Assembly (NCBI RefSeq): GCF_031851795.1 | Contig: NZ_CP134696.1 | Coordinates: 1,607,576-1,671,575, forward strand | Length of the DNA stretch: 64,000 nucleotides | Direction: 5' to 3' | Origin: Pontibacter sp. G13 | GTDB lineage: Bacteria > Bacteroidota > Bacteroidia > J057 | Part shown: positions 1-64,000 of the stretch, one piece after another | How positions within the stretch are numbered: position 1 is the first letter of the stretch | How the letters are laid out: the number at the start of each line of letters is the position of its first letter | Notes under the pieces: generated by a model | Databases searched by the model: none | Told to the model about the DNA's origin: nothing | Seen by the model: the letters and a program-made list of their open reading frames with translations, nothing else | Program-made: the position numbers and the translations under genes

Positions 1-240
1 GATCGCAACGACCAAGCCCATGGGCCAGGATTGGAGAAAAGTTTGTTTTTCCTTGTACATCGGGATGATAGATTCGAGGTTTGGAGGATCTTACAAAACC
101 TCCTCTATTTACGCAAATCTCTCTTTAGGGGATACCTGCCTGCATCAATGGCAACAGATCTCGCAATCTTCCAACGTAGGCAATCTTACTGCCCATCAAC
201 CAATCCATCGAGCAGGATGTTTAAGGAAAAAATCCCATTC
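1..240. other. Upstream region with no recognisable gene
   Basis: The frame of the following gene stays open to about position 31, but the signal peptide begins at the ATG at 241, so this stretch is read as 5' non-coding DNA. It holds a short inverted repeat (GAGGTTT near 77 and AAACCTC near 98) with no T-run. I see no other gene here. Confidence 0.5.
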
Positions 241-1020
241 ATGCGTATTTGGATCTTCCTATTCCTCTCGTTTCTGGCAGTTTCTGCCCAAGCGCAGTAC
301 TTCTCCTCGACCTTTTTCCAACCTGCCTACGGCTGGGCCAATCGGGATTTCCAGTTCGGAACCGATACTGAAAACGGGAACATGGCGCTACTCACGCTTG
401 ATCATGTCGGTACCTGGAAGTGGGGCGGGCACTATTTCTTCATCAACTACAGCATCGGGCCTTTCGTGGATTATGATTTCGCGACGGGAGCAAGAAGCAG
501 AGGCGTATCGGATTACCGCATCTACTCCGAGTACTCTCCTTGGTTGAGTTTTCAAGGGCTTTTTGGATGGCATCCCTGGCACAAGGTTTGGCGCGATCTA
601 TCTATCGAGGGCTCCATCAATATTGCATATTCGGGGTATCACGCTTGGTTGGGAGGTTTGGGAATGGAATTCAATCTTCCGCAGGGATATTTCCTCAAGG
701 CGATCTTTTACTATAAAAACCAACAACCCATGCGAGATCTTCCGAAGGATGAAGGCTTGCAAATCACCTTGGTTTATGACATCACCCTACTCAAAAAACC
801 GGGGATCAGGCTTCAGGGATTTGCGGACATTCAGCCCAAAATCAATGATTTCTGGGGATTTGATTTTCTGGCGCAGCCTAGATTGTTGCTGGATGTAGGC
901 CAATGGCTCATCCCCAAACAACGCCCTCGGACCTGGGAAATCGGGATTGATTGGTACCTCCACTTCAACGACCAGCTCTCGGTCAGCGTCCCTCAACCCG
1001 CCATTCGGTTTACTTGGTAG
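241..1020 (+). CDS. Outer-membrane beta-barrel protein, Tsx/DUF5020-like
   Basis: A 259-residue protein. The start at 241 is chosen because it opens directly with a signal peptide (MRIWIFLFLSFLAVSAQAQ); the open frame reaches further upstream but that part looks non-coding. The mature protein is rich in alternating aromatic and polar residues (YFSSTFFQPAYGW, YFFINYSIGPFVDYD, WEIGIDWYLHFND) and ends in an aromatic residue (FTW), the usual signature of an outer-membrane barrel recognised by the BAM machinery. The pattern resembles the nucleoside-channel-like DUF5020 family. The substrate is not readable from sequence. The gene stands alone and converges on the protease gene downstream. Barrel nature is fairly sure; family assignment is moderate. 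Confidence 0.65.
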   Translation: MRIWIFLFLSFLAVSAQAQYFSSTFFQPAYGWANRDFQFGTDTENGNMALLTLDHVGTWKWGGHYFFINYSIGPFVDYDFATGARSRGVSDYRIYSEYSPWLSFQGLFGWHPWHKVWRDLSIEGSINIAYSGYHAWLGGLGMEFNLPQGYFLKAIFYYKNQQPMRDLPKDEGLQITLVYDITLLKKPGIRLQGFADIQPKINDFWGFDFLAQPRLLLDVGQWLIPKQRPRTWEIGIDWYLHFNDQLSVSVPQPAIRFTW

Positions 1021-1304
1021 TCAGCCAATAGATGCTAACGGTGCGGATGGCCTTGCAGCGGCGCAAAGTGCCCGTAAGATTCAGACAGTGGCTCATAGGA
1101 CGATTGCATGGGATCAGAGAATATCTAGGGCCATCAGGCTTCCTTGTCTCACCTTCCTATCGCCGACCGAACCACCAGCGAGTCTGTAGGATACTCCCGG
1201 ATCAAGCCCGGGGCAAGCGACCCAGAGAAACCATGTATCAGGCGCAAAATTGAACCTCTTTAGCCGGGATGCGCCCAAATCATCTCAGAACATCTCCAAA
1301 ATAC
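1021..1304. other. Convergent intergenic spacer, no gene seen
   Basis: The space between the 3' ends of the barrel gene and the protease gene. Short open frames here lack any recognisable protein signature. Its right end carries the hairpin at 1305-1339. Confidence 0.5.
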
Positions 1305-1339
1305 CAAGCGGCTGACCCCAATCTGGAGCCAGCCGCTTG
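1305..1339 (-). terminator. Probable terminator of the Prc-type protease gene
   Basis: A perfect 10-bp stem (CAAGCGGCTG with CAGCCGCTTG) lies 22 bases downstream of the protease stop codon on the minus strand and is followed there by GTATTTTGG. The T-run is short, so termination strength is uncertain. The hairpin may serve both convergent genes. Confidence 0.6.
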
Positions 1340-1361
1340 TATGTTTCGTTTGCTGAAGCTA

Positions 1362-3464
1362 CTATTTCATCTCCTGAATGATCTGGAGTGCTTCATAGAC
1401 ATAAGGGTCTTTGGACAGTCCCTCGTGCCAAGACTCGGTTCTCGCGATGCGTGAGCTGTCGGACTGGACATAATCTGCATCAGCTTGGAGCGTGGCGATA
1501 TCGAGGTCCTCATGTACTTTGAAGAGATCCTTGAATTGCTCGGCCTGCGCTTGAGTCCGCTTACGTTCTGCGCGGAAGGCTTCCAGTTGCAATGGGAATT
1601 CATTGTCGTCCTGACGGCTTTTCAACAATTGTGCATTTTCGAGAATCTGAGAGAACACATCGCTGTCTGCGACACGTGAACGGCTGCTTGTCTGCAATTT
1701 TTTGATCAAGCGATCATTCACAGGAGCATTGGCCAATTCAAAGCCTACAGGAGAGATCTCGTCCCAAGGCATAGAGTGCTTTTGGTCCTTTTCGCCCATT
1801 TCCACCAAACTGTACTCATCCGGCAAGATCACATCGGATTCGACACCTTTGAGCTGAGTGGTTCCTCCGTTGATTCGGTAGAACTTCTGGGTAGTCAATT
1901 TCATGGACCCAAGCGGTTTGAATTCAGCACCTCCACGGATGAAGTTGTCCAAGTTTTCAAAACGCTGTACGGTTCCCTTTCCGAAGGTAGACTGGCTACC
2001 GACGATCACACCGCGGTCATAATCCTGAATGGCAGCTGCCATGATTTCGGAGGCGGAAGCAGAGAAGCTATTCACCAAAATCACGAGCGGGCCATCATAA
2101 AGTACGGTTCCATCCTTGTCTGAAAGTACCTGAGGCTCTCCTGTGCGGCCTTTGACCTGAACGATCGGTCCTTTTGGGATAAACAATCCAGCCATTTTCA
2201 CCACTTCCTGCAAGGCACCACCGCCATTGTCTCGAAGGTCGATGATGAGGCCATTCATGCCTTCAGCCTTGAGTTTCTGGATTTCAGTGGCGACGTCTTT
2301 GGAGCAGAAACGGCCCGAACGGTCTTGGAAATCCGCGTAGAATTTGGGCAGATCGATATAGCCGTAGGCCTTGTTCTTGCCATTCTTGAGCATCACGGAT
2401 TTGGCGTATGTTTCTTCCAACTGCACCAAATCGCGAATAATCGGGATGATCGTTTCGGAGCCATCCATTTTACGAACGGTCAAGCGTACCTCCGTACCTT
2501 TCTTTCCGCGAATCTTCTTGACAACATCATTGATGTCCATGTCGACCACATCTACAGGCTCTGCATCTCCCTGAGCCACTTTCAGAATCAGGTCATTGAC
2601 CTTGAGTTGTCCCTGCTTGGCAGAAGGGCTACCGGGTACGATACGTACCACTTTGATGTATCCATTGTCTTCGCGAAGCTGCGCACCAATTCCTTCCAAT
2701 TTGCCGGACATGGAGATATCGAAATTCTCCTTGTCAATCGGAGGGAAATATCCGGTATGTGGGTCAAACACTGCAGCGATGGAATTCATGTAATCTGCGC
2801 GGCGATCGTCGGAGTCCAAGCGCTTGAGGCGGCGGAAAAAGTCCTCGTAGGTGTCTTTAATTTTTCCGCGGGATTCTTCCTCAAGGACATCGAAGGATTT
2901 GATCTCGATATCACCAGAGCCGCTTTCTTGGGCTTTCTCTTGGCGTTCGAGGTCGGAAACCAAACGAGCGAGCACTTGGTATTTCAGCTGTTTTCTCCAA
3001 CGCTCACGGATTTCGTCAGAGTTGGAGGCATACTCCATGTGTTCGTAGTCGGTATCCAACACTTCGGATTTGTCGAAGTCGAATGGTTCTGAGAGGATAT
3101 TGTTGACAACGCCTTCTGCCTCGCGGATTCGGACAGCCAACAGCTCGACAGAGAGGTCGAACATTTCGAAGGAGAGGTTATTGACTTCATCATCAACCTT
3201 CAACCGATAGGCCTGGAGCTTATCGATATCTTCGCGCATCAGAAAACGCTTGTTGTAGTCAATCCGGGTGATATAATCATCAAACACCTCTTTGGAAAAC
3301 TCATCATCCACCTTTTGAGGCTGATAATGGTAGAATTCCATTCCACGCATCATGAGTTGGAGCAACACGCCCCCCCGTTCCCCACCACCGGTGTAAAACG
3401 TGTAGGAACTCAACATCAGAACAGCGGCGACCACTGCACTGGAAAGCAAAATTCTGAGCTTCAT
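1362..3464 (-). CDS. prc: Carboxy-terminal processing protease, S41A family (Prc/Tsp type)
   Basis: A 700-residue periplasmic serine protease that trims or degrades proteins from their C-termini. It opens with a signal peptide (MKLRILLSSAVVAAVLMLSSY). A helical N-terminal domain (about 40-240) is followed by a PDZ domain (about 245-345, GSPSAKQGQLKVNDLILKV) and the S41 core. The catalytic dyad is visible as Ser470 in SASASEI and Lys496 in FGKGTVQ, spaced almost as in E. coli Prc, and the C-terminal part (about 560-700) corresponds to the DUF3340-type extension. Length matches the long Prc/Tsp class rather than the shorter CtpA class. It is monocistronic, with a hairpin just downstream. The family is certain; substrates are unknown. 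Confidence 0.93.
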   Translation of the reverse strand: MKLRILLSSAVVAAVLMLSSYTFYTGGGERGGVLLQLMMRGMEFYHYQPQKVDDEFSKEVFDDYITRIDYNKRFLMREDIDKLQAYRLKVDDEVNNLSFEMFDLSVELLAVRIREAEGVVNNILSEPFDFDKSEVLDTDYEHMEYASNSDEIRERWRKQLKYQVLARLVSDLERQEKAQESGSGDIEIKSFDVLEEESRGKIKDTYEDFFRRLKRLDSDDRRADYMNSIAAVFDPHTGYFPPIDKENFDISMSGKLEGIGAQLREDNGYIKVVRIVPGSPSAKQGQLKVNDLILKVAQGDAEPVDVVDMDINDVVKKIRGKKGTEVRLTVRKMDGSETIIPIIRDLVQLEETYAKSVMLKNGKNKAYGYIDLPKFYADFQDRSGRFCSKDVATEIQKLKAEGMNGLIIDLRDNGGGALQEVVKMAGLFIPKGPIVQVKGRTGEPQVLSDKDGTVLYDGPLVILVNSFSASASEIMAAAIQDYDRGVIVGSQSTFGKGTVQRFENLDNFIRGGAEFKPLGSMKLTTQKFYRINGGTTQLKGVESDVILPDEYSLVEMGEKDQKHSMPWDEISPVGFELANAPVNDRLIKKLQTSSRSRVADSDVFSQILENAQLLKSRQDDNEFPLQLEAFRAERKRTQAQAEQFKDLFKVHEDLDIATLQADADYVQSDSSRIARTESWHEGLSKDPYVYEALQIIQEMK

Positions 3465-3754
3465 AAGAATGGATGTCTATCGGTTAGCAAACGATCGTCA
3501 AGCGACTACGCAATGCTGGATGTACGAATTTAACGATATACAGTTAATCGCGAAAGCTTAACCCACACTTCAAATTACAATGACATTTATACCAATTCCA
3601 TACCATTATTCTTGTTCCTGCGAGAAGAACTACATTTCGAACACCGAATGGGTCATTTGGGGAAAGGATTTGAACCGATCGATTCTGCGGGGATATGAAG
3701 GAAAAATACCCAAATTTTTCTCCCTTATTTCCCTCAAAAAGCCGTCCTAAAAGC

Positions 3755-4912
3755 CTAGAGTGGGGGCAATTGATAGAGCAACCATCCGAGCCCGGCAGAA
3801 CCAATCACGATCCAAGCCGAGTGAACCTTGGTGTAAAATGTCAGAATCACGGCAAGTATCGCAATGGCCCATCCTTGCCAGGTAAATGGTTCAAGGAGTG
3901 TAGATTGCGCCAATTGAACCAAAACTGTCACCATGATGCCCACTGCACTTACATTGACTGCATCAAGGAAAGCGGCCGCCCAGGGAGAGTTCCTGAGTTT
4001 GGGCACAAAGGGATGAAGCAAGGCTACTAAGAAGAAGGAAGGGAGAAAAATTCCCAAGGTAGCAAGTACCGCACCGGGAATACCATCGATTACATAGCCG
4101 AGAAAGGTCGCCGTGGTCAACACTGGACCGGGGGTAAATTGCCCCGCCGCAACTGCGTCCAGCAATTGTTGCTTGGTCAGCCAGCCGAGATTGTTCACCA
4201 ATTCACCCTCCAAATACGCAATCAGGACATATCCGCTTCCGAAAAGTACGGCCCCAATCTTGAGCATTACCCCAAAGAGACGCGCGGGGGAATAACCGGT
4301 TATTTGTGTCGCCAGGGTCTGCATGAGCAGGAATCCACCACCAATCAATCCTGAGGGGGTCAGCAACCGTTGCTGGGCAGTCAGGAACAGCATCCCGAAA
4401 ACCCCTCCTGCCAGAATCGCAATCACCTCATCCACACCAAACCACGTAGAGAGCGCCACAATTGCCCCCAAGACGCCCAATACCCAAGTCTTGACAGCTT
4501 TTTTGCCGAGCTTGATGACTGCCGCCAGAATGATCGCCAACACGGCCGGTTTGATGCCAGCGAGATACGGCGCAATGGCGGGGAGCTCTCCGTATTGGAC
4601 GTATGCCCAGCCCAACAAACCTGTCAAGAAGGCCGCTGGCAAGATAAATGCCGCGCCCCCGAATATCAGTCCCAGTACGCCTCCACGGTGCATGCCGATG
4701 TGCATCATCATTTCGGTGGAATTGGGACCGGGAATGAGGTTTGTTGCCCCGACGAGGTCCAGAAAATGTTGTCGATCCAACCATTTCCGGCGCTCGACCA
4801 CTTCCTCTTCCAACATGGCAATGTGTGCTGCAGGGCCACCAAAAGCCGTAAGCCCCAACTTGAAAAATACCCAAATGATTTCCTTCAAATGCTGCATGAC
4901 AGGACGGGTCAA
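3755..4912 (-). CDS. chrA: Chromate efflux transporter, ChrA family
   Basis: A 385-residue inner-membrane protein of the chromate ion transporter (CHR) family, which exports chromate by proton-coupled antiport in studied members. Two homologous CHR halves are visible: the N-terminal half carries FFKLGLTAFGGPAAHIAML and GPNSTEM, and the second half carries LKIGAVLFGSGYVLIAYLE with TPGPVLTTATFLGY. Around ten hydrophobic segments are present, the normal size for a bidomain (long) ChrA. No chromate-responsive regulator (ChrB) is adjacent. The family assignment is firm; whether chromate is the natural substrate here is not shown. Confidence 0.92.
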   Translation of the reverse strand: MTRPVMQHLKEIIWVFFKLGLTAFGGPAAHIAMLEEEVVERRKWLDRQHFLDLVGATNLIPGPNSTEMMMHIGMHRGGVLGLIFGGAAFILPAAFLTGLLGWAYVQYGELPAIAPYLAGIKPAVLAIILAAVIKLGKKAVKTWVLGVLGAIVALSTWFGVDEVIAILAGGVFGMLFLTAQQRLLTPSGLIGGGFLLMQTLATQITGYSPARLFGVMLKIGAVLFGSGYVLIAYLEGELVNNLGWLTKQQLLDAVAAGQFTPGPVLTTATFLGYVIDGIPGAVLATLGIFLPSFFLVALLHPFVPKLRNSPWAAAFLDAVNVSAVGIMVTVLVQLAQSTLLEPFTWQGWAIAILAVILTFYTKVHSAWIVIGSAGLGWLLYQLPPL

Positions 4913-5062
4913 GAATAGGTGTTATGGATTCGAAGCGAAAATGAGCAGGTTTGGTTTGCCGATCCATATCATAATTGACAAAATAGACTGAATCGTCTTT
5001 GAAGATGCGATCAAGGAATCTGGACCGGATTTTCGGCTGGTAGAAACCAACCCTCCTTTTTC

Positions 5063-5095
5063 AAAAAAGCCGAACCTGCGATTCGCAAGTCCGGC
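5063..5095 (-). terminator. Rho-independent terminator of the Na/Pi symporter gene
   Basis: On the minus strand an almost perfect 12-bp stem (GCCGGACTTGCG with CGCAGGTTCGGC, one mismatch) with a 3-nt loop is followed directly by TTTTTT. It lies 27 bases after the symporter stop codon. Confidence 0.85.
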
Positions 5096-5122
5096 CATTA
5101 TATATACTGAAGCTCAGGGCAT

Positions 5123-6322
5123 TCAGCTTTTAGTCAGAAAGATCAACAGACCGGGAATCAAGAAGAATGTCACCACCACATAGGCGATTCCATAGAGTCG
5201 ATTCTTCAGGGTCAATTGTCCCAATCCTTCGGCCAAGCGAATCGGAATCTCGCGAACCTTGGGGATCGGGAACAGCACCAACACACCAAAGAGGTTGAAG
5301 AGCAGGTGGACAAAGGCAATCGCCAGACCCGCCTGAGCAGCTCCTACCACCGGATTAGAACTGTCATAGGCAAACAATGCCGCAAACAACGCCGTGGTGG
5401 TCGTGCCGATATTCGCTCCCATCAGGAAGGGAAAGGCATTCCTAAGCGTGACCTTATTGGTTGCCACCAATGGAACCATCAAGGAAGACGTAATAGAGCT
5501 AGACTGGACAGCTGTTGTGGACAGGAATCCAACCAACAAGGATACTGGAGGACGCTGGAACACGTAGCGGTTCATGTTGTTCTCGATCTTTCCGATCACA
5601 AGCGTCTTGAGGACCTTGCTGAGGAATTGGAGCGAGAAGAACAGTCCGAGCAATCCAATGATCAGGGAAATGACCCCATTTTTGCCAGTCAATGCGATCA
5701 CCCATTTGGCAGAGGACTTGACGAACCAGAGTACTCCGGCAGATTTCTCACCGGAAACAGGCTCGAAATTGCCAGCCAAGTAAATCGCCGCATCGGACAG
5801 CATGTGGGTTGTGGTCTCTACCGTGAAGAGGATAATCACGGTGATGATATTGAAGAAGTCGTGGACACAGGCACCAGCCACGGCTTTTTTGTATTCTTCT
5901 CGATTGGTAATATGCCCCATCGCCACGATGGTGGAGGTCACCGAAGTACCGATATTGGCTCCCATAATCATCGGTGCGGCGGCAGCTACGGAAAGCTGAC
6001 CGGCTCCTACCAATCCCACGATGATGGTGGTCGCGGTAGAGGAGCTCTGAATGATGGCCGTAGCCAACATCCCGATGAACAATGAGATAAATGGATTGGA
6101 AGTGATATTGAACAATTCCTCTGCCAGTCCCTTGCCGAAAAGCTTAAAGGAGCCTGACATGACGTTCAGTGAAACCAGAAAAGCAAAAAGTACAATCAGC
6201 AACAAGCCAATTTGGCCAGCCAGCTGGGATGCATTGAGCCCTTGTTCTAGATCTAGCTTCTGTGATTGGTTCACGGCCTTCTCGGAAGAAGACTCGGAAG
6301 TGTTGGGCGATGTATTAGCCAT
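5123..6322 (-). CDS. Na/Pi cotransporter family protein (NptA/PNaS type)
   Basis: A 399-residue inner-membrane protein of the sodium-dependent phosphate symporter family. It shows the two inverted QSSS repeats typical of the family: IIQSSSTATTIIVGLVGAG followed by MGANIGTSVTSTI in the first half, and AVQSSSITSSLMVPLV followed by MGANIGTTTTALF in the second. These repeats form the substrate and sodium sites in characterised relatives. There is no C-terminal PhoU domain, so this is the short form. A soluble N-terminal tail of about 40 residues precedes the first membrane segment. It is transcribed alone with a strong terminator. Phosphate as the substrate is inferred from the family. Confidence 0.9.
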   Translation of the reverse strand: MANTSPNTSESSSEKAVNQSQKLDLEQGLNASQLAGQIGLLLIVLFAFLVSLNVMSGSFKLFGKGLAEELFNITSNPFISLFIGMLATAIIQSSSTATTIIVGLVGAGQLSVAAAAPMIMGANIGTSVTSTIVAMGHITNREEYKKAVAGACVHDFFNIITVIILFTVETTTHMLSDAAIYLAGNFEPVSGEKSAGVLWFVKSSAKWVIALTGKNGVISLIIGLLGLFFSLQFLSKVLKTLVIGKIENNMNRYVFQRPPVSLLVGFLSTTAVQSSSITSSLMVPLVATNKVTLRNAFPFLMGANIGTTTTALFAALFAYDSSNPVVGAAQAGLAIAFVHLLFNLFGVLVLFPIPKVREIPIRLAEGLGQLTLKNRLYGIAYVVVTFFLIPGLLIFLTKS

Positions 6323-6469
6323 GTGTGGGTTCGATCATCAATAATTGGCACAAATCTACCCCAAGATTTTTTCAAAACCATGATGGCAATATTATGCTAT
6401 TATTATCCCGCACCTAAAACACCCTCAATCAGGACCTTGAAATCCCAAAATGTTCCAACAAGACAAACA

Positions 6470-7084
6470 TTACCCAATCAGGGAACGCATGTTATCCAGA
6501 ACCAAGGGGGTATTGAGCAACATGGCCATTACTGCGCCGCCAAGCGCTCCAAACAAGTGTGCGTCGTGATTGATACGGCCCACTCCTCGCATAGACAAAA
6601 CAATGGAAATGACGATAAAGAGCACCCCCATGATCCAGCCCTTGATGGGAATCGGAATCAGGATAAACTGTAGCGGCATATCGGGGTAAAAAAGGATAAA
6701 TGCTAGCATCACCCCGCTAATTGCACCACTTGCCCCCAACGATTTGTACCCAACATCGTCACGGTGGCGGATAATGCCCGGAACAGAACCCGCAATCAGG
6801 GAAATCAGATAAAGGAAAAAGAATCCGGCAGATCCGACCTGAGCTTCTACAATGGGTCCAAACCCAAAAAGCACGTACATATTCAGTCCGAGGTGGATGA
6901 AGTTGGCATGTACCAATCCACTGGAAATGAAGCGAAACCACTCTTTCTGGTGAAATTCACGATACGGGTATCCAATCAGCTTCTCCATGAGCGAAGGGTC
7001 CCGAAATGCCATGACACTGGTGAGGATCGTCAGCACCAGAATGATTCCGGTGACGGGAAATTGGATAAGCGTAGCTAATTCCAT
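6470..7084 (-). CDS. Rhomboid family intramembrane serine protease
   Basis: A 204-residue membrane protease with six predicted hydrophobic segments. The catalytic serine sits in GASGAISGVML (the GxSG motif) and the catalytic histidine in NHDAHLFGALGGAV of the last helix. HANFIHLGLNMYVLFGFG supplies the conserved HxxxN of the second helix, which helps form the oxyanion hole. Size and order match bacterial rhomboids without extra domains. No partner or substrate gene is apparent nearby. The family is certain; substrates cannot be inferred. Confidence 0.93.
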   Translation of the reverse strand: MELATLIQFPVTGIILVLTILTSVMAFRDPSLMEKLIGYPYREFHQKEWFRFISSGLVHANFIHLGLNMYVLFGFGPIVEAQVGSAGFFFLYLISLIAGSVPGIIRHRDDVGYKSLGASGAISGVMLAFILFYPDMPLQFILIPIPIKGWIMGVLFIVISIVLSMRGVGRINHDAHLFGALGGAVMAMLLNTPLVLDNMRSLIG

Positions 7085-7176
7085 GATGTTGTGAACGGCT
7101 TTTGAGTGATGGAATGGAGATCAAACATACAACAAATTCAGGGCTCAGAACAATGACTTCCTGACAGATCAAACAA

Positions 7177-9102
7177 TCATCGCATGGAGCTTCCTGATCC
7201 AGCTTCAAAGCGAGTCTGCCATTTGTCCTGAGACACTCTCACCCCGATGGATGGCGTGGGATCCGGAGTCAGGTGAGGCACCATCCATTTACAGCCAGTG
7301 GGCAAATGGGTGATGTTCAATCGGTGCAAGGCGTCGGTCGGTACCGGAAATGGCTGTGAGGGGGAATCCACCTGAATGGCGTACACCAGCTGGCCTGTTT
7401 GCTCCGAAATCACCTCCACCCACAGCGGAGCGGAATCCGTAGCTTCTAGTCCCGGTAGCCATTTCCACGTATCCTGCTCTCCGAGGTTGTCCAGCTGATT
7501 GAGGAAAATGGCCGAAAAAGCGTGCCCCAACTGAGCGACTTTCCCTGCGTCTTCCTGCCAGCGATAGGTGATTCTCCGGCCGATAGGATCGATGCTGAGC
7601 CATGCAGAATTGAACTCGCGATCTCCGACAACGTGCATATCATGGGCGGGTCCCACTGCAAGGCGATAATGCTCCATTTCAAAACGTTCCGCTGCAACAT
7701 CATTCGCAGTCATATCCAGCTCAAATGCCAATACCTTGCCCACTTGTTCCAGTTGATCCGCTGAAAGCTGAGGTTGGCTGTGCGCCAAAATCTTCAAAGG
7801 AGCAGGATGGGAAGCCCATTGACCCAAATCGGTACCGGCCTCAGGCATCACGGCAAGATCCAAGCCTCCAAAAGCATGGTCTCCGGCATCTTCTTGCAAC
7901 CAGATCGTCGGAATCTCGGACATCCATGTCTGCCAAGCCCTGCCCATTCTGGCTGGTCTCACAGAGTCCTGAATGAGCAGGACGTGTGGTCGCTGTGCCG
8001 GGAGCGAAAATAGCGAGGACTCATATTCGGGTTTCAAACCTCCCTGAACAGCCATAAGGTCCCAGACTTCGGTGCCGGAAGGAGCGACCGGAATATGTCC
8101 AGAGACTTGCCACACGCGTCTACGCCCAGCACGATCCGGGAATTCATACCCGATCCGGTAGGGAGCGGTATGGGTCGGAAGCCAATTGGGAATCTCAAAG
8201 TGGATCAACCGATTGGCAGGGGTCAATTGGCGTTCTTGGAGTCGGGTCCAACCAGTATCCGATTCGATTTCCAGATACGCAAACTCACCCGCCTCTGCAG
8301 TAATCGGTACTGCCTCCGCTTTGACATGGAGGGTATTGCCAGATCGATAGTGGCGGTGATAGAGAATAGGCCCATAGCTGCGATCTGGGTGACGATCGGC
8401 GCGTTTTCCTGAAACTGTCAAATCTGAAAACCAGCAAAGGGGCGTGGACAGATCCTGAGCCCGCTCAGAGAAATGGCTCACGAGGTAGATACTGCCCGCG
8501 ATTTTGTCTGGGTGAATGTTGGTGGTTTCCCAGTCTTCCAGAAACTTGCCAGTTAATGGATCGGACAAATGCAGCTTGAGACGATTGGATGTTTCGGTCA
8601 AGGTGAAGGATAGCGTCATCTTGATCGGGCTCGCAAAATCCAGCGGGGACAACGCATCTGCGGTTGCGGGATCACCCACAAACATTTCCCCAAAGGTAGT
8701 TACGCCAATATCCAATCCTGCAACTACCGGGATTTCTGGCCAAGGACCGTCCAGTCTACTGGGGCCACCGATTCGCAGGCCTACCCAATCCGTTTCGGAG
8801 CGCAAGGAATCTGGTATCATCACCTGCAGGATCACCGAGACCTCAAATTCACCTGCTTCAGGAGATAGGCTCACCCCCAATACTTCCACCTCATGATCGG
8901 CCCCCGCAGCACGAGATTGCAGCCTCCCCTGTGACACTTGCCACCCATCGTGCGGAAAAGCGGCATACTCGGCCCCGACAAATTCCGTCGTGTCAATGGG
9001 CCATATACTATACCATGTGTCCTTCTGCACAGCTTCCTGACTGGTACAACCTGACAAAAGGATGACAAACAACCCACCTATTAAAAATCGATCCAGATAC
9101 AT
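7177..9102 (-). CDS. Large lipoprotein of unknown function
   Basis: A 641-residue predicted lipoprotein. The start at 9102 is chosen because it opens a lipoprotein signal peptide (MYLDRFLIGGLFVILLSGC) with Cys19 as the lipidated residue; the frame runs 41 codons further upstream without such a signal. The N-terminal half (about 40-240) reads as a beta-rich, possibly concanavalin-like region (EVSVILQVMIPDSL, WVGLRIGG, SIYLVSHFSERA). The rest is rich in Trp and acidic residues with no catalytic motif I recognise. Location is probably the outer-membrane inner leaflet or the surface. No operon partner is evident, and I do not recognise the family. Confidence 0.75.
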   Translation of the reverse strand: MYLDRFLIGGLFVILLSGCTSQEAVQKDTWYSIWPIDTTEFVGAEYAAFPHDGWQVSQGRLQSRAAGADHEVEVLGVSLSPEAGEFEVSVILQVMIPDSLRSETDWVGLRIGGPSRLDGPWPEIPVVAGLDIGVTTFGEMFVGDPATADALSPLDFASPIKMTLSFTLTETSNRLKLHLSDPLTGKFLEDWETTNIHPDKIAGSIYLVSHFSERAQDLSTPLCWFSDLTVSGKRADRHPDRSYGPILYHRHYRSGNTLHVKAEAVPITAEAGEFAYLEIESDTGWTRLQERQLTPANRLIHFEIPNWLPTHTAPYRIGYEFPDRAGRRRVWQVSGHIPVAPSGTEVWDLMAVQGGLKPEYESSLFSLPAQRPHVLLIQDSVRPARMGRAWQTWMSEIPTIWLQEDAGDHAFGGLDLAVMPEAGTDLGQWASHPAPLKILAHSQPQLSADQLEQVGKVLAFELDMTANDVAAERFEMEHYRLAVGPAHDMHVVGDREFNSAWLSIDPIGRRITYRWQEDAGKVAQLGHAFSAIFLNQLDNLGEQDTWKWLPGLEATDSAPLWVEVISEQTGQLVYAIQVDSPSQPFPVPTDALHRLNITHLPTGCKWMVPHLTPDPTPSIGVRVSQDKWQTRFEAGSGSSMR

Positions 9103-9131
9103 ATCATTCAATATTCTAGGTCCCCTTGGTC

Positions 9132-9488
9132 CTATGGCGGTTCCACGGCCTGCTGACCAGTAACACTGGTAGGGTATTGGTAGCCAAAAATGTACCGAAC
9201 CCGAAGCCATCTGAAAGCGGTCCAAACAGGGATCTTTCGCAGAACCCCAAAGATCTGTGAAAATTGGCAGGTTTGGAAGTGATTGTATCCGGTAATCGAT
9301 TTAAAATACTTGCGTATATTAGATATGCCTGTCCTTCCGTCTCCCCGGGTTGCGACATTCCTGACCGATCCAAGATAATGGTACACAAATTCTTCTCCAT
9401 GATGGAGAATGCTGAAAACCCCCGTATCTTGATCATACACGAATTCACGCATTGAGCCGCAATTGGGGGCGGCCTGCATCGACCACAT
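9132..9488 (-). CDS. Possible small KTSC-like protein or remnant
   Basis: A 118-residue open frame in the spacer between the lipoprotein and DUF3857 genes. Residues about 8-58 resemble the KTSC fold pattern: a YDQDTGVFSI strand, HHGEEFVYHYLGS in the place of the usual G-x-Y-x-Y-x-x-V, then NIRKYF, similar to the family's F-N-x-x-I-R end. The remaining 55 residues look random, as in a frameshifted or decayed C-terminus. A purine-rich GGGAGAAAAAG precedes the start. It may be a real small gene, a pseudogene or chance. Confidence is low, because the resemblance is by eye only. Confidence 0.3.
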   Translation of the reverse strand: MWSMQAAPNCGSMREFVYDQDTGVFSILHHGEEFVYHYLGSVRNVATRGDGRTGISNIRKYFKSITGYNHFQTCQFSQIFGVLRKIPVWTAFRWLRVRYIFGYQYPTSVTGQQAVEPP

Positions 9489-9644
9489 ATCATGACAGTC
9501 TTTTTCTCCCGCTGAGAGCCAGCCCTATGTGTCTGGTTGTCTGGCAGGGAGCAAATCCAGCGGCATCATGCCTGTGTGGGAAATGTTGTATGTCTCAAAC
9601 TTTCTGTATGTTTAAGTTCATTCGTTATTCTGTAGCATAATCTT

Positions 9645-12600
9645 ATGAGACTCATTCTGACCTATGTATTTTCAGTCCTGATTTCTGCGAGCGTAACTGC
9701 CCAGACGATGGGGTGGACTGAAATTTCCCGCGGCGACTTTGTCGAAGCCGATTCGCTTTTGGCAGCTGCCTACCGTCGGGATTCCGCTGATATCCAAGTT
9801 ATTTTGGGACGGTTGTTCTTGGCCGAAATGTATGACGATACCCGTCAGGCTGAATACCTTTCCACCCGTCTGATCCGGATCACTGACGATCCTATGCATG
9901 CACGGGCATTCAATTATCATGTTCCTTACGAAAGCCCATATCTCAAGGAAATCATGGAGCGCCCCGAACTGGCGGTTTCTCCTGCCCTACCCTTCCGCAT
10001 CTGGTATATGACCCAGCATCAGGAGGAGTACAAGGATTTTGCGGAGATGAAAAAGGATTACCGCAATTGGTTCCAGTCAGGTGATTGGTACTTCATCGGC
10101 CCCTTCCGCAATGTCAATGGTGCCTCTCACCAACACGTATTGGCACCCGAGCAGAATTTGACCGAATTGTCCACCGAACCTGTCGACAATGGCTTGGGCG
10201 TGGATGTGCAATGGTTCAAACCTACCTACCAAAATCCCGGTGCATACGTGGATTTTGAGAATCATTTGCCCACCCTCAAATCTGCCAATACCGCATTTGC
10301 TGCCAAGAAATTCTCCTTGGATAGCGATCAGGAGGTACAGCTCCGCATGGGACGTAACAACCCGGTCAAAATCTGGGTGGACGGAACATTGGTATTCGAC
10401 GATGCCGATGCCCGCAAGATTCAGCCAGACGACGAGCATATTGGCCTCGAATTGTCCAAGGGTAACCACTTGGTCATTGTCAAGATTTCTCCATACAGCC
10501 CCAATACCCGTGGCTACCGTGAATTCAATTTCCTCGGTACTGCCAGTGGATTGAAGGGACAAGACCCGATCCTTACGCTCCGCATCACAGACGAGCGAGG
10601 AAATATCCTGCCTTTGGGAGCATGGAACGACCAAGGTGAATTGGGGCAAGTTGCCACACACCGTGTCCTCCCTGATCTTGAGGTCGAAGGATTGATGGCG
10701 CGTATCCAGCAGAGTGAAGAGGTAGCACCACAAGCCAGTGACTTGTATGTGTTGACTCGCCTACTCATCGATCAGGGTCGTTCTGTGGAAGCGGAAGCCT
10801 TTATCGAGCCGATGGCATTTGCCGATCCAGACAACGTATTCTTGCGATTGATCCTGACACAGCTCTATGCCATGAACGGCAAGAACAGTATTGCCTACAA
10901 GCACTTGGGGAAATTGGATTTCGCCACGACTCCGGTGTACAAGGTGATGACCCAGCGATTGGAAGAAGCCGATCCTGAACTCGATCGCACAGGGTACGAG
11001 ACCCTGCTCGATCAGATGAGCTCGATTGGCCCATACAACTATGCGACCGTCGAAGGCAAGCTGAAATACTATGCTGCCCACAACATGAAGTCCGATATGG
11101 ACGCCCTTCGCAAGGAGTTGGATCAGGCACGCCCCGATCATCAATTCCAGTACCTGTTCTCCCGCTACGATCCTACTTCCCGGAACTCGGGCCGTAGTAG
11201 CGATGAGCCCAAGAAGGGAAAAATCGTAAAGTCACTTTTCCAGAAGAATAAGCGCAAGGTACTCGCCCAAGAACTGGAGTTGTATCCCTACCGGATGGAT
11301 AGCTACACCGATATGGCCAACTATCTCATGGACAAAGGGGAGTATGCTGAAGCATTGAATATGATCGAAGGCGGATTGGGCTTGATGCCTGCGAATCCCG
11401 AAGTATTGGAAATGAAAGGAGATGTACTCGCCAAAATGGACAAGCGCGACGAAGCCTTGGCAGCTTACCAAAAGGCGGTTATCTACACTTCCTACACCGG
11501 TGATTTGGCGGACAAGATCTCACAGATGTCTGAAGCCATGACGACTCGTGAGCACTTCAAACGCGTGGAGTTCCAAAACATCTTGGACGACCCTGCTGGC
11601 TGGACCTACACCTACAGCCGTGAAGATGCCGTGATCCTCATGCACACGACCAATGCATTGATCGATACGCTCGGTTTGATGGATATCCGTCAGAAGATGA
11701 TGGTGAAGATCAACAATGAGGATGGCGTGAAAGCCTGGAAGGAAGAGAACTTCTCCTACTTGGGCAATCAGCTTACCATCAAAGTTGTGAAGCCTGATGG
11801 TACCGTATTGCGTCCCGACCGTCAAGGTGGGTACTCCGTCTTCAAGAATTTGGAGCCTGGAGACATTATCCAAGCGGAAGGAAAAAGCTCCAGCAACCTC
11901 CCCGGACAGGATCAACTGTTTGGCAAGTATTGGACGCATTGGGAATTCCTCGGAAAGGACCACCCGATTCATTACCGCAAATTCGAGATTGCCGTGCCTC
12001 AGGACGAGCCATTCTTCTATCAGCAGGCCAATATCGACATGCTGCCGGATACCTTCCACCGCGATGGATATGTATTCTACCGCTGGGAGTTGAAGGACAT
12101 GCCGAAGTTGCCTAATGAGCGTGCAGGACTGAATTACGCCGATGCTTCCCCGCAGATCCAAATGGCCAATGTCGAGGATTGGGGATTGTATGCCAAATGG
12201 TATCAGGAGGTGGTTTACCGTAAATTGGATGAAACGCCGATTTTGCGCAACACTTACAACCGCCTGATCGAGGATGGGATGACACAGGAGGAAAAGGTCT
12301 CTGCGATCTACAACTACATCACACAGGACATCAATTACTCCAGTGTGTATTTCCTCCAGTCCGCATTTGAACCGCAAAGTCCGGATTTGACCTGTGCCAC
12401 TGGCTTGGGAGACTGTAAGGACGTTTCGGCCCTGATGGTTGCCTTGCTGCGAATGGCAGATATCGAATCCTACTATGTGCTCGTGAGCGCAGGTTCCTAT
12501 ACGCCGATGGCTCCGTTGCCATTCAACATCTTCAACCACGTGATCGTGGGCTATGTATTGGATGGAGAAATGGAGTATATCGACTTGGTGACGGACAACT

Positions 12601-13376
12601 TGCCGAAAGGCGTTTTGCCAGTAGCTGATGCAGGAGCTTGGGGATTGTTGATCAAGGATACTTCTCACGACTTGATCCGCCTGCCCAACTCCCAGATCGA
12701 CGAAGAGGTGAACACGATCGTGTACAACTTGGATGTGAAGATGGATACCGCATTTGCCATGCAAGCAGAATTGGATGCGACACTCCACGGATTGAATGGC
12801 GAGTATTTCCGCGACTACATGAGCTCCCCACAGAAGTACTATGTGAAGGATCTCCTGCAACGCGAAATGCCGATTCCAGCCGTCGTACGCAAAACCATCG
12901 GCGAGCACGAATTTGAAGGACTACGCGAAATCGATCAGCCCCTCAAGCTGAAAGTGAGCATGTCCGCACCTGAATTCTCCGAAGAGTTGTACGGATTGGT
13001 GATGTTCCAATTGCCATTGATCTCGCACAACGAACCCTTCGAAGAACTCATGACCGAGGATCGCCAGAGCATCCTCGACCTGTCCCGCCTCACAGAGGTG
13101 GCCCCTGTCGAGCAGACGTTGACCTTGGCATTCCCTGAGGGATACCAATTGTACCGCCTGCCTGACAATGTGAACATGGAAACACGTTTCGGAACCTACT
13201 CCTTGGAATTCAAGGAGGTTCCCGGCGGAATCCAAGTCAAGAAATCACAGGACTTCACCCTGACCAAGGTGCAACCCGGCGATTTCCAAGATTTCCGCGA
13301 CTTCTACCTGAAGATCGTCAAGCATGACCGTACGCGGCTCGTGCTGGTGGAAGAAGGCGTGTCTCTGCGAAAGTAG
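9645..13376 (+). CDS. TPR protein with DUF3857 and transglutaminase-like domains
   Basis: A 1243-residue exported protein with a signal peptide (MRLILTYVFSVLISASVTAQ). The N-terminal 620 residues carry PA14-like and helical repeat regions, with TPR-type helices around 540-610 (EYAEALNMIEGGLGLMPANPE, DEALAAYQKAVIY). DUF3857 follows (about 640-850), then a transglutaminase-like core with a plausible Cys-His-Asp triad: Cys924 in GLGDCKDVS, His965 in FNHVIVG and Asp980 in YIDLVTDN. The C-terminal part is beta-rich and resembles the DUF3858-type tail. Such proteins are common in Bacteroidota periplasms, but their reaction is not established. It is monocistronic, with a hairpin terminator 36 bases after the stop. 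Confidence 0.88.
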   Translation: MRLILTYVFSVLISASVTAQTMGWTEISRGDFVEADSLLAAAYRRDSADIQVILGRLFLAEMYDDTRQAEYLSTRLIRITDDPMHARAFNYHVPYESPYLKEIMERPELAVSPALPFRIWYMTQHQEEYKDFAEMKKDYRNWFQSGDWYFIGPFRNVNGASHQHVLAPEQNLTELSTEPVDNGLGVDVQWFKPTYQNPGAYVDFENHLPTLKSANTAFAAKKFSLDSDQEVQLRMGRNNPVKIWVDGTLVFDDADARKIQPDDEHIGLELSKGNHLVIVKISPYSPNTRGYREFNFLGTASGLKGQDPILTLRITDERGNILPLGAWNDQGELGQVATHRVLPDLEVEGLMARIQQSEEVAPQASDLYVLTRLLIDQGRSVEAEAFIEPMAFADPDNVFLRLILTQLYAMNGKNSIAYKHLGKLDFATTPVYKVMTQRLEEADPELDRTGYETLLDQMSSIGPYNYATVEGKLKYYAAHNMKSDMDALRKELDQARPDHQFQYLFSRYDPTSRNSGRSSDEPKKGKIVKSLFQKNKRKVLAQELELYPYRMDSYTDMANYLMDKGEYAEALNMIEGGLGLMPANPEVLEMKGDVLAKMDKRDEALAAYQKAVIYTSYTGDLADKISQMSEAMTTREHFKRVEFQNILDDPAGWTYTYSREDAVILMHTTNALIDTLGLMDIRQKMMVKINNEDGVKAWKEENFSYLGNQLTIKVVKPDGTVLRPDRQGGYSVFKNLEPGDIIQAEGKSSSNLPGQDQLFGKYWTHWEFLGKDHPIHYRKFEIAVPQDEPFFYQQANIDMLPDTFHRDGYVFYRWELKDMPKLPNERAGLNYADASPQIQMANVEDWGLYAKWYQEVVYRKLDETPILRNTYNRLIEDGMTQEEKVSAIYNYITQDINYSSVYFLQSAFEPQSPDLTCATGLGDCKDVSALMVALLRMADIESYYVLVSAGSYTPMAPLPFNIFNHVIVGYVLDGEMEYIDLVTDNLPKGVLPVADAGAWGLLIKDTSHDLIRLPNSQIDEEVNTIVYNLDVKMDTAFAMQAELDATLHGLNGEYFRDYMSSPQKYYVKDLLQREMPIPAVVRKTIGEHEFEGLREIDQPLKLKVSMSAPEFSEELYGLVMFQLPLISHNEPFEELMTEDRQSILDLSRLTEVAPVEQTLTLAFPEGYQLYRLPDNVNMETRFGTYSLEFKEVPGGIQVKKSQDFTLTKVQPGDFQDFRDFYLKIVKHDRTRLVLVEEGVSLRK

Positions 13377-13412
13377 AGAGCTAGCCTGATAGATGAATAA
13401 CGAATGACAGAC

Positions 13413-13440
13413 AACAGCCTGCCTCTGGTGGGCTGTTTTG
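13413..13440 (+). terminator. Terminator after the DUF3857 gene
   Basis: A 7-bp stem (AACAGCC with GGCTGTT) is followed by TTGTCG, 36 bases after the stop codon. Confidence 0.6.
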
Positions 13441-13589
13441 TCGTCACTCGCCCACGGAGAGGTAGGCCCACATAGATAGAATTCACCTTGGCGGAACGGC
13501 AATTTGGCGCACATCCAACAGGAAAATTTTGTAGCTTCAATCTTTTCCGATTAGCTAATCAGCGCTTCCAGTACCCAAATGTTCCCGTT

Positions 13590-14402
13590 ATGAATTGGAC
13601 CTACTTCTCCGTCGATATTCAAGACCACGTAGCTCACGTGGCATTCAACCGCCCCGAGAAAGCCAACTCCCTCCACATGCCCATGTGGGAAGAAATGCGC
13701 GCCATCTTCGAGCATCTCCACCAAGAACCCGAAGCTCGCGTGATCGTCCTCTCGGGCGAAGGCAAGCATTTCTGCGCGGGGATTGACCTCGAACTACTCA
13801 TGAGTCTCCAGTCATTCAACCAGACCGACTGCGAAGGCCGAAAGCGCGAGCAACTCCGAGGCTTCATCTTCAAGCTCCAAGATTGCATCACTGCCATCGA
13901 AAAATGCCGAAAGCCCGTCATGGCAGCCATCCACGGCGCTTGCGTAGGGGGAGCCGTGGACATCGTCTCGGCCTGTGATATGCGATACGCAACGGAGGAT
14001 GCCTACTTCTCCATCAAGGAAATCGATCTCGGTTTGGTCGCCGACATCGGCACACTCCAGCGCCTTCCAACCATTCTGCAACCGGGAATGGTCGCCGAGA
14101 TGGCCTACACTGGACGCAAGGTATTTGGGCCAGAAGCAGCACAGATCGGACTTACCAATCGCTGTTTCGCAGACAAGGCCCAGATGATGGAAGCCGTGCT
14201 GGAAATTGCCGGGACCATTGCCGCCAAATCCCCCCTCTGCATCCGAGGAACCAAGGAAGTGCTGCTCTACAAGCGCGATCATTCGGTGGAGGACTCCCTC
14301 AACTATATGGTGGCATGGAACGCCTCCATGCTCATGTCCAAGGACCTCATGGAATCCTTCCAGGCACACATGATGAAGCGAAAGCCCGTCTACGACAACT
14401 AG
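13590..14402 (+). CDS. Crotonase family enzyme, dienoyl-CoA isomerase-like
   Basis: A 270-residue crotonase-fold enzyme. The start at 13590 gives the standard N-terminus (MNWTYFSVDIQDHVAHVAFN); upstream codons in frame look non-coding. The oxyanion-hole segments are present (GKHFCAGIDLELL and AIHGACVGGAVDIV). Three acidic residues that define delta(3,5)-delta(2,4)-dienoyl-CoA isomerase are all in place: Asp130 in SACDMRY, Glu144 in SIKEIDLG and Asp152 in VADIGTLQRLP. That pattern distinguishes it from simple enoyl-CoA hydratases, which use two glutamates. The likely role is beta-oxidation of unsaturated fatty acids in the cytoplasm. It has no fatty-acid neighbours and stands at the edge of the repeat mosaic. 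Confidence 0.88.
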   Translation: MNWTYFSVDIQDHVAHVAFNRPEKANSLHMPMWEEMRAIFEHLHQEPEARVIVLSGEGKHFCAGIDLELLMSLQSFNQTDCEGRKREQLRGFIFKLQDCITAIEKCRKPVMAAIHGACVGGAVDIVSACDMRYATEDAYFSIKEIDLGLVADIGTLQRLPTILQPGMVAEMAYTGRKVFGPEAAQIGLTNRCFADKAQMMEAVLEIAGTIAAKSPLCIRGTKEVLLYKRDHSVEDSLNYMVAWNASMLMSKDLMESFQAHMMKRKPVYDN

Positions 14403-14425
14403 GACCTCACCCAATCTGGATTCAT

Positions 14426-14453
14426 GGAGGGGAGTTTATCATAAGCTCCCTCC
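14426..14453 (+). terminator. Stem-loop after the crotonase gene
   Basis: GGAGGGGAG pairs with CTCCCTCC with one bulge, 23 bases after the stop. No T-run follows, so it may only stabilise the 3' end. Confidence 0.35.
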
Positions 14454-14530
14454 AATCCTCGAATCGATTGCAGATGCCCCCAGCCATGATCGCTCAAGTG
14501 ATCAGGTTGTCTTTGCTTGGGAAGATTAAT

Positions 14531-14690
14531 GCGCATTTGGGCGTGCCCCCGCGGCTTGGCAAAAGTTTCGCTCTCGGGAATGGATTCGCGGGGTCTGGCC
14601 CTTCCGGACTCGCTGATCGCTCGGTCGGTGGAAATACCGATCCGTACAAGGCACTTTGCGCGAAAAGCAACCAAGTCCGCACCTAGATTG
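14531..14690 (-). repeat. Dispersed GC-rich repeat, copy 1 (head degenerate)
   Basis: Read on the minus strand, this stretch shares ACCGAGCG-TCAGCGAG, AAGGGCCAGACCC and the tail GGGGCACGCCCAAA with the copy at 43186-43373. The head (CCGCACCTA near 14676 on the plus strand) is only partly kept. It is non-coding and lies just left of, but is distinct from, the module mosaic. Confidence 0.6.
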
Positions 14691-14830
14691 GAGATATCCA
14701 CCGACTGAATCCTACAGGCCCATCACGCCGCCGCTGGCCATCCGCACCTCTGATGGATTTCCCTCCATTCACACTCGGCGCCGATCTCCTGAGCGTGTAC
14801 ATGCATGCCGTGCCCGCTCCCCCTTTGTGT

Positions 14831-15340
14831 CATTCTGAAAAATCTGAAGCCGGGGCCTCTGCGTTGGGGATTTATTCAGAATCTCACGCCTAGTGCATGC
14901 CGGGACTTGTCTTTTACCAAGCGCAGAACATCCATTCTCGCCACATCCCCAAACCCCACACGTCATCCTCGACGGCCATAGCCAAGGCCCCAGCGTCGGC
15001 GCCGATCGGGGATCTCCTGAGCGTGTACATGCATCCCGGGCCTGCTCCCCCTTTGTGTCATTCTGAAAAATCTGAAGCGTGGGCCTCTGCGTTGGGGATT
15101 TATTCAGAATCTCAAGCCTCGTGCATGTCAAGGCTTGTCTTTTACCAAGCGCAGAATATCCATCCTCGCCACATCCCCAAGCCCCACACGTCATCCCCGA
15201 CGGCCATAGCCAAGGCCCCAGCGCCCGCGCCGATCGGGGATCTCCTGAGCCTGTACATGCATGCCGTGCCCACTCCCCCTGTGTGTCATTCTGAAAAATC
15301 TGAAGCGTGGGCCTCTGCGTTGGGGATTTATTCAGAATCT
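14831..15340. repeat. 228-bp tandem repeat inside the mosaic
   Basis: Two full consecutive A+B units (14831-15058 and 15059-15286), each exactly 228 bp and roughly 90 % identical by eye, are followed by a third A module (15287-15340). A partial unit precedes them from 14779. The period is divisible by three, which keeps several reading frames open. Confidence 0.85.
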
Positions 15341-16959
15341 TGGGAGGAATGAATGTCCAGCGCCCCAAGATCCTGAATCGACCCCCATCGCCGGAAGCCT
15401 CGGCTATGGCCATTCAGGATGACATATTGGGAAGGAATGAGTTCCTGCCCTGCGGGCGCCCAACCGCAACCCCCTTTGCAGGGACGCGAGATCCCGGATA
15501 AATTCCGCCTCGCACACAGGCCACCGCGGGAATTTTCCGGGATGAGGCAATATGTTTGTTGAGTATTTGTGCAAGCGCTGAAGGCGCGACATCCCACAGG
15601 CAAGGGTTTCTAACCCTTGACTGACTATGGCACGGGGAGCGAAACCCAATTCCAAGCCCACTCCCCCTTTGTGTCATTCTGAAAAATCTGAAGCGCAGGC
15701 CTCTGCGTTGGGGATTTATTCAGAATCTCAAGCTTCGTGCATGCTGAGTCTTGTCTTTTACCAAGCGCAGAATATCCATCCACGCCACATCCCCAAGCCC
15801 CACACGTCATCCTCGACGGCCATAGCCAAGGCCCCAGCGTCGGCGCCGATCGGGGATCTCCTGAGCGCGTGCATGCATGCCGGACCTGCCCCACAAGCCC
15901 CCTTGGCGATCTCCTTGGATCTGAGCAGGAGCCGGATTACCCACAGGCCAGTCCACAGGCCGAAATCCGGCTCAGCCAAAATGGTGATGGGCCGGTCCAC
16001 TTGCCGAAATCCGGCTCAGCCAAAATGGTGATGGGCCGACGCACTCGCCGAAATCCGCCTCGGCATTCATCCTGCCCTGCGGGCGCCCAACCGCACCCCC
16101 CTTTGCAGGGACGCGGGATCCCGGATAAATTCCACCTCGCACACAGGCCTCCACGGGAATTTTCCGGGATGAGGCAATATGTTTGTTGAGTATATGTGCA
16201 AGCGCTGTAGGCGCGACATCCCACAGGCAAGGGTTTCTAACCCTTGACTTTGGCACGGCGGCCATGCCCTCGGCCCCAGCGCCCGCCCCGATAAGGGATC
16301 TTCTGAGCGCGAAGCCTCCTGCTATGCGAGAAACAATTCTGCCTCATCCCGCAAAATTTCGAAGCGGTGGCGTCGGTGGGCCGGGAAATTTATGCGGGAT
16401 CTCAAGCCTCGTGCATGCCGGGACTTGTCTTTTACCAAGCGCGGAATACCCATCCACGCCACATCCCCAAGCCCCACACGTCATCCCCGACGGCCATAGC
16501 CAAGGCCCCAGCGCCCGCGCCGATCGGGGATCTCCTGAGCGCGTGGATGCATGCCGGACCTGCCCCACAAGCCCCCTTGGCGATCTCCTTGGATGCCATG
16601 CTAGCTCGGGGAGATTCCACCTCTGCCACCGACACGCGTAGGCCGTGGCCGATGGCAGGCTGGAATGACGTGATGGGGTGGGATGGAATCCTGCCCTGCG
16701 AATGCCGAGCAGGAGCCGGATTACCCACAGGCCGGTCCACGTGCCGAAATCCGGCTCAGCCAAAATGGTGATGGGCCGACGCACTCGCCGAAATCCGCCT
16801 CGGCATTCATCCTGCCCTGCGGGCGCCCAACCGCACCCCCCTTTGCAGGGACGCGGGATCCCGGATAAATTCCGCCGCCCAAAGGCCACCGTGGGAATTT
16901 TCCGGGATGAGGCAATATGTTTGTTGAGTATTTGTGCAAGCGCTGTAGGCGCGACATCC

Positions 16960-16990
16960 CACAGTCAAGGGTTTCCAACCCTTGACTGTG
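16960..16990. repeat. Perfect 14-bp hairpin in module C
   Basis: CACAGTCAAGGGTT and AACCCTTGACTGTG are exact reverse complements around a 3-nt loop. Other module C copies keep a 9-12-bp version of the same stem (for example near 17344), so the structure is held while the sequence varies. Confidence 0.85.
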
Positions 16991-17834
16991 GCACGGGGAG
17001 CGAAACCCAATGCCGTGCCCACTCCCCCTGTGTGTCATTCTGAAAAATCTGAAGCGTGGGCCTCTGCGTTGGGGATTTATTCAGAATCTTGGCAGGAATG
17101 AATGTCCAGCGCCCCAAGATCCTGAATCGACCACCATCGCCGGAAGCCTCGGCTATGGCCGTTCAGGATGACATATTGGGAAGGAATGAGTTCCGGCCCT
17201 GCGGGCGCCCAACCGCACCCCCCTTTGCAGGGACGCGGGATCCCGGATAAATTCCGCCTCGCACACAGGCCACCGCGGGAATTTTCCGGGATGAGGCAAT
17301 ATGTTTGTTGAGTATATGTGCAAGCGCTGTAGGCGCGACATCCCACAGTCAAGGGTTTCCAACCCTTGACTATGGCACGGCGGCCATGCCCTCGGCCCCA
17401 GCGCCCGCCCCGATAAGGGATCTTCTGAGCGCGAAGCCTCCTGCTATGCGAGAAACAAATCTGCCTCATCCCGCAAAATTTCGAAGCGGTGGCGTCGGTG
17501 GGCCGGGAAATTTATGCGGGATCCCAAGCCTCGTGCATGCCGGGACTTGTCTTTTGCCAAGCGCGGAACATCCATTCTCGCCACACCCCCAAGCCCCACA
17601 CGTCATCCTCGACGGCCATAGCCAAGGCCCCAGCGCCGGCCACGATCGGGGATCTCCTGAGCGCGTGCATGTATGCCGGGCCTGCCCCACAAGCCCCCTC
17701 GGCGATCTCCTTGGATGCCATGCTAGCTCGGGGAGATTCCACCTCTGCCACCGACACGCGTAGGCCGTGGCCGATGGCAGGCTGGAATGACGTGATGGGG
17801 TGGGATGGAATCCTGCCCTGCGGATGCCGAGCGG

Positions 17835-17879
17835 GAGCCGGATTACCCACAGGCCAGTCCACTGGCCGAAATCCGGCTC
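17835..17879. repeat. Nested inverted repeat in module F
   Basis: An outer stem GAGCCGGATT/AATCCGGCTC encloses an inner stem GGCCAGT/ACTGGCC. Together they can form a two-tier hairpin or cruciform. The copy near 16713 keeps the outer arms. Confidence 0.75.
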
Positions 17880-18195
17880 AGCCAAAGGAGTGGTAGCATA
17901 TTGCAAGCGCTGTAGGCGCGACATCCCACAGGCAAGGGTTTCTAACCCTTGACTATGGTACGGGGAGCGAAACCCAATGCCAAGCCCACTCCCCCTGTGT
18001 GTCATTCTGAAAAATCTGAAGCGCAGGCCTGTGCGCTGGGGATTTATTCAGAATCTTGGCAGGAATGAATGTCCAGCGCCCCAAGATCCTGAATCGACCA
18101 CCATAGCTAGAAGCCCCGGCAATGGCCGTTCAGGATGACATATTGGGAAGGAATGAGTTCCGGCCCTGCGGGCGCCCAATCGCCCTTTACCCCGA

Positions 18196-19227
18196 TCATC
18201 GAAAGACAAACCCTCGCTTCAAGGGATCGGCCGGATCAATAACGAACTCATGCTTGCCCGTGATGAAAGCCGTTCCACGGACTTCAGGGATGACTGCGGG
18301 AATGCCTTCGTAATCTACCGTCTGGAGGACACGGCAATCAAAGGTGGTCCCCAAAATGCTCTCGATTTTCATCCACTCCCCTACCCCGATTTCTCCTCGG
18401 ACATGATGAATGGCCATCCTTGCAGATACCCCCGAACCCGTGGGAGAGCGATCCACTTCCCCTTCCGCAAAGATGCAGACGTTGCGGCTATCGACCCCTT
18501 CCGAGACTGGACCTCCGATGAAGATCGTCCCGTAGAGAAACCCCAAATCTGGTTCGGTAGGGTGCTGGATATCTCGCTGAGCCATGACTGCCCGCTTGAT
18601 ATCCATCCCCGTCTGGATCAATCGCTGGTAGGCTTCTGGCGTGCAGGGAATCCCCAGCGCATCCGCATCCACGAATGCATAAAAAGCTCCTCCGTAGGCG
18701 AGATCGTATTTCACCTTGCCAAGTCCCGGAACCTCCACCTTCTGATCGAGATCTACCACAAATGAAGAGACATTCTGGAAGCGCATATCCACAGCTTGTC
18801 CGTCCTCGACTTTCACATAGGCATGAAGCAAGCCGCATGGGGCCTCGATCCGGATGTGGGTTTCAGGCTCCTGTACATTCACCCATTGAGCTTCCACTGC
18901 CAACTTGGCAATGGCGATCGTAGCATGTCCACACATGGTACTATAGCCTTCATTATGCAAAAAGACCACCCCAAAATCGGCCACTTGACTGGGCGTAACC
19001 ACCACACCATACATGTCCGCATGGCCCCGCGGTTCAAACATCAGTGTGGTGCGTAGGTGGTCATAGTGATCACGGATAAAGTTGCGGTAGTCGAGGACCC
19101 GATCTCCTTCAAGTGCAGGAAATCCATCGAGAATCACCCGGAGCGGTTCGCCCCCGGTATGCATGTCGATCGTGCGGATCGCCACCCAATCCTGTGGAGG
19201 CTGCCACGTGTCAACAGAAAATGACAT
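18196..19227 (-). CDS. trans-3-hydroxy-L-proline dehydratase (proline racemase superfamily)
   Basis: A 343-residue cytoplasmic enzyme of the proline racemase fold. The first catalytic cysteine is kept (Cys99 in STMCGHATIA), but the second, normally in DRSPCGTG, is a threonine here (Thr263 in DRSPTGSGVSAR). In characterised members this Cys-to-Thr change marks dehydration of trans-3-hydroxy-L-proline to pyrroline-2-carboxylate rather than racemisation or epimerisation. The next gene upstream in the operon encodes the expected pyrroline-2-carboxylate reductase, 33 bases away, which supports the call. The start at 19227 gives the usual N-terminus leading to RTIDMHTGGEPLRV. Its 3' end abuts the repeat mosaic. 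Confidence 0.88.
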   Translation of the reverse strand: MSFSVDTWQPPQDWVAIRTIDMHTGGEPLRVILDGFPALEGDRVLDYRNFIRDHYDHLRTTLMFEPRGHADMYGVVVTPSQVADFGVVFLHNEGYSTMCGHATIAIAKLAVEAQWVNVQEPETHIRIEAPCGLLHAYVKVEDGQAVDMRFQNVSSFVVDLDQKVEVPGLGKVKYDLAYGGAFYAFVDADALGIPCTPEAYQRLIQTGMDIKRAVMAQRDIQHPTEPDLGFLYGTIFIGGPVSEGVDSRNVCIFAEGEVDRSPTGSGVSARMAIHHVRGEIGVGEWMKIESILGTTFDCRVLQTVDYEGIPAVIPEVRGTAFITGKHEFVIDPADPLKRGFVFR

Positions 19228-19260
19228 GGAAAAAATCGTTAGTTCGTTTGTGGGTCCGAA

Positions 19261-20199
19261 TCACCCGTTCACCACCAATCTTGCTGCCACGAGATCCTCT
19301 AGGGCATGACCGACGGATTTGAAGACCGTGATGGTCTCGGCGTCCATTCGTCCAGAGACTTCTCCTCGACAGAGCCCAAAAAGGTCGCCTTTCAGATCTT
19401 CCTCTTGAATGATCCCAGCTGCAATCGGCTGACTCAGGTCACCGGCTTCTTTGGGTGCCATCTCCAATGAATCGACATACACATCCGCTCGCGTCATGAC
19501 GGCATCGTTGGACTCGCGCATCGTAGGTTTGAAGGCTCCGACAAGATCCAGATGTTGGCCATTTTGTAGCCATTCTCCCAGAATCAGGGGAGATTCACTC
19601 ATAGTTGCGACAGAGATGATATCCGCCTTTTGAACTGCGCGGCTCAGATTTGGGACGACTTCGACGGATTCGAAGCGATCGCTGAAGCGCCGGGCAAGCT
19701 TGGCTGCCTTGTCTGGGCTTCGGCCATACAGGGTCAAATGCCTGAGGGGTCGCACAGCCTGATGCGCTTCGATGAGGAATGGCGCCAATGCGCCGGTTCC
19801 TACCATGAGCAGATGTTCGGAATCTGGACGAGCCAAGTAATCAGCCGCCAATGCCGAGGCCGCAGCTGTCCGCCAATTGGTCAGTGCCTTGGCATCCATC
19901 AAGGCTTTGGGGACCCCTGTCACCGCATCGAGCAAATAATAGATCCCTTGAATGGTGGGCAACCCAAGACTTCGATTCTCGGGAGATACCTGCACAATCT
20001 TCACCCCGGCATACTGGCCCATCTGTACAGCAGGCATGAGCAGCAAGGTATTATCGGTATTTCCACCGGGATGGGGAAAATCGAGGTGCATCCGTTGAGG
20101 GATGATAAATGATTCTGTGAATCCCGTCCTGAGCGCTTCGATCAGCTTGGGGAAGGAAAAGGCCAGTGCCAAGTCGGCTTCTGTCAATTGGGAAATCAT
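19261..20199 (-). CDS. Pyrroline-2-carboxylate reductase (ornithine cyclodeaminase/mu-crystallin family)
   Basis: A 312-residue member of the OCD/mu-crystallin family with a Rossmann motif (LLMVGTGALAPFLIEAH) and the family's substrate-binding elements (QRMHLDF, GVKIVQVSPEN, TNWRTAAASALAADYLA). The start at 20199 (MISQLTEADLALAF) matches the family's usual N-terminus; the frame continues upstream without similarity. By family alone it could be ornithine cyclodeaminase, alanine dehydrogenase or a ketimine reductase. The adjacent trans-3-hydroxy-L-proline dehydratase makes NAD(P)H-dependent reduction of pyrroline-2-carboxylate to L-proline the best reading. It is the first gene of a two-gene minus-strand operon, diverging from the Fic gene. 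Confidence 0.82.
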   Translation of the reverse strand: MISQLTEADLALAFSFPKLIEALRTGFTESFIIPQRMHLDFPHPGGNTDNTLLLMPAVQMGQYAGVKIVQVSPENRSLGLPTIQGIYYLLDAVTGVPKALMDAKALTNWRTAAASALAADYLARPDSEHLLMVGTGALAPFLIEAHQAVRPLRHLTLYGRSPDKAAKLARRFSDRFESVEVVPNLSRAVQKADIISVATMSESPLILGEWLQNGQHLDLVGAFKPTMRESNDAVMTRADVYVDSLEMAPKEAGDLSQPIAAGIIQEEDLKGDLFGLCRGEVSGRMDAETITVFKSVGHALEDLVAARLVVNG

Positions 20200-20371
20200 G
20201 GGTACAGTGAGCAGGAGATTCGGAAATTGCGGACAAATGTTGCAGGGGGGACAATTCGCTATATAGGATATTTTGATCAATGAGGCAATATTCCCAACCC
20301 GATTTATGGGTAAAATTCTTACAGCTTCCGCAGTGATGGTGGGAATGGTGATTGTATCAATATTTCCAGAG

Positions 20372-20418
20372 TGATAGTATCATTTTTTGAAAAGTGATAC
20401 TATCATTTGATACTATCA
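20372..20418. promoter_or_regulatory. Triple operator upstream of the Fic gene
   Basis: Three copies of an 11-bp odd palindrome lie within 47 bases: TGATAGTATCA at 20372-20382, and TGATACTATCA at 20395-20405 and 20408-20418. They differ only at the central base. They sit 35-81 bases before the Fic start in the divergent spacer with the reductase gene. Clustered identical palindromes suggest cooperative binding by a repressor, possibly the Fic protein's own C-terminal winged helix. Confidence 0.7.
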
Positions 20419-20452
20419 TCTATTAACTTGTCTATTCATTCTACTGACGAGC

Positions 20453-21412
20453 ATGAAGCCTCCATACGAAATCACCTCTTCGATCCTCCAATTGGTTTCT
20501 GAAATTTCCGAAAAGATCGGAGCTATTCACGCTACCATGATGGACAGACCTTCTCCTGAACTCCGGAAGAAGAATCGAGTCAGAACGATTAAGGCATCCT
20601 TGGCGATCGAAGGCAATACCCTCTCTGAGGCTCAAATCACAGCCATCATAGACAACAAAAGGGTGTTGGGTCCCCAGACTGAGATTACCGAGGTAAGGAA
20701 TGCCATTGAGGTATATGACCAATTGCCAGAATTTGATCCATACAGTTTGGCTGATTTCCTTCAGGCACATGGCACCCTCATGAATGGGCTGATGGATAGA
20801 CCCGGAACCTTCAGGACCTCCGGAGTAGGAATAGTCAAGGGAAATGTCATATCACATCTGGCCCCTCCTGCTCGTTTGGTCCCAAGCTTGATGGAAAAGC
20901 TATTCGACTACCTCAAGCACTCGACTGATCATGCTTTGATCAAGAGTTGTGTTGGGCATTATGAAATTGAATTTATCCATCCTTTTCTGGACGGAAATGG
21001 AAGAATGGGACGACTCTGGCATACCTGCCTAATGATGCGAAACTACCCCATCATCGAATTCCTTCCCTTTGAAACGCTTATCAAGCATCGGCAAGCGGGG
21101 TATTACAATGCCATGGAACATGCTGACAATTCGGGAAAATCTACTGTTTTCATTGAATTCATGCTAATGGCCATCCGTGATGCGCTTGATGAAGTCATGC
21201 TTACTCCTCCCCCGAGTTTAAAGCCCAAAGATCGACTGGTTTACTTTCGATCTCATTTCGATGGAAATACCTTCAGCAGAAAAGACTATTTATCCGTTTT
21301 TGGGAATCTGTCTACCGCTACGGCAAGTCGCGACTTGAAATTAGCGGAGTCCCAAGGCTTGGTCACCAAAACTGGCCAGCGCAACCAGACTCGCTATTCA
21401 TGGACTTCGTAG
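20453..21412 (+). CDS. Fic family protein with N-terminal inhibitory helix
   Basis: A 319-residue Fic-domain protein, a probable AMP-transferase. The catalytic motif [12 protein letters not shown] starts at His176 and is intact for AMPylation. An inhibitory helix motif (S/T-x-x-x-E-G) is present at residues 49-54 (SLAIEG), N-terminal to the Fic core, as in class II autoinhibited Fic proteins, so no separate antitoxin is needed. The C-terminal 75 residues ([30 protein letters not shown]) look like a winged-helix DNA-binding domain. It is preceded by a three-site operator, consistent with autoregulation. Targets are unknown. It is probably a stress or signalling enzyme rather than a free toxin. 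Confidence 0.9.
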
Positions 21413-21476
21413 CTTGCCCCTACCCCATTTGCATCCCCTCCCTCGTGCAGCGATATTTGCCCGACGAAATTTCGAT

Positions 21477-22454
21477 ATGACCGATCACATTCGCCAACTG
21501 ATTCTCAGCCATACTGGAGCTACCGACATCGGCAGAGGCACCCGCATTCAAGGTCTTTGGAGTGGATATGGCCACATCAGCCGATACCCACTCATCGGCT
21601 CCGAACTCAAAAGCATCGTCCTGAAACACGTTCAGATGCCCGCAGGAGGTACGCATCCGAGAGGCTGGAACACCGACCTTTCCCATCAGCGAAAGGTCAA
21701 ATCCTATGATGTGGAGACGCATTGGTATGGGGCATGGAGCTCCTATTGCGATGATCGATGCCGCGTGCCGCAGTGCTTGGCATCAGAGGCTGGGGACGGA
21801 GAATTGGTGATCCTGCTGGAAGATCTCGACCCCGCGGGATATCCTGCTCGGAGATCCCAGATCCAATGGCCGCAAATCCAACTCTGCCTTCAATGGCTGG
21901 CCAATTTCCATGCGACCTATCTAGGAGAAAAACCGCTTGGGCTTTGGGAAACGGGTACGTATTGGCACCTCGAAACCCGTCCTGATGAACTGGCCGTACT
22001 GGACGATCGAGCCCTCAAGCAACATGCTGCACAGATCGACCAGCTACTCAAGGACAGTCCCTTTCAGACCTTCGTGCATGGAGATGCCAAGCTGGCCAAT
22101 TTCTGTTTTTCCGAAACCGGAGACACAGTGGCGGCTGTGGATTTCCAGTATGTGGGAGGGGGCTGCGGCATGAAGGACGTTGCCTACTTTGTGGGGAGTT
22201 GCCTTTATGAAGACGATTGCGAGGCGCTCGAAGGACAGATTCTCGACACCTACTTTGCAGAACTTCGGGCGGCCTTGATTCGCAAGGGAAAAGACATGGA
22301 CCCAGATGCCCTAGAAGCCGATTGGCGAAACCTGTATCCTGTAGCTTGGACCGATTTCCACCGATTCCTCAAAGGATGGAGCCCCGGGCATTGGAAAATC
22401 AATAGCTATTCAGAACGATTGGCACAATCCGTCATCGCCCAAATATCCCGCTAG
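21477..22454 (+). CDS. Aminoglycoside/choline kinase-like phosphotransferase
   Basis: A 325-residue protein with the APH kinase core: a catalytic loop [12 protein letters not shown] near residue 200 and the magnesium-binding [20 protein letters not shown]. The C-terminal helices resemble the ecdysteroid kinase-like/DUF1679 branch rather than drug-resistance enzymes. The start at 21477 ([14 protein letters not shown]) is preferred to an in-frame ATG 21 codons upstream, which lies only 2 bases after the Fic stop. It is followed after 22 bases by an inositol monophosphatase-like gene, so a kinase/phosphatase pair acting on related small molecules is possible. The substrate is unknown, and antibiotic resistance is unlikely from context. 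Confidence 0.78.
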
Positions 22455-22476
22455 CATTCTCTCAACAGCCATCAAC

Positions 22477-23376
22477 ATGCCCGTATCTCACCAAGATCTA
22501 TTTCTTCTCTCCCGATGCGCCATCTCGGCTGCCTACGAAGCGGGACACTACATTTCCGCCAAGTCTTCAGATTTCCGACAACTCACCGACAAGGTTGTTC
22601 CCGGAGGAAGTCTCGCCTCTCAAGTGGTGACAGAAGTAGATCTTGCCAGTCAGGAATTGATCCTGAAGCATTTGTTGCCTACCTGCGAATGGTTTGATCT
22701 GGGAATGCTCGCAGAGGAAGGGCAGGCGGACCATAGCCGTCACGAGAAAGCGTACTTTTGGTGTGTCGATCCGCTGGATGGCACTTTGCCATTTACGGAG
22801 GGAGTAGCGGGCTATGCCGTGAGTATTGCGCTCGTCCAAAAAGATGGAACGCCCGAGATTGGGGTGATTTATGATCCCCTTGGCCAAATCTGCTATCATG
22901 CCATCAGGGGACATGGCATGTTTCGAAACGGTATTCGCTTTGAACGCAAGCAAGCATGGGTTCCGGCTTCCGATCAATCTATCCGGGTCTTCATCGACCG
23001 GAGCATGTGGGCAGATCCGAGATTCGAAGGATTTCAACAGGACATGACCGCTTGGGCCAAGACACAAGGTTGGGCAGGAATCCAAGTAGAATCAGGAGCA
23101 GGAGGGGCCATGAATGCCTGCTGGGGATTGGAGCAAGCGCCCTCCTGTTACGTCAAGTATCCCAAAAAGGAATTGGGCGGAGGAAGCCTTTGGGATTTTG
23201 CTGCGACTGCCTGCCTGTATCCAGCGTGGGGGGCAGTGGTCACAGACATATTCGGCAAGCCACTCGATCTCAACCGCCCAGACTCCACCTTCATGAATGT
23301 CGGGGGCCTTTGTTATGCGACCGATCACGAAATCTCCCACTGGATTCAGGAGTGGTGGAAAAGCCACAGCAAATGA
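22477..23376 (+). CDS. Inositol monophosphatase-family phosphatase, CysQ-like
   Basis: A 299-residue magnesium-dependent, lithium-sensitive type phosphatase. The metal-binding motifs are present: LAEEGQ (Glu), then VDPLDGTLPFTEG near residue 97, and the C-terminal GGSLWDFAATACLYPAWGAVVTD. The family covers inositol-1-phosphatases, fructose-1,6-bisphosphatases and 3'(2'),5'-bisphosphate nucleotidases. The extended spacing and LWDFAAT favour the nucleotidase (CysQ-like) branch, but not decisively. It sits 22 bases after the kinase-like gene and 74 before the DUF2064 gene, all on the same strand, and probably belongs to their transcript. Confidence 0.8.
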   Translation: MPVSHQDLFLLSRCAISAAYEAGHYISAKSSDFRQLTDKVVPGGSLASQVVTEVDLASQELILKHLLPTCEWFDLGMLAEEGQADHSRHEKAYFWCVDPLDGTLPFTEGVAGYAVSIALVQKDGTPEIGVIYDPLGQICYHAIRGHGMFRNGIRFERKQAWVPASDQSIRVFIDRSMWADPRFEGFQQDMTAWAKTQGWAGIQVESGAGGAMNACWGLEQAPSCYVKYPKKELGGGSLWDFAATACLYPAWGAVVTDIFGKPLDLNRPDSTFMNVGGLCYATDHEISHWIQEWWKSHSK

Positions 23377-23450
23377 TTCACAAATTCCCTACCTTGTTGA
23401 ACCCAGAATATTCCCCACTGAGGGAGTTTTGGACCTAGTTTCTTCTGCGA

Positions 23451-24218
23451 ATGTCAACGAGCGGACACGCATCTGCAGATGCTCCACCTAATATTGTCCC
23501 CGTGGATGTACGTTTTCCCATAGCGATCCTGTACTTCAGCCGGAATGCCCGGCAGGAGGCAACAGCCAAATCTTGGCTGGGTCACCGATCGTCCCGCAAT
23601 GAGACGATCGCCAAAGCCCTCATCGATCGCACAGCCTGCACCCTCCAAGCGACTGGGCTGCCCGTGTTTCGCTTTCACGAGGGGAACCAGCAAGGTGAGA
23701 CGTTTGGAGAAAAGCTCGTCCATGCCTATCAGGCCCTTTTTGAGCAAGGGTTCGAAGCCGTCATCTCGGTAGGAAATGACACCCCGGATCTCGATCAAGT
23801 GGATTGGGACCAGATTGCCGAACGTCTTGCTCGTGGGGAGTTGATCATCGGCCCTACTGTTCGCGGCGGAACCTATCTCATGGGGCTGACTCAATCAGCT
23901 TTCGATGCAGAACAGTTCCTGGAGCTTCCTTGGCAATCTCGGCATCTATGCGAAGCGCTTGTCACCTCGCTACATGAGGCTGGACATTTCCTTCATGAGC
24001 TTCCCCACTTTCGGGATCTGAATTCCCTTCAGGACCTCTTCCGCTATATCCGGGAGCACGTCCAGCGAGACTCCACCCGGCGGCTCCTCCATCGCCTCCT
24101 CGGTTCTTCGGCCACAGACACTCGCGTGTCTGGTTTTCGGATTTGGCCGATTCTGCTCACTTTCCCGCCCTTCCGAGGTCCGCCCTGCCCGCATTCGCAA
24201 CCTCCCAAACTCCAGTAA
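23451..24218 (+). CDS. DUF2064 (TIGR04282-like) glycosyltransferase-fold protein
   Basis: A 255-residue protein with the DUF2064 core: GETFGEKLVHAYQAL, then the nucleotide-sugar-site-like VISVGNDTPDL and a GPTVRGGTYLMGL segment replacing the common GPA-x-DGGYYLLGL. The fold is that of GT-A nucleotidyl or glycosyl transferases. Relatives are annotated as arsenosugar biosynthesis glycosyltransferases by genome context, but no arsenic genes occur here. The last 40 residues (after position 215) look unstructured and could be a frame extension. The N-terminus has extra residues before PIAILYFSRNARQEA. Function is inferred only from fold. Confidence 0.7.
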   Translation: MSTSGHASADAPPNIVPVDVRFPIAILYFSRNARQEATAKSWLGHRSSRNETIAKALIDRTACTLQATGLPVFRFHEGNQQGETFGEKLVHAYQALFEQGFEAVISVGNDTPDLDQVDWDQIAERLARGELIIGPTVRGGTYLMGLTQSAFDAEQFLELPWQSRHLCEALVTSLHEAGHFLHELPHFRDLNSLQDLFRYIREHVQRDSTRRLLHRLLGSSATDTRVSGFRIWPILLTFPPFRGPPCPHSQPPKLQ

Positions 24219-24365
24219 TCCATTTCTGGAACCTACCCCAATCATCGGGGTGGAGCCGCCATTGCATGAGGCCATGTGATGGAGGCTATTCTTTTTTCCC
24301 GAAGAAGCCATTCCCTATCCTCAGCTTCTTTCGGGGATCATTTTGCGCATGCTAAACACCCGACA

Positions 24366-27356
24366 ATGAAATCTATTCTACTGACCCTCTCAATATGCCT
24401 AGCGGCCCTATCGCTATCCGCTCAATCGGCACTGGAAATTTCGCTGATGGATAGTCTCTATCAGCCTGTCGTCGAGGAACAAATCGTCGTGACCAATCAG
24501 GACATTGGGTTTTCCACCACCAAATTCTCCAATAGCCAAGGAAAAATCCGGCTGGATGGCCTCCCGACCTCAGGCACATACGATATCCAATCCATTCCAG
24601 ATGGTCGCTATCAAACCATTCGCGTTCAGGATATTCGCCTAATTTCCGGCCAACCGACGTCGATTACGCTCAAGCTTCAACCTGCATTGGTACAACTGGA
24701 GGAGGTCATGATTTCAGCCGGTTCCTCCATCACACTGAATCGCGTCAATGCTGAAGTCGCGGCGGAATTGTCCCAATCCGAAATCGAGGCACTTCCAATC
24801 GAAGGCAGAGACATCACCCGAGCGCTGTATCGTCTTCCGAATATCACCCAAGCCACGGGATTCTATCCAGAAGCGCCCAATATCGCCATCAATGGAGCCA
24901 ATGCCCTGTACACCAATTATCAGATCGATGGGATGGAGAATAACGAGAACTTCCTCGGAGGTCAGCGTTTTGCCATGCCAGTTGGGTTTGTGCAAAACAT
25001 CACTGCATTGACCAACAACTTCAGCGCAGAATATGGCCTGACTTCCAATGGCATCATCAATCTCACCACAAGATCGGGAAGCAATGAACCTGAAGGAGAA
25101 GTGTTCTTCGTGACTCGACCCGGTCCAGCGATTGATGCGCCTTCGAGATTTGCCCAGCGGGATCTTTCGGGCAATCAGGTCAAGGATGGTTTTCAACGCT
25201 ATCAGGGAGGATTCGGAATCGGGGGCGCCTTAGTGAAAAATCGGACCTTCTATTACCTCAATGCCGAATACACGATTGACTACAAGGACAATCTGCTCAA
25301 TGTACCGCAGCTTGGTATCAACGAAACCGTGCCCGGTACCAATCAATTCACCTACGTCTCCGCCAAAATTGACCATCACTGGACCCGGAATCTTCGATCA
25401 TCCCTTCGGGTAAATTCGGGCTTTGTCGGAATCGAACGCCAAGGGGGAGGACTCGAAGGCGGTGTTTCTTTTCCTTCCGCGGGAAATACCCAGGACCGCA
25501 ATTCCCTCAATATTGCCCTGCAAAACACCTATACCGGCAATCAATTCATCTGGGAAGGAAACTACCAGTTTGGGCGATTCCGCTGGAATTACGCAGAGCC
25601 ATTCAACCAGACCCATCCGAATGTCACGGTTGAAGATCCCTCTGGCATGACCATGGCACTGTTGGGACATCCGGGCTATGTATTCGATGAAACGGAGGAA
25701 GCACACATCCTACAGCAGAAGTTGACCTTTTACTTGGGGCGCCATACCCTCAAGGCAGGCGGGCAAATGCGCAGTTCTGGATTCAGCCTGTTTGGCGGCG
25801 GGAATCCCAATGGCAGCTACACCGTCCGATTGACACAACCCCAACTGGACGCTCTCCGAGAATCGGGGATTGGGGCGGATTTGGCACCTTCTGACCTACC
25901 AGAAGATGTACAGGTGTTGAACTACGCCACAGAATTGCATCCCACCTCTTTCGACGCGAGACAGCAAATTTTCAGCTTGTATGTCGAGGATCAAATTGCC
26001 ATTGATGGCCGTCTCAACCTGAATCTTGGTCTGAGATATGACTACGATGGACTTTCGAAGGGAGGAGGCTCGCAAGGAGACCTCGACAACATCGCCCCGA
26101 GAATTTCCGCCAATTACCAACTGACGGACCGAACGTCTGTGCGTGCAGGATATGGCATGTACTACGACAAGATTCTCTACGCCATCTACAGTGACGCACT
26201 CCAGCAAAGTACCCAATCCGCTGATTACCTTGCGCAGCTTCAAGCATTGATCGATGCGGGGCAGTTGCCAGCGGACACCGATCTGGAAGCCATCACCAAC
26301 AATGGCAATCTGGCAGCCAATGTCTCCGATGTAGCCTATTTGCAAGGACCAAGCGCCGATGAATTGCAAGATCAACGCGCAGCTGCATTTTCCAACGAGC
26401 GTCGAATCCTCAATCCCAATGGCTACGCCAACCCCTTTTCACACCAGTTCATGCTCGGTCTACAACATCAGGTCAATTCCAAGACCTTGCTGAGTGTGGA
26501 TCTAATGCACAACCGCAGCTACAACCTCTTCCGACTCCGCGAATTGAATGCTCCTGCCGCCTACCCCGTCGATCCGGACAATGTGGTCGTCAGGACGCAG
26601 GCAGAAGCAGACCTCACGCGCCCTGTTCCCATCATGAGCGATGCGCAAGGTCCATACGCGCTGGTAGCCGGAGATACGTTGAGAGGAATTTCCCGGAACG
26701 TCATCATGACTGAATCTGGTGGACGCTCCAATTTCTATGCAGCCACCGTCACCTTGCAAAAAGATCGGGGAGCAGATCCCTTTGCCTATCGGGTGATGTA
26801 CACGCTTTCCTATCTGGAAAACAACACCGAGGACATCAATTTCCGGGCAATGGATGCCAATGATTTTGAGGCGGAATGGGGCCCTAGCATCAACGACCGC
26901 ACCCATCTCATTCAGGGCTACTTCAGCTATTTCCCCGTCAAAAACCTCACCTTCACCTTGGCAGCATTGCTCCAAAGCGGCCAACCGATCAACCGTGTTC
27001 CAGATGCACAAATCTACGGGACGACTGATTTGAATGGAGATGGACGCTCCTTCGGCGATGCGTATGTCGGAAACAGCGACCGCCAGCCGGGCGAGACAAG
27101 AAACAGCGACCGTTTGCCTTGGTCCAACACCTTTGATGTTTCTGCCTTCTACCGCATTCCTTTTGGTCCGGAACAATTCATGGAAATTGGCGCTCAAGTA
27201 TTCAACCTCTTCAACGCCGAAAACCTGAGTGGGTACAGCAACAATGCCACCCAGAGCAACCAGATCCAGACAGGGCCGACAAGTTCAGGCGTATTGGTAC
27301 GGAGAAATGCAGCTCCACCACGACAATTCCAATTTTCCGTGAGATATTTGTTCTGA
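24366..27356 (+). CDS. TonB-dependent outer-membrane receptor with carboxypeptidase-like N-domain
   Basis: A 996-residue receptor. The start at 24366 opens a signal peptide (MKSILLTLSICLAALSLSAQ). A CarboxypepD-regulatory-like beta domain follows (about 22-110, with the pattern SLYQPVVEEQIVVTNQ), then a plug domain (about 120-250, IEGRDITRALYRLPNI, DGMENNENFLGGQ), and a 22-stranded type barrel ending in FQFSVRYLF, a correct BAM signal. Barrel segments such as SLYVEDQIAIDGRLNLNLGLRYDYDG are typical. No SusD partner follows. Instead an ABC importer's binding protein starts 66 bases downstream, which suggests a non-polysaccharide ligand. A strong hairpin separates the two genes. Confidence 0.92.
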   Translation: MKSILLTLSICLAALSLSAQSALEISLMDSLYQPVVEEQIVVTNQDIGFSTTKFSNSQGKIRLDGLPTSGTYDIQSIPDGRYQTIRVQDIRLISGQPTSITLKLQPALVQLEEVMISAGSSITLNRVNAEVAAELSQSEIEALPIEGRDITRALYRLPNITQATGFYPEAPNIAINGANALYTNYQIDGMENNENFLGGQRFAMPVGFVQNITALTNNFSAEYGLTSNGIINLTTRSGSNEPEGEVFFVTRPGPAIDAPSRFAQRDLSGNQVKDGFQRYQGGFGIGGALVKNRTFYYLNAEYTIDYKDNLLNVPQLGINETVPGTNQFTYVSAKIDHHWTRNLRSSLRVNSGFVGIERQGGGLEGGVSFPSAGNTQDRNSLNIALQNTYTGNQFIWEGNYQFGRFRWNYAEPFNQTHPNVTVEDPSGMTMALLGHPGYVFDETEEAHILQQKLTFYLGRHTLKAGGQMRSSGFSLFGGGNPNGSYTVRLTQPQLDALRESGIGADLAPSDLPEDVQVLNYATELHPTSFDARQQIFSLYVEDQIAIDGRLNLNLGLRYDYDGLSKGGGSQGDLDNIAPRISANYQLTDRTSVRAGYGMYYDKILYAIYSDALQQSTQSADYLAQLQALIDAGQLPADTDLEAITNNGNLAANVSDVAYLQGPSADELQDQRAAAFSNERRILNPNGYANPFSHQFMLGLQHQVNSKTLLSVDLMHNRSYNLFRLRELNAPAAYPVDPDNVVVRTQAEADLTRPVPIMSDAQGPYALVAGDTLRGISRNVIMTESGGRSNFYAATVTLQKDRGADPFAYRVMYTLSYLENNTEDINFRAMDANDFEAEWGPSINDRTHLIQGYFSYFPVKNLTFTLAALLQSGQPINRVPDAQIYGTTDLNGDGRSFGDAYVGNSDRQPGETRNSDRLPWSNTFDVSAFYRIPFGPEQFMEIGAQVFNLFNAENLSGYSNNATQSNQIQTGPTSSGVLVRRNAAPPRQFQFSVRYLF

Positions 27357-27371
27357 CCCTTGAATTTCATC

Positions 27372-27399
27372 GGACATCGGCTCCCCAAGGCCGATGTCC
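27372..27399 (+). terminator. Stem-loop between receptor and binding-protein genes
   Basis: A perfect 10-bp stem (GGACATCGGC with GCCGATGTCC) with an 8-nt loop is followed by TGAATTTTG. It lies 15 bases after the receptor stop and 23 before the next start. It may be a partial terminator or an mRNA-stabilising hairpin that sets different expression levels. Confidence 0.65.
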
Positions 27400-27422
27400 T
27401 GAATTTTGACTGCAACTCAACA

Positions 27423-28637
27423 ATGATTCGACCCTATTTCCTCTTTCTGGCCTTGCTGCTTCTGGTGGGTTGTCAAACGACCCCTTCCCGGCAAACGGAA
27501 GATCTCACAGCCACCCCTTGGTCAGAGATCTCTGAAACTGCCAAAGGCGAGACTGTCACATGGATGATGTGGCAGGGCGATCCGCTGATCAACCGGTATG
27601 TAGCCGATTACCTAGCTCCTGCCATCAAGGAGCATTTCGACATCACGCTAGAAGTCGTTCCCGGTCAGGGCAATCAGATCGTTTCCCAGCTCACGGCAGA
27701 GCTCGAAGCAGGGAAAGAATCCTCAGAGATCGACATGATGTGGATCAATGGAGAGACCTTCTTCCAATTGCGCCAGATCAATGGACTCTATGGCCCCTTT
27801 GTCCAGCAATTGCCCAACAACGAACTGATCGATTGGGACAACCCCTTCATTCATACCGATTTCCAGCAGCCCGTCGATGGCTTCGAATGCCCTTGGGGGA
27901 ATGTCCAATTGGCGATTATCTACAATAGTGATCAAGTGGAGGAAGTCCCTCAAACGCTGGAAGATTTGGAGAAATGGGTGACGGCGCATCCGGGTAAATT
28001 CACCATCGGTAGTGACTTCACAGGCATGACACTCCTCAAGTCTTGGCTGATCCATCTGGCAGGCGGCCCCGGTTCGCTCGACGGGCCATTCAATGAGGAA
28101 AAGTACCTGAAAGCCTCTCAGGAAATGTGGACTTACCTCAATCGCATCAAAGGAAATTTTTGGAACCATGGGACGACCTTTCCCACGGATGTCGCCCAAA
28201 TGCATCAGCTTTTTGTCAATGGCGAATTGTGGTTCACCATGAGCAACAATGACACCGAGGTAGACAACAAGATCAATCAGGGCTTTTTCCCCGAATCGAG
28301 CCGCGCCTACGTCCCCAGTTATGGCACAATCCAAAACACGCACTATCTCGGTATCGCCAAACGCTCCGCGCACAAGGAGGCGGCCATGACGGTGATCAAC
28401 TTCATGCTATCACCCGAAGCTCAGTGGCACAAAAACCACCCAGACGTCTGGGGAGATGGGACTGTGCTGGATTTGAAGAAAGTACCCACTGAGTGGCAAG
28501 AGCGATTCAAGGATGTCCCCGGGCATCAATATTCGCCCAAGCGTGCGGATATTCAATCACGCGCACTTCAAGAACCTGCACCCGAATACATGATTCGCCT
28601 ATTTCAGGACTTCCGGAAATACGTGATCGAAGCCTAA
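27423..28637 (+). CDS. ABC importer substrate-binding lipoprotein, YnjB-like
   Basis: A 404-residue periplasmic binding protein anchored as a lipoprotein (MIRPYFLFLALLLLVGC, Cys17 lipidated). The start at 27423 is chosen for that signal. Sequence features match the YnjB group of family 1/6-type solute-binding proteins: TVTWMMWQGDP near the N-terminus, DMMWINGETFFQL and a C-terminal YLGIAKRSAHKEAAMTVINFMLSPEAQ. Two permeases and an ATPase follow, completing an importer. In E. coli, YnjBCD has no firmly established substrate, so none is assigned here. The preceding TonB receptor suggests a ligand too large or too rare for porins. Confidence 0.86.
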   Translation: MIRPYFLFLALLLLVGCQTTPSRQTEDLTATPWSEISETAKGETVTWMMWQGDPLINRYVADYLAPAIKEHFDITLEVVPGQGNQIVSQLTAELEAGKESSEIDMMWINGETFFQLRQINGLYGPFVQQLPNNELIDWDNPFIHTDFQQPVDGFECPWGNVQLAIIYNSDQVEEVPQTLEDLEKWVTAHPGKFTIGSDFTGMTLLKSWLIHLAGGPGSLDGPFNEEKYLKASQEMWTYLNRIKGNFWNHGTTFPTDVAQMHQLFVNGELWFTMSNNDTEVDNKINQGFFPESSRAYVPSYGTIQNTHYLGIAKRSAHKEAAMTVINFMLSPEAQWHKNHPDVWGDGTVLDLKKVPTEWQERFKDVPGHQYSPKRADIQSRALQEPAPEYMIRLFQDFRKYVIEA

Positions 28638-28644
28638 TACACAT

Positions 28645-28672
28645 GCCCGGCGGACCGCAAAACCTGCCGGGC
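28645..28672 (+). terminator. Stem-loop between binding-protein and permease genes
   Basis: A 7-bp GC stem (GCCCGGC with GCCGGGC) lies 7 bases after the binding-protein stop. It is followed by GCTTTCTTTG, not a clean T-run. Such hairpins often protect the binding-protein mRNA and lower permease expression. Confidence 0.55.
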
Positions 28673-28687
28673 GCTTTCTTTGCCCCC

Positions 28688-29533
28688 ATGATAAAAAGAT
28701 CAACTTGGTTCAGCTTTTATCTGCTCCTGACGGTGGTTCCACTGGTATTGGGAGTCGGATATTCCTTTCTCTACAGCATTGGAGCTGTGGGATTGCTGAG
28801 TCAAGGAGTCACGCTCGATCACTGGGCGAACCTACTCACCACTTCCGAAACCTATTCGACGCTTGGATACACGTTGTATCTGACGGTCCTGTCGATGGCA
28901 TTTGTGCTGCTCATCTCGACGGTCCTGTCCCACGTGATCTTGTTTGAGCGAAAGCCCGGAAGCTGGACGCAATGGCTGTTTGTCCCCTTGACTATGGCTC
29001 CCTTAATCGCCGCTTTTTCGATGTTCCAATGGCTAAGTCCGGGAGGGTGGTTGTCTCGTTTTTGCGTAATGGTGGGAATGACCGACCGCGTCGAGGACTT
29101 TCCTCGCCTGACACAGGACGCTGCATCTGTGGGAATTTTGGTGGCGCATATTCTGCTAGTCATGCCGCTGTTCACGCTGATTTTCCTCAACCAAGCCCAC
29201 AAGGAGCGCATTCCTGCACTTAGGCAACAGGCGTTCACGCTAGGGGCCAATGTCTGGGACTTTTTCCGGAGGGTCTATGTCCCGCTGATTTGGCACAAGT
29301 CCCGAGCGGTGATCTTGCTCTATGGAGTATTTCTGATGGGCACGTATGAAGTGCCGCTCTTGCTCGGCCGTCAAGCCCCGAGAGTAGTCACGGTACTCAT
29401 CACCGAAAAACTCACCAAATTCGATCTCGCCAATATTCCCATTGGGCACGCAATGGCCGTGCTCTACGCCGTCTTGGTACTCGCCATTACGGCATTCGCC
29501 CTTCGTCGCACACCATCCAATTCGCAGCTATGA
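28688..29533 (+). CDS. ABC importer permease, YnjC N-terminal-half-like
   Basis: A 281-residue inner-membrane permease with about six hydrophobic segments. The start at 28688 (MIKRSTWFSFYLLLTVVPL) opens the first membrane helix; the frame is open further upstream across the hairpin but does not look coding. The ATPase-contact EAA-type loop is seen as LRQQAFTLGANVWDFFRRVYVPLI. E. coli YnjC is a single double-length permease; here the two halves are separate genes. It overlaps the next permease by 4 bases (ATGA), which indicates translational coupling. Confidence 0.86.
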   Translation: MIKRSTWFSFYLLLTVVPLVLGVGYSFLYSIGAVGLLSQGVTLDHWANLLTTSETYSTLGYTLYLTVLSMAFVLLISTVLSHVILFERKPGSWTQWLFVPLTMAPLIAAFSMFQWLSPGGWLSRFCVMVGMTDRVEDFPRLTQDAASVGILVAHILLVMPLFTLIFLNQAHKERIPALRQQAFTLGANVWDFFRRVYVPLIWHKSRAVILLYGVFLMGTYEVPLLLGRQAPRVVTVLITEKLTKFDLANIPIGHAMAVLYAVLVLAITAFALRRTPSNSQL

Positions 29534-30294
29534 AAAGGCTTTTTCTCCTCGGAACTGTGATCTGTCTGGTGATGCCGATGGTGGTCATCGCCTACCTGAC
29601 CGTAGTGCAGCAATGGGTATTCCCTGAATTGGTACATGCTGACTTCACCATGAGGCATTGGCGTGAAACCCTCCTGGGCGGGAATGACCTCTTGGGAAGT
29701 TTAGCGCTTTCCTTGGGTATCTCCCTGACGGTGGCCATCGTCGCCACCTCCCTGGGATTTGGGCTTTCGGAGTTCCTCACCAGATCGTCGAAGACCCAGA
29801 CATGGATCTCCTGGTCCTATTTCCCCTATGTCATGGCTCCCGTGGTATTGGGTGCCATGTGGCAATTTTACTTTGTACGTTGGGGCTGGTCCGGATCGGT
29901 ACTGGGCGTGGTGATTGCCCAAATCTTGTATGCGACTCCCTATGCAGTGCTATTCCTAGCGGGCTTTTGGAACGACCGGATTAGGCAAACCGCCTTTCAA
30001 GCCACCACGTTGGGGGCGCATGGACGAACCGTCTTCTGGCGCATCTGGATGCCGATGGCGAAATCTTGGCTCTTGGTCTGCCTGTTCCAGTGCTTCCTGA
30101 TCTCGTGGTTTGAGTATGGAATCACCCAACTGATAGGAGTAGGCAAAGTCGGCACCTTGACGATTCAGACCATGCAGCATGTCCGAGAGGCCAATCCACA
30201 TCTGGCAGCCGTATCAGCTTGCTTGATGATCATTCCGACGCTGGGATTGTTAATCATTAATCGGCAGATCTTTTTCAGGAAAATCGGGGCGTGA
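29530..30294 (+). CDS. ABC importer permease, second subunit
   Basis: A 254-residue inner-membrane permease that forms the second half of the translocation pore. It begins with a membrane helix (MKRLFLLGTVICLVMPMVVIAYL) and carries its own EAA loop, AFQATTLGAHGRTVFWRIWMPMAKSW, for docking the ATPase. Around six helices are visible. Its start overlaps the end of the first permease by 4 bases, and the ATPase gene starts 23 bases after its stop, so the three are surely one transcript. The family is certain; the substrate is unknown. Confidence 0.87.
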   Translation: MKRLFLLGTVICLVMPMVVIAYLTVVQQWVFPELVHADFTMRHWRETLLGGNDLLGSLALSLGISLTVAIVATSLGFGLSEFLTRSSKTQTWISWSYFPYVMAPVVLGAMWQFYFVRWGWSGSVLGVVIAQILYATPYAVLFLAGFWNDRIRQTAFQATTLGAHGRTVFWRIWMPMAKSWLLVCLFQCFLISWFEYGITQLIGVGKVGTLTIQTMQHVREANPHLAAVSACLMIIPTLGLLIINRQIFFRKIGA

Positions 30295-30316
30295 TCTCCC
30301 CAAACCGAATGTGTAG

Positions 30317-31060
30317 ATGATAGATATCCAGTCAATTTCTCATTCCTTCGACCAAGAACAGGTCCTCCGAAATGTCTCGGTCCAATTGGCACCCAATCAG
30401 ACCTTGGCCATTCTGGGGAAATCCGGCTGTGGGAAAACCACTTTCCTGAAAATCCTCGCAGGTGCGCTCGTGCCGGATGGCGGACAATTTCACTGGCAGG
30501 GAACTGATATGTTGCAGCTTCCTGCACAAGATCGTGGCGTAGTGTATCTGAGTCAGGAACCGCTCCTATTTCCTCACATGACCGTGGCGGAAAATGTCGG
30601 ATTTGGCCTTGCCATCCGCAAACGGCCCAAGCCAGAAATCAACCGAAGAGTGGCGGACATGCTGGAATCTTTGGCACTGAAGGAACATGCGGAGAAGCGT
30701 CCAGATCAGCTTTCGGGCGGACAACGACAGCGGGTGGCTTTTGGTAGGGCCTTGGTCATCAATCCCAAAGTGCTGCTACTGGACGAGCCCTTTGCAAGTC
30801 TGGATAGCCAAACCCGTGGAGATATGCAGCGATTTTTTCGGAAAGTGGCTGCCCAATTCGAGATCACCTCGATGTTTGTGACGCACGATCTGAAGGAAGC
30901 ACTCATTCTGGGAGACCGATTGGCTCGTATGGAAGCTGGCGCCCTGACCACTTATCCGGACCGAAAGGCCTTCATGGAAGATCCGCGCAATGGCGTGCAG
31001 GAGGAACTCAATTTTTGGCAACACATCCAACCCTCGACACATGGCGTCCAAGACCTTTGA
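30317..31060 (+). CDS. ABC importer ATPase, YnjD-like
   Basis: A 247-residue ABC ATPase with every canonical element: Walker A GKSGCGKTT (residues 34-42), Q-loop YLSQEPLLFPHMTVAENVGF, signature LSGGQRQRVAFGRAL near residue 132, Walker B VLLLDEPFASLD near 153 and the switch histidine in VTHDLKEAL. There is no C-terminal regulatory extension, as in YnjD and thiamine-type importers. It energises the two preceding permeases. The radical SAM gene begins inside its last 20 bases in another frame, so production of that enzyme is coupled to the transporter. Confidence 0.92.
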   Translation: MIDIQSISHSFDQEQVLRNVSVQLAPNQTLAILGKSGCGKTTFLKILAGALVPDGGQFHWQGTDMLQLPAQDRGVVYLSQEPLLFPHMTVAENVGFGLAIRKRPKPEINRRVADMLESLALKEHAEKRPDQLSGGQRQRVAFGRALVINPKVLLLDEPFASLDSQTRGDMQRFFRKVAAQFEITSMFVTHDLKEALILGDRLARMEAGALTTYPDRKAFMEDPRNGVQEELNFWQHIQPSTHGVQDL

Positions 31061-31994
31061 CCATATCGAATCTATTTACTGGGTATTCACCCAACTCTGC
31101 AATGATCAATGCGACCATTGCTACAATCTCTCAGGCCCGCAAGGTCAGCGCATTTCGCTCGAAGATTGCCTCGCCATCGTGGACAATCTCCCTGCTTCCG
31201 CGGATCGGATCATCCTTTCCGGTGGCGAACCCTTGGCTGAAAAGCAGAAGCTCTACGCCATCTTGGACAAGTTGCAGGAAAAGTACCAAGGGCGTACCCA
31301 GATCATGCTCCAAACCAATGGCGACCTCCTCAATGGCAAGATCCTCGATATCCTGATCGAAAAGGGCGTGTCCCGTTTTGATATCGCCAGCATCGACCGC
31401 TACCACAAGAAGCAAGGCGCAAGACTCATGGAGCTGGCGGACCTCTTCGAATCTCGGGGAGTCAATGGCGAAGACAGCGCTCCGCTGATCAAGCGCGACA
31501 ACTTCCTCCACAACTATCCGCTTAGCTGGGGATACTGGGGCGCGACCGAGGAAATGTGGCTCGGCGGCAATTGGGCGCGAGGTCGTGCACTTCAAAAGCA
31601 GATCTGGAAACGCGATCCCAACCACAATTTCTGCTCCATCCTTTCCGGCGCGATTGGATTCCTCGATGGCCGTCCAGACATTCCACAGGAGATTTCCATC
31701 CAGCTTTGGCAGATCAATCCGTGCTGCCCCGGTACCAAGGAGGCAATGGGCGATGCGCGTATCGAACAGGTCAGCGAGGTCATGCAACGGGTGGCCGAGA
31801 GCCCCATTTTCCAGAAACTCAATGACGGAGACCCATTCACCATGGGCGAGTCGGTCGGCATCAGCGAGGACCATGCTCGAAAGCGCTGCGGAGAACTACA
31901 GAATGTCTGCCTGTGGTGCGATGAATTCTTCGGAAAACACTACGACATCCAGAAGCTCCAACCCAAACCACAAGGCGAGACGCTGGAATCCTGA
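31041..31994 (+). CDS. Radical SAM protein coupled to the ABC importer
   Basis: A 317-residue enzyme with the radical SAM cluster motif C-x3-C-x2-C in TQLCNDQCDHCYNLSG (about residues 17-24) and a GGEP motif (IILSGGEPLAEKQ) for SAM binding. Extra cysteines near the C-terminus (NPCCPGTKEA, KRCGELQNVCLWCDEFF) could hold one or more auxiliary iron-sulfur clusters, as in SPASM or Twitch proteins, though the spacing is not canonical. The start at 31041 overlaps the ATPase gene by 20 bases. It has no peptide precursor gene nearby. The reaction is unknown. Coupling to the importer suggests it processes the imported compound or depends on it. Confidence 0.85.
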   Translation: MASKTFDHIESIYWVFTQLCNDQCDHCYNLSGPQGQRISLEDCLAIVDNLPASADRIILSGGEPLAEKQKLYAILDKLQEKYQGRTQIMLQTNGDLLNGKILDILIEKGVSRFDIASIDRYHKKQGARLMELADLFESRGVNGEDSAPLIKRDNFLHNYPLSWGYWGATEEMWLGGNWARGRALQKQIWKRDPNHNFCSILSGAIGFLDGRPDIPQEISIQLWQINPCCPGTKEAMGDARIEQVSEVMQRVAESPIFQKLNDGDPFTMGESVGISEDHARKRCGELQNVCLWCDEFFGKHYDIQKLQPKPQGETLES

Positions 31995-32070
31995 TACAGC
32001 AAAAAAAAGGAAGAAGAGATTCGGGAGTAGGAACCACCGGGGGATTCACCCACTTGAATAGATCAATTAG

Positions 32071-32100
32071 CAGGGAGTCTCATGTGGCTCCCTGTCTTTC
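32071..32100 (+). terminator. Terminator of the receptor/ABC/radical SAM operon
   Basis: A 7-bp stem (CAGGGAG with CTCCCTG) with a 10-nt loop is followed by TCTTTCATTC, 76 bases after the radical SAM stop. The T-run is interrupted, so strength is moderate. Confidence 0.55.
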
Positions 32101-32163
32101 ATTCTGCCCCATAGAATCGCGGGAAAAGAAGCCGATGCTTGGCTTGAGTAAGTAGGCTTGGAA

Positions 32164-32331
32164 GGATTTGGGGGTGTCTCGGCGAGCTGGGCATTGAGTA
32201 GGTTGCGATCATGGCGTTCGCCGAGCCGGGCTGTTCCATGGGTTCGCGGTGCTCCGTCCTCCGCTGAAGGCTCCGGACTGCTGCTGGCGCAGCACCATTC
32301 CCATCCCTCACCCCGCACCTACCAGCCGCAC
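32164..32331 (-). repeat. Dispersed GC-rich repeat, copy 2
   Basis: Read on the minus strand it starts with GTGCGGCTGGTAGGTGCGG and ends with CGCCGAGACACCCCCAAATCC. Both ends match the copy at 43186-43373, while the middle differs. It fills the space between two convergent genes and has no coding potential. Confidence 0.7.
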
Positions 32332-32340
32332 GGGAGATCG

Positions 32341-33063
32341 CTAGGCAATCGTCCAGTCGTATTCCATCCATTTCACCTCAAAATCCGAATAGGCGGGATC
32401 ATTCAGATAGCTGTCCGGAAAATCGCCCCGGTACCAATCGTATAGTCGAGAACAAGTGATCTGCCGGGCCACTGGGTCCACCAGAAATTCGGCCTCACTG
32501 AACCACCGCTCGCTCACATCGAGCTGTAGATCCAGCCGATCCGCTTGATAAGGCCTGACCTTGGGGCAAGATTTGGCCCCGCAATTCAGCACAAAATGAA
32601 TCCGCGGATCGAGTTGTTCCACCTGCAGGTCCATGATCGGATCATCCTGTGGGAGATGGCCTCGGGCATTTTTCCGCAAGATCCCGTGCTCGATATCATC
32701 CAGTGACAGATCGTACCCTCCGATCAGCAAGCGATGCTCGGAGAAAAAGTCGGATTGCTCCTTCATATTCAGGGTCAACCCTTCTCGGACGGTGAGATAG
32801 CAGGTCATCCCATTGTAGACATTGATCCAGAAAGCGATTTTCTCAGCGTCTGAAAAGAGCAATTTGAGATTGACGGAAGCAAGCTCCGTCAGCATCGCGT
32901 CCAGCTCGGCGTGATTGACCGTCCTACCTGCCAGATATTCCCCTTTGAAGAAGAGCATATCCCGCGAGAAAGTCGCTGCATCGAATGTCGTAGTTCCGTC
33001 TGGATGATTAAAAGCCATAGGGTCGGTTGTGAGATCGCTGGGAATATCCCAATGAATAATCAA
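32341..33063 (-). CDS. DUF547 domain-containing protein
   Basis: A 240-residue protein with the DUF547 hallmarks: KIAFWINVYNGMTCYL (about 80-95), HGILRKNARGHLP and HFVLNCGAKSCPKVRPY (about 165-180). The family has a conserved Asn/Cys/His set resembling a papain- or transglutaminase-like core, but no established activity. No signal peptide is present, so it is probably cytoplasmic. It is transcribed toward the radical SAM gene, convergent with it, and separated by a dispersed repeat. The domain call is secure; the function is unknown. Confidence 0.85.
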   Translation of the reverse strand: MIIHWDIPSDLTTDPMAFNHPDGTTTFDAATFSRDMLFFKGEYLAGRTVNHAELDAMLTELASVNLKLLFSDAEKIAFWINVYNGMTCYLTVREGLTLNMKEQSDFFSEHRLLIGGYDLSLDDIEHGILRKNARGHLPQDDPIMDLQVEQLDPRIHFVLNCGAKSCPKVRPYQADRLDLQLDVSERWFSEAEFLVDPVARQITCSRLYDWYRGDFPDSYLNDPAYSDFEVKWMEYDWTIA

Positions 33064-33147
33064 ATATACCCAAGGCGAAATAATACCGGAGTCAGGGCGC
33101 TGACATTTGAGTGGCTTGAGCGACTAGGTACTATAAGGCACTTTTGA

Positions 33148-34077
33148 CTATTTCAGCCGCTGGTGGGATAGGGATTGATAGGTTTCCCCGTCAAAGGCGA
33201 GAAGCTCCTCCCAATCCGAATCGGATTCAGGCCTTACACTGTGGCAGAGAATCACTGGGAGTCCATGACGGTAGATAGGAATCAACTGCATATCTAGCCA
33301 ATTCCTGTAGTCCTCATCTTGGAACACCAATTGAGTTCCTGTACCATCTGTCAAGTAGAGAAACCCCCAATCATCGGTATTGGTGAAGGTGATTACGAGG
33401 GAGTCATTCACTTGATATTGCTGATGCTCAAAGGTGAAGGAGGTTTGAATTCCTGCTGAATGGATCGATTCAGCGATGATAGCTATGATCGAATCATCCT
33501 TGGTCTCCTGAACATCCAAGGGACTTAGTTGGGGATTCGCACCGGATATCACGTAGGCCGCTGTCTTGCTGATATCGGTGGGCGTTTCATATACTGCTAC
33601 AAATGGCGAGTAGATCAACTGATCCAGATACTCTACCGAAGCAATTTGAGAGGACGCTAGCAGTCGATTGTTGACATCGTACATGGAGATTTCCCCCAAA
33701 CCACGAATATCCAGATGCTGGAGTGCTTCCTTTCGGGGCATCTTGCTACGGGCATTTTCCATATCCCGATAGACTTCCTGATCCGCCAATCGGGTGATTT
33801 GCTGGAATTGATCGTAGTCCTCAATTTCGGTTTCGACATACAATTCCACGTAGAGTTCCTCATTGTCCACGAAGTAGAAATCCCTCACAAACCCGATGTA
33901 TACCGATTCGTCCTGCGGCAAATCCGATGGCAATAGCTTATAGGGATCTCTGGCAGGAGCTTCTACTTGCTCTGTGACCTGTTGCGGAGCATGATCGTCG
34001 GATTCGGAGGAAGGGGATTCACTACAGCCAAGGGCCATTGTGATCAGTGCTATTGGGAGGAAATGGATCGTTTTCAT
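33148..34077 (-). CDS. Lipoprotein of unknown function
   Basis: A 309-residue predicted lipoprotein. The start at 34077 gives a lipoprotein signal (MKTIHFLPIALITMALGC) with Cys18 as the anchor. An acidic, Ser- and Gln-rich linker follows (SESPSSESDDHAPQQ). The rest is a soluble alpha/beta region with many Asp and Tyr residues and no motif I recognise. It is transcribed alone between the DinB-family and DUF547 genes on the same strand. I cannot place it in a family. Confidence 0.75.
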   Translation of the reverse strand: MKTIHFLPIALITMALGCSESPSSESDDHAPQQVTEQVEAPARDPYKLLPSDLPQDESVYIGFVRDFYFVDNEELYVELYVETEIEDYDQFQQITRLADQEVYRDMENARSKMPRKEALQHLDIRGLGEISMYDVNNRLLASSQIASVEYLDQLIYSPFVAVYETPTDISKTAAYVISGANPQLSPLDVQETKDDSIIAIIAESIHSAGIQTSFTFEHQQYQVNDSLVITFTNTDDWGFLYLTDGTGTQLVFQDEDYRNWLDMQLIPIYRHGLPVILCHSVRPESDSDWEELLAFDGETYQSLSHQRLK

Positions 34078-34229
34078 CGACTGTGAAACCTTGTGATTCG
34101 AAGAGGACAAATATCCGAAAAAATAGACGAATATCTCAGCCAAACAAAAGATCAATCGCCCACTCAGGCCGAAAGTATGGGATACACTCGTCAGCTGAAT
34201 GGGCGATTCTATGAGGCAATGGTCGATCA

Positions 34230-34748
34230 TTAAGCTTTCTCGCGAAATTCATACCGCCCAAACACAGCCCTGCGAATCATGGATATTTGCCCGGCATGCC
34301 AAGCTGTGTGCTGAATATTCCATTCGATGGCGCCACGTTTGGTTTGAGCCACGGGGTGCGGGAATCCCACATCGACCTGCGGACCTTCCAGCTCTTCAGG
34401 TGCCAACCGCCCAATTCCACTCAAGGAATATTCCTGCATGGCTTGCCATCGGTCCCAAAGTTTGGCAGGTACAATCTTGCCCGCCGCATCTTGGGGAGCG
34501 CCTTGATTGAACCAAGGGGTATATTCGCCGAGCTTCAACGTCTTCCCAATCTCTGGATCACGACCATGAAGAACCATGACGGTATGATAGTACAGGCTCA
34601 AAGTCAGATGCCCCACTTGCCAACTGATGCTCGACTCAATCCCTTCTGGGCAGGTTTCCCATTGATCATGGGGAATGGGAGCGACGAGTTTGTCCACCCA
34701 GCCGTATGTGTTGCGAGTTTGCTCTTGGAGAAGTGTAATTGCATTCAT
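34230..34748 (-). CDS. DinB-family putative metal-dependent protein
   Basis: A 172-residue four-helix-bundle protein of the DinB/YfiT-like superfamily. The metal-binding histidines are visible: His in SWQVGHLTLSLYYH (about 46) and the pair in NIQHTAWHAGQI (about 147 and 151). The start at 34748 (MNAITLLQEQTRNTYGWV) is preferred over the ATG 12 codons upstream. Members include thiol-dependent transferases such as bacillithiol transferases, but the substrate here is unknown. The Crp/Fnr-type gene lies 45 bases upstream on the same strand and probably shares the transcript. Confidence 0.83.
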   Translation of the reverse strand: MNAITLLQEQTRNTYGWVDKLVAPIPHDQWETCPEGIESSISWQVGHLTLSLYYHTVMVLHGRDPEIGKTLKLGEYTPWFNQGAPQDAAGKIVPAKLWDRWQAMQEYSLSGIGRLAPEELEGPQVDVGFPHPVAQTKRGAIEWNIQHTAWHAGQISMIRRAVFGRYEFREKA

Positions 34749-34793
34749 GGGAGAAAGATCGGAGGAGCGCCCGAAAAATCCCATTGATGTAGA

Positions 34794-35387
34794 TCAAGAT
34801 CGTGCAGCAGCCTGTAGGTTTCTGCGAATTCGGGAAAGGGTTTCCGGCGTGACATGGAGGTACGAAGCCAACAAATATTGGGGAATGCGTTGGGCCAGAT
34901 CAGGTCGATGCTCCAACAAGGCCAGATAACGCTGTTCTGCTGAATCCAACCGGACAGACCTGAGCTGTTCGTGGAGCAACAGGAATAGTTGCCGATTGAC
35001 TCGGTCAGTCATACGCTGGACAAAGGGATGATCCTGAACCAGCTTGATCAAGTCCTGTCGATTTGCCACCCACACCACCGTGGGTTCGAGGCACACCAAT
35101 CGCTTGGAGGAAGGCATTTCCGTGAGGAAGGATGCATAGCTGGTGGCAAAACTTCCTTCCGCCAGAAATTCATGAATGACTTCCTTGTCATGAGACACAA
35201 AGGTGCATTTCATCAAGCCCTCTTCGATGATTCCCAGATGATGGCAAATAGAACCTGCTTGCACAAACACTTGGTCAGCATCGAATTCATGCCGATGGAA
35301 CGCATTCAAATAGGTAGTCGCCTCCGCATGAGAAAGCTCGAAACGTCGGCAGAGGATATCGCGGAGGAAGGAAGGTGGATGGCTCAT
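34794..35387 (-). CDS. Crp/Fnr family transcriptional regulator
   Basis: A 197-residue regulator: an N-terminal cyclic-nucleotide-binding-type beta barrel (about 20-125, VFVQAGSICHHLGIIEEGLMK) and a C-terminal DNA-binding part whose recognition segment reads YLLASYLHVTPETLSRIRR. No cysteine cluster for oxygen sensing is present, and the ligand is unknown. The start at 35387 is chosen because upstream in-frame codons cover the terminator of the export operon. It precedes the DinB-family gene by 45 bases. A second gene of the same type at 47137-47712 precedes an MBL-fold gene in the same way. Confidence 0.86.
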   Translation of the reverse strand: MSHPPSFLRDILCRRFELSHAEATTYLNAFHRHEFDADQVFVQAGSICHHLGIIEEGLMKCTFVSHDKEVIHEFLAEGSFATSYASFLTEMPSSKRLVCLEPTVVWVANRQDLIKLVQDHPFVQRMTDRVNRQLFLLLHEQLRSVRLDSAEQRYLALLEHRPDLAQRIPQYLLASYLHVTPETLSRIRRNLQAAARS

Positions 35388-35423
35388 CCACTGAAGGTAG
35401 GAATATTTGCCTGCTTGATCGGC

Positions 35424-35459
35424 AAAAAATATACCCCCAGTTCCCCTCTCAGGAACCGG
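35424..35459 (-). terminator. Rho-independent terminator of the export operon
   Basis: On the minus strand an 8-bp stem (CCGGTTCC with GGAACTGG, one G-U pair) is followed by GGGTATATTTTTT. It lies just downstream of the TolC-family stop codon and upstream of the Crp/Fnr start. Confidence 0.75.
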
Positions 35460-35475
35460 AGGCACACACGCAAAA

Positions 35476-36882
35476 TCAAAGATTACCGATACTGTAGGAA
35501 AGTCCCGCTACAGAAATCTGGTATTTTGAGATCAGCTCGATCCATTTGATTCGAGCTTCGATGAGTTTGGTCTCCCGGGAGTTCACCAAGAACAGGGAAC
35601 TTTCCCCGAGATCAAATTTTTGCCGTTCACCTGTCAGGAGGCGTTCGTAGCTATCGACATTTCCTCGGTACAAAACCACCTGATCAGAAAGCATGGCCTG
35701 CTGATTGCGATAGCTTCTCAGCTTGTTTCGGAGGTTCTGCAATTTGTCCTGACGAGCCATCTGGGTGTCCTGAATCTTCAGATTGGCCAGTTCCACATCT
35801 CCTCGTTGCTTTCGCAGCAGCAACGGAAAACTAAAACTCAGCCCCCAGGTGTAATTCTGGGTAGAGAGCGTATTCACAGCATCTCCGCCAGTCGGTTGGG
35901 TAAGGAAATTGTACTTCAAGTCCAATTTGGGCTTGAGTTGCTCTCGCTTCAATCTCTGCTCCACTTCGAGGTCTTGAAGCTTGAATCCATACAGGCGCAT
36001 TTCCGGATGTTGGAATTCCAACAGGTCAAGGGCGGCATCCAGAGAATCCTGAGAAATTCCTTCGGACAGGATGACGGTCTCGGCTCTCGGAGGAACGAGG
36101 CTATCCGTGATGACCAACGGAATCTGGTTTTCATACCAGAGGAAGTTGGACAGATCCAAGGAGGAATTCTGGTAGATCAGCAATGCCTCATTCCTACCGA
36201 TCTCTCGGTTTTGCACTTGAATGGCGGCTTCAAGGGTGTCGATCGCAGGTTTGTCCCCCAGTTCGTAGCTTCCCTTGACTGCTTCCAGACGAGTCTGAGC
36301 CAGCAAGACAGCTTCTTCAAAGACCTGAACCTGATTCCATGCCTGCACCCATTTCCAATAGGACTTCAGGGCTTCGAAGTACAGGTCATTCATCATATTT
36401 TGCCGCTCTGCCTCGGTCGACTGTGCGTAGATCTTGGCCTGTTTGAGCGCCGCACGGCGTTTGTCGATGAATAGTCCTTGCCCGACCGGCACGGAGATTC
36501 CCCCATACCACAGTCCGTCATCCGGGACAAAATTCTCGGGATTGAGGAAGATGCCAGAGTTTTGCTCGAATCCCCCCTGCAATTCCACGCCAAACCAAGT
36601 AGGTACCTTGAGGCCCGAGTGCAACAAGGAATAGTAATCCTTGTCATCGAATCGCTTTTGGTTGAAATCGGTGAATATATACGGATCAAAACCTCCCTTG
36701 GCCCTACGGATTGTACTCTTCCCCTGCTCGATCAAGAGCTCACCCTGCACCGAAATCGGATGATATTCCCCGACCAGCCACATGAGCTGCTCGGGCGTGA
36801 ATACCTGCTGGGCGGAAGTAGAATTCCTGCCTAAGGAAAGTAATGTGATCAGTATCAAGAATCCGCGAACGAATCTGATCAT
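35476..36882 (-). CDS. TolC family outer-membrane efflux protein
   Basis: A 468-residue outer-membrane channel component. A signal peptide (MIRFVRGFLILITLLSLGRNSTSAQ) precedes two repeated coiled-coil/barrel halves. Long heptad-rich helices such as RRAALKQAKIYAQSTEAERQNMMNDLYFEALKSYWKWVQAWNQ are typical of the periplasmic tunnel. It is the last gene of the TetR-ABC-HlyD-TolC operon, and its start codon overlaps the HlyD stop by one base (TAATG). It provides the exit duct for whatever the ABC protein handles. The family is secure. Confidence 0.88.
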   Translation of the reverse strand: MIRFVRGFLILITLLSLGRNSTSAQQVFTPEQLMWLVGEYHPISVQGELLIEQGKSTIRRAKGGFDPYIFTDFNQKRFDDKDYYSLLHSGLKVPTWFGVELQGGFEQNSGIFLNPENFVPDDGLWYGGISVPVGQGLFIDKRRAALKQAKIYAQSTEAERQNMMNDLYFEALKSYWKWVQAWNQVQVFEEAVLLAQTRLEAVKGSYELGDKPAIDTLEAAIQVQNREIGRNEALLIYQNSSLDLSNFLWYENQIPLVITDSLVPPRAETVILSEGISQDSLDAALDLLEFQHPEMRLYGFKLQDLEVEQRLKREQLKPKLDLKYNFLTQPTGGDAVNTLSTQNYTWGLSFSFPLLLRKQRGDVELANLKIQDTQMARQDKLQNLRNKLRSYRNQQAMLSDQVVLYRGNVDSYERLLTGERQKFDLGESSLFLVNSRETKLIEARIKWIELISKYQISVAGLSYSIGNL

Positions 36883-38240
36883 TACTTCTTGCTTTTGGAT
36901 TGTGTGGAGTTTGAGGACTTGGTTTGGTAATAATCTGGTGGGAATCCATTGAGTCTTCGCCAGAGTTCGTACCAGATTGCCACATCTTTCAGGAGTGCCA
37001 TACCATTGGCTCCAGAGCCAATCCGGAGTTCATTGGGCCATTCCTCGTCATTGGGATCAGGTGCGACCAAGATCCGATACTTGCCTCCCTCCGAGATGAA
37101 ATTGTCGATCGCTACGACTTCCCCGCCGAATGTACCATACGAAAGGTTGGGCCACCCTGAGAATACAATCGTGGGCCATCCGTCAAACATGAATCGGATC
37201 GGTTGGCCAAGATTGATCAAAGGCAGATCCATCGGCTCGATATACATCGCCACAGCCAGATCATACTTGGCAGGCATGATGCTCAAGAGAGACTCGCCCG
37301 CTTTGACGGTTTCCCCGATACCTGATCGGATGGTCTGGGTCACATAGCCCGACTGTGGAGCCGTCAGATAATACATCCCCGTCCGCACCGAGTAGTTTTG
37401 GTACTGGTTCTGCATCTTGGTGACGGTCGCCTCTGCATCGAACATGTTGGACATAGCCGTGAACTTGTCCGAGCGAGCTTTGGCAAGTTTGTCTTGGTAT
37501 TGGTTTTCAATCGAAGACAATTCCACCTTGGCATTGATGAGCGCATTTCGGCTCGTCAACAACTTACTCTCCGTACTGATCCTCTTGGCTTGGGCCGTCT
37601 GGAGCTTCACCTTTTTGGCTTCCAAATCAGTCAATGATTTCAAGCCATCGGCGTACAGTTGTTCCGCACGTGCCAATTGCTTTTTGGCAATATCCAACTG
37701 TGTATCAGCGGCCTCCAAGTCGATGGAGTCAGCCACAATCTTCAATTGCGCTTGTCTCAGATAGTTCTGCGCCTGCTCCAGCTTGAGTTGCTTGGTTTGA
37801 TCAAGGGCTGCAATCTGGTTGTCAAGCGCTTTGACCTTTTCCTGATAGGATTGCACCGACTGGGTCTTGGCCTCAATCTGGTCTTCAGTCCGATCGAGCA
37901 AGTTCGGGTCAAAGTATTCGTCCTTGATCTCCGAGAGGAAGAGGAGCGTATCTCCTTTTTCCACAAAATTACCTTCACGGACATACCAGTGCTCAATCCG
38001 GCCCCCAATCACAGAGTGGACCATCTGAGGACGTTGATCGGGATGAAGGGTGGTGACAAAGCCTCTGGACTGAATATTCTGCGTCCAGGGGACAAACATG
38101 ACCACAAGCAGAATCGCGAAAGATGCGATCAGTAATCGAGCGAAAATACGAGTTGCCCGATAGTCTGAGAACATCTGAAAGGAGCGGAACTTTTCCGTTT
38201 TCACCTTTCCGTTTACAATGTTATTGCTATCGTTTAGCAT
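36882..38240 (-). CDS. HlyD family membrane-fusion protein
   Basis: A 452-residue periplasmic adaptor: a short cytoplasmic N-terminus, one membrane helix (about 30-50, RLLIASFAILLVVMFVPW), a biotinyl-lipoyl-like segment (GGRIEHWYVREGNFVEKGDTLLFL), a long coiled coil (about 120-310, rich in Gln, Lys and Ala), and the second lipoyl half YYLTAPQSGYVTQTIRSGIGETVKAGESLLSI. The start at 38240 is chosen; it overlaps the ABC gene's end by 7 bases. It links the ABC protein to the TolC-like channel, forming a type I-secretion or efflux-like tripartite machine. Confidence 0.89.
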   Translation of the reverse strand: MLNDSNNIVNGKVKTEKFRSFQMFSDYRATRIFARLLIASFAILLVVMFVPWTQNIQSRGFVTTLHPDQRPQMVHSVIGGRIEHWYVREGNFVEKGDTLLFLSEIKDEYFDPNLLDRTEDQIEAKTQSVQSYQEKVKALDNQIAALDQTKQLKLEQAQNYLRQAQLKIVADSIDLEAADTQLDIAKKQLARAEQLYADGLKSLTDLEAKKVKLQTAQAKRISTESKLLTSRNALINAKVELSSIENQYQDKLAKARSDKFTAMSNMFDAEATVTKMQNQYQNYSVRTGMYYLTAPQSGYVTQTIRSGIGETVKAGESLLSIMPAKYDLAVAMYIEPMDLPLINLGQPIRFMFDGWPTIVFSGWPNLSYGTFGGEVVAIDNFISEGGKYRILVAPDPNDEEWPNELRIGSGANGMALLKDVAIWYELWRRLNGFPPDYYQTKSSNSTQSKSKK

Positions 38241-39967
38241 GGGAATGTGCGGGTTTGGAAGATATCGTTGAACCAAGGTTGATCTTGAAGGTCATCGATT
38301 TTGCCTTCGCCCAAAATATGTCCATTGTCCAACACGATGGCACGGTCGAACAGACGAGAGACAGCTACGTCATCCGAAATGGCAACTACTGTCCAAGGCC
38401 CTTGCACCAGATACTCAAGGAATCGTGTGCGATAGGGTTCTGCCAATTGGTTGAAATCATCTTCCAACAAAATGAGTTTAGGATCTCCAGCCAATGCACG
38501 CGCCAGCTTGATTCCCAACTGGATACTGGTGGGCAAGGCTTTTCCTTCAGGAACGAGCGTGGTATGGTACCCCGCAGGAAGGCTCTCCACGAAATCCTCC
38601 AATCCGACAATCGAAGCAAGTCGGTGGATTTGATCCATGGAGACTTCTGGACGACCGAGGGAGATATTTTCCTCTACCGTACCGCGGAAGATATCCTCAC
38701 GCTCTAGGTTGTTCCCGATGAGTGTGTACAGGTCTTCTCTGCACCAGTTCCCCAACGGTACACCATGATAGGCGACACTCCCTTGGTAGCCTTCATAAAG
38801 TCCGGCCAACACCTGTAGAAGCACCGTCTTTCCAGAGCCGTTGTAACCTGCCAGGATGAGTTTTTCACCTGCTTCGATGTCCAGATCGACCTGACGGAGC
38901 GTAGGGGATTGAGCCATGGTAAACTGGTAGCTGAGGTGTCGCAGACGTACACTCAAGGCTGGTTCATTTTTCAGGGACAGCTGAGAGCCTTTGTCGTGAT
39001 CCAACGGGATGTCCGTGACGTTACCGATCTTCTCCATGGCCGTCAACACGTCGTAAATGGTCTCCATGCTCAGGATCAATTTTTCGACGGAGTTCAGGAC
39101 CAAGATGATGATGATCTCAGAAGCGACGAACTGCCCGATATTCATTTGCTGATTCAGGACGAGCAATCCCCCAATCACCAGCAATCCCGCGGCGATGATC
39201 ACCTTGAATCCGACCATATTGATGTATTGTACCAACAGGGTGCGGAAGTGAGCTTTACGGGATTTGAGGTAGCCGGAGACGACATCATCTGTACGTGTCA
39301 GGTGCAAAGATGCACGGCCAGCCAGCTTGAAGGTCTCCATCGCACGTGCGAGTTCCTCCAGCCAGTGCGCAACCTCGTATTTGTATTTGGACTCCTTGAT
39401 ACTCGTTCTCAATCCATTGGGCGCGGTATACCGGAAGATCAGGTATCCCAGCAGGATGAGTACCAAGCTAAACAGGATGAAGAATGGGTGGTAGAGCGAC
39501 AGCAATACCAATCCAAACAATACCTGCAAGGATGCGGAGGAGAAGTCCATCAGGATCTTTGAAAGTCCTTTTTGGACGGAGAGAATGTCAAAAAAGCGGT
39601 TGACAAGTTCGGGAATGTAGGATTTCTCCACGGCTTCCAGCTTCATCCGCGGAATCCGATAGGCGAATTCGAAGGAGGAACGCGTAAAGATCTTCTGTTG
39701 CAAATTCTCCGAAATGGAGAGCTGCATGATCTGCATGACGCCTGTGAGCGCTACCCCGGCAATAACGAATACTACCAAGACAATCCAAGCAGTGGACATC
39801 TGCCCGCCGCTAATCAAGTTGATGATGGCCTGAATTCCGATAGGAAGGGACAAGGTCAAGATTCCATGAAACAAGGCATACACGTATATGCTCAGAATCT
39901 CTTGCCGATCTATCTTCAACAGATTGAAGAATCGTTTCAGGGGAGTTATTCCGACGTTGGTCTTCAT
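38234..39967 (-). CDS. ABC transporter permease-ATPase with degenerate catalytic motifs
   Basis: A 577-residue ABC half-transporter: an exporter-type transmembrane domain of six helices (about 1-320) and a nucleotide-binding domain (about 335-577). Walker A is intact (AGYNGSGKTVLLQVLAGL, near residue 370). The other catalytic elements are altered: the Q-loop Gln is Asn (TLIGNNLEREDIF), the LSGGQ signature reads LPTSI, Walker B ends in Glu-Asp rather than Asp-Glu (LILLEDDFNQLAE), and the switch His is Asp (AISDDVAVS). No canonical partner gene is adjacent, so a homodimer would have two non-canonical sites. It is coupled to the TetR gene by a 4-base overlap and to the HlyD gene by 7. The transported substrate is unknown. 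Confidence 0.88.
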   Translation of the reverse strand: MKTNVGITPLKRFFNLLKIDRQEILSIYVYALFHGILTLSLPIGIQAIINLISGGQMSTAWIVLVVFVIAGVALTGVMQIMQLSISENLQQKIFTRSSFEFAYRIPRMKLEAVEKSYIPELVNRFFDILSVQKGLSKILMDFSSASLQVLFGLVLLSLYHPFFILFSLVLILLGYLIFRYTAPNGLRTSIKESKYKYEVAHWLEELARAMETFKLAGRASLHLTRTDDVVSGYLKSRKAHFRTLLVQYINMVGFKVIIAAGLLVIGGLLVLNQQMNIGQFVASEIIIILVLNSVEKLILSMETIYDVLTAMEKIGNVTDIPLDHDKGSQLSLKNEPALSVRLRHLSYQFTMAQSPTLRQVDLDIEAGEKLILAGYNGSGKTVLLQVLAGLYEGYQGSVAYHGVPLGNWCREDLYTLIGNNLEREDIFRGTVEENISLGRPEVSMDQIHRLASIVGLEDFVESLPAGYHTTLVPEGKALPTSIQLGIKLARALAGDPKLILLEDDFNQLAEPYRTRFLEYLVQGPWTVVAISDDVAVSRLFDRAIVLDNGHILGEGKIDDLQDQPWFNDIFQTRTFPC

Positions 39968-40653
39968 TTGGGTGAATATTGTGTGACGGTGGACAGCGCC
40001 ATATCCGTGTAACAGGTCGCAAGTAGCCCGGCATCCTGCTGGATGTCGGTGAGGGACGGAAGATGATCCGCAAAGTATTTTTGATGCTGAATTCCTTCGG
40101 CAATGGTAGAAATCAAGGTATGAGGATAGGGGTAGTCTGCATTGATTTCGGAGACGAAATCAGCCACCCGACCTACTAGTCTTTTGTACCCTAGGTAGAA
40201 CCCTTCTTTGTTGGCTTCGTCGACTTCCTTGGTGAGATAGGCTTTGGAGGACTCGGACACCACGAGTCGATTGAGCACCTCGACATTGATGGGGCCCGGG
40301 GCGTCGGTTTCACGCACATTGGCTGCCAAAATGCGGATGGCAATTCGGAGTTTTTCCTCGGCTGAGCTAAGGTTGGCCGTAGAGAAAACCAATTGGTACT
40401 CAAGCCATCCCCAATACCATGAAATAAAGTAGATCAGGAGCTTATGCTTATTCTCGAAATAGCGGTAAATTGAGCTCTCGGTCGTCTCTAATCGTTTGGC
40501 AAGCTTCCGAAAAGTAAATCGCTCCAACCCAACTTCGTCTATCAACAACAACCCTTCTCCCAAAATCCGCTTTCCCAGATCGGAGGAGTTAGGGTCCTTC
40601 AGATACACTTTCTCGTTGACTTGGATCTGAATGTGTCCAAATAGTTCCTTCAT
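39964..40653 (-). CDS. TetR/AcrR family regulator of the export operon
   Basis: A 229-residue regulator with an N-terminal TetR helix-turn-helix (about 28-75, ILGEGLLLIDEVGLERFTF, KLAKRLETTESSIYRYFENK) and a helical ligand-binding domain. It is the first gene of the operon TetR-ABC-HlyD-TolC, and its end overlaps the ABC start by 4 bases, so it very probably autoregulates the whole unit. A perfect 19-bp palindrome at 40718-40736, 65-83 bases before its start, is the obvious operator. The inducing ligand is unknown. Confidence 0.88.
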   Translation of the reverse strand: MKELFGHIQIQVNEKVYLKDPNSSDLGKRILGEGLLLIDEVGLERFTFRKLAKRLETTESSIYRYFENKHKLLIYFISWYWGWLEYQLVFSTANLSSAEEKLRIAIRILAANVRETDAPGPINVEVLNRLVVSESSKAYLTKEVDEANKEGFYLGYKRLVGRVADFVSEINADYPYPHTLISTIAEGIQHQKYFADHLPSLTDIQQDAGLLATCYTDMALSTVTQYSPK

Positions 40654-40717
40654 TCCATTCCACTGTTTGCGTGAGATGCTGCTAGATACTCACCAATCGC
40701 CAACATTGCTAGCGATC

Positions 40718-40736
40718 TTGATAGTATTACTATCAA
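40718..40736. promoter_or_regulatory. 19-bp palindromic operator upstream of the TetR gene
   Basis: TTGATAGTATTACTATCAA is a perfect palindrome with a single central base. Its length and position fit a TetR dimer site. The half-site TGATAGTA also occurs in the Fic operator array at 20372. Confidence 0.75.
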
Positions 40737-40838
40737 TTTGTGGATGTTTACTCCCAAATCAAAAAGTGGTTGCACTGGGAATTCAGTAAATGGGCAAATC
40801 TCGGCCCGATCGGGGAATAGTCGCCCTTCAAAGCGGAA

Positions 40839-40874
40839 AGGTCGTTTCCCAGCTCCTGCACTGGAAAACGACCT
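40839..40874 (-). terminator. Long stem-loop after the S41 protease gene
   Basis: A 14-bp stem with one G-T pair (AGGTCGTTTCCCAG with CTGGAAAACGACCT) lies 27 bases downstream of the protease stop on the minus strand. It is followed there by TTCCGCTTTG, a weak T-run. It separates the protease from the TetR promoter region. Confidence 0.6.
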
Positions 40875-40901
40875 CATTCTATTGTCCAAACATTTGGATC
40901 A

Positions 40902-42836
40902 TCAATCAACCAGTCTGTTTACCAAAATCGGGGTCAGTCCAGTCTCTGTTTCAATTACTAGCACATAGGCACCTGCGGCCAATCCATCCATTTCGATGTG
41001 GGTTTCTCCCGGATTCAGGGATCCACTCAGCACCTTTTTCCCCGTAAGGGTGAGAATTTCATAATCTAGTCCCAAATCAGCCTCCATAGTTCTTCGAACA
41101 TGAATCCCCTTGTTGGTAGGATTGGGGTAGACTTCAAATCGTGGAGTAATTGGATCGTCTGAGGAAGTCCCCTGAATCAGATCGCAAGAAAGCGCAAACT
41201 CCAATACCTCATCCCTACCCGCTCTCATTCCTTGGATGGTGGGTTTCACTTCATAATCAGGAATAAGTCCCACACGCTGAGTTTCTCGATAGTCAGGATG
41301 AAAAACGCCAATCCCCGAAAAAAGAGCGACCATATTGCCTGGGAGGTAGATCCGAGAGACATTTCCGTCTGCACCAGCGGTCATACTTCCGATCTTCAAG
41401 GAATTGGCCCGAGCTCCCAATGCCATACAGGTATACTCACCATGACTCTGGGTCCGCTCGTCAAATAGAAGCATGATTTTGCCCTGAAAGGGGTCCAAAG
41501 ATGCAGACCCAACCGTAGCCTGTTGCCAAAAAAACGTCCCCGGGTACTCCAAATCAGGAACCGTAAATTTGGCGACCTCTGTGGGCCCATCGAATAGGAT
41601 ATCCAGCAAGGTCCACATCGTGCCATTCGGATAGTTTCGGACATCAAAAATGATGGCATCTTTATCTTTGAGTTCCTGATACATCTGGGCTACATCGTCA
41701 CTCTCCAGCAATCCCATGTTCACGACTCCCATCTCACAACCTTCTGGCGTGGTCGTGCTGTACCATTTATCTCCTACCTCGTGATAAGCACTATCGAGGT
41801 TATCAGTGGTGCGGGAGACGGACTTTGTGAATACGCCTGTCGAATCTTCATACTTGACCTGCATGGGGCCTTCTGGACCAAATAGAATGTTGTGGATCAT
41901 ATCGCGACCGTAGGATGCCTCGTTTGATCCGCAAGTCAGATCTGCCAAGCTGTCCTGAATCGCAGAAACCGAAATGCCGTCAATCTCCAAAATCACATCT
42001 CCTGACTTTAGGCTATTGGGGGCATCCCAAGACTTATAAACGACCATCTGATTGTCTATCCACCTGGCCCGAAAAGGGGGATAGTGGTTTCCGCGAAACG
42101 ATCGATAAATCGAACTCCCCAGTACTCCATGAGCATCATTGATATGGGTTGTCAATCGCTTGAAAGCCAGATGGTACTCCAGAACATTTTGTGCTTGGAC
42201 CATTTCAGGAATAAATTCTCGAAGAACGCTATCCCAATTCTCATCCATTTGATAATGATATGGGAAAAAATACTGGATGATATTCCAGTAGCGAAACAAT
42301 GCGAGTAACCTCAAAGACCTTGGAGGATATGAAAGCCCCGTGGAATAGGCATTGTCATACTCAAAGTTCGGATTGCCATTGGTGAATGTCCATTGCACCC
42401 AAACATTGGGTCTACGGTAGAATCTGGTTCGGATCGAATCCAGTTCGCTGCTTACGCTATCCGATAGGCTAGGATGGTAGATCCATGACCAATCCGTCAA
42501 ATTCGAAAGAGAGTCTGGAAAGGTTTCCGTGTTGTACACAGGAGGAATGATGGACGGGCCTGCCTTTCCAAGCATGATCAAAAGAGAATCATTAAAGGCC
42601 GCATTGGTAGGAGCGGTCTCCATCGCTGGCAAAGCATCCAATAGTGCTTGATTCCACAGGACGGTACCTTGGGCGATCTTTGAATGGAAGTACTTTGCAT
42701 GGCCCCATACCTTGCAAAGCAGATAAAGCCGTTCTTCATAAATACTATCTGGGACAGTTTGGGCAAACGTCCTTGGCGCCCCAGCAACTAGCATGACCAA
42801 GACGAGTAGAGAGGAATGAAAAAGTTTCATATTCAT
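40902..42836 (-). CDS. Secreted S41 family peptidase with T9SS C-terminal sorting domain
   Basis: A 644-residue exported protease. It begins with a signal peptide (MKLFHSSLLVLVMLVAGAPRTFAQ; the ATG two codons upstream is equally possible). A PDZ-like segment lies near 275-330 (SLKSGDVILEIDGISVSAIQDSL), and the S41 core carries the nucleophile-like Ser in DERTQSHGEYTCMAL. The last 75 residues form a type A sorting domain (FEVYPNPTNKGIHV, EILTLTGKKVLSG, LAAGAYVLVIETE), which directs type IX secretion to the cell surface or outside. It probably acts extracellularly on peptides. It has no operon partner. Confidence 0.88.
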   Translation of the reverse strand: MNMKLFHSSLLVLVMLVAGAPRTFAQTVPDSIYEERLYLLCKVWGHAKYFHSKIAQGTVLWNQALLDALPAMETAPTNAAFNDSLLIMLGKAGPSIIPPVYNTETFPDSLSNLTDWSWIYHPSLSDSVSSELDSIRTRFYRRPNVWVQWTFTNGNPNFEYDNAYSTGLSYPPRSLRLLALFRYWNIIQYFFPYHYQMDENWDSVLREFIPEMVQAQNVLEYHLAFKRLTTHINDAHGVLGSSIYRSFRGNHYPPFRARWIDNQMVVYKSWDAPNSLKSGDVILEIDGISVSAIQDSLADLTCGSNEASYGRDMIHNILFGPEGPMQVKYEDSTGVFTKSVSRTTDNLDSAYHEVGDKWYSTTTPEGCEMGVVNMGLLESDDVAQMYQELKDKDAIIFDVRNYPNGTMWTLLDILFDGPTEVAKFTVPDLEYPGTFFWQQATVGSASLDPFQGKIMLLFDERTQSHGEYTCMALGARANSLKIGSMTAGADGNVSRIYLPGNMVALFSGIGVFHPDYRETQRVGLIPDYEVKPTIQGMRAGRDEVLEFALSCDLIQGTSSDDPITPRFEVYPNPTNKGIHVRRTMEADLGLDYEILTLTGKKVLSGSLNPGETHIEMDGLAAGAYVLVIETETGLTPILVNRLVD

Positions 42837-43185
42837 ACAGGATTTGAAAATTTAGGCAATACAAATCATCACCTTTCGAATATGAGATACTTTAATTTCC
42901 AGATACGTACAATATTGTTTCATGAACCTAATTTCTGATTCACCGTCAACCTCCAAACCCCAAAACTCTGAACAAAACTTTCCTCAAGGAATAGGCAGAA
43001 TCGCATAATTCACTGAAATTAAATCATCTAAACATCACATAATTGAAAAATCTTAATTCATTTATATAGATATTATAATTATTTTTTTATTTGAATTACA
43101 TGAATATAACCAAATTCAGCATCAAAACCAGATCCTTGCATGTCGCCAATAAGGAATTCTGGGCGGATTGACTCCCTATCTCGAA
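42837..43185. other. AT-rich upstream region of the S41 protease gene
   Basis: About 350 bases of markedly AT-rich DNA containing the presumed promoter of the protease gene. I see no gene and no clear operator. Confidence 0.5.
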
Positions 43186-43373
43186 GTGCGGCTGGCAGGT
43201 GCGGCGTGATGGGCCTGGAGGGGCCGACGTCAGGAGGAGTCTCGGATCTGGAGGTGGCGATATCTCGCCTCCAGATTCGAGACCGAGCGTCAGCGAGCCC
43301 GAAAGGGCCAGACCCGGCGCTCTGAGGCCAAGAGAGGAATGCATCCCAAGCACGCCGGGACACGCCCAAAGCC
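43186..43373 (+). repeat. Dispersed GC-rich repeat, copy 3 (most complete)
   Basis: The head is GTGCGGCTGGCAGGTGCGG. The middle contains a hairpin (ATCTGGAGG near 43245 and CCTCCAGAT near 43268) and the block ACCGAGCGTCAGCGAG, and the tail is CACGCCGGGACACGCCCAAA. The block is far GC-richer than its AT-rich surroundings. Copies occur at 14531 and 32164 in the opposite orientation. Confidence 0.75.
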
Positions 43374-44003
43374 TTCTAAAAAACTCAAGCGATCGAATCC
43401 AGCAGTAGGGAAATTTCCTGGTGGGTTTTCAATTGCCTAATCAACAAGAAAATGCATGGTTTTTGGAAAATTAACACCCAAAATTGCTATCAAAAAATTC
43501 ACAAACAACTGATTATCAATAAATTATTTTTTAGAGGAAAATGAGACCGCGGAAGTCATCTAAAGGAAAGCTGAGGTTCCGGAAATGAGTTCTGCAGCCT
43601 GTCTCCATCTCCCAAGACCAGGCTTATTCACTCCACACATCCACACTTTACAACGATTGCAAGCGATCAGTTTCGGGTTCTCAGGAAGCCATTTTTGCAG
43701 GTCATAGTGGGCTATTTCCGAAAAAATGGCGAACTGAGGTTCCGGAAATGAGCGCTTGCAACTGAAATAAAAAAGCCGTTCAAATGGTATGAACGGCTCA
43801 TCAAAGGATGGTTTATTCTGCTTAGTTATTCCCATCAAATGCCGTCACAACCTGTAATAGGTCATGGAATTATCGGCGTAATTGACGGAGAACGTATTCA
43901 TAGAGATGGAAAAATTCGATTTGAGTATCTAAACGCAATTCGAAATGATAGGTTTCGAAAATGGTAATATATCCATTTCCACAGACTGAATAATCGGCAG
44001 GAT
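43374..44003. other. Intergenic region with a 19-bp direct repeat and a minus-strand terminator
   Basis: AT-rich spacer. CTGAGGTTCCGGAAATGAG occurs at 43571-43589 and again at 43734-43752. A 92-codon minus-strand open frame (43560-43838) runs through a perfect terminator hairpin and has no family resemblance, so I do not call it a gene. Confidence 0.55.
43770..43799 (-). terminator. Rho-independent terminator on the minus strand
   Basis: A 9-bp stem (AGCCGTTCA with TGAACGGCT) is followed on the minus strand by TTTTTTATTT. It lies about 205 bases past the stop of the HExxH protein gene, the nearest upstream minus-strand gene. Confidence 0.8.
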
Positions 44004-44738
44004 TCAGCCTTGGGCAGCCCACCATTTGATCGTCTGTTTGGCGTACCTCAACAGATTTTCATTCAGGAACTTGATATACTCAGGATCCTCGCCGCGCTCC
44101 ATACTCATGACGATCAAGGCATAGGCAATCATCGGTTCAGGCAAATACCCGGTGCGACTCATCTGCCAGCCAGCTCCCAAGCCCGTCTGATACTGTCTGA
44201 ATCGAAAGGCGGAATTTCCAATGAAGATGCCGAATCCGAAGAAGATAGCCGTCAAGTCCGTCAATAATTCGTGATCGTGTGGTAGCTCTGGATACTGAAA
44301 TAGCACCTCGTGCGCGAGTTCATGTGCAAGTGTGGCAATAAGTCCGGAGGCATCTTGAAGCTGGGCGGATTCGAGGGAAATAACGGCTTGATTCCCCGAT
44401 CTCCGAAAGGTTCCGGCTGCGCTGCTCCATCTGCCTTGGGCGTCAGCGGGCGTGGTGAGGAGGTCTCCTGCATCTGTGTGCACGGAGCTTTCTTGATGAA
44501 ATTCTAGGACAATGGGGGCATCGGGTATTCCCATCCATCGTTGGATTTGCAGCAACATTCGATGAGCATCAGCCTCGGTTCCCCTGAACGTCTCTGGAAA
44601 AAATCGCTTGGTGGGCGTGATAGTTTCGAATTGATGAAATCGCTCTTCCCCAAAAGCCGCCAGCAGAATGTCAAAGGCAGACTCGATCCATTCCTGATCT
44701 TCGGGGGTAACGGGAAGTTTGGGACGTTTCCAAAACAT
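44004..44738 (-). CDS. Putative zinc-dependent HExxH protein
   Basis: A 244-residue protein with a clear HExxH motif (ATLAHELAHEVLF, about residue 135), preceded by a helical region and followed by hydrophobic stretches (ELLTDLTAIFFGFGIFIGNS). The Glu and Asp residues in DHELLTDL could supply a third zinc ligand. The start at 44738 (MFWKRPKLPVTPEDQEW) avoids overlap with the divergent rtcB promoter; longer versions are possible. No signal peptide is seen. It may be a metallopeptidase, but I do not recognise the family. It diverges from rtcB. Confidence 0.72.
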   Translation of the reverse strand: MFWKRPKLPVTPEDQEWIESAFDILLAAFGEERFHQFETITPTKRFFPETFRGTEADAHRMLLQIQRWMGIPDAPIVLEFHQESSVHTDAGDLLTTPADAQGRWSSAAGTFRRSGNQAVISLESAQLQDASGLIATLAHELAHEVLFQYPELPHDHELLTDLTAIFFGFGIFIGNSAFRFRQYQTGLGAGWQMSRTGYLPEPMIAYALIVMSMERGEDPEYIKFLNENLLRYAKQTIKWWAAQG

Positions 44739-44903
44739 GGTGTGTGCGTAAATTTGGGCTCCAAATAAAGGTTTCCACGCTGAGAGATGCAATGCCATCC
44801 TCCCTGCCGAAAGAAAATTCTGAGTACTTTTCGCGAAGAATTGGCACCTGCGCAAAAACCCTGCGCACTGCCGGCCGAACCTTGTTCCATAAACACGAAG
44901 ATC

Positions 44904-46271
44904 ATGTCAATCACAGGAAAAACGCTGATCGAGCTGGGATACCGCCCCGGAAAATGGTTCAAGGAAGCCCTTGCACACGCCAATTCCCACCAACTGGAAG
45001 GCCAAGCCTTGATGGATTATCTCGCCGAAGTTCAACCTACCATTTTTGATCCGCACGCCGCTCCCCTCCCCTATCACCGAAACATCGTGGCGAGCACCGA
45101 AGAAGAAATAGAAAATACTGCCTCAGTCTTCGCGACCATGAATCACCTCATGAAAACGCCAACCGTGGAAGCTGGTGCCGTCATGCCCGATGCCTGCCCA
45201 ACGGGAAGTCCTGGCGGGATTCCGGTCGGAGGGGTGGTCGTCACCCGAGATGCCATCCACCCGTCCATGCATTCTGCGGATATCTGTTGTTCAGTCATGA
45301 TGACTTCCTTTGGACATATCGATCCCAAGCTTGTGTTGGACGCTGCACATGCCGCCACACATTTTGGTGGTGGAGGAAGGGAAGAATGGTTTGATCTGCC
45401 CAAAGAACTGGAGGCTCAACTGAAGGACAATCATTTCTTGGGAAATGAAAAGCCACAGATGCTTGCCAAATCCCATCTGGGAACTCAGGGCGATGGCAAT
45501 CACTTCCTGTATGTAGGACGATCCGAGCAGACTGGCGAAACGGTCATGGTTACCCATCACGGTTCGCGAGGATTGGGTGCTTATCTGTACAAGGAAGGGA
45601 TGAAGATCGCTGAAGCATTTAGGCGAGAATACTCCCCGAGGACGTTGAAATCCAACGCATGGATTCCCTATTCGGAGGAGCTAGGGAAAAAGTATTGGGA
45701 TGCCCTCCAGCTTGTGCGTGCATGGACCAAGGAAAACCATACGGTCCTCCATCGCGCTACCTCCCAATCCTTGAAGGTAGAACCCACGGAGCGATTCTGG
45801 AATGAGCATAATTTCGTCTTCAAGGATGGCGATCGATTCTATCATGCGAAAGGGGCGACTCCGCTAGATGACAAATTTGTCCCGGATGGTCACGAGGGTC
45901 TTCGATTGGTGCCACTCAACATGGCAGAACCTGTATTGATTGTCCGTGGGGAGACCACCGAAACCAACTTGGGTTTTGCGCCACACGGAGCGGGAAGGAA
46001 TCTGTCGCGCTCCCAGCATATCAGAAATCAAGCTGGAAGGTCGACCAAGGCCATTTTGGCAGAAGAAACCAAAGGCTTGGATGTACGATTCTACTCGGGG
46101 CATCCCGACATCTCCGAGTTGCCCTCTGCATACAAATCTGCGGCGGCGGTGCAACAACAAATGAAGGAATTCGGCCTTGGGGAGGTCGTCGATAAAATTC
46201 TTCCTTATGGATGCATCATGGCGGGAGATTGGCAAATTGATGCACCTTGGCGAAAGAAGAAGCGGAAATAG
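44904..46271 (+). CDS. rtcB: RtcB family RNA ligase, divergent subgroup
   Basis: A 455-residue RtcB-fold protein. Family members join 2',3'-cyclic phosphate or 3'-phosphate RNA ends to 5'-hydroxyl ends using GTP and manganese. Metal and nucleotide residues are visible in HSADICCSVMMTSFG (usual form DIGCGM), GTQGDGNHFLYVG, VTHHGSRGLGAYLY, the KGATP-type HAKGATPLDD, and the guanylylation motif APHGAGRNLSRSQ. The start at 44904 (MSITGKTLIELGYRPGKWF) matches the family N-terminus. The Gly-to-Cys changes around the metal site place it outside the E. coli-type group. There is no archease gene nearby. A terminator shared with the convergent MBL gene follows. Confidence 0.88.
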   Translation: MSITGKTLIELGYRPGKWFKEALAHANSHQLEGQALMDYLAEVQPTIFDPHAAPLPYHRNIVASTEEEIENTASVFATMNHLMKTPTVEAGAVMPDACPTGSPGGIPVGGVVVTRDAIHPSMHSADICCSVMMTSFGHIDPKLVLDAAHAATHFGGGGREEWFDLPKELEAQLKDNHFLGNEKPQMLAKSHLGTQGDGNHFLYVGRSEQTGETVMVTHHGSRGLGAYLYKEGMKIAEAFRREYSPRTLKSNAWIPYSEELGKKYWDALQLVRAWTKENHTVLHRATSQSLKVEPTERFWNEHNFVFKDGDRFYHAKGATPLDDKFVPDGHEGLRLVPLNMAEPVLIVRGETTETNLGFAPHGAGRNLSRSQHIRNQAGRSTKAILAEETKGLDVRFYSGHPDISELPSAYKSAAAVQQQMKEFGLGEVVDKILPYGCIMAGDWQIDAPWRKKKRK

Positions 46272-46274
46272 ACA

Positions 46275-46301
46275 CAGAGGCACTCCCACTAGGTGCCTCT
46301 G
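46275..46301. terminator. Bidirectional terminator between rtcB and the MBL-fold gene
   Basis: A perfect 9-bp stem (CAGAGGCAC with GTGCCTCTG) follows the rtcB stop by 3 bases and is followed by CTTGTTTCATC. It lies between two convergent genes. Confidence 0.7.
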
Positions 46302-46313
46302 CTTGTTTCATCT

Positions 46314-47078
46314 CTAAAATGGCATCACCTCTCCATCCTCAGGAATCAGCACTCGATCAGTCAGGCGTTCGTTGCTGACTCGCTCCCGAAGTTCTGCCCG
46401 AGTCGTGGGACAGTGATTGATGGCCTCCAGATGATTGGCGATGACCTTGCCCGGCGCATCTTGCATAAACCGGATCACATCATCCACTCGCATCAGCAAC
46501 GGCTGGCCAATATCGAACTGGGCGGAACCCGCTGCAACCACGCTGATATCAGGCTTGAGTTCCGTCAATGCCCGTTTGACATCATCTGTGTAAATCGTGT
46601 CGGCACTCAGATAGACAGAAGGCTCATTGGGCAATTCGATATGGAAGCCCATCACATGTCCCATCGGACCCGCGATGAAGCCATAGCCATGTCGGGCCGG
46701 AATGCCCACAATTGATCCTCCCAGAAACTCCTGCTTGGCCCAGTAGGCTAGTCCTTGGACGACCTTGATGCCTTTTTTCTCATAGAATGCCCGATCCTTC
46801 GCACTACAGGTAACGGGAATCTGGCGCTCCTTGAGAAACGCTACAGCGGCATCATCGATATGGTCGGGGTGCTTGTGGGTAATCAAACAATGGGTAACAC
46901 GCTCCAAGATGGCCCGGGAAGATTCAGGATAATCGACCAGAGGATTCTTGCGGGGCTTGGCTCTGAAGAATGAAAAAGGCGGCATAGTCCCTTTGGGGCC
47001 CAACATGGGATCGACCAGAACTACCTGATCCGCTGTTTCGATAAAAAGGGTCGCATTTCGCGCGTGATGGATTCGCAT
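46314..47078 (-). CDS. MBL-fold metallo-hydrolase, UlaG-like
   Basis: A 254-residue metallo-beta-lactamase-fold hydrolase. The metal motif HxHxDH appears as LITHKHPDHIDDAA (about residue 63). Additional ligands are likely His in IPARHGYGFIAG and Asp in VYLSADTIYTDD, and a C-terminal His in IANHLEAINH. The N-terminal HHARNATLFIETADQVVLVDPML is typical of the UlaG/lactonase-like branch. The substrate is unknown. A Crp/Fnr-type regulator gene lies 58 bases upstream on the same strand, so the two are probably co-transcribed. Confidence 0.85.
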   Translation of the reverse strand: MRIHHARNATLFIETADQVVLVDPMLGPKGTMPPFSFFRAKPRKNPLVDYPESSRAILERVTHCLITHKHPDHIDDAAVAFLKERQIPVTCSAKDRAFYEKKGIKVVQGLAYWAKQEFLGGSIVGIPARHGYGFIAGPMGHVMGFHIELPNEPSVYLSADTIYTDDVKRALTELKPDISVVAAGSAQFDIGQPLLMRVDDVIRFMQDAPGKVIANHLEAINHCPTTRAELRERVSNERLTDRVLIPEDGEVMPF

Positions 47079-47136
47079 GGGATGACGATTTTGGACAAAG
47101 GTCGCTCGCCCGCTATTCCCCGCACATTGATTTGGA

Positions 47137-47712
47137 TCAAGAAATCCGTTTCCGCAGCCTACTCAGAGTTTCGGGCGTGATATTAAGATACGAAGCAATG
47201 TGATACTGAGGAATTTCCCGAAGCCAATTGGGTCGTTTTTCAAGCAAGATCTGGTAGAGCTCTTCTGGTTTTTTGGTCATCCGCTCATAAGCCCGATCCT
47301 CCTGTTTGGCCAGCAATTCCGCAAATGTCTGATGGATAAAGGCCTTCCCGCATTGGTACCGCTCCAAAAGCTCGAAAAACTGGGTCCTGCCAATCGACAA
47401 TTGCTCCACCTCTGTCAAGCTCTCTTGGAACTTGTGGGTATCCCGCTGATGCATGAAAGCCGAAAAGTCCGAGATAAACTGAGGTTCCAAATAGAAGGTC
47501 AAATTGCTCTCTCTGTCTCCCGTAGAATAAAACTCCCGCACGATCCCCCGATTGAGAAACCGCAGATATTGATCCGGCTCATCCCCCGTCAGCAGCAACG
47601 TTCCTTTGGGAAGCCGCTGGATGGAGAATGCCCCAAATAGCTCCGCAAGACCTGCTTGATTGAGCGGGTACTCCGTTTCAAAAAATCGAGAAATTGCATC
47701 GAAGGTAGACAT
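47137..47712 (-). CDS. Crp/Fnr family transcriptional regulator
   Basis: A 191-residue regulator with an N-terminal cyclic-nucleotide-binding-like barrel (LPKGTLLLTGDEPDQYLRFLNRGIVREFY) and a C-terminal segment REIPQYHIASYLNITPETLSRLRKRIS for DNA contact. The C-terminal half closely parallels the regulator at 34794-35387 (shared pattern PQY-x-x-ASYL-x-TPETLSR-x-R). It precedes the MBL-fold gene by 58 bases. The divergent spacer to the WYL gene is about 450 bases and AT-rich. The ligand is unknown. Confidence 0.85.
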   Translation of the reverse strand: MSTFDAISRFFETEYPLNQAGLAELFGAFSIQRLPKGTLLLTGDEPDQYLRFLNRGIVREFYSTGDRESNLTFYLEPQFISDFSAFMHQRDTHKFQESLTEVEQLSIGRTQFFELLERYQCGKAFIHQTFAELLAKQEDRAYERMTKKPEELYQILLEKRPNWLREIPQYHIASYLNITPETLSRLRKRIS

Positions 47713-48166
47713 GCCACAAAGGTAGCGAAGCTTTTCTATTGCCCCTACCGAACCAGCGTTTTGTCCCGAGCTGTAGGGATGCTCAAAATCCTTGCGCAGG
47801 ACTGTCGATCCACTATTTGGAAGAGAGGATAAGTGTTTGGGTGAATAGCAGATATTTCATGTAAGTAATCATTTTGAGTATTTTATATAAATACCCAATG
47901 CCATATATTTAGATCATTCAAAGATCTGGTTTCAATATTCCTTTATTCTATTATTAATCATTCTTTGGGATAGTCACTATAAAACAATCAACACATTCCC
48001 CTATTTCCCCTCGATCCTCAGCCCAATAAAGAAAGCGGCTAAAAATATTTCGTAGCAACAAATCTATGGGGCGATGTCGAAGGAAATATGGAGACATGCG
48101 TGAGGTATGTTCCATGCAAATCTCGCAAGACGCTATCCCGAAATTACCGATTGCGCCCATTTAGCT
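47713..48166. other. Divergent promoter region upstream of the CRISPR-Cas locus
   Basis: AT-rich spacer between the Crp/Fnr gene and the WYL regulator. It contains an imperfect palindrome at 47876-47896 (arms GAGTATTT and AAATACCC, one mismatch) that could be a regulator site. No gene is seen. Confidence 0.45.
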
Positions 48167-49087
48167 ATGAAGCAGGAAAAAGAGCATGGCACGAGACTCC
48201 GACTATTGTTGGTCATGCGAGCATTGATTGAGCAGCCGGGTAGGTACACCAAAACCGAGCTTGCCAAGAAATTCAATATTCACAAGGATACGGTCACCAA
48301 CTACTTCAATGATTTTCGAAATGCGGGATTTGAGTTGGCCTCGGATTCCAAGCACCGCTATCATTTCGTGGCGGATACCACTTATAAAGCCCTTCAGGAT
48401 CTCCTCCATTTTTCTGAGGATGACCAGGACTTTTTGATAGACTTATTGCAAAAGCAAGAGCCCCATAGCCAGCGGAGCGAACGTATCCAGCGGAAAATAG
48501 CTGCGACCTACGATTTTACGCAACTCGGGTATGAGAATCTCCGGAATCCTCATCTAAGCAAATTGAATCTGCTGAGACAGGCTGAAGCTGATCATTGTCG
48601 GGTGTGGCTCAAAGGCTATCGCTCTTCCAACAGCAGCGAGATTCGGGACCGTCTGGTGGAGCCGTTTCATGTGAGTCCAGAGGAGGACATCCTCCATGCA
48701 TTCGATGTAGAGCGAGGAGCCATCAGGCATTATCTCGTGGCGCGGATCAGCCATATTCTGCCTACCGACGAACCTTGGCAACATGCAGGCAAGCACAATA
48801 TCATGCCGACCGATCCATTTCGGATCGTGCACCCCAATCCTGTGCAAGTCCATTTGCGGCTTTCGGTAGGAGCCTACAATGAATTGCTAGTTCGGTTTCC
48901 CCTCACCCGCCAGTATATCCGTCCAGCAGCTGAGCCCAACATGTTTGATTTCGAGTGCAAGGTCAATCCCAAGTTTTTCGGGTTGACCAATTTCATTTTG
49001 GGGAACTACCACTTGAATGTCGAAGTGGTAAGTCCCGAGTCCCTCAAAGATCACCTCCGCGAAAAGATCTCCACCATGAATTTTTAA
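48167..49087 (+). CDS. WYL-domain transcriptional regulator of the CRISPR-Cas locus
   Basis: A 306-residue regulator. The N-terminus has a helix-turn-helix (about 8-60, YTKTELAKKFNIHKDTVTNYFNDFRNAG), the centre carries a WYL-type ligand domain (VWLKGYRSSNSSEIRDRLVEPFHVSPEEDILHAFD) and the C-terminus the WCX-like extension. The start at 48167 (MKQEKEHGTRLRLLLVM) is preferred; an ATG 20 codons upstream is possible. WYL proteins often accompany CRISPR and other defence loci and bind nucleic acids or nucleotides. It precedes cas6 by 70 bases on the same strand and most likely controls the cas genes. Confidence 0.86.
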   Translation: MKQEKEHGTRLRLLLVMRALIEQPGRYTKTELAKKFNIHKDTVTNYFNDFRNAGFELASDSKHRYHFVADTTYKALQDLLHFSEDDQDFLIDLLQKQEPHSQRSERIQRKIAATYDFTQLGYENLRNPHLSKLNLLRQAEADHCRVWLKGYRSSNSSEIRDRLVEPFHVSPEEDILHAFDVERGAIRHYLVARISHILPTDEPWQHAGKHNIMPTDPFRIVHPNPVQVHLRLSVGAYNELLVRFPLTRQYIRPAAEPNMFDFECKVNPKFFGLTNFILGNYHLNVEVVSPESLKDHLREKISTMNF

Positions 49088-49157
49088 TTATTCCCAAGGG
49101 GTACTGAAGTGGCTTCGGGGGGTGAGGCTATAAGTTTGGAATGTAAACAATGATGTA

Positions 49158-49823
49158 ATGAGAATACACATCAAGACGACTCCAGCCAAGGAGATTGTCC
49201 CTTTTAATTACCAGAAGTATCTGGTCGGGACATTGCACAAATGGTTGGGAGATCAAAATCAATGGCACGATGAATTATCCCTGTATTCCCTTTCATGGTT
49301 GAGTCATGGGATTCCTGTCAAAAACAAAGGATTAGACTTTCCTACAGGAGCATACTTTTTCATTAGCTCTCCCAGTCAGGAATTTTTGATGTGCCTGATT
49401 CAGGGCATTCAAGAAGACCCTGAAATTGCTTTCGGCTTAAGGGTGTCTGAATTGAAAATTCAGGCTCCTCCTCAGTTTGAAACTGTGGAGAGGTTTATCG
49501 CTCAAAGTCCAATTCTTATAAAAAAGCGAAGGGAAGAAGGGGGCAATAAATACTTCTTCCCAGAAGACAAACAAGCAGATCAGCTACTAACTGAGACTCT
49601 TAGATGGAAATTGAAAAAAGGAGGATTTAAGCATCCTCGTGCAATAGTTCGATTCGATCCAAACTATCGACGATATAGGACAAAGGTAGCTGTATATGAT
49701 GGAATTAAGAATAAAGGCACTCTTTGCCCAGTCATTGTCGAAGGAAGTCCCGAGGAGATCAAATTCGCATGGAGTGTAGGAATCGGCAGCTCCACAGGAA
49801 TTGGTTTTGGCGCCCTAAAGTAG
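49158..49823 (+). CDS. cas6: CRISPR-associated endoribonuclease Cas6
   Basis: A 221-residue RAMP protein that processes the precursor crRNA by cutting inside each repeat. The N-terminal ferredoxin-like fold begins MRIHIKTTPAKEIVPFNYQK, and the C-terminal glycine-rich loop typical of Cas6 is clear (GIGSSTGIGFGALK, residues 208-221). Candidate catalytic histidines lie near the N-terminus (LHKWLGDQNQWHDE). The repeats end in ATTGAAAG, the usual 8-nt handle left by this enzyme class. It is the first cas gene, 6 bases before cas5. Confidence 0.88.
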   Translation: MRIHIKTTPAKEIVPFNYQKYLVGTLHKWLGDQNQWHDELSLYSLSWLSHGIPVKNKGLDFPTGAYFFISSPSQEFLMCLIQGIQEDPEIAFGLRVSELKIQAPPQFETVERFIAQSPILIKKRREEGGNKYFFPEDKQADQLLTETLRWKLKKGGFKHPRAIVRFDPNYRRYRTKVAVYDGIKNKGTLCPVIVEGSPEEIKFAWSVGIGSSTGIGFGALK

Positions 49824-49829
49824 ATATCC

Positions 49830-50417
49830 ATGAAATATTTTATCGTCACTTACAAAGGCCCATTCGGCTTTATCAAACCTTGGACTGCTGTCCGGGACAG
49901 CGAGACATTCAGCCAGCAGTTTTTGACTCCAAGCATCGTCGAAGGGATTGAAAAGAAACTGTTCCCAGTTCAGCTGAACCACCGAGGAATTGAGAAAATC
50001 CTAAGGCATCGACTCAGCTATGAGCAAATGTCTGCGCAACAGGAACAAATCCAACCGCGTGGCTGGAATAGCGGAAATATTGGCAAGCGGAAAGGCTTCG
50101 TGCGACCTCGAGCGGTGTTGATTAGGAGCGTCCTTCAGAACCCCACGCTTCACCTTGCTTTCGGAAATGAGCAAGACGCGCTACAGGCATTTGGTCAACA
50201 CATCTGCCTTTGCCGAAATGAGGACATTTTACTTCCTCATTCCATAGTTCAGGTAAGTTCGGAGGAGTTCGATTCAGATGAGGATCGCTTTTCTGGGTTT
50301 GAACTAGCCTTCGGAGATGGACCAGAATCCTTTCTGGTGGGCTATAATCGGTATCATGAAGGGGAGAAGATGTATGGACATTTGAAGGTGATCGGTAATC
50401 CAGTAAGCACAGTCTGA
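49830..50417 (+). CDS. cas5: Cas5, subtype PGING-like
   Basis: A 195-residue small Cas5-type RAMP protein. The N-terminus YFIVTYKGPFGFIKPWTAVRDSETFSQQFLTPSIVEGIEKKLFP has the family's aromatic and glycine pattern, and the short length fits the Cas5p form of the PGING subtype. Cas5 caps the 5' handle of the crRNA within the Cascade complex. Its stop codon overlaps the cas3 start by one base (TGATG). Assignment relies on pattern and position between cas6 and cas3. Confidence 0.78.
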   Translation: MKYFIVTYKGPFGFIKPWTAVRDSETFSQQFLTPSIVEGIEKKLFPVQLNHRGIEKILRHRLSYEQMSAQQEQIQPRGWNSGNIGKRKGFVRPRAVLIRSVLQNPTLHLAFGNEQDALQAFGQHICLCRNEDILLPHSIVQVSSEEFDSDEDRFSGFELAFGDGPESFLVGYNRYHEGEKMYGHLKVIGNPVSTV

Positions 50418-52597
50418 TGGCAGATCCACATCCCGAAATCAAGGCGAAAGGGAAGCCCCAGTGGACCACCTTATATGATCATACCCTCCATGTTCTCCTT
50501 GCCACCGAAAAATTCGCAGAACATGTAGGATTGGATATCCGAATCGCTCAAACTGGGGCCATACTTCATGATATCGGAAAAGCGCATCCTGTTTTCCAGG
50601 ATCGACTCCAAGGGCAAAAGTCCACTAGCACTTTCCGCCATGAAATTGCTTCCCTGTTTTTCTTGCCTTTGGTAAAAGAGGAATGGCGAGTTCCTGTTTT
50701 GGAAATGGTCATAGCCCACCATAAATCCATCAAAAACGACAAGAGAGAAAAGGGCATTCTAGACCTCCTTGACGGCGAACCAGATACCTTGAATTATCAT
50801 CTGGGGAATTGGGAGTCTTGGAATCCAATCGGATTAGACTTGCTTGAGGCTTTCGGCTGGGAGATCAGACCCATTTCAAAGGAGCAGGCAGAAGAATCCT
50901 TCTGGCAAAGTGCAAAATTTGCCAAGCAATCATATCGACAGAGAGGCTATTCCAAATGGCGGGGATTGTTGATGGGAGCGGACCATATGGCCTCTGCAAT
51001 GGTGGATAAAACGGAAGAAAAGCTGAGGAACATGTTTCTGCTTCCGGACCTCGGCTTTTTTGATCGGCAGAGCCCTGATTATCCCCTATCTCTGGTTTCT
51101 GCCGAAAATGCGAAGCCTCATACAATGGTCGTGGCTCCCACAGGCGCAGGAAAAACCGACTACCTTTTTCGGCGTTGCCAAGGCCGAGTATTCTACACTC
51201 TACCTTTTCAGGCCTCTATCAATGCCATGTTCCAAAGGCTACAAAAAGACCTTCGGACGGATAATCGGGCTCTCAACTTGAAACTCCTCCATGCAGCTTC
51301 CTCTCTGATCAAAGCTGAAAATGGGGATAGGGAAGATACGGTCCTGCAAAAACACGTGGGTTCTTCGATCAAGGTTTTGACTCCTTTTCAGATGGCCGGG
51401 ATCATCTTTGCTAGCAAGGGGTATGAGGCGATGATCATGGATCTGGCAGGATGTGATATCATTTTGGATGAGGTCCATACCTATTCTGGAATTTCCCAGG
51501 CAATGGTCCGAAGGATAGTAGCTGTCTTGAAGGAAATTGGATGCCGCATTCATATAGGTACAGCTACCATGCCCAGTCTGCTTTATCAGGATTTGAAACG
51601 GATTTTGGGGGAGGAATTAACCTTGGAAACAAGCTTGGACAGGGAAGATCTGGCTCGATACGATCGGCACACTATCCATAAGGTCCAAGACTGGGATCAA
51701 GCCAATCAAGCCATCCAGAAAGCCATACAATCGGATCAAAAGCTCTTGATTGTCTGCAACACCATTGCTCAGTCTCAGATGGTATACCAAACACTAATTG
51801 ATTTGGTGGCAAATCTTGGACTTTCTGAGCAGGTAGAACGCATGCTTCTACATAGCAAGTTCAAACGAAAGGATCGAAGAAAGCGTGAGGCTGAGCTTTT
51901 GGGCATGACGGATCAGGGAGAAATAACCTATCGGTTCAATACAGCCCGAGGAGGATGCATCGTGGTTTCCACTCAAGTCGTGGAAGTGAGCCTAGACATT
52001 AGCTTCGATGTCATGATCACTGAATGTGCCCCACTCGATTCGATGATTCAGCGATTTGGTAGGATCAACCGAAAACGGACCAAGGAAACGATTGGGACAA
52101 GGAAACCGATCTATGTAATCGCTCCCCCTGATGATAGCAAACAAGCTAGACCCTATGACCTAGAGGTGCTGGAACGAAGCTTCGAGGTGCTTCCCGAAAA
52201 TGGTCCGCTTCATGAGGTGGAATTACAGGGTAAAATCGATCAGGTTTTCAACGAATTCGAGCCATTGTCCATTGAAGAGCATGTCCACTTTCAGGAAGAT
52301 GGAACATGGACGATTCCAAAGCTATGCAATGGCAATGCATGGCTGGTGGAACTATTGGATATCGATAGTGTCGCAGCCATCGTCGAATCAGATGCCAAGG
52401 CCTACCTAAAGGTGCCCTATGAAGAGCGAATGGGGTTAGAAATATCTGTAGGATACTTTTCCGTCAGACACCTCCCGCAATTGGAAGAGGGAAATGCCCC
52501 ATACCTCATCCCCGATGATTGTTATGATGACGAATTGGGCCTCCGAATGGACAAGCTCAAGTCTACCCGTGATGGTTCACTTACCGAAATTCTGTAA
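50417..52597 (+). CDS. cas3: Cas3 helicase-nuclease (HD plus DEAD/DEAH helicase)
   Basis: A 726-residue effector of type I interference. An N-terminal HD nuclease domain (about 15-200) shows DHTLHV at 21-26, HDIGKAHPVF at 51-60, FRHEIAS and VIAHHKS. The helicase follows: Walker A APTGAGKTDYL near residue 238, DEVHTYSG near 350, the SAT-like GTATMP, and motif VI QRFGRINRKR near 545. It is recruited by the surveillance complex to nick and degrade target DNA. The HD-helicase fusion is the normal arrangement. It is co-transcribed, with 2 bases before the next gene. The stretch at 52203-52217 matches the first 15 bases of array spacer 36. Confidence 0.94.
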   Translation: MADPHPEIKAKGKPQWTTLYDHTLHVLLATEKFAEHVGLDIRIAQTGAILHDIGKAHPVFQDRLQGQKSTSTFRHEIASLFFLPLVKEEWRVPVLEMVIAHHKSIKNDKREKGILDLLDGEPDTLNYHLGNWESWNPIGLDLLEAFGWEIRPISKEQAEESFWQSAKFAKQSYRQRGYSKWRGLLMGADHMASAMVDKTEEKLRNMFLLPDLGFFDRQSPDYPLSLVSAENAKPHTMVVAPTGAGKTDYLFRRCQGRVFYTLPFQASINAMFQRLQKDLRTDNRALNLKLLHAASSLIKAENGDREDTVLQKHVGSSIKVLTPFQMAGIIFASKGYEAMIMDLAGCDIILDEVHTYSGISQAMVRRIVAVLKEIGCRIHIGTATMPSLLYQDLKRILGEELTLETSLDREDLARYDRHTIHKVQDWDQANQAIQKAIQSDQKLLIVCNTIAQSQMVYQTLIDLVANLGLSEQVERMLLHSKFKRKDRRKREAELLGMTDQGEITYRFNTARGGCIVVSTQVVEVSLDISFDVMITECAPLDSMIQRFGRINRKRTKETIGTRKPIYVIAPPDDSKQARPYDLEVLERSFEVLPENGPLHEVELQGKIDQVFNEFEPLSIEEHVHFQEDGTWTIPKLCNGNAWLVELLDIDSVAAIVESDAKAYLKVPYEERMGLEISVGYFSVRHLPQLEEGNAPYLIPDDCYDDELGLRMDKLKSTRDGSLTEIL

Positions 52598-52599
52598 CC

Positions 52600-54003
52600 A
52601 TGTATACAGCAACTGTTGGAAGAACATTTCTGGACGAGTATAATCGGCGGAATCAAACCAATCTCTCAGCAAAGGAGTTTTTCGATGAGGTATTGTTTTC
52701 AGTGATTTTTGATCACCCGAAATATTTGATGTGGGTCCAAAACTCCCCCTTTGTGCAAGGGTTGGGGAAGAAAAAACCATTTTTCAATGCCGATGAACGT
52801 GTAGAAAGGTTAGAAAAGCTACATGAAAAAATTACAGGAGGAGCTACCGATGCTAGCATAGCATTGGGTTTTCCGGCCTCGGACGACGAGAAGTTTGCAA
52901 CGACCTCGGGATTAGTCTCCTTCGAGGATCTTCCAGTAGAAGCGGAGGATGTTTACTGTTCTTGGATTGGTGCTGCCTTAAGTGTTGGAGTTGCGGGTGG
53001 ATACACAATCCTATTTAATGACCCCAATGTTTCTTACCAAGTATTTGAAGGTTGGCAGAAATACAGAGAGCTTCTTCAAGATTCAGTACTACAGAATAAA
53101 ATACCTTCCAATAAACTAAGCACCTGGAATGGCCAATGGCTTTGGTTTCGAAACAATGAAGATGAGTACTTCCCTGAATTTAGATTTGCAGATCTGGTTA
53201 GGCTTGAGAGTATTTTTTCCATTGAACCCAAGGAAATTGCCATAAACACCGTCCCATGGTCTCGGCTTTTCTTTGCCCTTTCCTCCTCATATTCTGGAAA
53301 ATCGATGATGGCTTACGTCTCTAGCTTGGGCCAAACCAACAAAACGGTTGGTTTCATTCCGATGAAGCTACAAACTGGAGATTTTATTCATCAAGTCTAT
53401 CAGAAGTTATTCGGAATGGATAACTATCAGATAAACAAGAAAGAATTCGAAAGCTTGTTCGGCAAGCATATCAAAAGAGCCTGTGAATTGGGCAGTATTG
53501 GCCTTCAGGCCCTGGAACCCAAAAACCTCCGAAAATACTTCGGTAATGATTCGAACCTCAAGCTGGCCAAGCCCAAAGTTTCTCGGAAGAAAACTGATTC
53601 TGACGAGGAATATCAAGAAAAGGTCGAAAAAGCCCATGCAAAGGACCACCAGAATATCATCACATTTCACGTCTATAAAACTTGGTTGATTGCCATGATT
53701 GCAAAAAACAAAACCGAAATCTCGGACTACACCCGGGAGATCGCCAAAGCCTTGATGGAGTTCAGAGAGAATTCTCGAGGTACAAAAGGAAAAAATCTCC
53801 TCGATAAACTATTCGCCAATAAGCGAAAAGAAAACTTCTTGGAATATCTGACGGAACTCATCAACAGCGAAGGTTCGAGCAAGGAGATCGCTGATCAAAT
53901 GAATTTACTTCGAGATCGAGTCCACTTCATGAATCGGGAGGACTTTACCTACTTCGTGGCTTTGCTGAAATTCGACTATGCTTATCAAGAGCGAATTTCC
54001 TGA
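52600..54003 (+). CDS. csp2: Large Cascade subunit Cas8-like (Csp2, subtype PGING)
   Basis: A 467-residue protein in the slot of the large subunit, between cas3 and cas7. It begins MYTATVGRTFLDEYNRRNQTNLSAKEFFDEVLF and carries a C-terminal helical region (about 340-467). Large subunits recognise the PAM and are poorly conserved, so the call rests on position, length (near that of Csp2) and the company of a Csp1-type Cas7 and a Cas5p-like protein. No nuclease motif is apparent. Confidence 0.75.
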   Translation: MYTATVGRTFLDEYNRRNQTNLSAKEFFDEVLFSVIFDHPKYLMWVQNSPFVQGLGKKKPFFNADERVERLEKLHEKITGGATDASIALGFPASDDEKFATTSGLVSFEDLPVEAEDVYCSWIGAALSVGVAGGYTILFNDPNVSYQVFEGWQKYRELLQDSVLQNKIPSNKLSTWNGQWLWFRNNEDEYFPEFRFADLVRLESIFSIEPKEIAINTVPWSRLFFALSSSYSGKSMMAYVSSLGQTNKTVGFIPMKLQTGDFIHQVYQKLFGMDNYQINKKEFESLFGKHIKRACELGSIGLQALEPKNLRKYFGNDSNLKLAKPKVSRKKTDSDEEYQEKVEKAHAKDHQNIITFHVYKTWLIAMIAKNKTEISDYTREIAKALMEFRENSRGTKGKNLLDKLFANKRKENFLEYLTELINSEGSSKEIADQMNLLRDRVHFMNREDFTYFVALLKFDYAYQERIS

Positions 54004-54044
54004 ATATTTCTCTTTTCGATTAATCCATCATTAACAAAATAAAC

Positions 54045-55100
54045 ATGAATACGATTTACATCCGTACGCTCAAGCGCGCAGACCACACAGTTTTTGGCGT
54101 AGAAAAAGGTCAAAAAACATACTACGATCCACAATTCGGTCGAATGATTCCCTATTCAAGCGGACAGCAAATTAAGCGCTCCATTTTGGAATCATTGAAC
54201 CTTGCCTTGGAAACAGCAGGGTCTCCAACCACCTTTTTCTTTGATGTAACGAAAAAAGAGGAAATCAAAGAGGGAGAAGTTTTTGGTACCTGTAATCCTG
54301 CCGATCCTGACCAACTTTTGGGTGGATGGATGAGAGCAGCGAGTGGGGGAAAGGAGAAGACATTGAAGCGAAGAAGTCCGCTTTCCATTTCTTCAATGAG
54401 AGGCCTTCATCCCTTGTTGGCTGGCACCAATAAGGAAAATATGACATTTGACAGAAGCAACAGACCTAATAATGTGGTTGTTGTCCGCGACCAAAAGGGG
54501 AATGAACTCTCTACAGAAGAGATCAAAGATTTACTTTCAGGTAAAGATCGAAGTCTTGAAAGAAAATGGATTGCAGATCAAACCCGTGCTACTGGTCTAT
54601 TTGTCCAAGATATTGCTATCGACATGCGTCGCCTATTTTCGGTAGCCTTGAACCCATTTGAGCCCGAAATTTCTGCCGAAGTCGAGGCCTCCCTGAGAGA
54701 AGCAGGCTGGATTGAATCTGAGAGTGTTTTTGGTCCCTGCCTAGTTGCGCCCAAATCTGTACGAGATACGCTCATTCCCGCATTGGTAGATTCCATCTTT
54801 CATTGGCGAATTACCTCCAATCAGTCTCGAACACTTAGCCTGATGGAAACACTCGCAGTTGGGATTAGCGACAATGCCAATAAAATCGCGGGCAGCATTC
54901 GAGCCAAGTTGACTGAAGCAGAAAAGGCGATGCCTATTGTTGAGGAGGAACTTGAGGGAGTTGACATGTTCGTCACTTTGCCCGCAGCTGGTTATCTCAT
55001 TACAAAAAATGAAAGTGCTGACGCCCTCGAAAACGCACGGGAGCATTTGATCGGATTGCTGAATAAATATGACTATGAGGGACAACCTGTAATGGCATAA
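54045..55100 (+). CDS. csp1: Cascade backbone protein Cas7 (Csp1, subtype PGING)
   Basis: A 351-residue RAMP backbone subunit that coats the crRNA in several copies. Features include MNTIYIRTLKRADHTVFGVEKGQKTYYDPQ at the N-terminus, RRSPLSISSMRGLHPLLAG and a thumb-like insertion (about 120-180). The overall pattern is that of Csp1/Cas7 from the Porphyromonas gingivalis subtype, a branch of type I-B. It follows the large subunit by 41 bases and precedes cas4 by 5. Confidence 0.82.
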   Translation: MNTIYIRTLKRADHTVFGVEKGQKTYYDPQFGRMIPYSSGQQIKRSILESLNLALETAGSPTTFFFDVTKKEEIKEGEVFGTCNPADPDQLLGGWMRAASGGKEKTLKRRSPLSISSMRGLHPLLAGTNKENMTFDRSNRPNNVVVVRDQKGNELSTEEIKDLLSGKDRSLERKWIADQTRATGLFVQDIAIDMRRLFSVALNPFEPEISAEVEASLREAGWIESESVFGPCLVAPKSVRDTLIPALVDSIFHWRITSNQSRTLSLMETLAVGISDNANKIAGSIRAKLTEAEKAMPIVEEELEGVDMFVTLPAAGYLITKNESADALENAREHLIGLLNKYDYEGQPVMA

Positions 55101-55105
55101 CCCCC

Positions 55106-55621
55106 ATGCTCACTGCCACCCTCTACACATATTCCTTCCAATGCGCGCGCAAGATGTGGCTCCATCATCACAAGATGGTGATGGAGCACACCTCCGATCT
55201 GGTGTCGGAAGGGCGGGTGCTTCATGAAACATCCTATCGGCAGCGTGCCAATCGATATCGTGAGATCGCTTTGGAGGGGATGAAGATTGATCATTTTGAT
55301 GCTAGACAGGGGATTATCCGGGAAGTTAAGAAATCAGACAAGCGGGAGCGGGCCCATGTCGCGCAAGTCAAATTCTATCTCTGGAGATTGGAACAAGTCG
55401 GCATTTCCACTCAATACGGTTTGCTTGAATATCCTGCTCAGCGGAAAACCTTGAAGGTATTTCTGGCAGATTCCGACCGGATGGAAATTCCACAGCAATG
55501 CGCCCAGATTCAAGGAGTTTTGGATGGTACATGTCCTGAGCGTCTTGCCAAAAATCGGTGTCGGCATTGTAGTTACCTCGATTTTTGCTGGTCGGGGGAA
55601 TCTCTAAAACCCAACACCTAA
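55106..55621 (+). CDS. cas4: Cas4 exonuclease of spacer acquisition
   Basis: A 171-residue RecB-like nuclease. The iron-sulfur cluster cysteines are present: Cys13 in SFQCARKMWLHHH and Cys152, Cys155 and Cys161 in RCRHCSYLDFCW. The nuclease core shows IREVKKSDKRERAHVAQVKFYLWRLE, including the E-x-K and QxxxY motifs. Cas4 trims prespacers and selects those with a proper PAM, working with Cas1-Cas2. It lies 5 bases after cas7 and 12 before cas1. Confidence 0.92.
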   Translation: MLTATLYTYSFQCARKMWLHHHKMVMEHTSDLVSEGRVLHETSYRQRANRYREIALEGMKIDHFDARQGIIREVKKSDKRERAHVAQVKFYLWRLEQVGISTQYGLLEYPAQRKTLKVFLADSDRMEIPQQCAQIQGVLDGTCPERLAKNRCRHCSYLDFCWSGESLKPNT

Positions 55622-55633
55622 CTCCTCACGAGA

Positions 55634-56665
55634 ATGAAGAAGTCATACTATTTATTCAATCCGGGGAAGCTAAGCAGGAAAGACTCCACCTTGAAATTCA
55701 CGCCTGTGGATGCGGATGGTGTGGTGGGCAATTCGCGGTATTTGCCCATCGAGGGGATCAAGAACCTGTATGTGTTCGGAAGTCTGGACGCCAATAGCGC
55801 ATTGTATAATTTCCTGGGGCGCCATCATGTGCCGGTACATTTTTTCGACTACCACGAGCATTACTCTGGGTCGTTCATGCCCAAAGAGTTTTTGCTTGCC
55901 GGGAAAATGCAGGTGGCTCAAACCGAATACTACTTGTCTGACACTCGGCGATTGACCTTGGCGAGACTGATCTTGCTGGGAGCGGCGCACAATATGCGCA
56001 AAAATCTCTGCTACTATCAGAATCGAGGGAAGGATCTAGGGGACTTAATCGAATCTTTCGATCGGTATCAGGCGGAAATAGTGGCTATGTTGGCCCCTGA
56101 TCGCTCGGGAAGCTTGGTCGCGGCATTGATGGGGCTAGAGGGAAATTTGCGGCAGACCTACTATCAGGCATTTGACCGGATCATGCCCAATAGCGGGTTC
56201 GAATTTACCACCAGAAGTCGGAGACCTCCCCAGAATGAACTCAATGCCCTGATTTCTTTTGGGAATATGATGGCATACACGGCCAGTCTGGATCAGATTT
56301 ATCACACGCAGCTCAATCCGACCATTAGCTTTTTGCACGAGCCGGGGGCGAGGAGATATTCCCTTGCGTTGGATTTGGCGGAAATATTCAAGCCCTTGTT
56401 GGTGGATCGATTGATATTCAAATTGGTCAACAAGCGCCAGATTCAAGCGCAGGATTTCGACCGTTCATTGAGGGGATTCCTACTCAAAGAAAAAGCTCGC
56501 AAAGTGTTTGTTCAGGAGTGGGATCAACGGTTACGAGAAACGATCAAACACCGTGTACTCAATAAACAGGTGAGTTACGGGTATTTGATCCGACTGGAAT
56601 GCTACAAGCTAGCGAAGCATTGTCTGGAAATAGAACGCTATCAACCCTTCAAGGCATGGTGGTAA
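55634..56665 (+). CDS. cas1: Cas1 integrase
   Basis: A 343-residue metal-dependent integrase. The catalytic residues are Glu169 in LMGLEGNLRQ, His235 in SFLHEPGARRYSLALDLAEIFKPLLVD and an acidic residue at 250 or 258. The N-terminal beta domain includes VPVHFFDYHEHYSGSF. The sequence fits the type I-B family. With Cas2 it inserts new spacers at the leader end of the array, which lies just downstream. Confidence 0.95.
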   Translation: MKKSYYLFNPGKLSRKDSTLKFTPVDADGVVGNSRYLPIEGIKNLYVFGSLDANSALYNFLGRHHVPVHFFDYHEHYSGSFMPKEFLLAGKMQVAQTEYYLSDTRRLTLARLILLGAAHNMRKNLCYYQNRGKDLGDLIESFDRYQAEIVAMLAPDRSGSLVAALMGLEGNLRQTYYQAFDRIMPNSGFEFTTRSRRPPQNELNALISFGNMMAYTASLDQIYHTQLNPTISFLHEPGARRYSLALDLAEIFKPLLVDRLIFKLVNKRQIQAQDFDRSLRGFLLKEKARKVFVQEWDQRLRETIKHRVLNKQVSYGYLIRLECYKLAKHCLEIERYQPFKAWW

Positions 56666-56689
56666 GAAGGATGTTAACGACTAGTGCTT

Positions 56690-56953
56690 ATGTATGTGAT
56701 TTTGGTTTATGATGTAAGCGAAAAGCGAGTGGCCAAGATGCTAAAACTCTGTCGGCGGTATTTGAATTGGATTCAGAATTCGGTGCTGGAAGGAGAGTTG
56801 ACACAAAGCGGCTTGCGGGCGATGGAATCGGAAATCAAGGAATTGATCGACCCGTCGACAGATAGTGTGATTATGTTCAAAAGTCGAGATTCCCGATGGC
56901 TGGAGAAGCGGATATGGGGAATCGAGAAAGGGTTGACGGATGTTTTTCTATGA
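56690..56953 (+). CDS. cas2: Cas2
   Basis: An 87-residue ferredoxin-fold protein beginning MYVILVYDVSEKRVAKMLKLC, with the conserved Asp9 of the YDV motif, and ending in a short beta tail. The ATG at 56690 is preferred to the GTG two codons upstream. It bridges the two Cas1 dimers during spacer integration. It is the last gene of the operon and lies 253 bases before the first repeat. Confidence 0.93.
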   Translation: MYVILVYDVSEKRVAKMLKLCRRYLNWIQNSVLEGELTQSGLRAMESEIKELIDPSTDSVIMFKSRDSRWLEKRIWGIEKGLTDVFL

Positions 56954-57206
56954 ATGGATTTGGACGCCGCAAAATGCCTTTTCGAGCAATGGGACTAGAT
57001 TGAGTCGTCGATGAAGCCTAAAAAACGAATCAGGGGAATAGCGCATGAATCAGATCGCCTATTCTGGTCTTTGACGTATGATTTTGGAATCGTCGATCCC
57101 TAGGGAAAATCTATGGATTGGAGATAGACGAACAATTGGCTATTTTTAATTCACTCATCCGTGTTTTTGAGCATTTGGGACGGGTTTTCCAACTCAAAAA
57201 TAACGG
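56954..57206 (+). promoter_or_regulatory. CRISPR leader
   Basis: AT-rich non-coding DNA between cas2 and the first repeat. It is the leader because the degenerate repeat sits at the far end of the array and the handle-like ATTGAAAG faces away from it. An inverted repeat, TTTTTGAG (57164-57171) with CTCAAAAA (57193-57200), ends 6 bases before the first repeat and may guide integration or bind a host factor. Confidence 0.8.
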
Positions 57207-60200
57207 GCCTTAATCGCACCTATTGGAATTGAAAGATAGGTACATTTCCGGTGAGCGTTGCGTTGTCGGAGGCCTTAATCGCACCTATTGGAATTGAAAG
57301 TGATGTTCTGGACCGCGGAGGGAGTCAGCATGAAATGCCTTAATCGCACCTATTGGAATTGAAAGTTCCGTACAGGTTTCGGCAAATGAGCAAGCGAACT
57401 TGCCTTAATCGCACCTATTGGAATTGAAAGTCGGGACAAGGTTTCTTGCCTTGTCCTTCATAAGGGAGCCTTAATCGCACCTATTGGAATTGAAAGAATG
57501 GGACTCAGATTTCGACAATGATATACAACGGGGCCTTAATCGCACCTATTGGAATTGAAAGTGTATGCAGAACTTCGACCACCTGAGAAAGAGCATAGCC
57601 TTAATCGCACCTATTGGAATTGAAAGTCGGTTGACGTTGCCGGGAACCTGTTTGCACTCGTGCCTTAATCGCACCTATTGGAATTGAAAGCGATCAAGGC
57701 AATGACAGCCGAACACAAGGGAGCTGCCTTAATCGCACCTATTGGAATTGAAAGAGGTAGAGTTGACTTTCTTGAGGGATGTGGGGCAAGGCCTTAATCG
57801 CACCTATTGGAATTGAAAGTGTACGGTGTAAAGATCACTTCCTGATGGCTAGAAAGCCTTAATCGCACCTATTGGAATTGAAAGAACAAGGCAGTTTGAT
57901 TTTTCATCATTTCTGCTACTGCCTTAATCGCACCTATTGGAATTGAAAGTACAGATCAGCTATCAAGCTGAGTTGACGGGCTAGAGGCCTTAATCGCACC
58001 TATTGGAATTGAAAGGGGGAACGGGCGCGGGGTGGCCTTGGCCGAACAGGAGGCCTTAATCGCACCTATTGGAATTGAAAGTGTCTCGATGCCTCGAATG
58101 TGTTTTCTACATACCGGGCCTTAATCGCACCTATTGGAATTGAAAGACGGCCTAGAGTTCGAGCTTAGGGATTTTACCTTTCGCCTTAATCGCACCTATT
58201 GGAATTGAAAGGTATTACTGCTCCCTAACGGGATAGAGCTTAGTATAGCCTTAATCGCACCTATTGGAATTGAAAGGATCGAAATCATTCTGAGGATGAC
58301 TAATGAGATAGTGCCTTAATCGCACCTATTGGAATTGAAAGTGTCATCCATGAAGGCCAAGAACCATTCGGCGGCAGCCTTAATCGCACCTATTGGAATT
58401 GAAAGCTATCTAAATACAAAAAGAGGCTCGTTATTGTCAAGCCTTAATCGCACCTATTGGAATTGAAAGACTTCCTTCCTCTATCGCCTCGCCAATCGGA
58501 TACCGCCTTAATCGCACCTATTGGAATTGAAAGCCGCCTGATAAAACTAACCACTTCCTCATGCGGCTGCCTTAATCGCACCTATTGGAATTGAAAGTTG
58601 CAAATTGGAAATCAAATACGCCTCGCTGCGTAGCCTTAATCGCACCTATTGGAATTGAAAGTCCGTCCCGCCGTGTTGGAAAAACACATATCCGGGGCCT
58701 TAATCGCACCTATTGGAATTGAAAGGTACCTCGATGACACTTTTCGGGGATTCCGTCAAATAGCCTTAATCGCACCTATTGGAATTGAAAGAGATCCGCG
58801 TGAACGTGGCTATCGCCGAGGCGCAAGGGCCTTAATCGCACCTATTGGAATTGAAAGACGCGCCTACTGCGATACTCAGGGGAAGATTCGGCAGCCTTAA
58901 TCGCACCTATTGGAATTGAAAGTCTCATTTGCCATGTCCCTATACTGGTCATCGGTCGCCTTAATCGCACCTATTGGAATTGAAAGTCAATTCCCCTCCC
59001 TTTGCGTTCGCTGTGCGCTTGGGCCTTAATCGCACCTATTGGAATTGAAAGGCATATACCAGATTCCGGTATTTTGGCCTACCGATTGGCCTTAATCGCA
59101 CCTATTGGAATTGAAAGTTTCTGGGAGAAGGTAATAGAAACCCTGTTCCCCCTGCCTTAATCGCACCTATTGGAATTGAAAGGGTGCGAGTTCTCTCCGA
59201 ACTAACCGACCTAGCCGGCCTTAATCGCACCTATTGGAATTGAAAGGACCTTAAAGGGTCTGGGTCTCGGATGGATCACGAGGCCTTAATCGCACCTATT
59301 GGAATTGAAAGTCGGTTGACGTTGCCGGGAACCTGTTTGCACTCGTGGCCTTAATCGCACCTATTGGAATTGAAAGGATTCTGCTTATTTGCTCCGCTTT
59401 GATCCTTCTAGTGCCTTAATCGCACCTATTGGAATTGAAAGCACTGCAAAGTTGGTCGTGATAGCCAAAGGCTTTTTGCCTTAATCGCACCTATTGGAAT
59501 TGAAAGTCCGCTTCATGAGGTTTTCCAAGGCACTGCCCCGGGCCTTAATCGCACCTATTGGAATTGAAAGTACATGTCGCTGAACAGCTTGGGCCTTTCT
59601 GTGACGGCCTTAATCGCACCTATTGGAATTGAAAGTCGCTGCATTCCTTTCTCACTGATCATCCTCTTGAGCCTTAATCGCACCTATTGGAATTGAAAGT
59701 TTCGGGCACCGGAACGATGCTGACATTGTCAGCCGCCTTAATCGCACCTATTGGAATTGAAAGCTACATCGCAACCGCCCTAATACAGAGCCAGCCGCAA
59801 GCCTTAATCGCACCTATTGGAATTGAAAGTCCAAATGATGTTGGGGTTTCGGATCGACTTGATCGCCTTAATCGCACCTATTGGAATTGAAAGATAGCCG
59901 CCGAAATCAAATCTTCCGGCGTACCGTTGCCTTAATCGCACCTATTGGAATTGAAAGTTGCAGACGTATCCCAACCCTGTGATCTTTTCAGGGGCCTTAA
60001 TCGCACCTATTGGAATTGAAAGGAAGGGTTTTGAATCCTATCAAGCATCTTCTTTTGGGCCTTAATCGCACCTATTGGAATTGAAAGGGGCTACACAGGA
60101 AGAGATAGATAGCCTAACAGATTGCCTTAATCGCACCTATTGGAATTGAAAGTTCCCGTGTATCCGGCAATGTCGGTGGATGGCGATGGCCTTAATCGCA

Positions 60201-60282
60201 CCTATTGGAATTGAAAGTCACCAGCAAATTGAATCAATTCGCTTGCAAGATCGGCCTTAATCGCACCTACAGGAATTGAAAG
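57207..60282 (+). CRISPR. CRISPR array, 48 repeats and 47 spacers
   Basis: The 29-bp repeat begins GCCTTAATCG and ends GGAATTGAAAG, and is invariant in 47 copies by eye. The last copy at 60254-60282 has CTACAGG for CTATTGG, marking the leader-distal end. Spacers are 35-37 nt. The repeat has little self-complementarity, as in many type I-B arrays. Transcription runs left to right, giving an ATTGAAAG 5' handle. Spacer 7 (57627-57661) and spacer 33 (59312-59347) share 35 identical bases. Spacer 4 (57431-57467) contains an 8-bp inverted repeat. Open frames across the array with the repeating peptide ALIAPIGIER are artefacts. Confidence 0.99.
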
Positions 60283-60294
60283 CTCCCTCCAACT

Positions 60295-60876
60295 CTACTC
60301 CAGCACCCCTTCAATCTCCTCCAGATATTCTTGCTCCAAACTCGTCCAAGTCTCGAACATCGGGACCCAGCCTTGCCTGCTCATCATATAAAAGGCCTCT
60401 AGTTCTTGGTCCTCCATATTTTGGGCTGCGCCGAGCAGGTAAAAGGGCGCAATGACATTCACTTCGCTCATCATGTCCGAGGCAGTCTCCACAAAATTCA
60501 TGAGGGTCTCGTGGGTTTGGTAGGCGGTGGCGATGCGTTTGTACAGGTCGGGATCGATGTGCTTGCGGAAAACAGCGGTTTCTGAGAGTTTCCAAGCGAC
60601 GTTGGAGATGTTGGCGGGACGGAGCGTCATGCGCGCCTTGGCGGGATCTTCACGGAGAATCTCCAGCAATTGTTGGTGATATTCGAGTTTTTCAGTGAGT
60701 TCGATTTGGTTGGCGGCGAGTTCTTCCTCGATTCCGGCGAGGTAGGCTTCTGCTTGCGATCGTTCCTGATGGTTGGCGTACCAGGCGTTGAGGCCGAATG
60801 CCAGCAGGATCGAAAAGGTGATGAGCAGCAATTCTCTCAATTGCGAAAGCCAGAAATTGGATTTGGATGAGGACAT
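60295..60876 (-). CDS. Small membrane-anchored protein (DUF6090-like)
   Basis: A 193-residue protein with one N-terminal membrane helix (about 10-32, LRELLLITFSILLAFGLNAWYANHQ) followed by a helical region rich in Glu, Leu and Gln. The arrangement matches the DUF6090-type proteins common in Bacteroidota, where a LxxxxxILIAxxxNxW-like helix precedes ER-x-x-x-Q and a soluble helical domain. No function is known for these. It converges on the CRISPR array, with its stop 13 bases past the last repeat. The domain resemblance is by eye. Confidence 0.72.
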   Translation of the reverse strand: MSSSKSNFWLSQLRELLLITFSILLAFGLNAWYANHQERSQAEAYLAGIEEELAANQIELTEKLEYHQQLLEILREDPAKARMTLRPANISNVAWKLSETAVFRKHIDPDLYKRIATAYQTHETLMNFVETASDMMSEVNVIAPFYLLGAAQNMEDQELEAFYMMSRQGWVPMFETWTSLEQEYLEEIEGVLE

Positions 60877-60997
60877 GGCAATGATTTGAATTCAAGGGTG
60901 GAGGGATCTCCAAGAGACTAGCTCAGGGATGAGTTTCAGCCGTTTTCGTTGGCCAATTACCCGAAAAATTGAATCAATTTCAATTGCCCCAGAATCC

Positions 60998-61795
60998 TCA
61001 CGGAGCAAATTGTCGCCCGGGCTGGGTGGTTTTCAGGAAAATATCCAAGTCTCCGCGGGTGCCATTGAAGAGGTCGAAATCTGAAGTCGTCCCGTCAATT
61101 TTGTAAGATTCGCTCTTTTGCCAAAATACCCACCCGGATTGGTCCCAAGTCGTCGGAATCTGTGGGGTTGTTCGGGAATTGTATTCCGCCAGCCAAAGCG
61201 GATATTGAGCAAAATCAGCATGGGTCAGATGGGTATTGCAAAAGCTCTCGCCACTGTACAAAATGGGCCGACGACCCGTATGGGACTCCAAATAGCTCAG
61301 AAACGAAATCAAATCCGACTGCAAATCTGCGGTGGTAATATACCCGTCCATACTGCCTTGCTCAATGTCCAGCACCAACGGAAAATCCCGCATCCCTAGC
61401 GTTCCGACCGTCCGCAGGAAAAACCTCGCTTGCTCGATGGGATCGTCATCCGTCCGGTAAAAATGATAGGCCCCGCGAAGCAACCCCTTACTTTTCGCAG
61501 TCTGCCAGTTATGGGAGAAATCGGGATCTTCATACGTCAGGCCCTCAGTCGCTTTGACAAATACAAACGTGATGCTATCCACGGGCAACAACTCATCTTC
61601 GAGGTCTCCATTGAAATGGGAAAGGTCTAATCCATAGGCCGGTAGATCATCCGATGGATCAGGAGTGGGCGCAGGTTCGGGAGTGGCCTGACTTGAGGAA
61701 GGGGAATTGGATGATTCGGTGGATTTGGCACATCCAGCCATAGCGGCTACGAGTAGTAACACGCTGGCAGCGAGCGGCAAGCTAATCATTCGCAT
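60998..61795 (-). CDS. GH25 family lysozyme-like lipoprotein
   Basis: A 265-residue predicted lipoprotein. The start at 61795 gives a lipoprotein signal (MRMISLPLAASVLLLVAAMAGC), followed by a Ser/Pro-rich linker (SSNSPSSSQATPEPAPTPDP) and a glycoside hydrolase 25 domain. The catalytic acidic residues are likely Asp in YGLDLSHFNG and the pair in FPLVLDIEQG. VKATEGLTYEDPDFSHNW, AYHFYRTDDDP and WVFWQKSE are typical of the fold. It would cleave peptidoglycan glycan strands, probably in the periplasm from a membrane anchor. Confidence 0.9.
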   Translation of the reverse strand: MRMISLPLAASVLLLVAAMAGCAKSTESSNSPSSSQATPEPAPTPDPSDDLPAYGLDLSHFNGDLEDELLPVDSITFVFVKATEGLTYEDPDFSHNWQTAKSKGLLRGAYHFYRTDDDPIEQARFFLRTVGTLGMRDFPLVLDIEQGSMDGYITTADLQSDLISFLSYLESHTGRRPILYSGESFCNTHLTHADFAQYPLWLAEYNSRTTPQIPTTWDQSGWVFWQKSESYKIDGTTSDFDLFNGTRGDLDIFLKTTQPGRQFAP

Positions 61796-61901
61796 AGGAG
61801 CCTTTTTCAGTGAGGTGAAGGAAAAATATACACAATATCTTTCTATCGGTATTAGGCTGAAAAAGGAGGAATCACCAGGAATCGAATCGGGATTCTGAAG
61901 A

Positions 61902-62801
61902 CTATTCCAGCATCCAATCCACCAGCGCCGATTGATCCACGATTGACCAAGAATGCGGATGCCTGCTCCCATCTGGTCGAAACCCCTTGCCTTCGGTTTG
62001 GATCAGGGAAATGTCTGAATTTGGATAAATCTCCTGATACACGCGCCTCAATTCTCTAAACGAATAGGCATTCAGATCTTCGTAGGACGCCGCCCGATGT
62101 TCCTGCCACCAGATCGTATCGGGTTCGGTGTAAAGGCGAATCGAGGCATTATGGAGATTCGAGAGCTGGTCAGTGTTCGCGGTTTTTCGGAGAAATGGGG
62201 AGTGTGATTTCAAGCCATCGAAAACGTCGGGAAATTGCCCAAAACGCTGTTCACTGATGGCAATGATCATTTGTGCCTCTGGAAATGCGGGAGAATCCTC
62301 AGGCAATTCAGCCACTACGACCTGCGACCGCTCATACAGTTTTTCATGGTCAATGGGAGAATCGACTGCGAATACTCCAGAAAGTGGCATGCCCGATTCC
62401 GCCCAATCGTCTGCCAATAAAAGCGCCATATTTCCGCCACTCGAAAATCCGCCGAAAAATACACGTTCGGGTTGTCCGAGGTCCTTCCACAATTGCTGCA
62501 GTCGCGTCAATTCATTCGCAGCGGTAGAATCTTCCAACCAGAGCCGCCGATTGAGCGATTGGTAACTGACGGAAATCCCTGCGGATTGGGCCAACTGATG
62601 AATGCCAAAATCAGATTCGGAGTGCATCGCATCACATCCAAAACATGGATAGACAACGAGCCACGATTCCGAAGACGGGGCCTGCCAAAGAATGCCGGAG
62701 TCAGTGTGGATGGGATTTTCTGAGGGAGAGTTACAACCAGTCAAGGACCAGAGGCAGGTCCAACTGATTAGGAGAGTAAGAAGTCGAGCAGCTAGGTTCA
62801 T
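61902..62801 (-). CDS. Alpha/beta hydrolase lipoprotein
   Basis: A 299-residue protein with a lipoprotein signal (MNLAARLLTLLISWTCLWSLTGC, Cys23). The hydrolase nucleophile elbow is GGFSSGGNMALLL (GxSxG, about residue 119). A likely acid (Asp in the RLYTEPDTIWW region) and a late His in SRHPHSWSIVD fit an esterase-type triad. The oxyanion region may be VVYPCFGCDAM. The substrate is unknown. It follows the GH25 gene's promoter region and is transcribed alone. Confidence 0.82.
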   Translation of the reverse strand: MNLAARLLTLLISWTCLWSLTGCNSPSENPIHTDSGILWQAPSSESWLVVYPCFGCDAMHSESDFGIHQLAQSAGISVSYQSLNRRLWLEDSTAANELTRLQQLWKDLGQPERVFFGGFSSGGNMALLLADDWAESGMPLSGVFAVDSPIDHEKLYERSQVVVAELPEDSPAFPEAQMIIAISEQRFGQFPDVFDGLKSHSPFLRKTANTDQLSNLHNASIRLYTEPDTIWWQEHRAASYEDLNAYSFRELRRVYQEIYPNSDISLIQTEGKGFRPDGSRHPHSWSIVDQSALVDWMLE

Positions 62802-62843
62802 TCCCCTAACATCGACAATTTATGGGAAAAGGGAGAAATGGAA

Positions 62844-62966
62844 TCAACGCTTGGGGTGTTCTTCCTTGTTTTCTTCGCGGACTCGTAAGGCCACAGCCAC
62901 GCTCATGATGACTGAGGCGGACATGATGACACTCCAAATGAGGGATTCGAATGCGATAGCGTACAT
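62844..62966 (-). CDS. Candidate 40-residue membrane microprotein
   Basis: A 40-codon frame beginning MYAIAFESLIWSVIMSASV, with a single hydrophobic helix (about residues 8-28) and a strongly charged tail (RVREENKEEHPKR) before TGA. This helix-plus-charged-tail layout is typical of small inner-membrane proteins. No recognisable ribosome-binding site or homologue can be named. It sits in the 440-base spacer between the hydrolase and isocitrate dehydrogenase genes. Confidence 0.4.
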   Translation of the reverse strand: MYAIAFESLIWSVIMSASVIMSVAVALRVREENKEEHPKR

Positions 62967-63146
62967 ACGGGTCAGATTGAGATTTGGGGAAAATGAATTT
63001 AAGGATCTCCCCAATCATTGCCAAATGGCGCTTTCAGGAAGACGCAAAAGGTCTTGCAGTTGACAACTTGGTGCCGAGAGCGGGTCTTGAAATGGGAGAA
63101 TGTCGAATATTTGGGGTGATCGCCTTTAAATAATTTGCGGACATAA

Positions 63147-64000
<854 letters not shown>

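Follow-up and report, generated by a model that had tools for sequence, protein, structure and literature searches.

The repeat locus at positions 14779–18190 of the window, a 64,000-nucleotide stretch of the Pontibacter sp. G13 genome, is probably a composite of short mobile REP-like hairpins in two enzyme-linked classes, with a small stand-alone GIY-YIG nuclease as the proposed partner of class 1. Class 1, made up of families F1–F6 (22 hairpins), fits the CGTC-tagged REPs of a published survey (Di Nocera, De Gregorio, Rocco 2013, PMC3733652) as a variant with a bulged A and a long loop. Class 2 (H7, 5 hairpins) resembles repeats that surround a Y1 transposase gene of IS200/IS605 type in the same genome. 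Relatives of the class 1 hairpins bracket one family of tiny nuclease genes, which suggests a candidate enzyme for a repeat class that had none assigned, and the small nuclease gene bracketed by hairpins in many phyla is a named candidate that can be tested cheaply. Were the proposal true, the intergenic hairpins that a genome has by the hundred, at present deemed inert or regulatory, would be copies of a nuclease-driven element, the bulged-base hairpins of the array would be ready substrates, and the growth and module exchange of mosaic repeat arrays would be explained.

Hairpin families and block structure of the array

The first repeat copy begins at 14783 and the last stops at 18187, within the limits drawn by the first-pass annotation, which hold. 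An enoyl-CoA hydratase gene (+) and a proline racemase gene (−) converge on the array, confirming its siting between two 3' ends (Table 1). The hairpin map, from which one spurious match overlapping the end of the hydratase gene (14346–14428) was omitted, comprises 30 hairpins in eight families (F1, six copies; F2, five; F3, two; F4, four; F5, three; F6, two; F7, three; H7, five). Together they cover 1,671 of the 3,412 bases, and each family keeps a single orientation. No enzyme gene was found inside 14779–18190, as had also been claimed; the genes for the enzymes concerned are at other places in this genome. Long open reading frames span the repeats, and a coding array was rejected, judging only from their phase and their openness on both strands, which suit GC-rich periods of 228 bases.

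The modules had been described as shuffled, constant in themselves and variable at their junctions. The map bears out the constancy and the changing junctions, and the orders do differ, but free shuffling does not stand: the array consists of a few composite blocks at fixed gaps whose order varies. Gaps are constant for F1–F2, F3–F2 and F2–F6 (77 bp each), F1–F5 (26 bp), F5–F4 (65 bp), F4–H7 (25 bp), H7–F3 (96 bp) and F6–F7 (40 bp), and the same slot, ahead of the same linker, is filled by F1 or F3.

Table 1. Flanking genes and mapped hairpins, in window coordinates.
Feature	Position	Strand	Remarks
Enoyl-CoA hydratase/isomerase gene, left neighbour	13593..14402	+	3' end toward array; Pfam PF00378, E 3.6e-45
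F1 hairpin	14829..14885	+	tag TGTC, stem ATTCTGAA
F2 hairpin	14962..15016	+	tag CGTC, stem ATCCTCGA
F1 hairpin	15057..15113	+	hairpin map
F2 hairpin	15190..15244	+	stem ATCCCCGA
F1 hairpin	15285..15341	+	tags-outward pair with F5 at 15367..15423, 26 bp apart
F5 hairpin	15367..15423	−	tag TGTC, stem ATCCTGAA
F4 hairpin	15488..15546	−	tag CCTC, stem ATCCCGGA
H7 hairpin	15571..15620	−	IS200/IS605-transposase-type repeat; Acido-Lenti-1-like, 24.9 bits (cut-off 37)
F1 hairpin	15673..15729	+	hairpin map
F2 hairpin	15806..15860	+	hairpin map
F7 hairpin	15925..15977	−	stem AGCCGGATT; without GTC/CTC tag
F4 hairpin	16115..16173	−	hairpin map
H7 hairpin	16198..16247	−	hairpin map, Rfam
F3 hairpin	16343..16403	+	tag CCTC, stem ATCCCGCA; hairpin plus linker matches DNA adjoining own-genome GIY-YIG gene at 86% identity
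F2 hairpin	16480..16534	+	hairpin map
F6 hairpin	16611..16669	−	tag CGTC, stem ATTCCAGC, one mismatch
F7 hairpin	16709..16761	−	hairpin map
F4 hairpin	16855..16911	−	hairpin map
H7 hairpin	16936..16985	−	hairpin map, Rfam
F1 hairpin	17034..17090	+	hairpin map
F5 hairpin	17116..17172	−	hairpin map
F4 hairpin	17237..17295	−	hairpin map
H7 hairpin	17320..17369	−	hairpin map, Rfam
F3 hairpin	17465..17525	+	17459–17557 matches (99 bp, 87% identity) a stretch whose end is 12 bp from own GIY-YIG gene stop
F2 hairpin	17602..17656	+	hairpin map
F6 hairpin	17733..17791	−	hairpin map
F7 hairpin	17831..17883	−	hairpin map
H7 hairpin	17903..17952	−	hairpin map, Rfam
F1 hairpin	18001..18057	+	hairpin map
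F5 hairpin	18083..18139	−	hairpin map
Proline racemase family gene, right neighbour	18196..19227	−	3' end toward array; Pfam PF05544, E 2.5e-108

Families F1–F6 follow a common plan and are one superfamily. Each element is 55–61 bases long and has an unpaired CGTC, TGTC or CCTC tag, an 8-bp stem opening with A-T, and an A that bulges out of the 3' arm. Past the bulge the stem runs on into a second, long-looped stem, and CTC, CTT or CCC comes after the right arm. The scan for these families demanded AT at the start of the stem, and an 8-bp stem of the form AT...... is present in 22/22 hairpins, with a wobble pair in three F2 copies and one mismatch in F6. F7 and H7 are without a CGTC-type tag. 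Of the earlier picture of a combinatorial array of many REP/BIME-like palindromic families, the REP/BIME-like modules and the several families stand; they are not unrelated palindromes, since six of the eight are one superfamily, H7 matches another class and F7, without the tag, is assigned to neither.

The modules also occur elsewhere in the genome, with 402 matches, and the exact F1+F5 hairpin pattern was matched 209 times genome-wide (reversed control, 0). The GTCAT...ATCT signature marked 175 elements in 41 stretches of this genome, most of them picked for resemblance to the array, compared with at most 4 for each of 30 shuffled signatures, which excludes chance for the hairpin signature. 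Among 179 distinct elements of this genome there are ten different 8-bp stems, whose letters vary pairwise. The bulge position is A in all 179, and the bulge improved stem pairing in 176, the other three being ties. The second stem varies in pairs as well (F5 pair 3 is GC, GT, CG, TG or TA in 45/50), with G-T pairs among its variants, and the compensatory changes sought by the first-pass annotation are found in both stems. Neither of the two outcomes that the first-pass annotation named as refuting, modules confined to the locus and stems free of paired changes, was observed. When neighbouring hairpins less than 150 bp apart were paired (n = 147), the tags-outward arrangement HH was the commonest, though below half (63 HH, 45 HT, 39 TT). 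A survey of related genomes for the type-1 nuclease left out a few weak PF01541 matches and scored one genome (G025) as type 1 from a 54-bit fragment. In it, three stems taken from nuclease flanks had 0 to 183 copies, and three genomes (G006, G009 and G035) had at least 10 copies of the tested stems with no type-1 nuclease found.

Small GIY-YIG nuclease genes beside tagged hairpins

Of 80 small stand-alone GIY-YIG genes, 79 have a tagged hairpin no more than 400 bp away. One query protein had 540 relatives, of which these are the best 80, so that mainly one clade is sampled. With 193 shuffled tags the average was 1.7 of the same best 80 loci, and the maximum of 14 was produced by a tag overlapping the true one. 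Within this best-80 set, which spans 14 named phyla and includes 9 loci without phylum assignment, matches per 250-bp bin going outward from the gene numbered 248, 48, 28, 9, 5, 6, 9 and 15, and the median hairpin distance was 40 bp ahead of the start and 17 bp past the stop. Hairpins flank both sides in 54 of the 71 of these loci that have 400 bp on each side. The tags point outward more often than not: in the best 80, the closest upstream hairpin is + in 43/63, the closest downstream hairpin is − in 49/73, and, among the 59 loci with a hairpin on each side, 30 have the orientation (+,−).

In relatives, a repeat of at least 14 bp is common to both flanks of 22/42 small versus 1/20 large GIY-YIG genes. 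The GTCAT hairpin occurs near 2/23 large genes and only 11/47 small ones (a set that includes L079, a domain inside a 519-aa open frame), because other small subfamilies bear other hairpins or tRNA pieces. Tagged hairpins were found near nine of ten plasmid-collection genes hand-picked from 32 records, two of the nine being alleles of one Sphingobium site; the positives include Azospirillum lipoferum as well as a Neisseria record whose hairpins are CGTCATTCCCGC, and the tenth locus (L209) has no tagged hairpin near its gene. On a tree of the nucleases (132/135 proteins kept, 23 without label), the hairpin label changes 26 times, compared with a mean of 44.9 after shuffling, and 0/200 shuffles were as low. 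Labels of L051, L052, L056, L070, L178 and the tRNA rows L071 and L072 were assigned by reading. Clustering concerns the ATTGC, tRNA and two-row ATCGC labels only, with the main effect from two labels; ATTCC, ATCCC and ATTCT do not cluster on this tree, in which many forks are unresolved.

The small GIY-YIG proteins comprise 95–100 residues with conserved Y, G, R, E and N positions, and their nearest solved structures are the UPF0213 entries 1zg2 and 1ywl; neither an intron or intein nor an additional DNA-binding domain was seen in them. A pairing of GIY-YIG nuclease with such hairpins was not found in the literature searched, where subscription journals and preprints were thinly covered. Pieces of tRNA genes lie at the flanks of sister subfamilies of the small nuclease. 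DUF559, an unrelated small nuclease family, appears to offer a parallel, being paired with palindromes of another kind that are its own (21 of 47 DUF559 matches used).

Presence/absence alleles of the nuclease gene have hairpins as their bounds. Sphingobium plasmids carry hairpin-gene-hairpin in some cases versus a single hairpin in others (four records without the element, three aligned), Planktothrix has the hairpin array with and without the nuclease gene, and the sufB–sufC gap of Azospirillum measures 617 versus 91 bp. At their junctions the aligned alleles have diverged too far for a target-site duplication, the mark of a MITE, to be read off. In the Pontibacter genome itself, F3 plus linker is 86–87% identical over 99–103 bp to DNA 8–12 bp from the stop of a GIY-YIG gene, and F4-like hairpins lie on the opposite side of the same gene; two array families thus adjoin a GIY-YIG gene elsewhere in the genome. 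No adjacent nuclease gene was found there for F1, F2, F5 and F6. Two GIY-YIG genes, one frameshifted, lie at C1:4.466 Mb, and the other GIY-YIG gene of this genome (L052) has hairpins on its upstream side only. The nuclease of this genome measures 99–108 aa.

Proposed mechanism and alternative explanations

The succession of hairpin, nuclease gene and hairpin resembles a minimal mobile element. For the cutting, its position and the copying route we infer the following. Class 1 hairpins may form by extrusion from the duplex or by folding of single strands. Recognising tag, 8-bp stem and bulged base, the nuclease would make its cut at the foot of the hairpin, and break repair could then copy hairpin-plus-linker blocks onto other hairpins in a homing-like gene conversion, and the same repair could swap hairpins within one slot and add tandem copies. 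The array copies, with no nuclease gene inside, would depend on enzyme acting in trans. GIY-YIG enzymes are known to hydrolyse, and not to join, strands, so that host repair would be needed for insertion at new sites. A broader proposition is that the unit of REP hairpin, GIY-YIG nuclease and REP hairpin, of ~300–450 bp and in at least 12 phyla, is the source of CGTC-tagged REPs through structure-guided hairpin cutting and repair, not a strand-joining transposase, with sister subfamilies using tRNA pieces and DUF559 as a parallel; here we regard the balance as even.

The small GIY-YIG genes may instead be selfish and settle in REP arrays made by something else. Such settling agrees with the persistence of the Planktothrix PCC7805 array without the gene, with the genomes that have REPs and no nuclease found, and with the occurrence of REPs at many places in Azospirillum and Sinorhizobium. 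We nevertheless consider it unlikely in view of the short hairpin distances, the mostly outward tags and the near-complete association across many phyla in the best 80 of 540, and of a nuclease tree that partly tracks hairpin type.

H7, judged by the company it keeps, resembles IS200/IS605-type transposase-linked repeats. An IS200/IS605 transposase gene (NF033573) of the same genome has arrays on either side to which H7 is 76–84% identical over 42–56 bp, and one further match to these arrays spans 65 bp at 74%. Rfam matched only H7 in the array, as RF01687 (Acido-Lenti-1) on the − strand, in five copies of 22.7–29.1 bits, none of which reaches the gathering cut-off of 37 bits; the array at the IS200/IS605 gene has one match over it (41.2 bits). 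In this setting H7 looks more like a repeat tied to a transposase than like a gene for an sRNA. H7 would also fit an ordinary REP/BIME cluster in which the hairpins are moved by a Y1 (HUH) transposase, either RAYT or IS200/IS605 in type, and the GIY-YIG link is incidental, as would the two Y1 genes of this genome, both with palindrome arrays alongside and one called a REP-associated tyrosine transposase by NCBIfam. This explanation is improbable for the locus as a whole: H7-like repeats flank one Y1 gene and CGCGGACT hairpins the other, no GTC-tagged hairpin was found in the flanks read for both, the F1–F6 tags are not GTAG, and the 2013 survey reports no association of CGTC REPs with tyrosine or other transposase genes (PMC3733652). 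A single Y1 transposase for all modules was rejected, both genes carrying palindromes other than F1–F6.

Retention for host benefit, as a structured RNA, transcription end or nucleoid/gyrase site, is very improbable; the convergent 3' ends and the G-T pairs in stem variants would suit it, but Rfam matches H7 alone and below cut-off in the array, copy numbers of the three tested stems vary widely among related genomes, and hosts in many phyla have such hairpins near the nuclease (best 80 of 540). A functionless local degenerate duplication, scarcely credible, is contradicted as a whole by the matches elsewhere and the covarying stems, and is partly true of the last duplications, clear block copies such as 16070–16764 and 17192–17886 (96% identical).

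Comparison with known systems

CGTC-tagged REPs, which include dRS3 of Neisseria, are described in their survey as having the tag CGTC (variants TGTC and CCTC), a stem of 8–9 bp with first pairs A-T and T-A, a loop of 4–5 bases and a tail fitting CCA (PMC3733652). F1–F6 share with these REPs the unpaired tags, the 8-bp AT-first stem, paired stem variants, HH dimers as the commonest pair type and intergenic placement. They differ in the bulged A, the second stem and long loop in place of 4–5 bases, CTC, CTT or CCC instead of the CCA tail, the large clusters, and a candidate nuclease partner where the survey reports no associated transposase. Because tail and loop depart from that description, F1–F6 are filed as a variant and not as plain CGTC REPs.

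The hairpin-nuclease-hairpin arrangement is like the RAYT/IS200-IS605 REPtrons and BIMEs in having a small enzyme gene between short palindromes with solo copies scattered. It is unlike them in its proposed partner, a GIY-YIG nuclease in place of a Y1 HUH enzyme, and in its tags, which are GTC or CTC followed by AT and not GTAG. H7 is like Acido-Lenti-1 in its − strand matches, and unlike it in that the array copies fall under the cut-off. Free-standing GIY-YIG homing endonucleases have a small GIY-YIG fold and spread by break repair. The hairpin-linked nucleases share the small fold with these enzymes and with UPF0213, and spread by break repair is proposed for them here; unlike the homing endonucleases, they are bracketed by hairpin repeats that are also present as many solo copies.

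Hairpin families of the locus and the common design of six

An enoyl-CoA hydratase gene and a convergent proline racemase gene are separated by 3.4 kb in which no gene was recognised, in agreement with the first-pass annotation, which had placed the locus between convergent 3' ends with no mobile-element enzyme inside. Thirty hairpins were mapped in this gap. The spacing between any given pair of neighbouring families is constant across the locus, and the shuffled order of modules described in that annotation is therefore only apparent: modules do recur, as a few reused blocks. F1 and F3 are interchangeable, either preceding the same linker and F2.

Hairpin families of the locus and other features of the window (window positions)
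Feature	Stem	Direction	Position
F1	ATTCTGAA	always right	
F2	ATCCYCGA	always right	
F3	ATCCCGCA	always right	
F4	ATCCCGGA	always left	
F5	ATCCTGAA	always left	
F6	ATTCCAGC	always left	
F7	AGCCGGATT	always left	
H7		always left	
Biggest duplication inside the locus (96%)			16070-16764 and 17192-17886
F3 plus linker			16331-16433 and 17459-17557
Fic/DOC family gene close to the locus			20453-21412

From the tag inward, F1-F6 consist of [CT]GTC or CCTC, AT, six variable bases and a second stem. On the 3' arm one additional A separates the two stems, and AT-C closes the element. Elements were collected from 41 stretches of the Pontibacter sp. G13 genome (689,028 bases: the window, 34 locus-like stretches and six unselected for likeness), and those that were distinct, with a perfect inner six-base stem, were kept for stem analysis. 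The 179 distinct elements use ten 8-base stems, one seen once. The bulge base is A in all 179, as in 22 of 22 window hairpins, and the bulge improves pairing in 176, with three ties. When the stem was not used in choosing sites, 176 of 1,094 GTCAT sites and 87 of 855 CTCAT sites with ATC in range were fully complementary; eight control tags in the same scan gave 0-3 such sites. Compensatory stem changes, named by the first-pass annotation as a mark of functional elements, are thus found among the ten stems, and covariation extends to the second stem, where F5 pair 3 is GC 22, GT 11, CG 6, TG 4 and TA 2 times (n = 50) and A-T types at F4 pairs 2-4 give way to G-C types.

The modules also occur elsewhere, as that annotation had considered. 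The 7.67-Mb genome holds at least 402 matches to the locus (40 of 116 first-look candidates scored), and the exact F1 plus F5 pattern alone matches 209 times, against none for a reversed control. Neighbouring hairpins most often have their tags outward (63 of 147 pairs), with a spacing often of 19 or 28-31 bp. At C1:463695-465456 of this genome, beyond the stretches sampled for the stem analysis, 21 hairpins form a strict F1/F5 alternation with a period of ~170 bases.

Tagged hairpins beside small GIY-YIG genes

Small GIY-YIG genes (PF01541) of the same genome sit inside arrays of F1-F6-type hairpins. At C1:4.466 Mb, hairpins alternate with two gene copies, one intact and one frameshifted. F3 plus linker matches, at 86-87% identity over 99-103 bp, a stretch reaching to within 8-12 bp of the stop of the intact gene; the opposite side of that gene bears F4-like hairpins (79% over 113 bp). 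For the third gene (L052), the array is confined to the upstream side.

The association was then measured at the best 80 of 540 relatives of one small GIY-YIG protein, to which all counts in this paragraph refer. These loci span 14 phyla by NCBI names, with nine loci lacking a phylum; the closest named matches of a same-family protein are in Flavobacterium and Algoriphagus. A GTCAT...ATC hairpin lies within 400 bp of the gene in 79 loci, L091 being the exception, and matches per successive 250-bp bin away from the gene number 248, 48, 28, 9, 5, 6, 9 and 15. Shuffled tag pairs (n = 193) gave a mean of 1.7 loci, the maximum of 14 coming from a tag overlapping the true one. Under a tighter loop limit, hairpins flank the gene on both sides in 59 loci, on one side in 18 and on neither in three; among the 71 loci having 400 bp per side, both sides carry them in 54. 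The median distance is 40 bp upstream of the matched start and 17 bp downstream of the stop. Tags point outward above chance (upstream 43/63, downstream 49/73, each P ~0.0025), and T or C precedes GTC in 293 of 312 cases.

Across this genome and 39 related genomes, among small GIY-YIG genes whose flanks could be used, 22 of 42 had an exact repeat of at least 14 bp common to both flanks, compared with 1 of 20 large ones (an AT-rich word), and a GTCAT hairpin lay near 11 of 47 small versus 2 of 23 large genes. The remaining small genes fall into further subfamilies; one carries CTCGAAGGG-like hairpins, and another (L071, L072, L074, L076, L077, L082, L172, L173, L177, L180 and L181) lies next to tRNA genes or duplicated 3' pieces of tRNA. 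On a tree of 132 nuclease proteins, 11 tRNA-flanked rows fall on one side of a branch together with six unlabelled rows. Hairpin and tRNA labels require 26 changes versus 44.9 when shuffled (0 of 200 shuffles as low), a clustering that is carried by ATTGC (9 versus 35.1) and tRNA (1 versus 10.7) on a tree with thin support; ATTCC, ATCCC and ATTCT labels taken singly do not cluster on it. Copies of three stems range from 0 to 183 per genome; a count of at least ten is reached by 7 of the 12 relatives that have a type-1 nuclease, versus 3 of the 27 in which none was found (G006, G009 and G035; Fisher P 0.004). A fourth stem was seen in G002 only, in four copies, two adjoining its nuclease gene.

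Alleles and a proposed mechanism

In three Sphingobium plasmids, hairpin-gene-hairpin stands between fnrL and a response regulator gene; in plasmids similar outside the site, two have a single CGTCAC...GTGACG hairpin and one a DUF559-type palindrome. In Planktothrix agardhii the gene lies within a hairpin array on one plasmid and the array stands alone on another. The sufB-sufC gap measures 617 bp with the element in Azospirillum lipoferum and 91 bp in A. ramasamyi, and Sinorhizobium has a truncated and a full gene with hairpins versus one hairpin. The allele junctions have diverged too far for a target duplication to be read. Small DUF559 nuclease-like genes also lie between palindromes (e.g. 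CCCCTCTCTTGCCAAGAGAGGGGG) in Sphingomonas (L220), Sphingobium (L275) and relatives (L244-L273); flanks have at least 14 bp in common in 13 of 19 tested, and DUF559 is possibly a second small-nuclease/REP pairing.

DNA hydrolysis is the activity of GIY-YIG enzymes, some of which, SLX1 among them, select branched DNA. The catalytic positions Y8, Y19, G21, E66 and N85 are kept in 32 of 32 proteins and R29 in 90% or more of them; among solved structures, UPF0213 proteins come nearest. We infer that the nuclease would cut the hairpin foot and that repair would follow. Such a scheme fits the way F1 and F3 alternate at a single position and the way arrays grow in tandem, although neither proves it.

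H7, Y1 transposase genes and published CGTC REPs

H7 is something other than the F1-F6 class. Its copies reach 22.7-29.1 bits with Rfam Acido-Lenti-1, below the cut-off of 37. The Pontibacter sp. G13 genome has two Y1_Tnp genes, and GTC-tagged hairpins are absent from the flanking arrays of both. By NCBIfam, the first encodes an IS200/IS605 transposase (81.1 bits against a cut-off of 55). It is bordered on either side by H7-like repeats, which in most alignments are 76-84% identical to H7; Acido-Lenti-1 gives ten matches there up to E 0.1, one above cut-off (41.2). These repeats matching the Rfam 'sRNA' lie at L049:860-2361, on both sides of the gene, and the Acido-Lenti-1 family may be a transposase-linked repeat. 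The second gene (L050:1100-2070) encodes a REP-associated tyrosine transposase, at 90.8 bits against a cut-off of 80. Its neighbouring hairpins, CGCGGACT...AGTCCGCG, make up one more repeat family in the genome.

In a plasmid collection, 32 records encode a relative of the small GIY-YIG protein, and tagged hairpins lie near the gene in nine of ten loci taken, with none near that of L209 and imperfect downstream copies at L208 and L210. The hairpin is CGTCATCCCCGCGAAGGCGGGGATCCAG in an A. lipoferum record and CGTCATTCCCGC...GCGGGAATC in one from Neisseria gonorrhoeae. Hosts named for the published CGTC REPs include A. lipoferum and Neisseria (dRS3), and Di Nocera and colleagues state that these repeats have no associated transposase (PMC3733652). 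F1-F6 have both the tag variants and the AT-first stems in common with the CGTC REPs.
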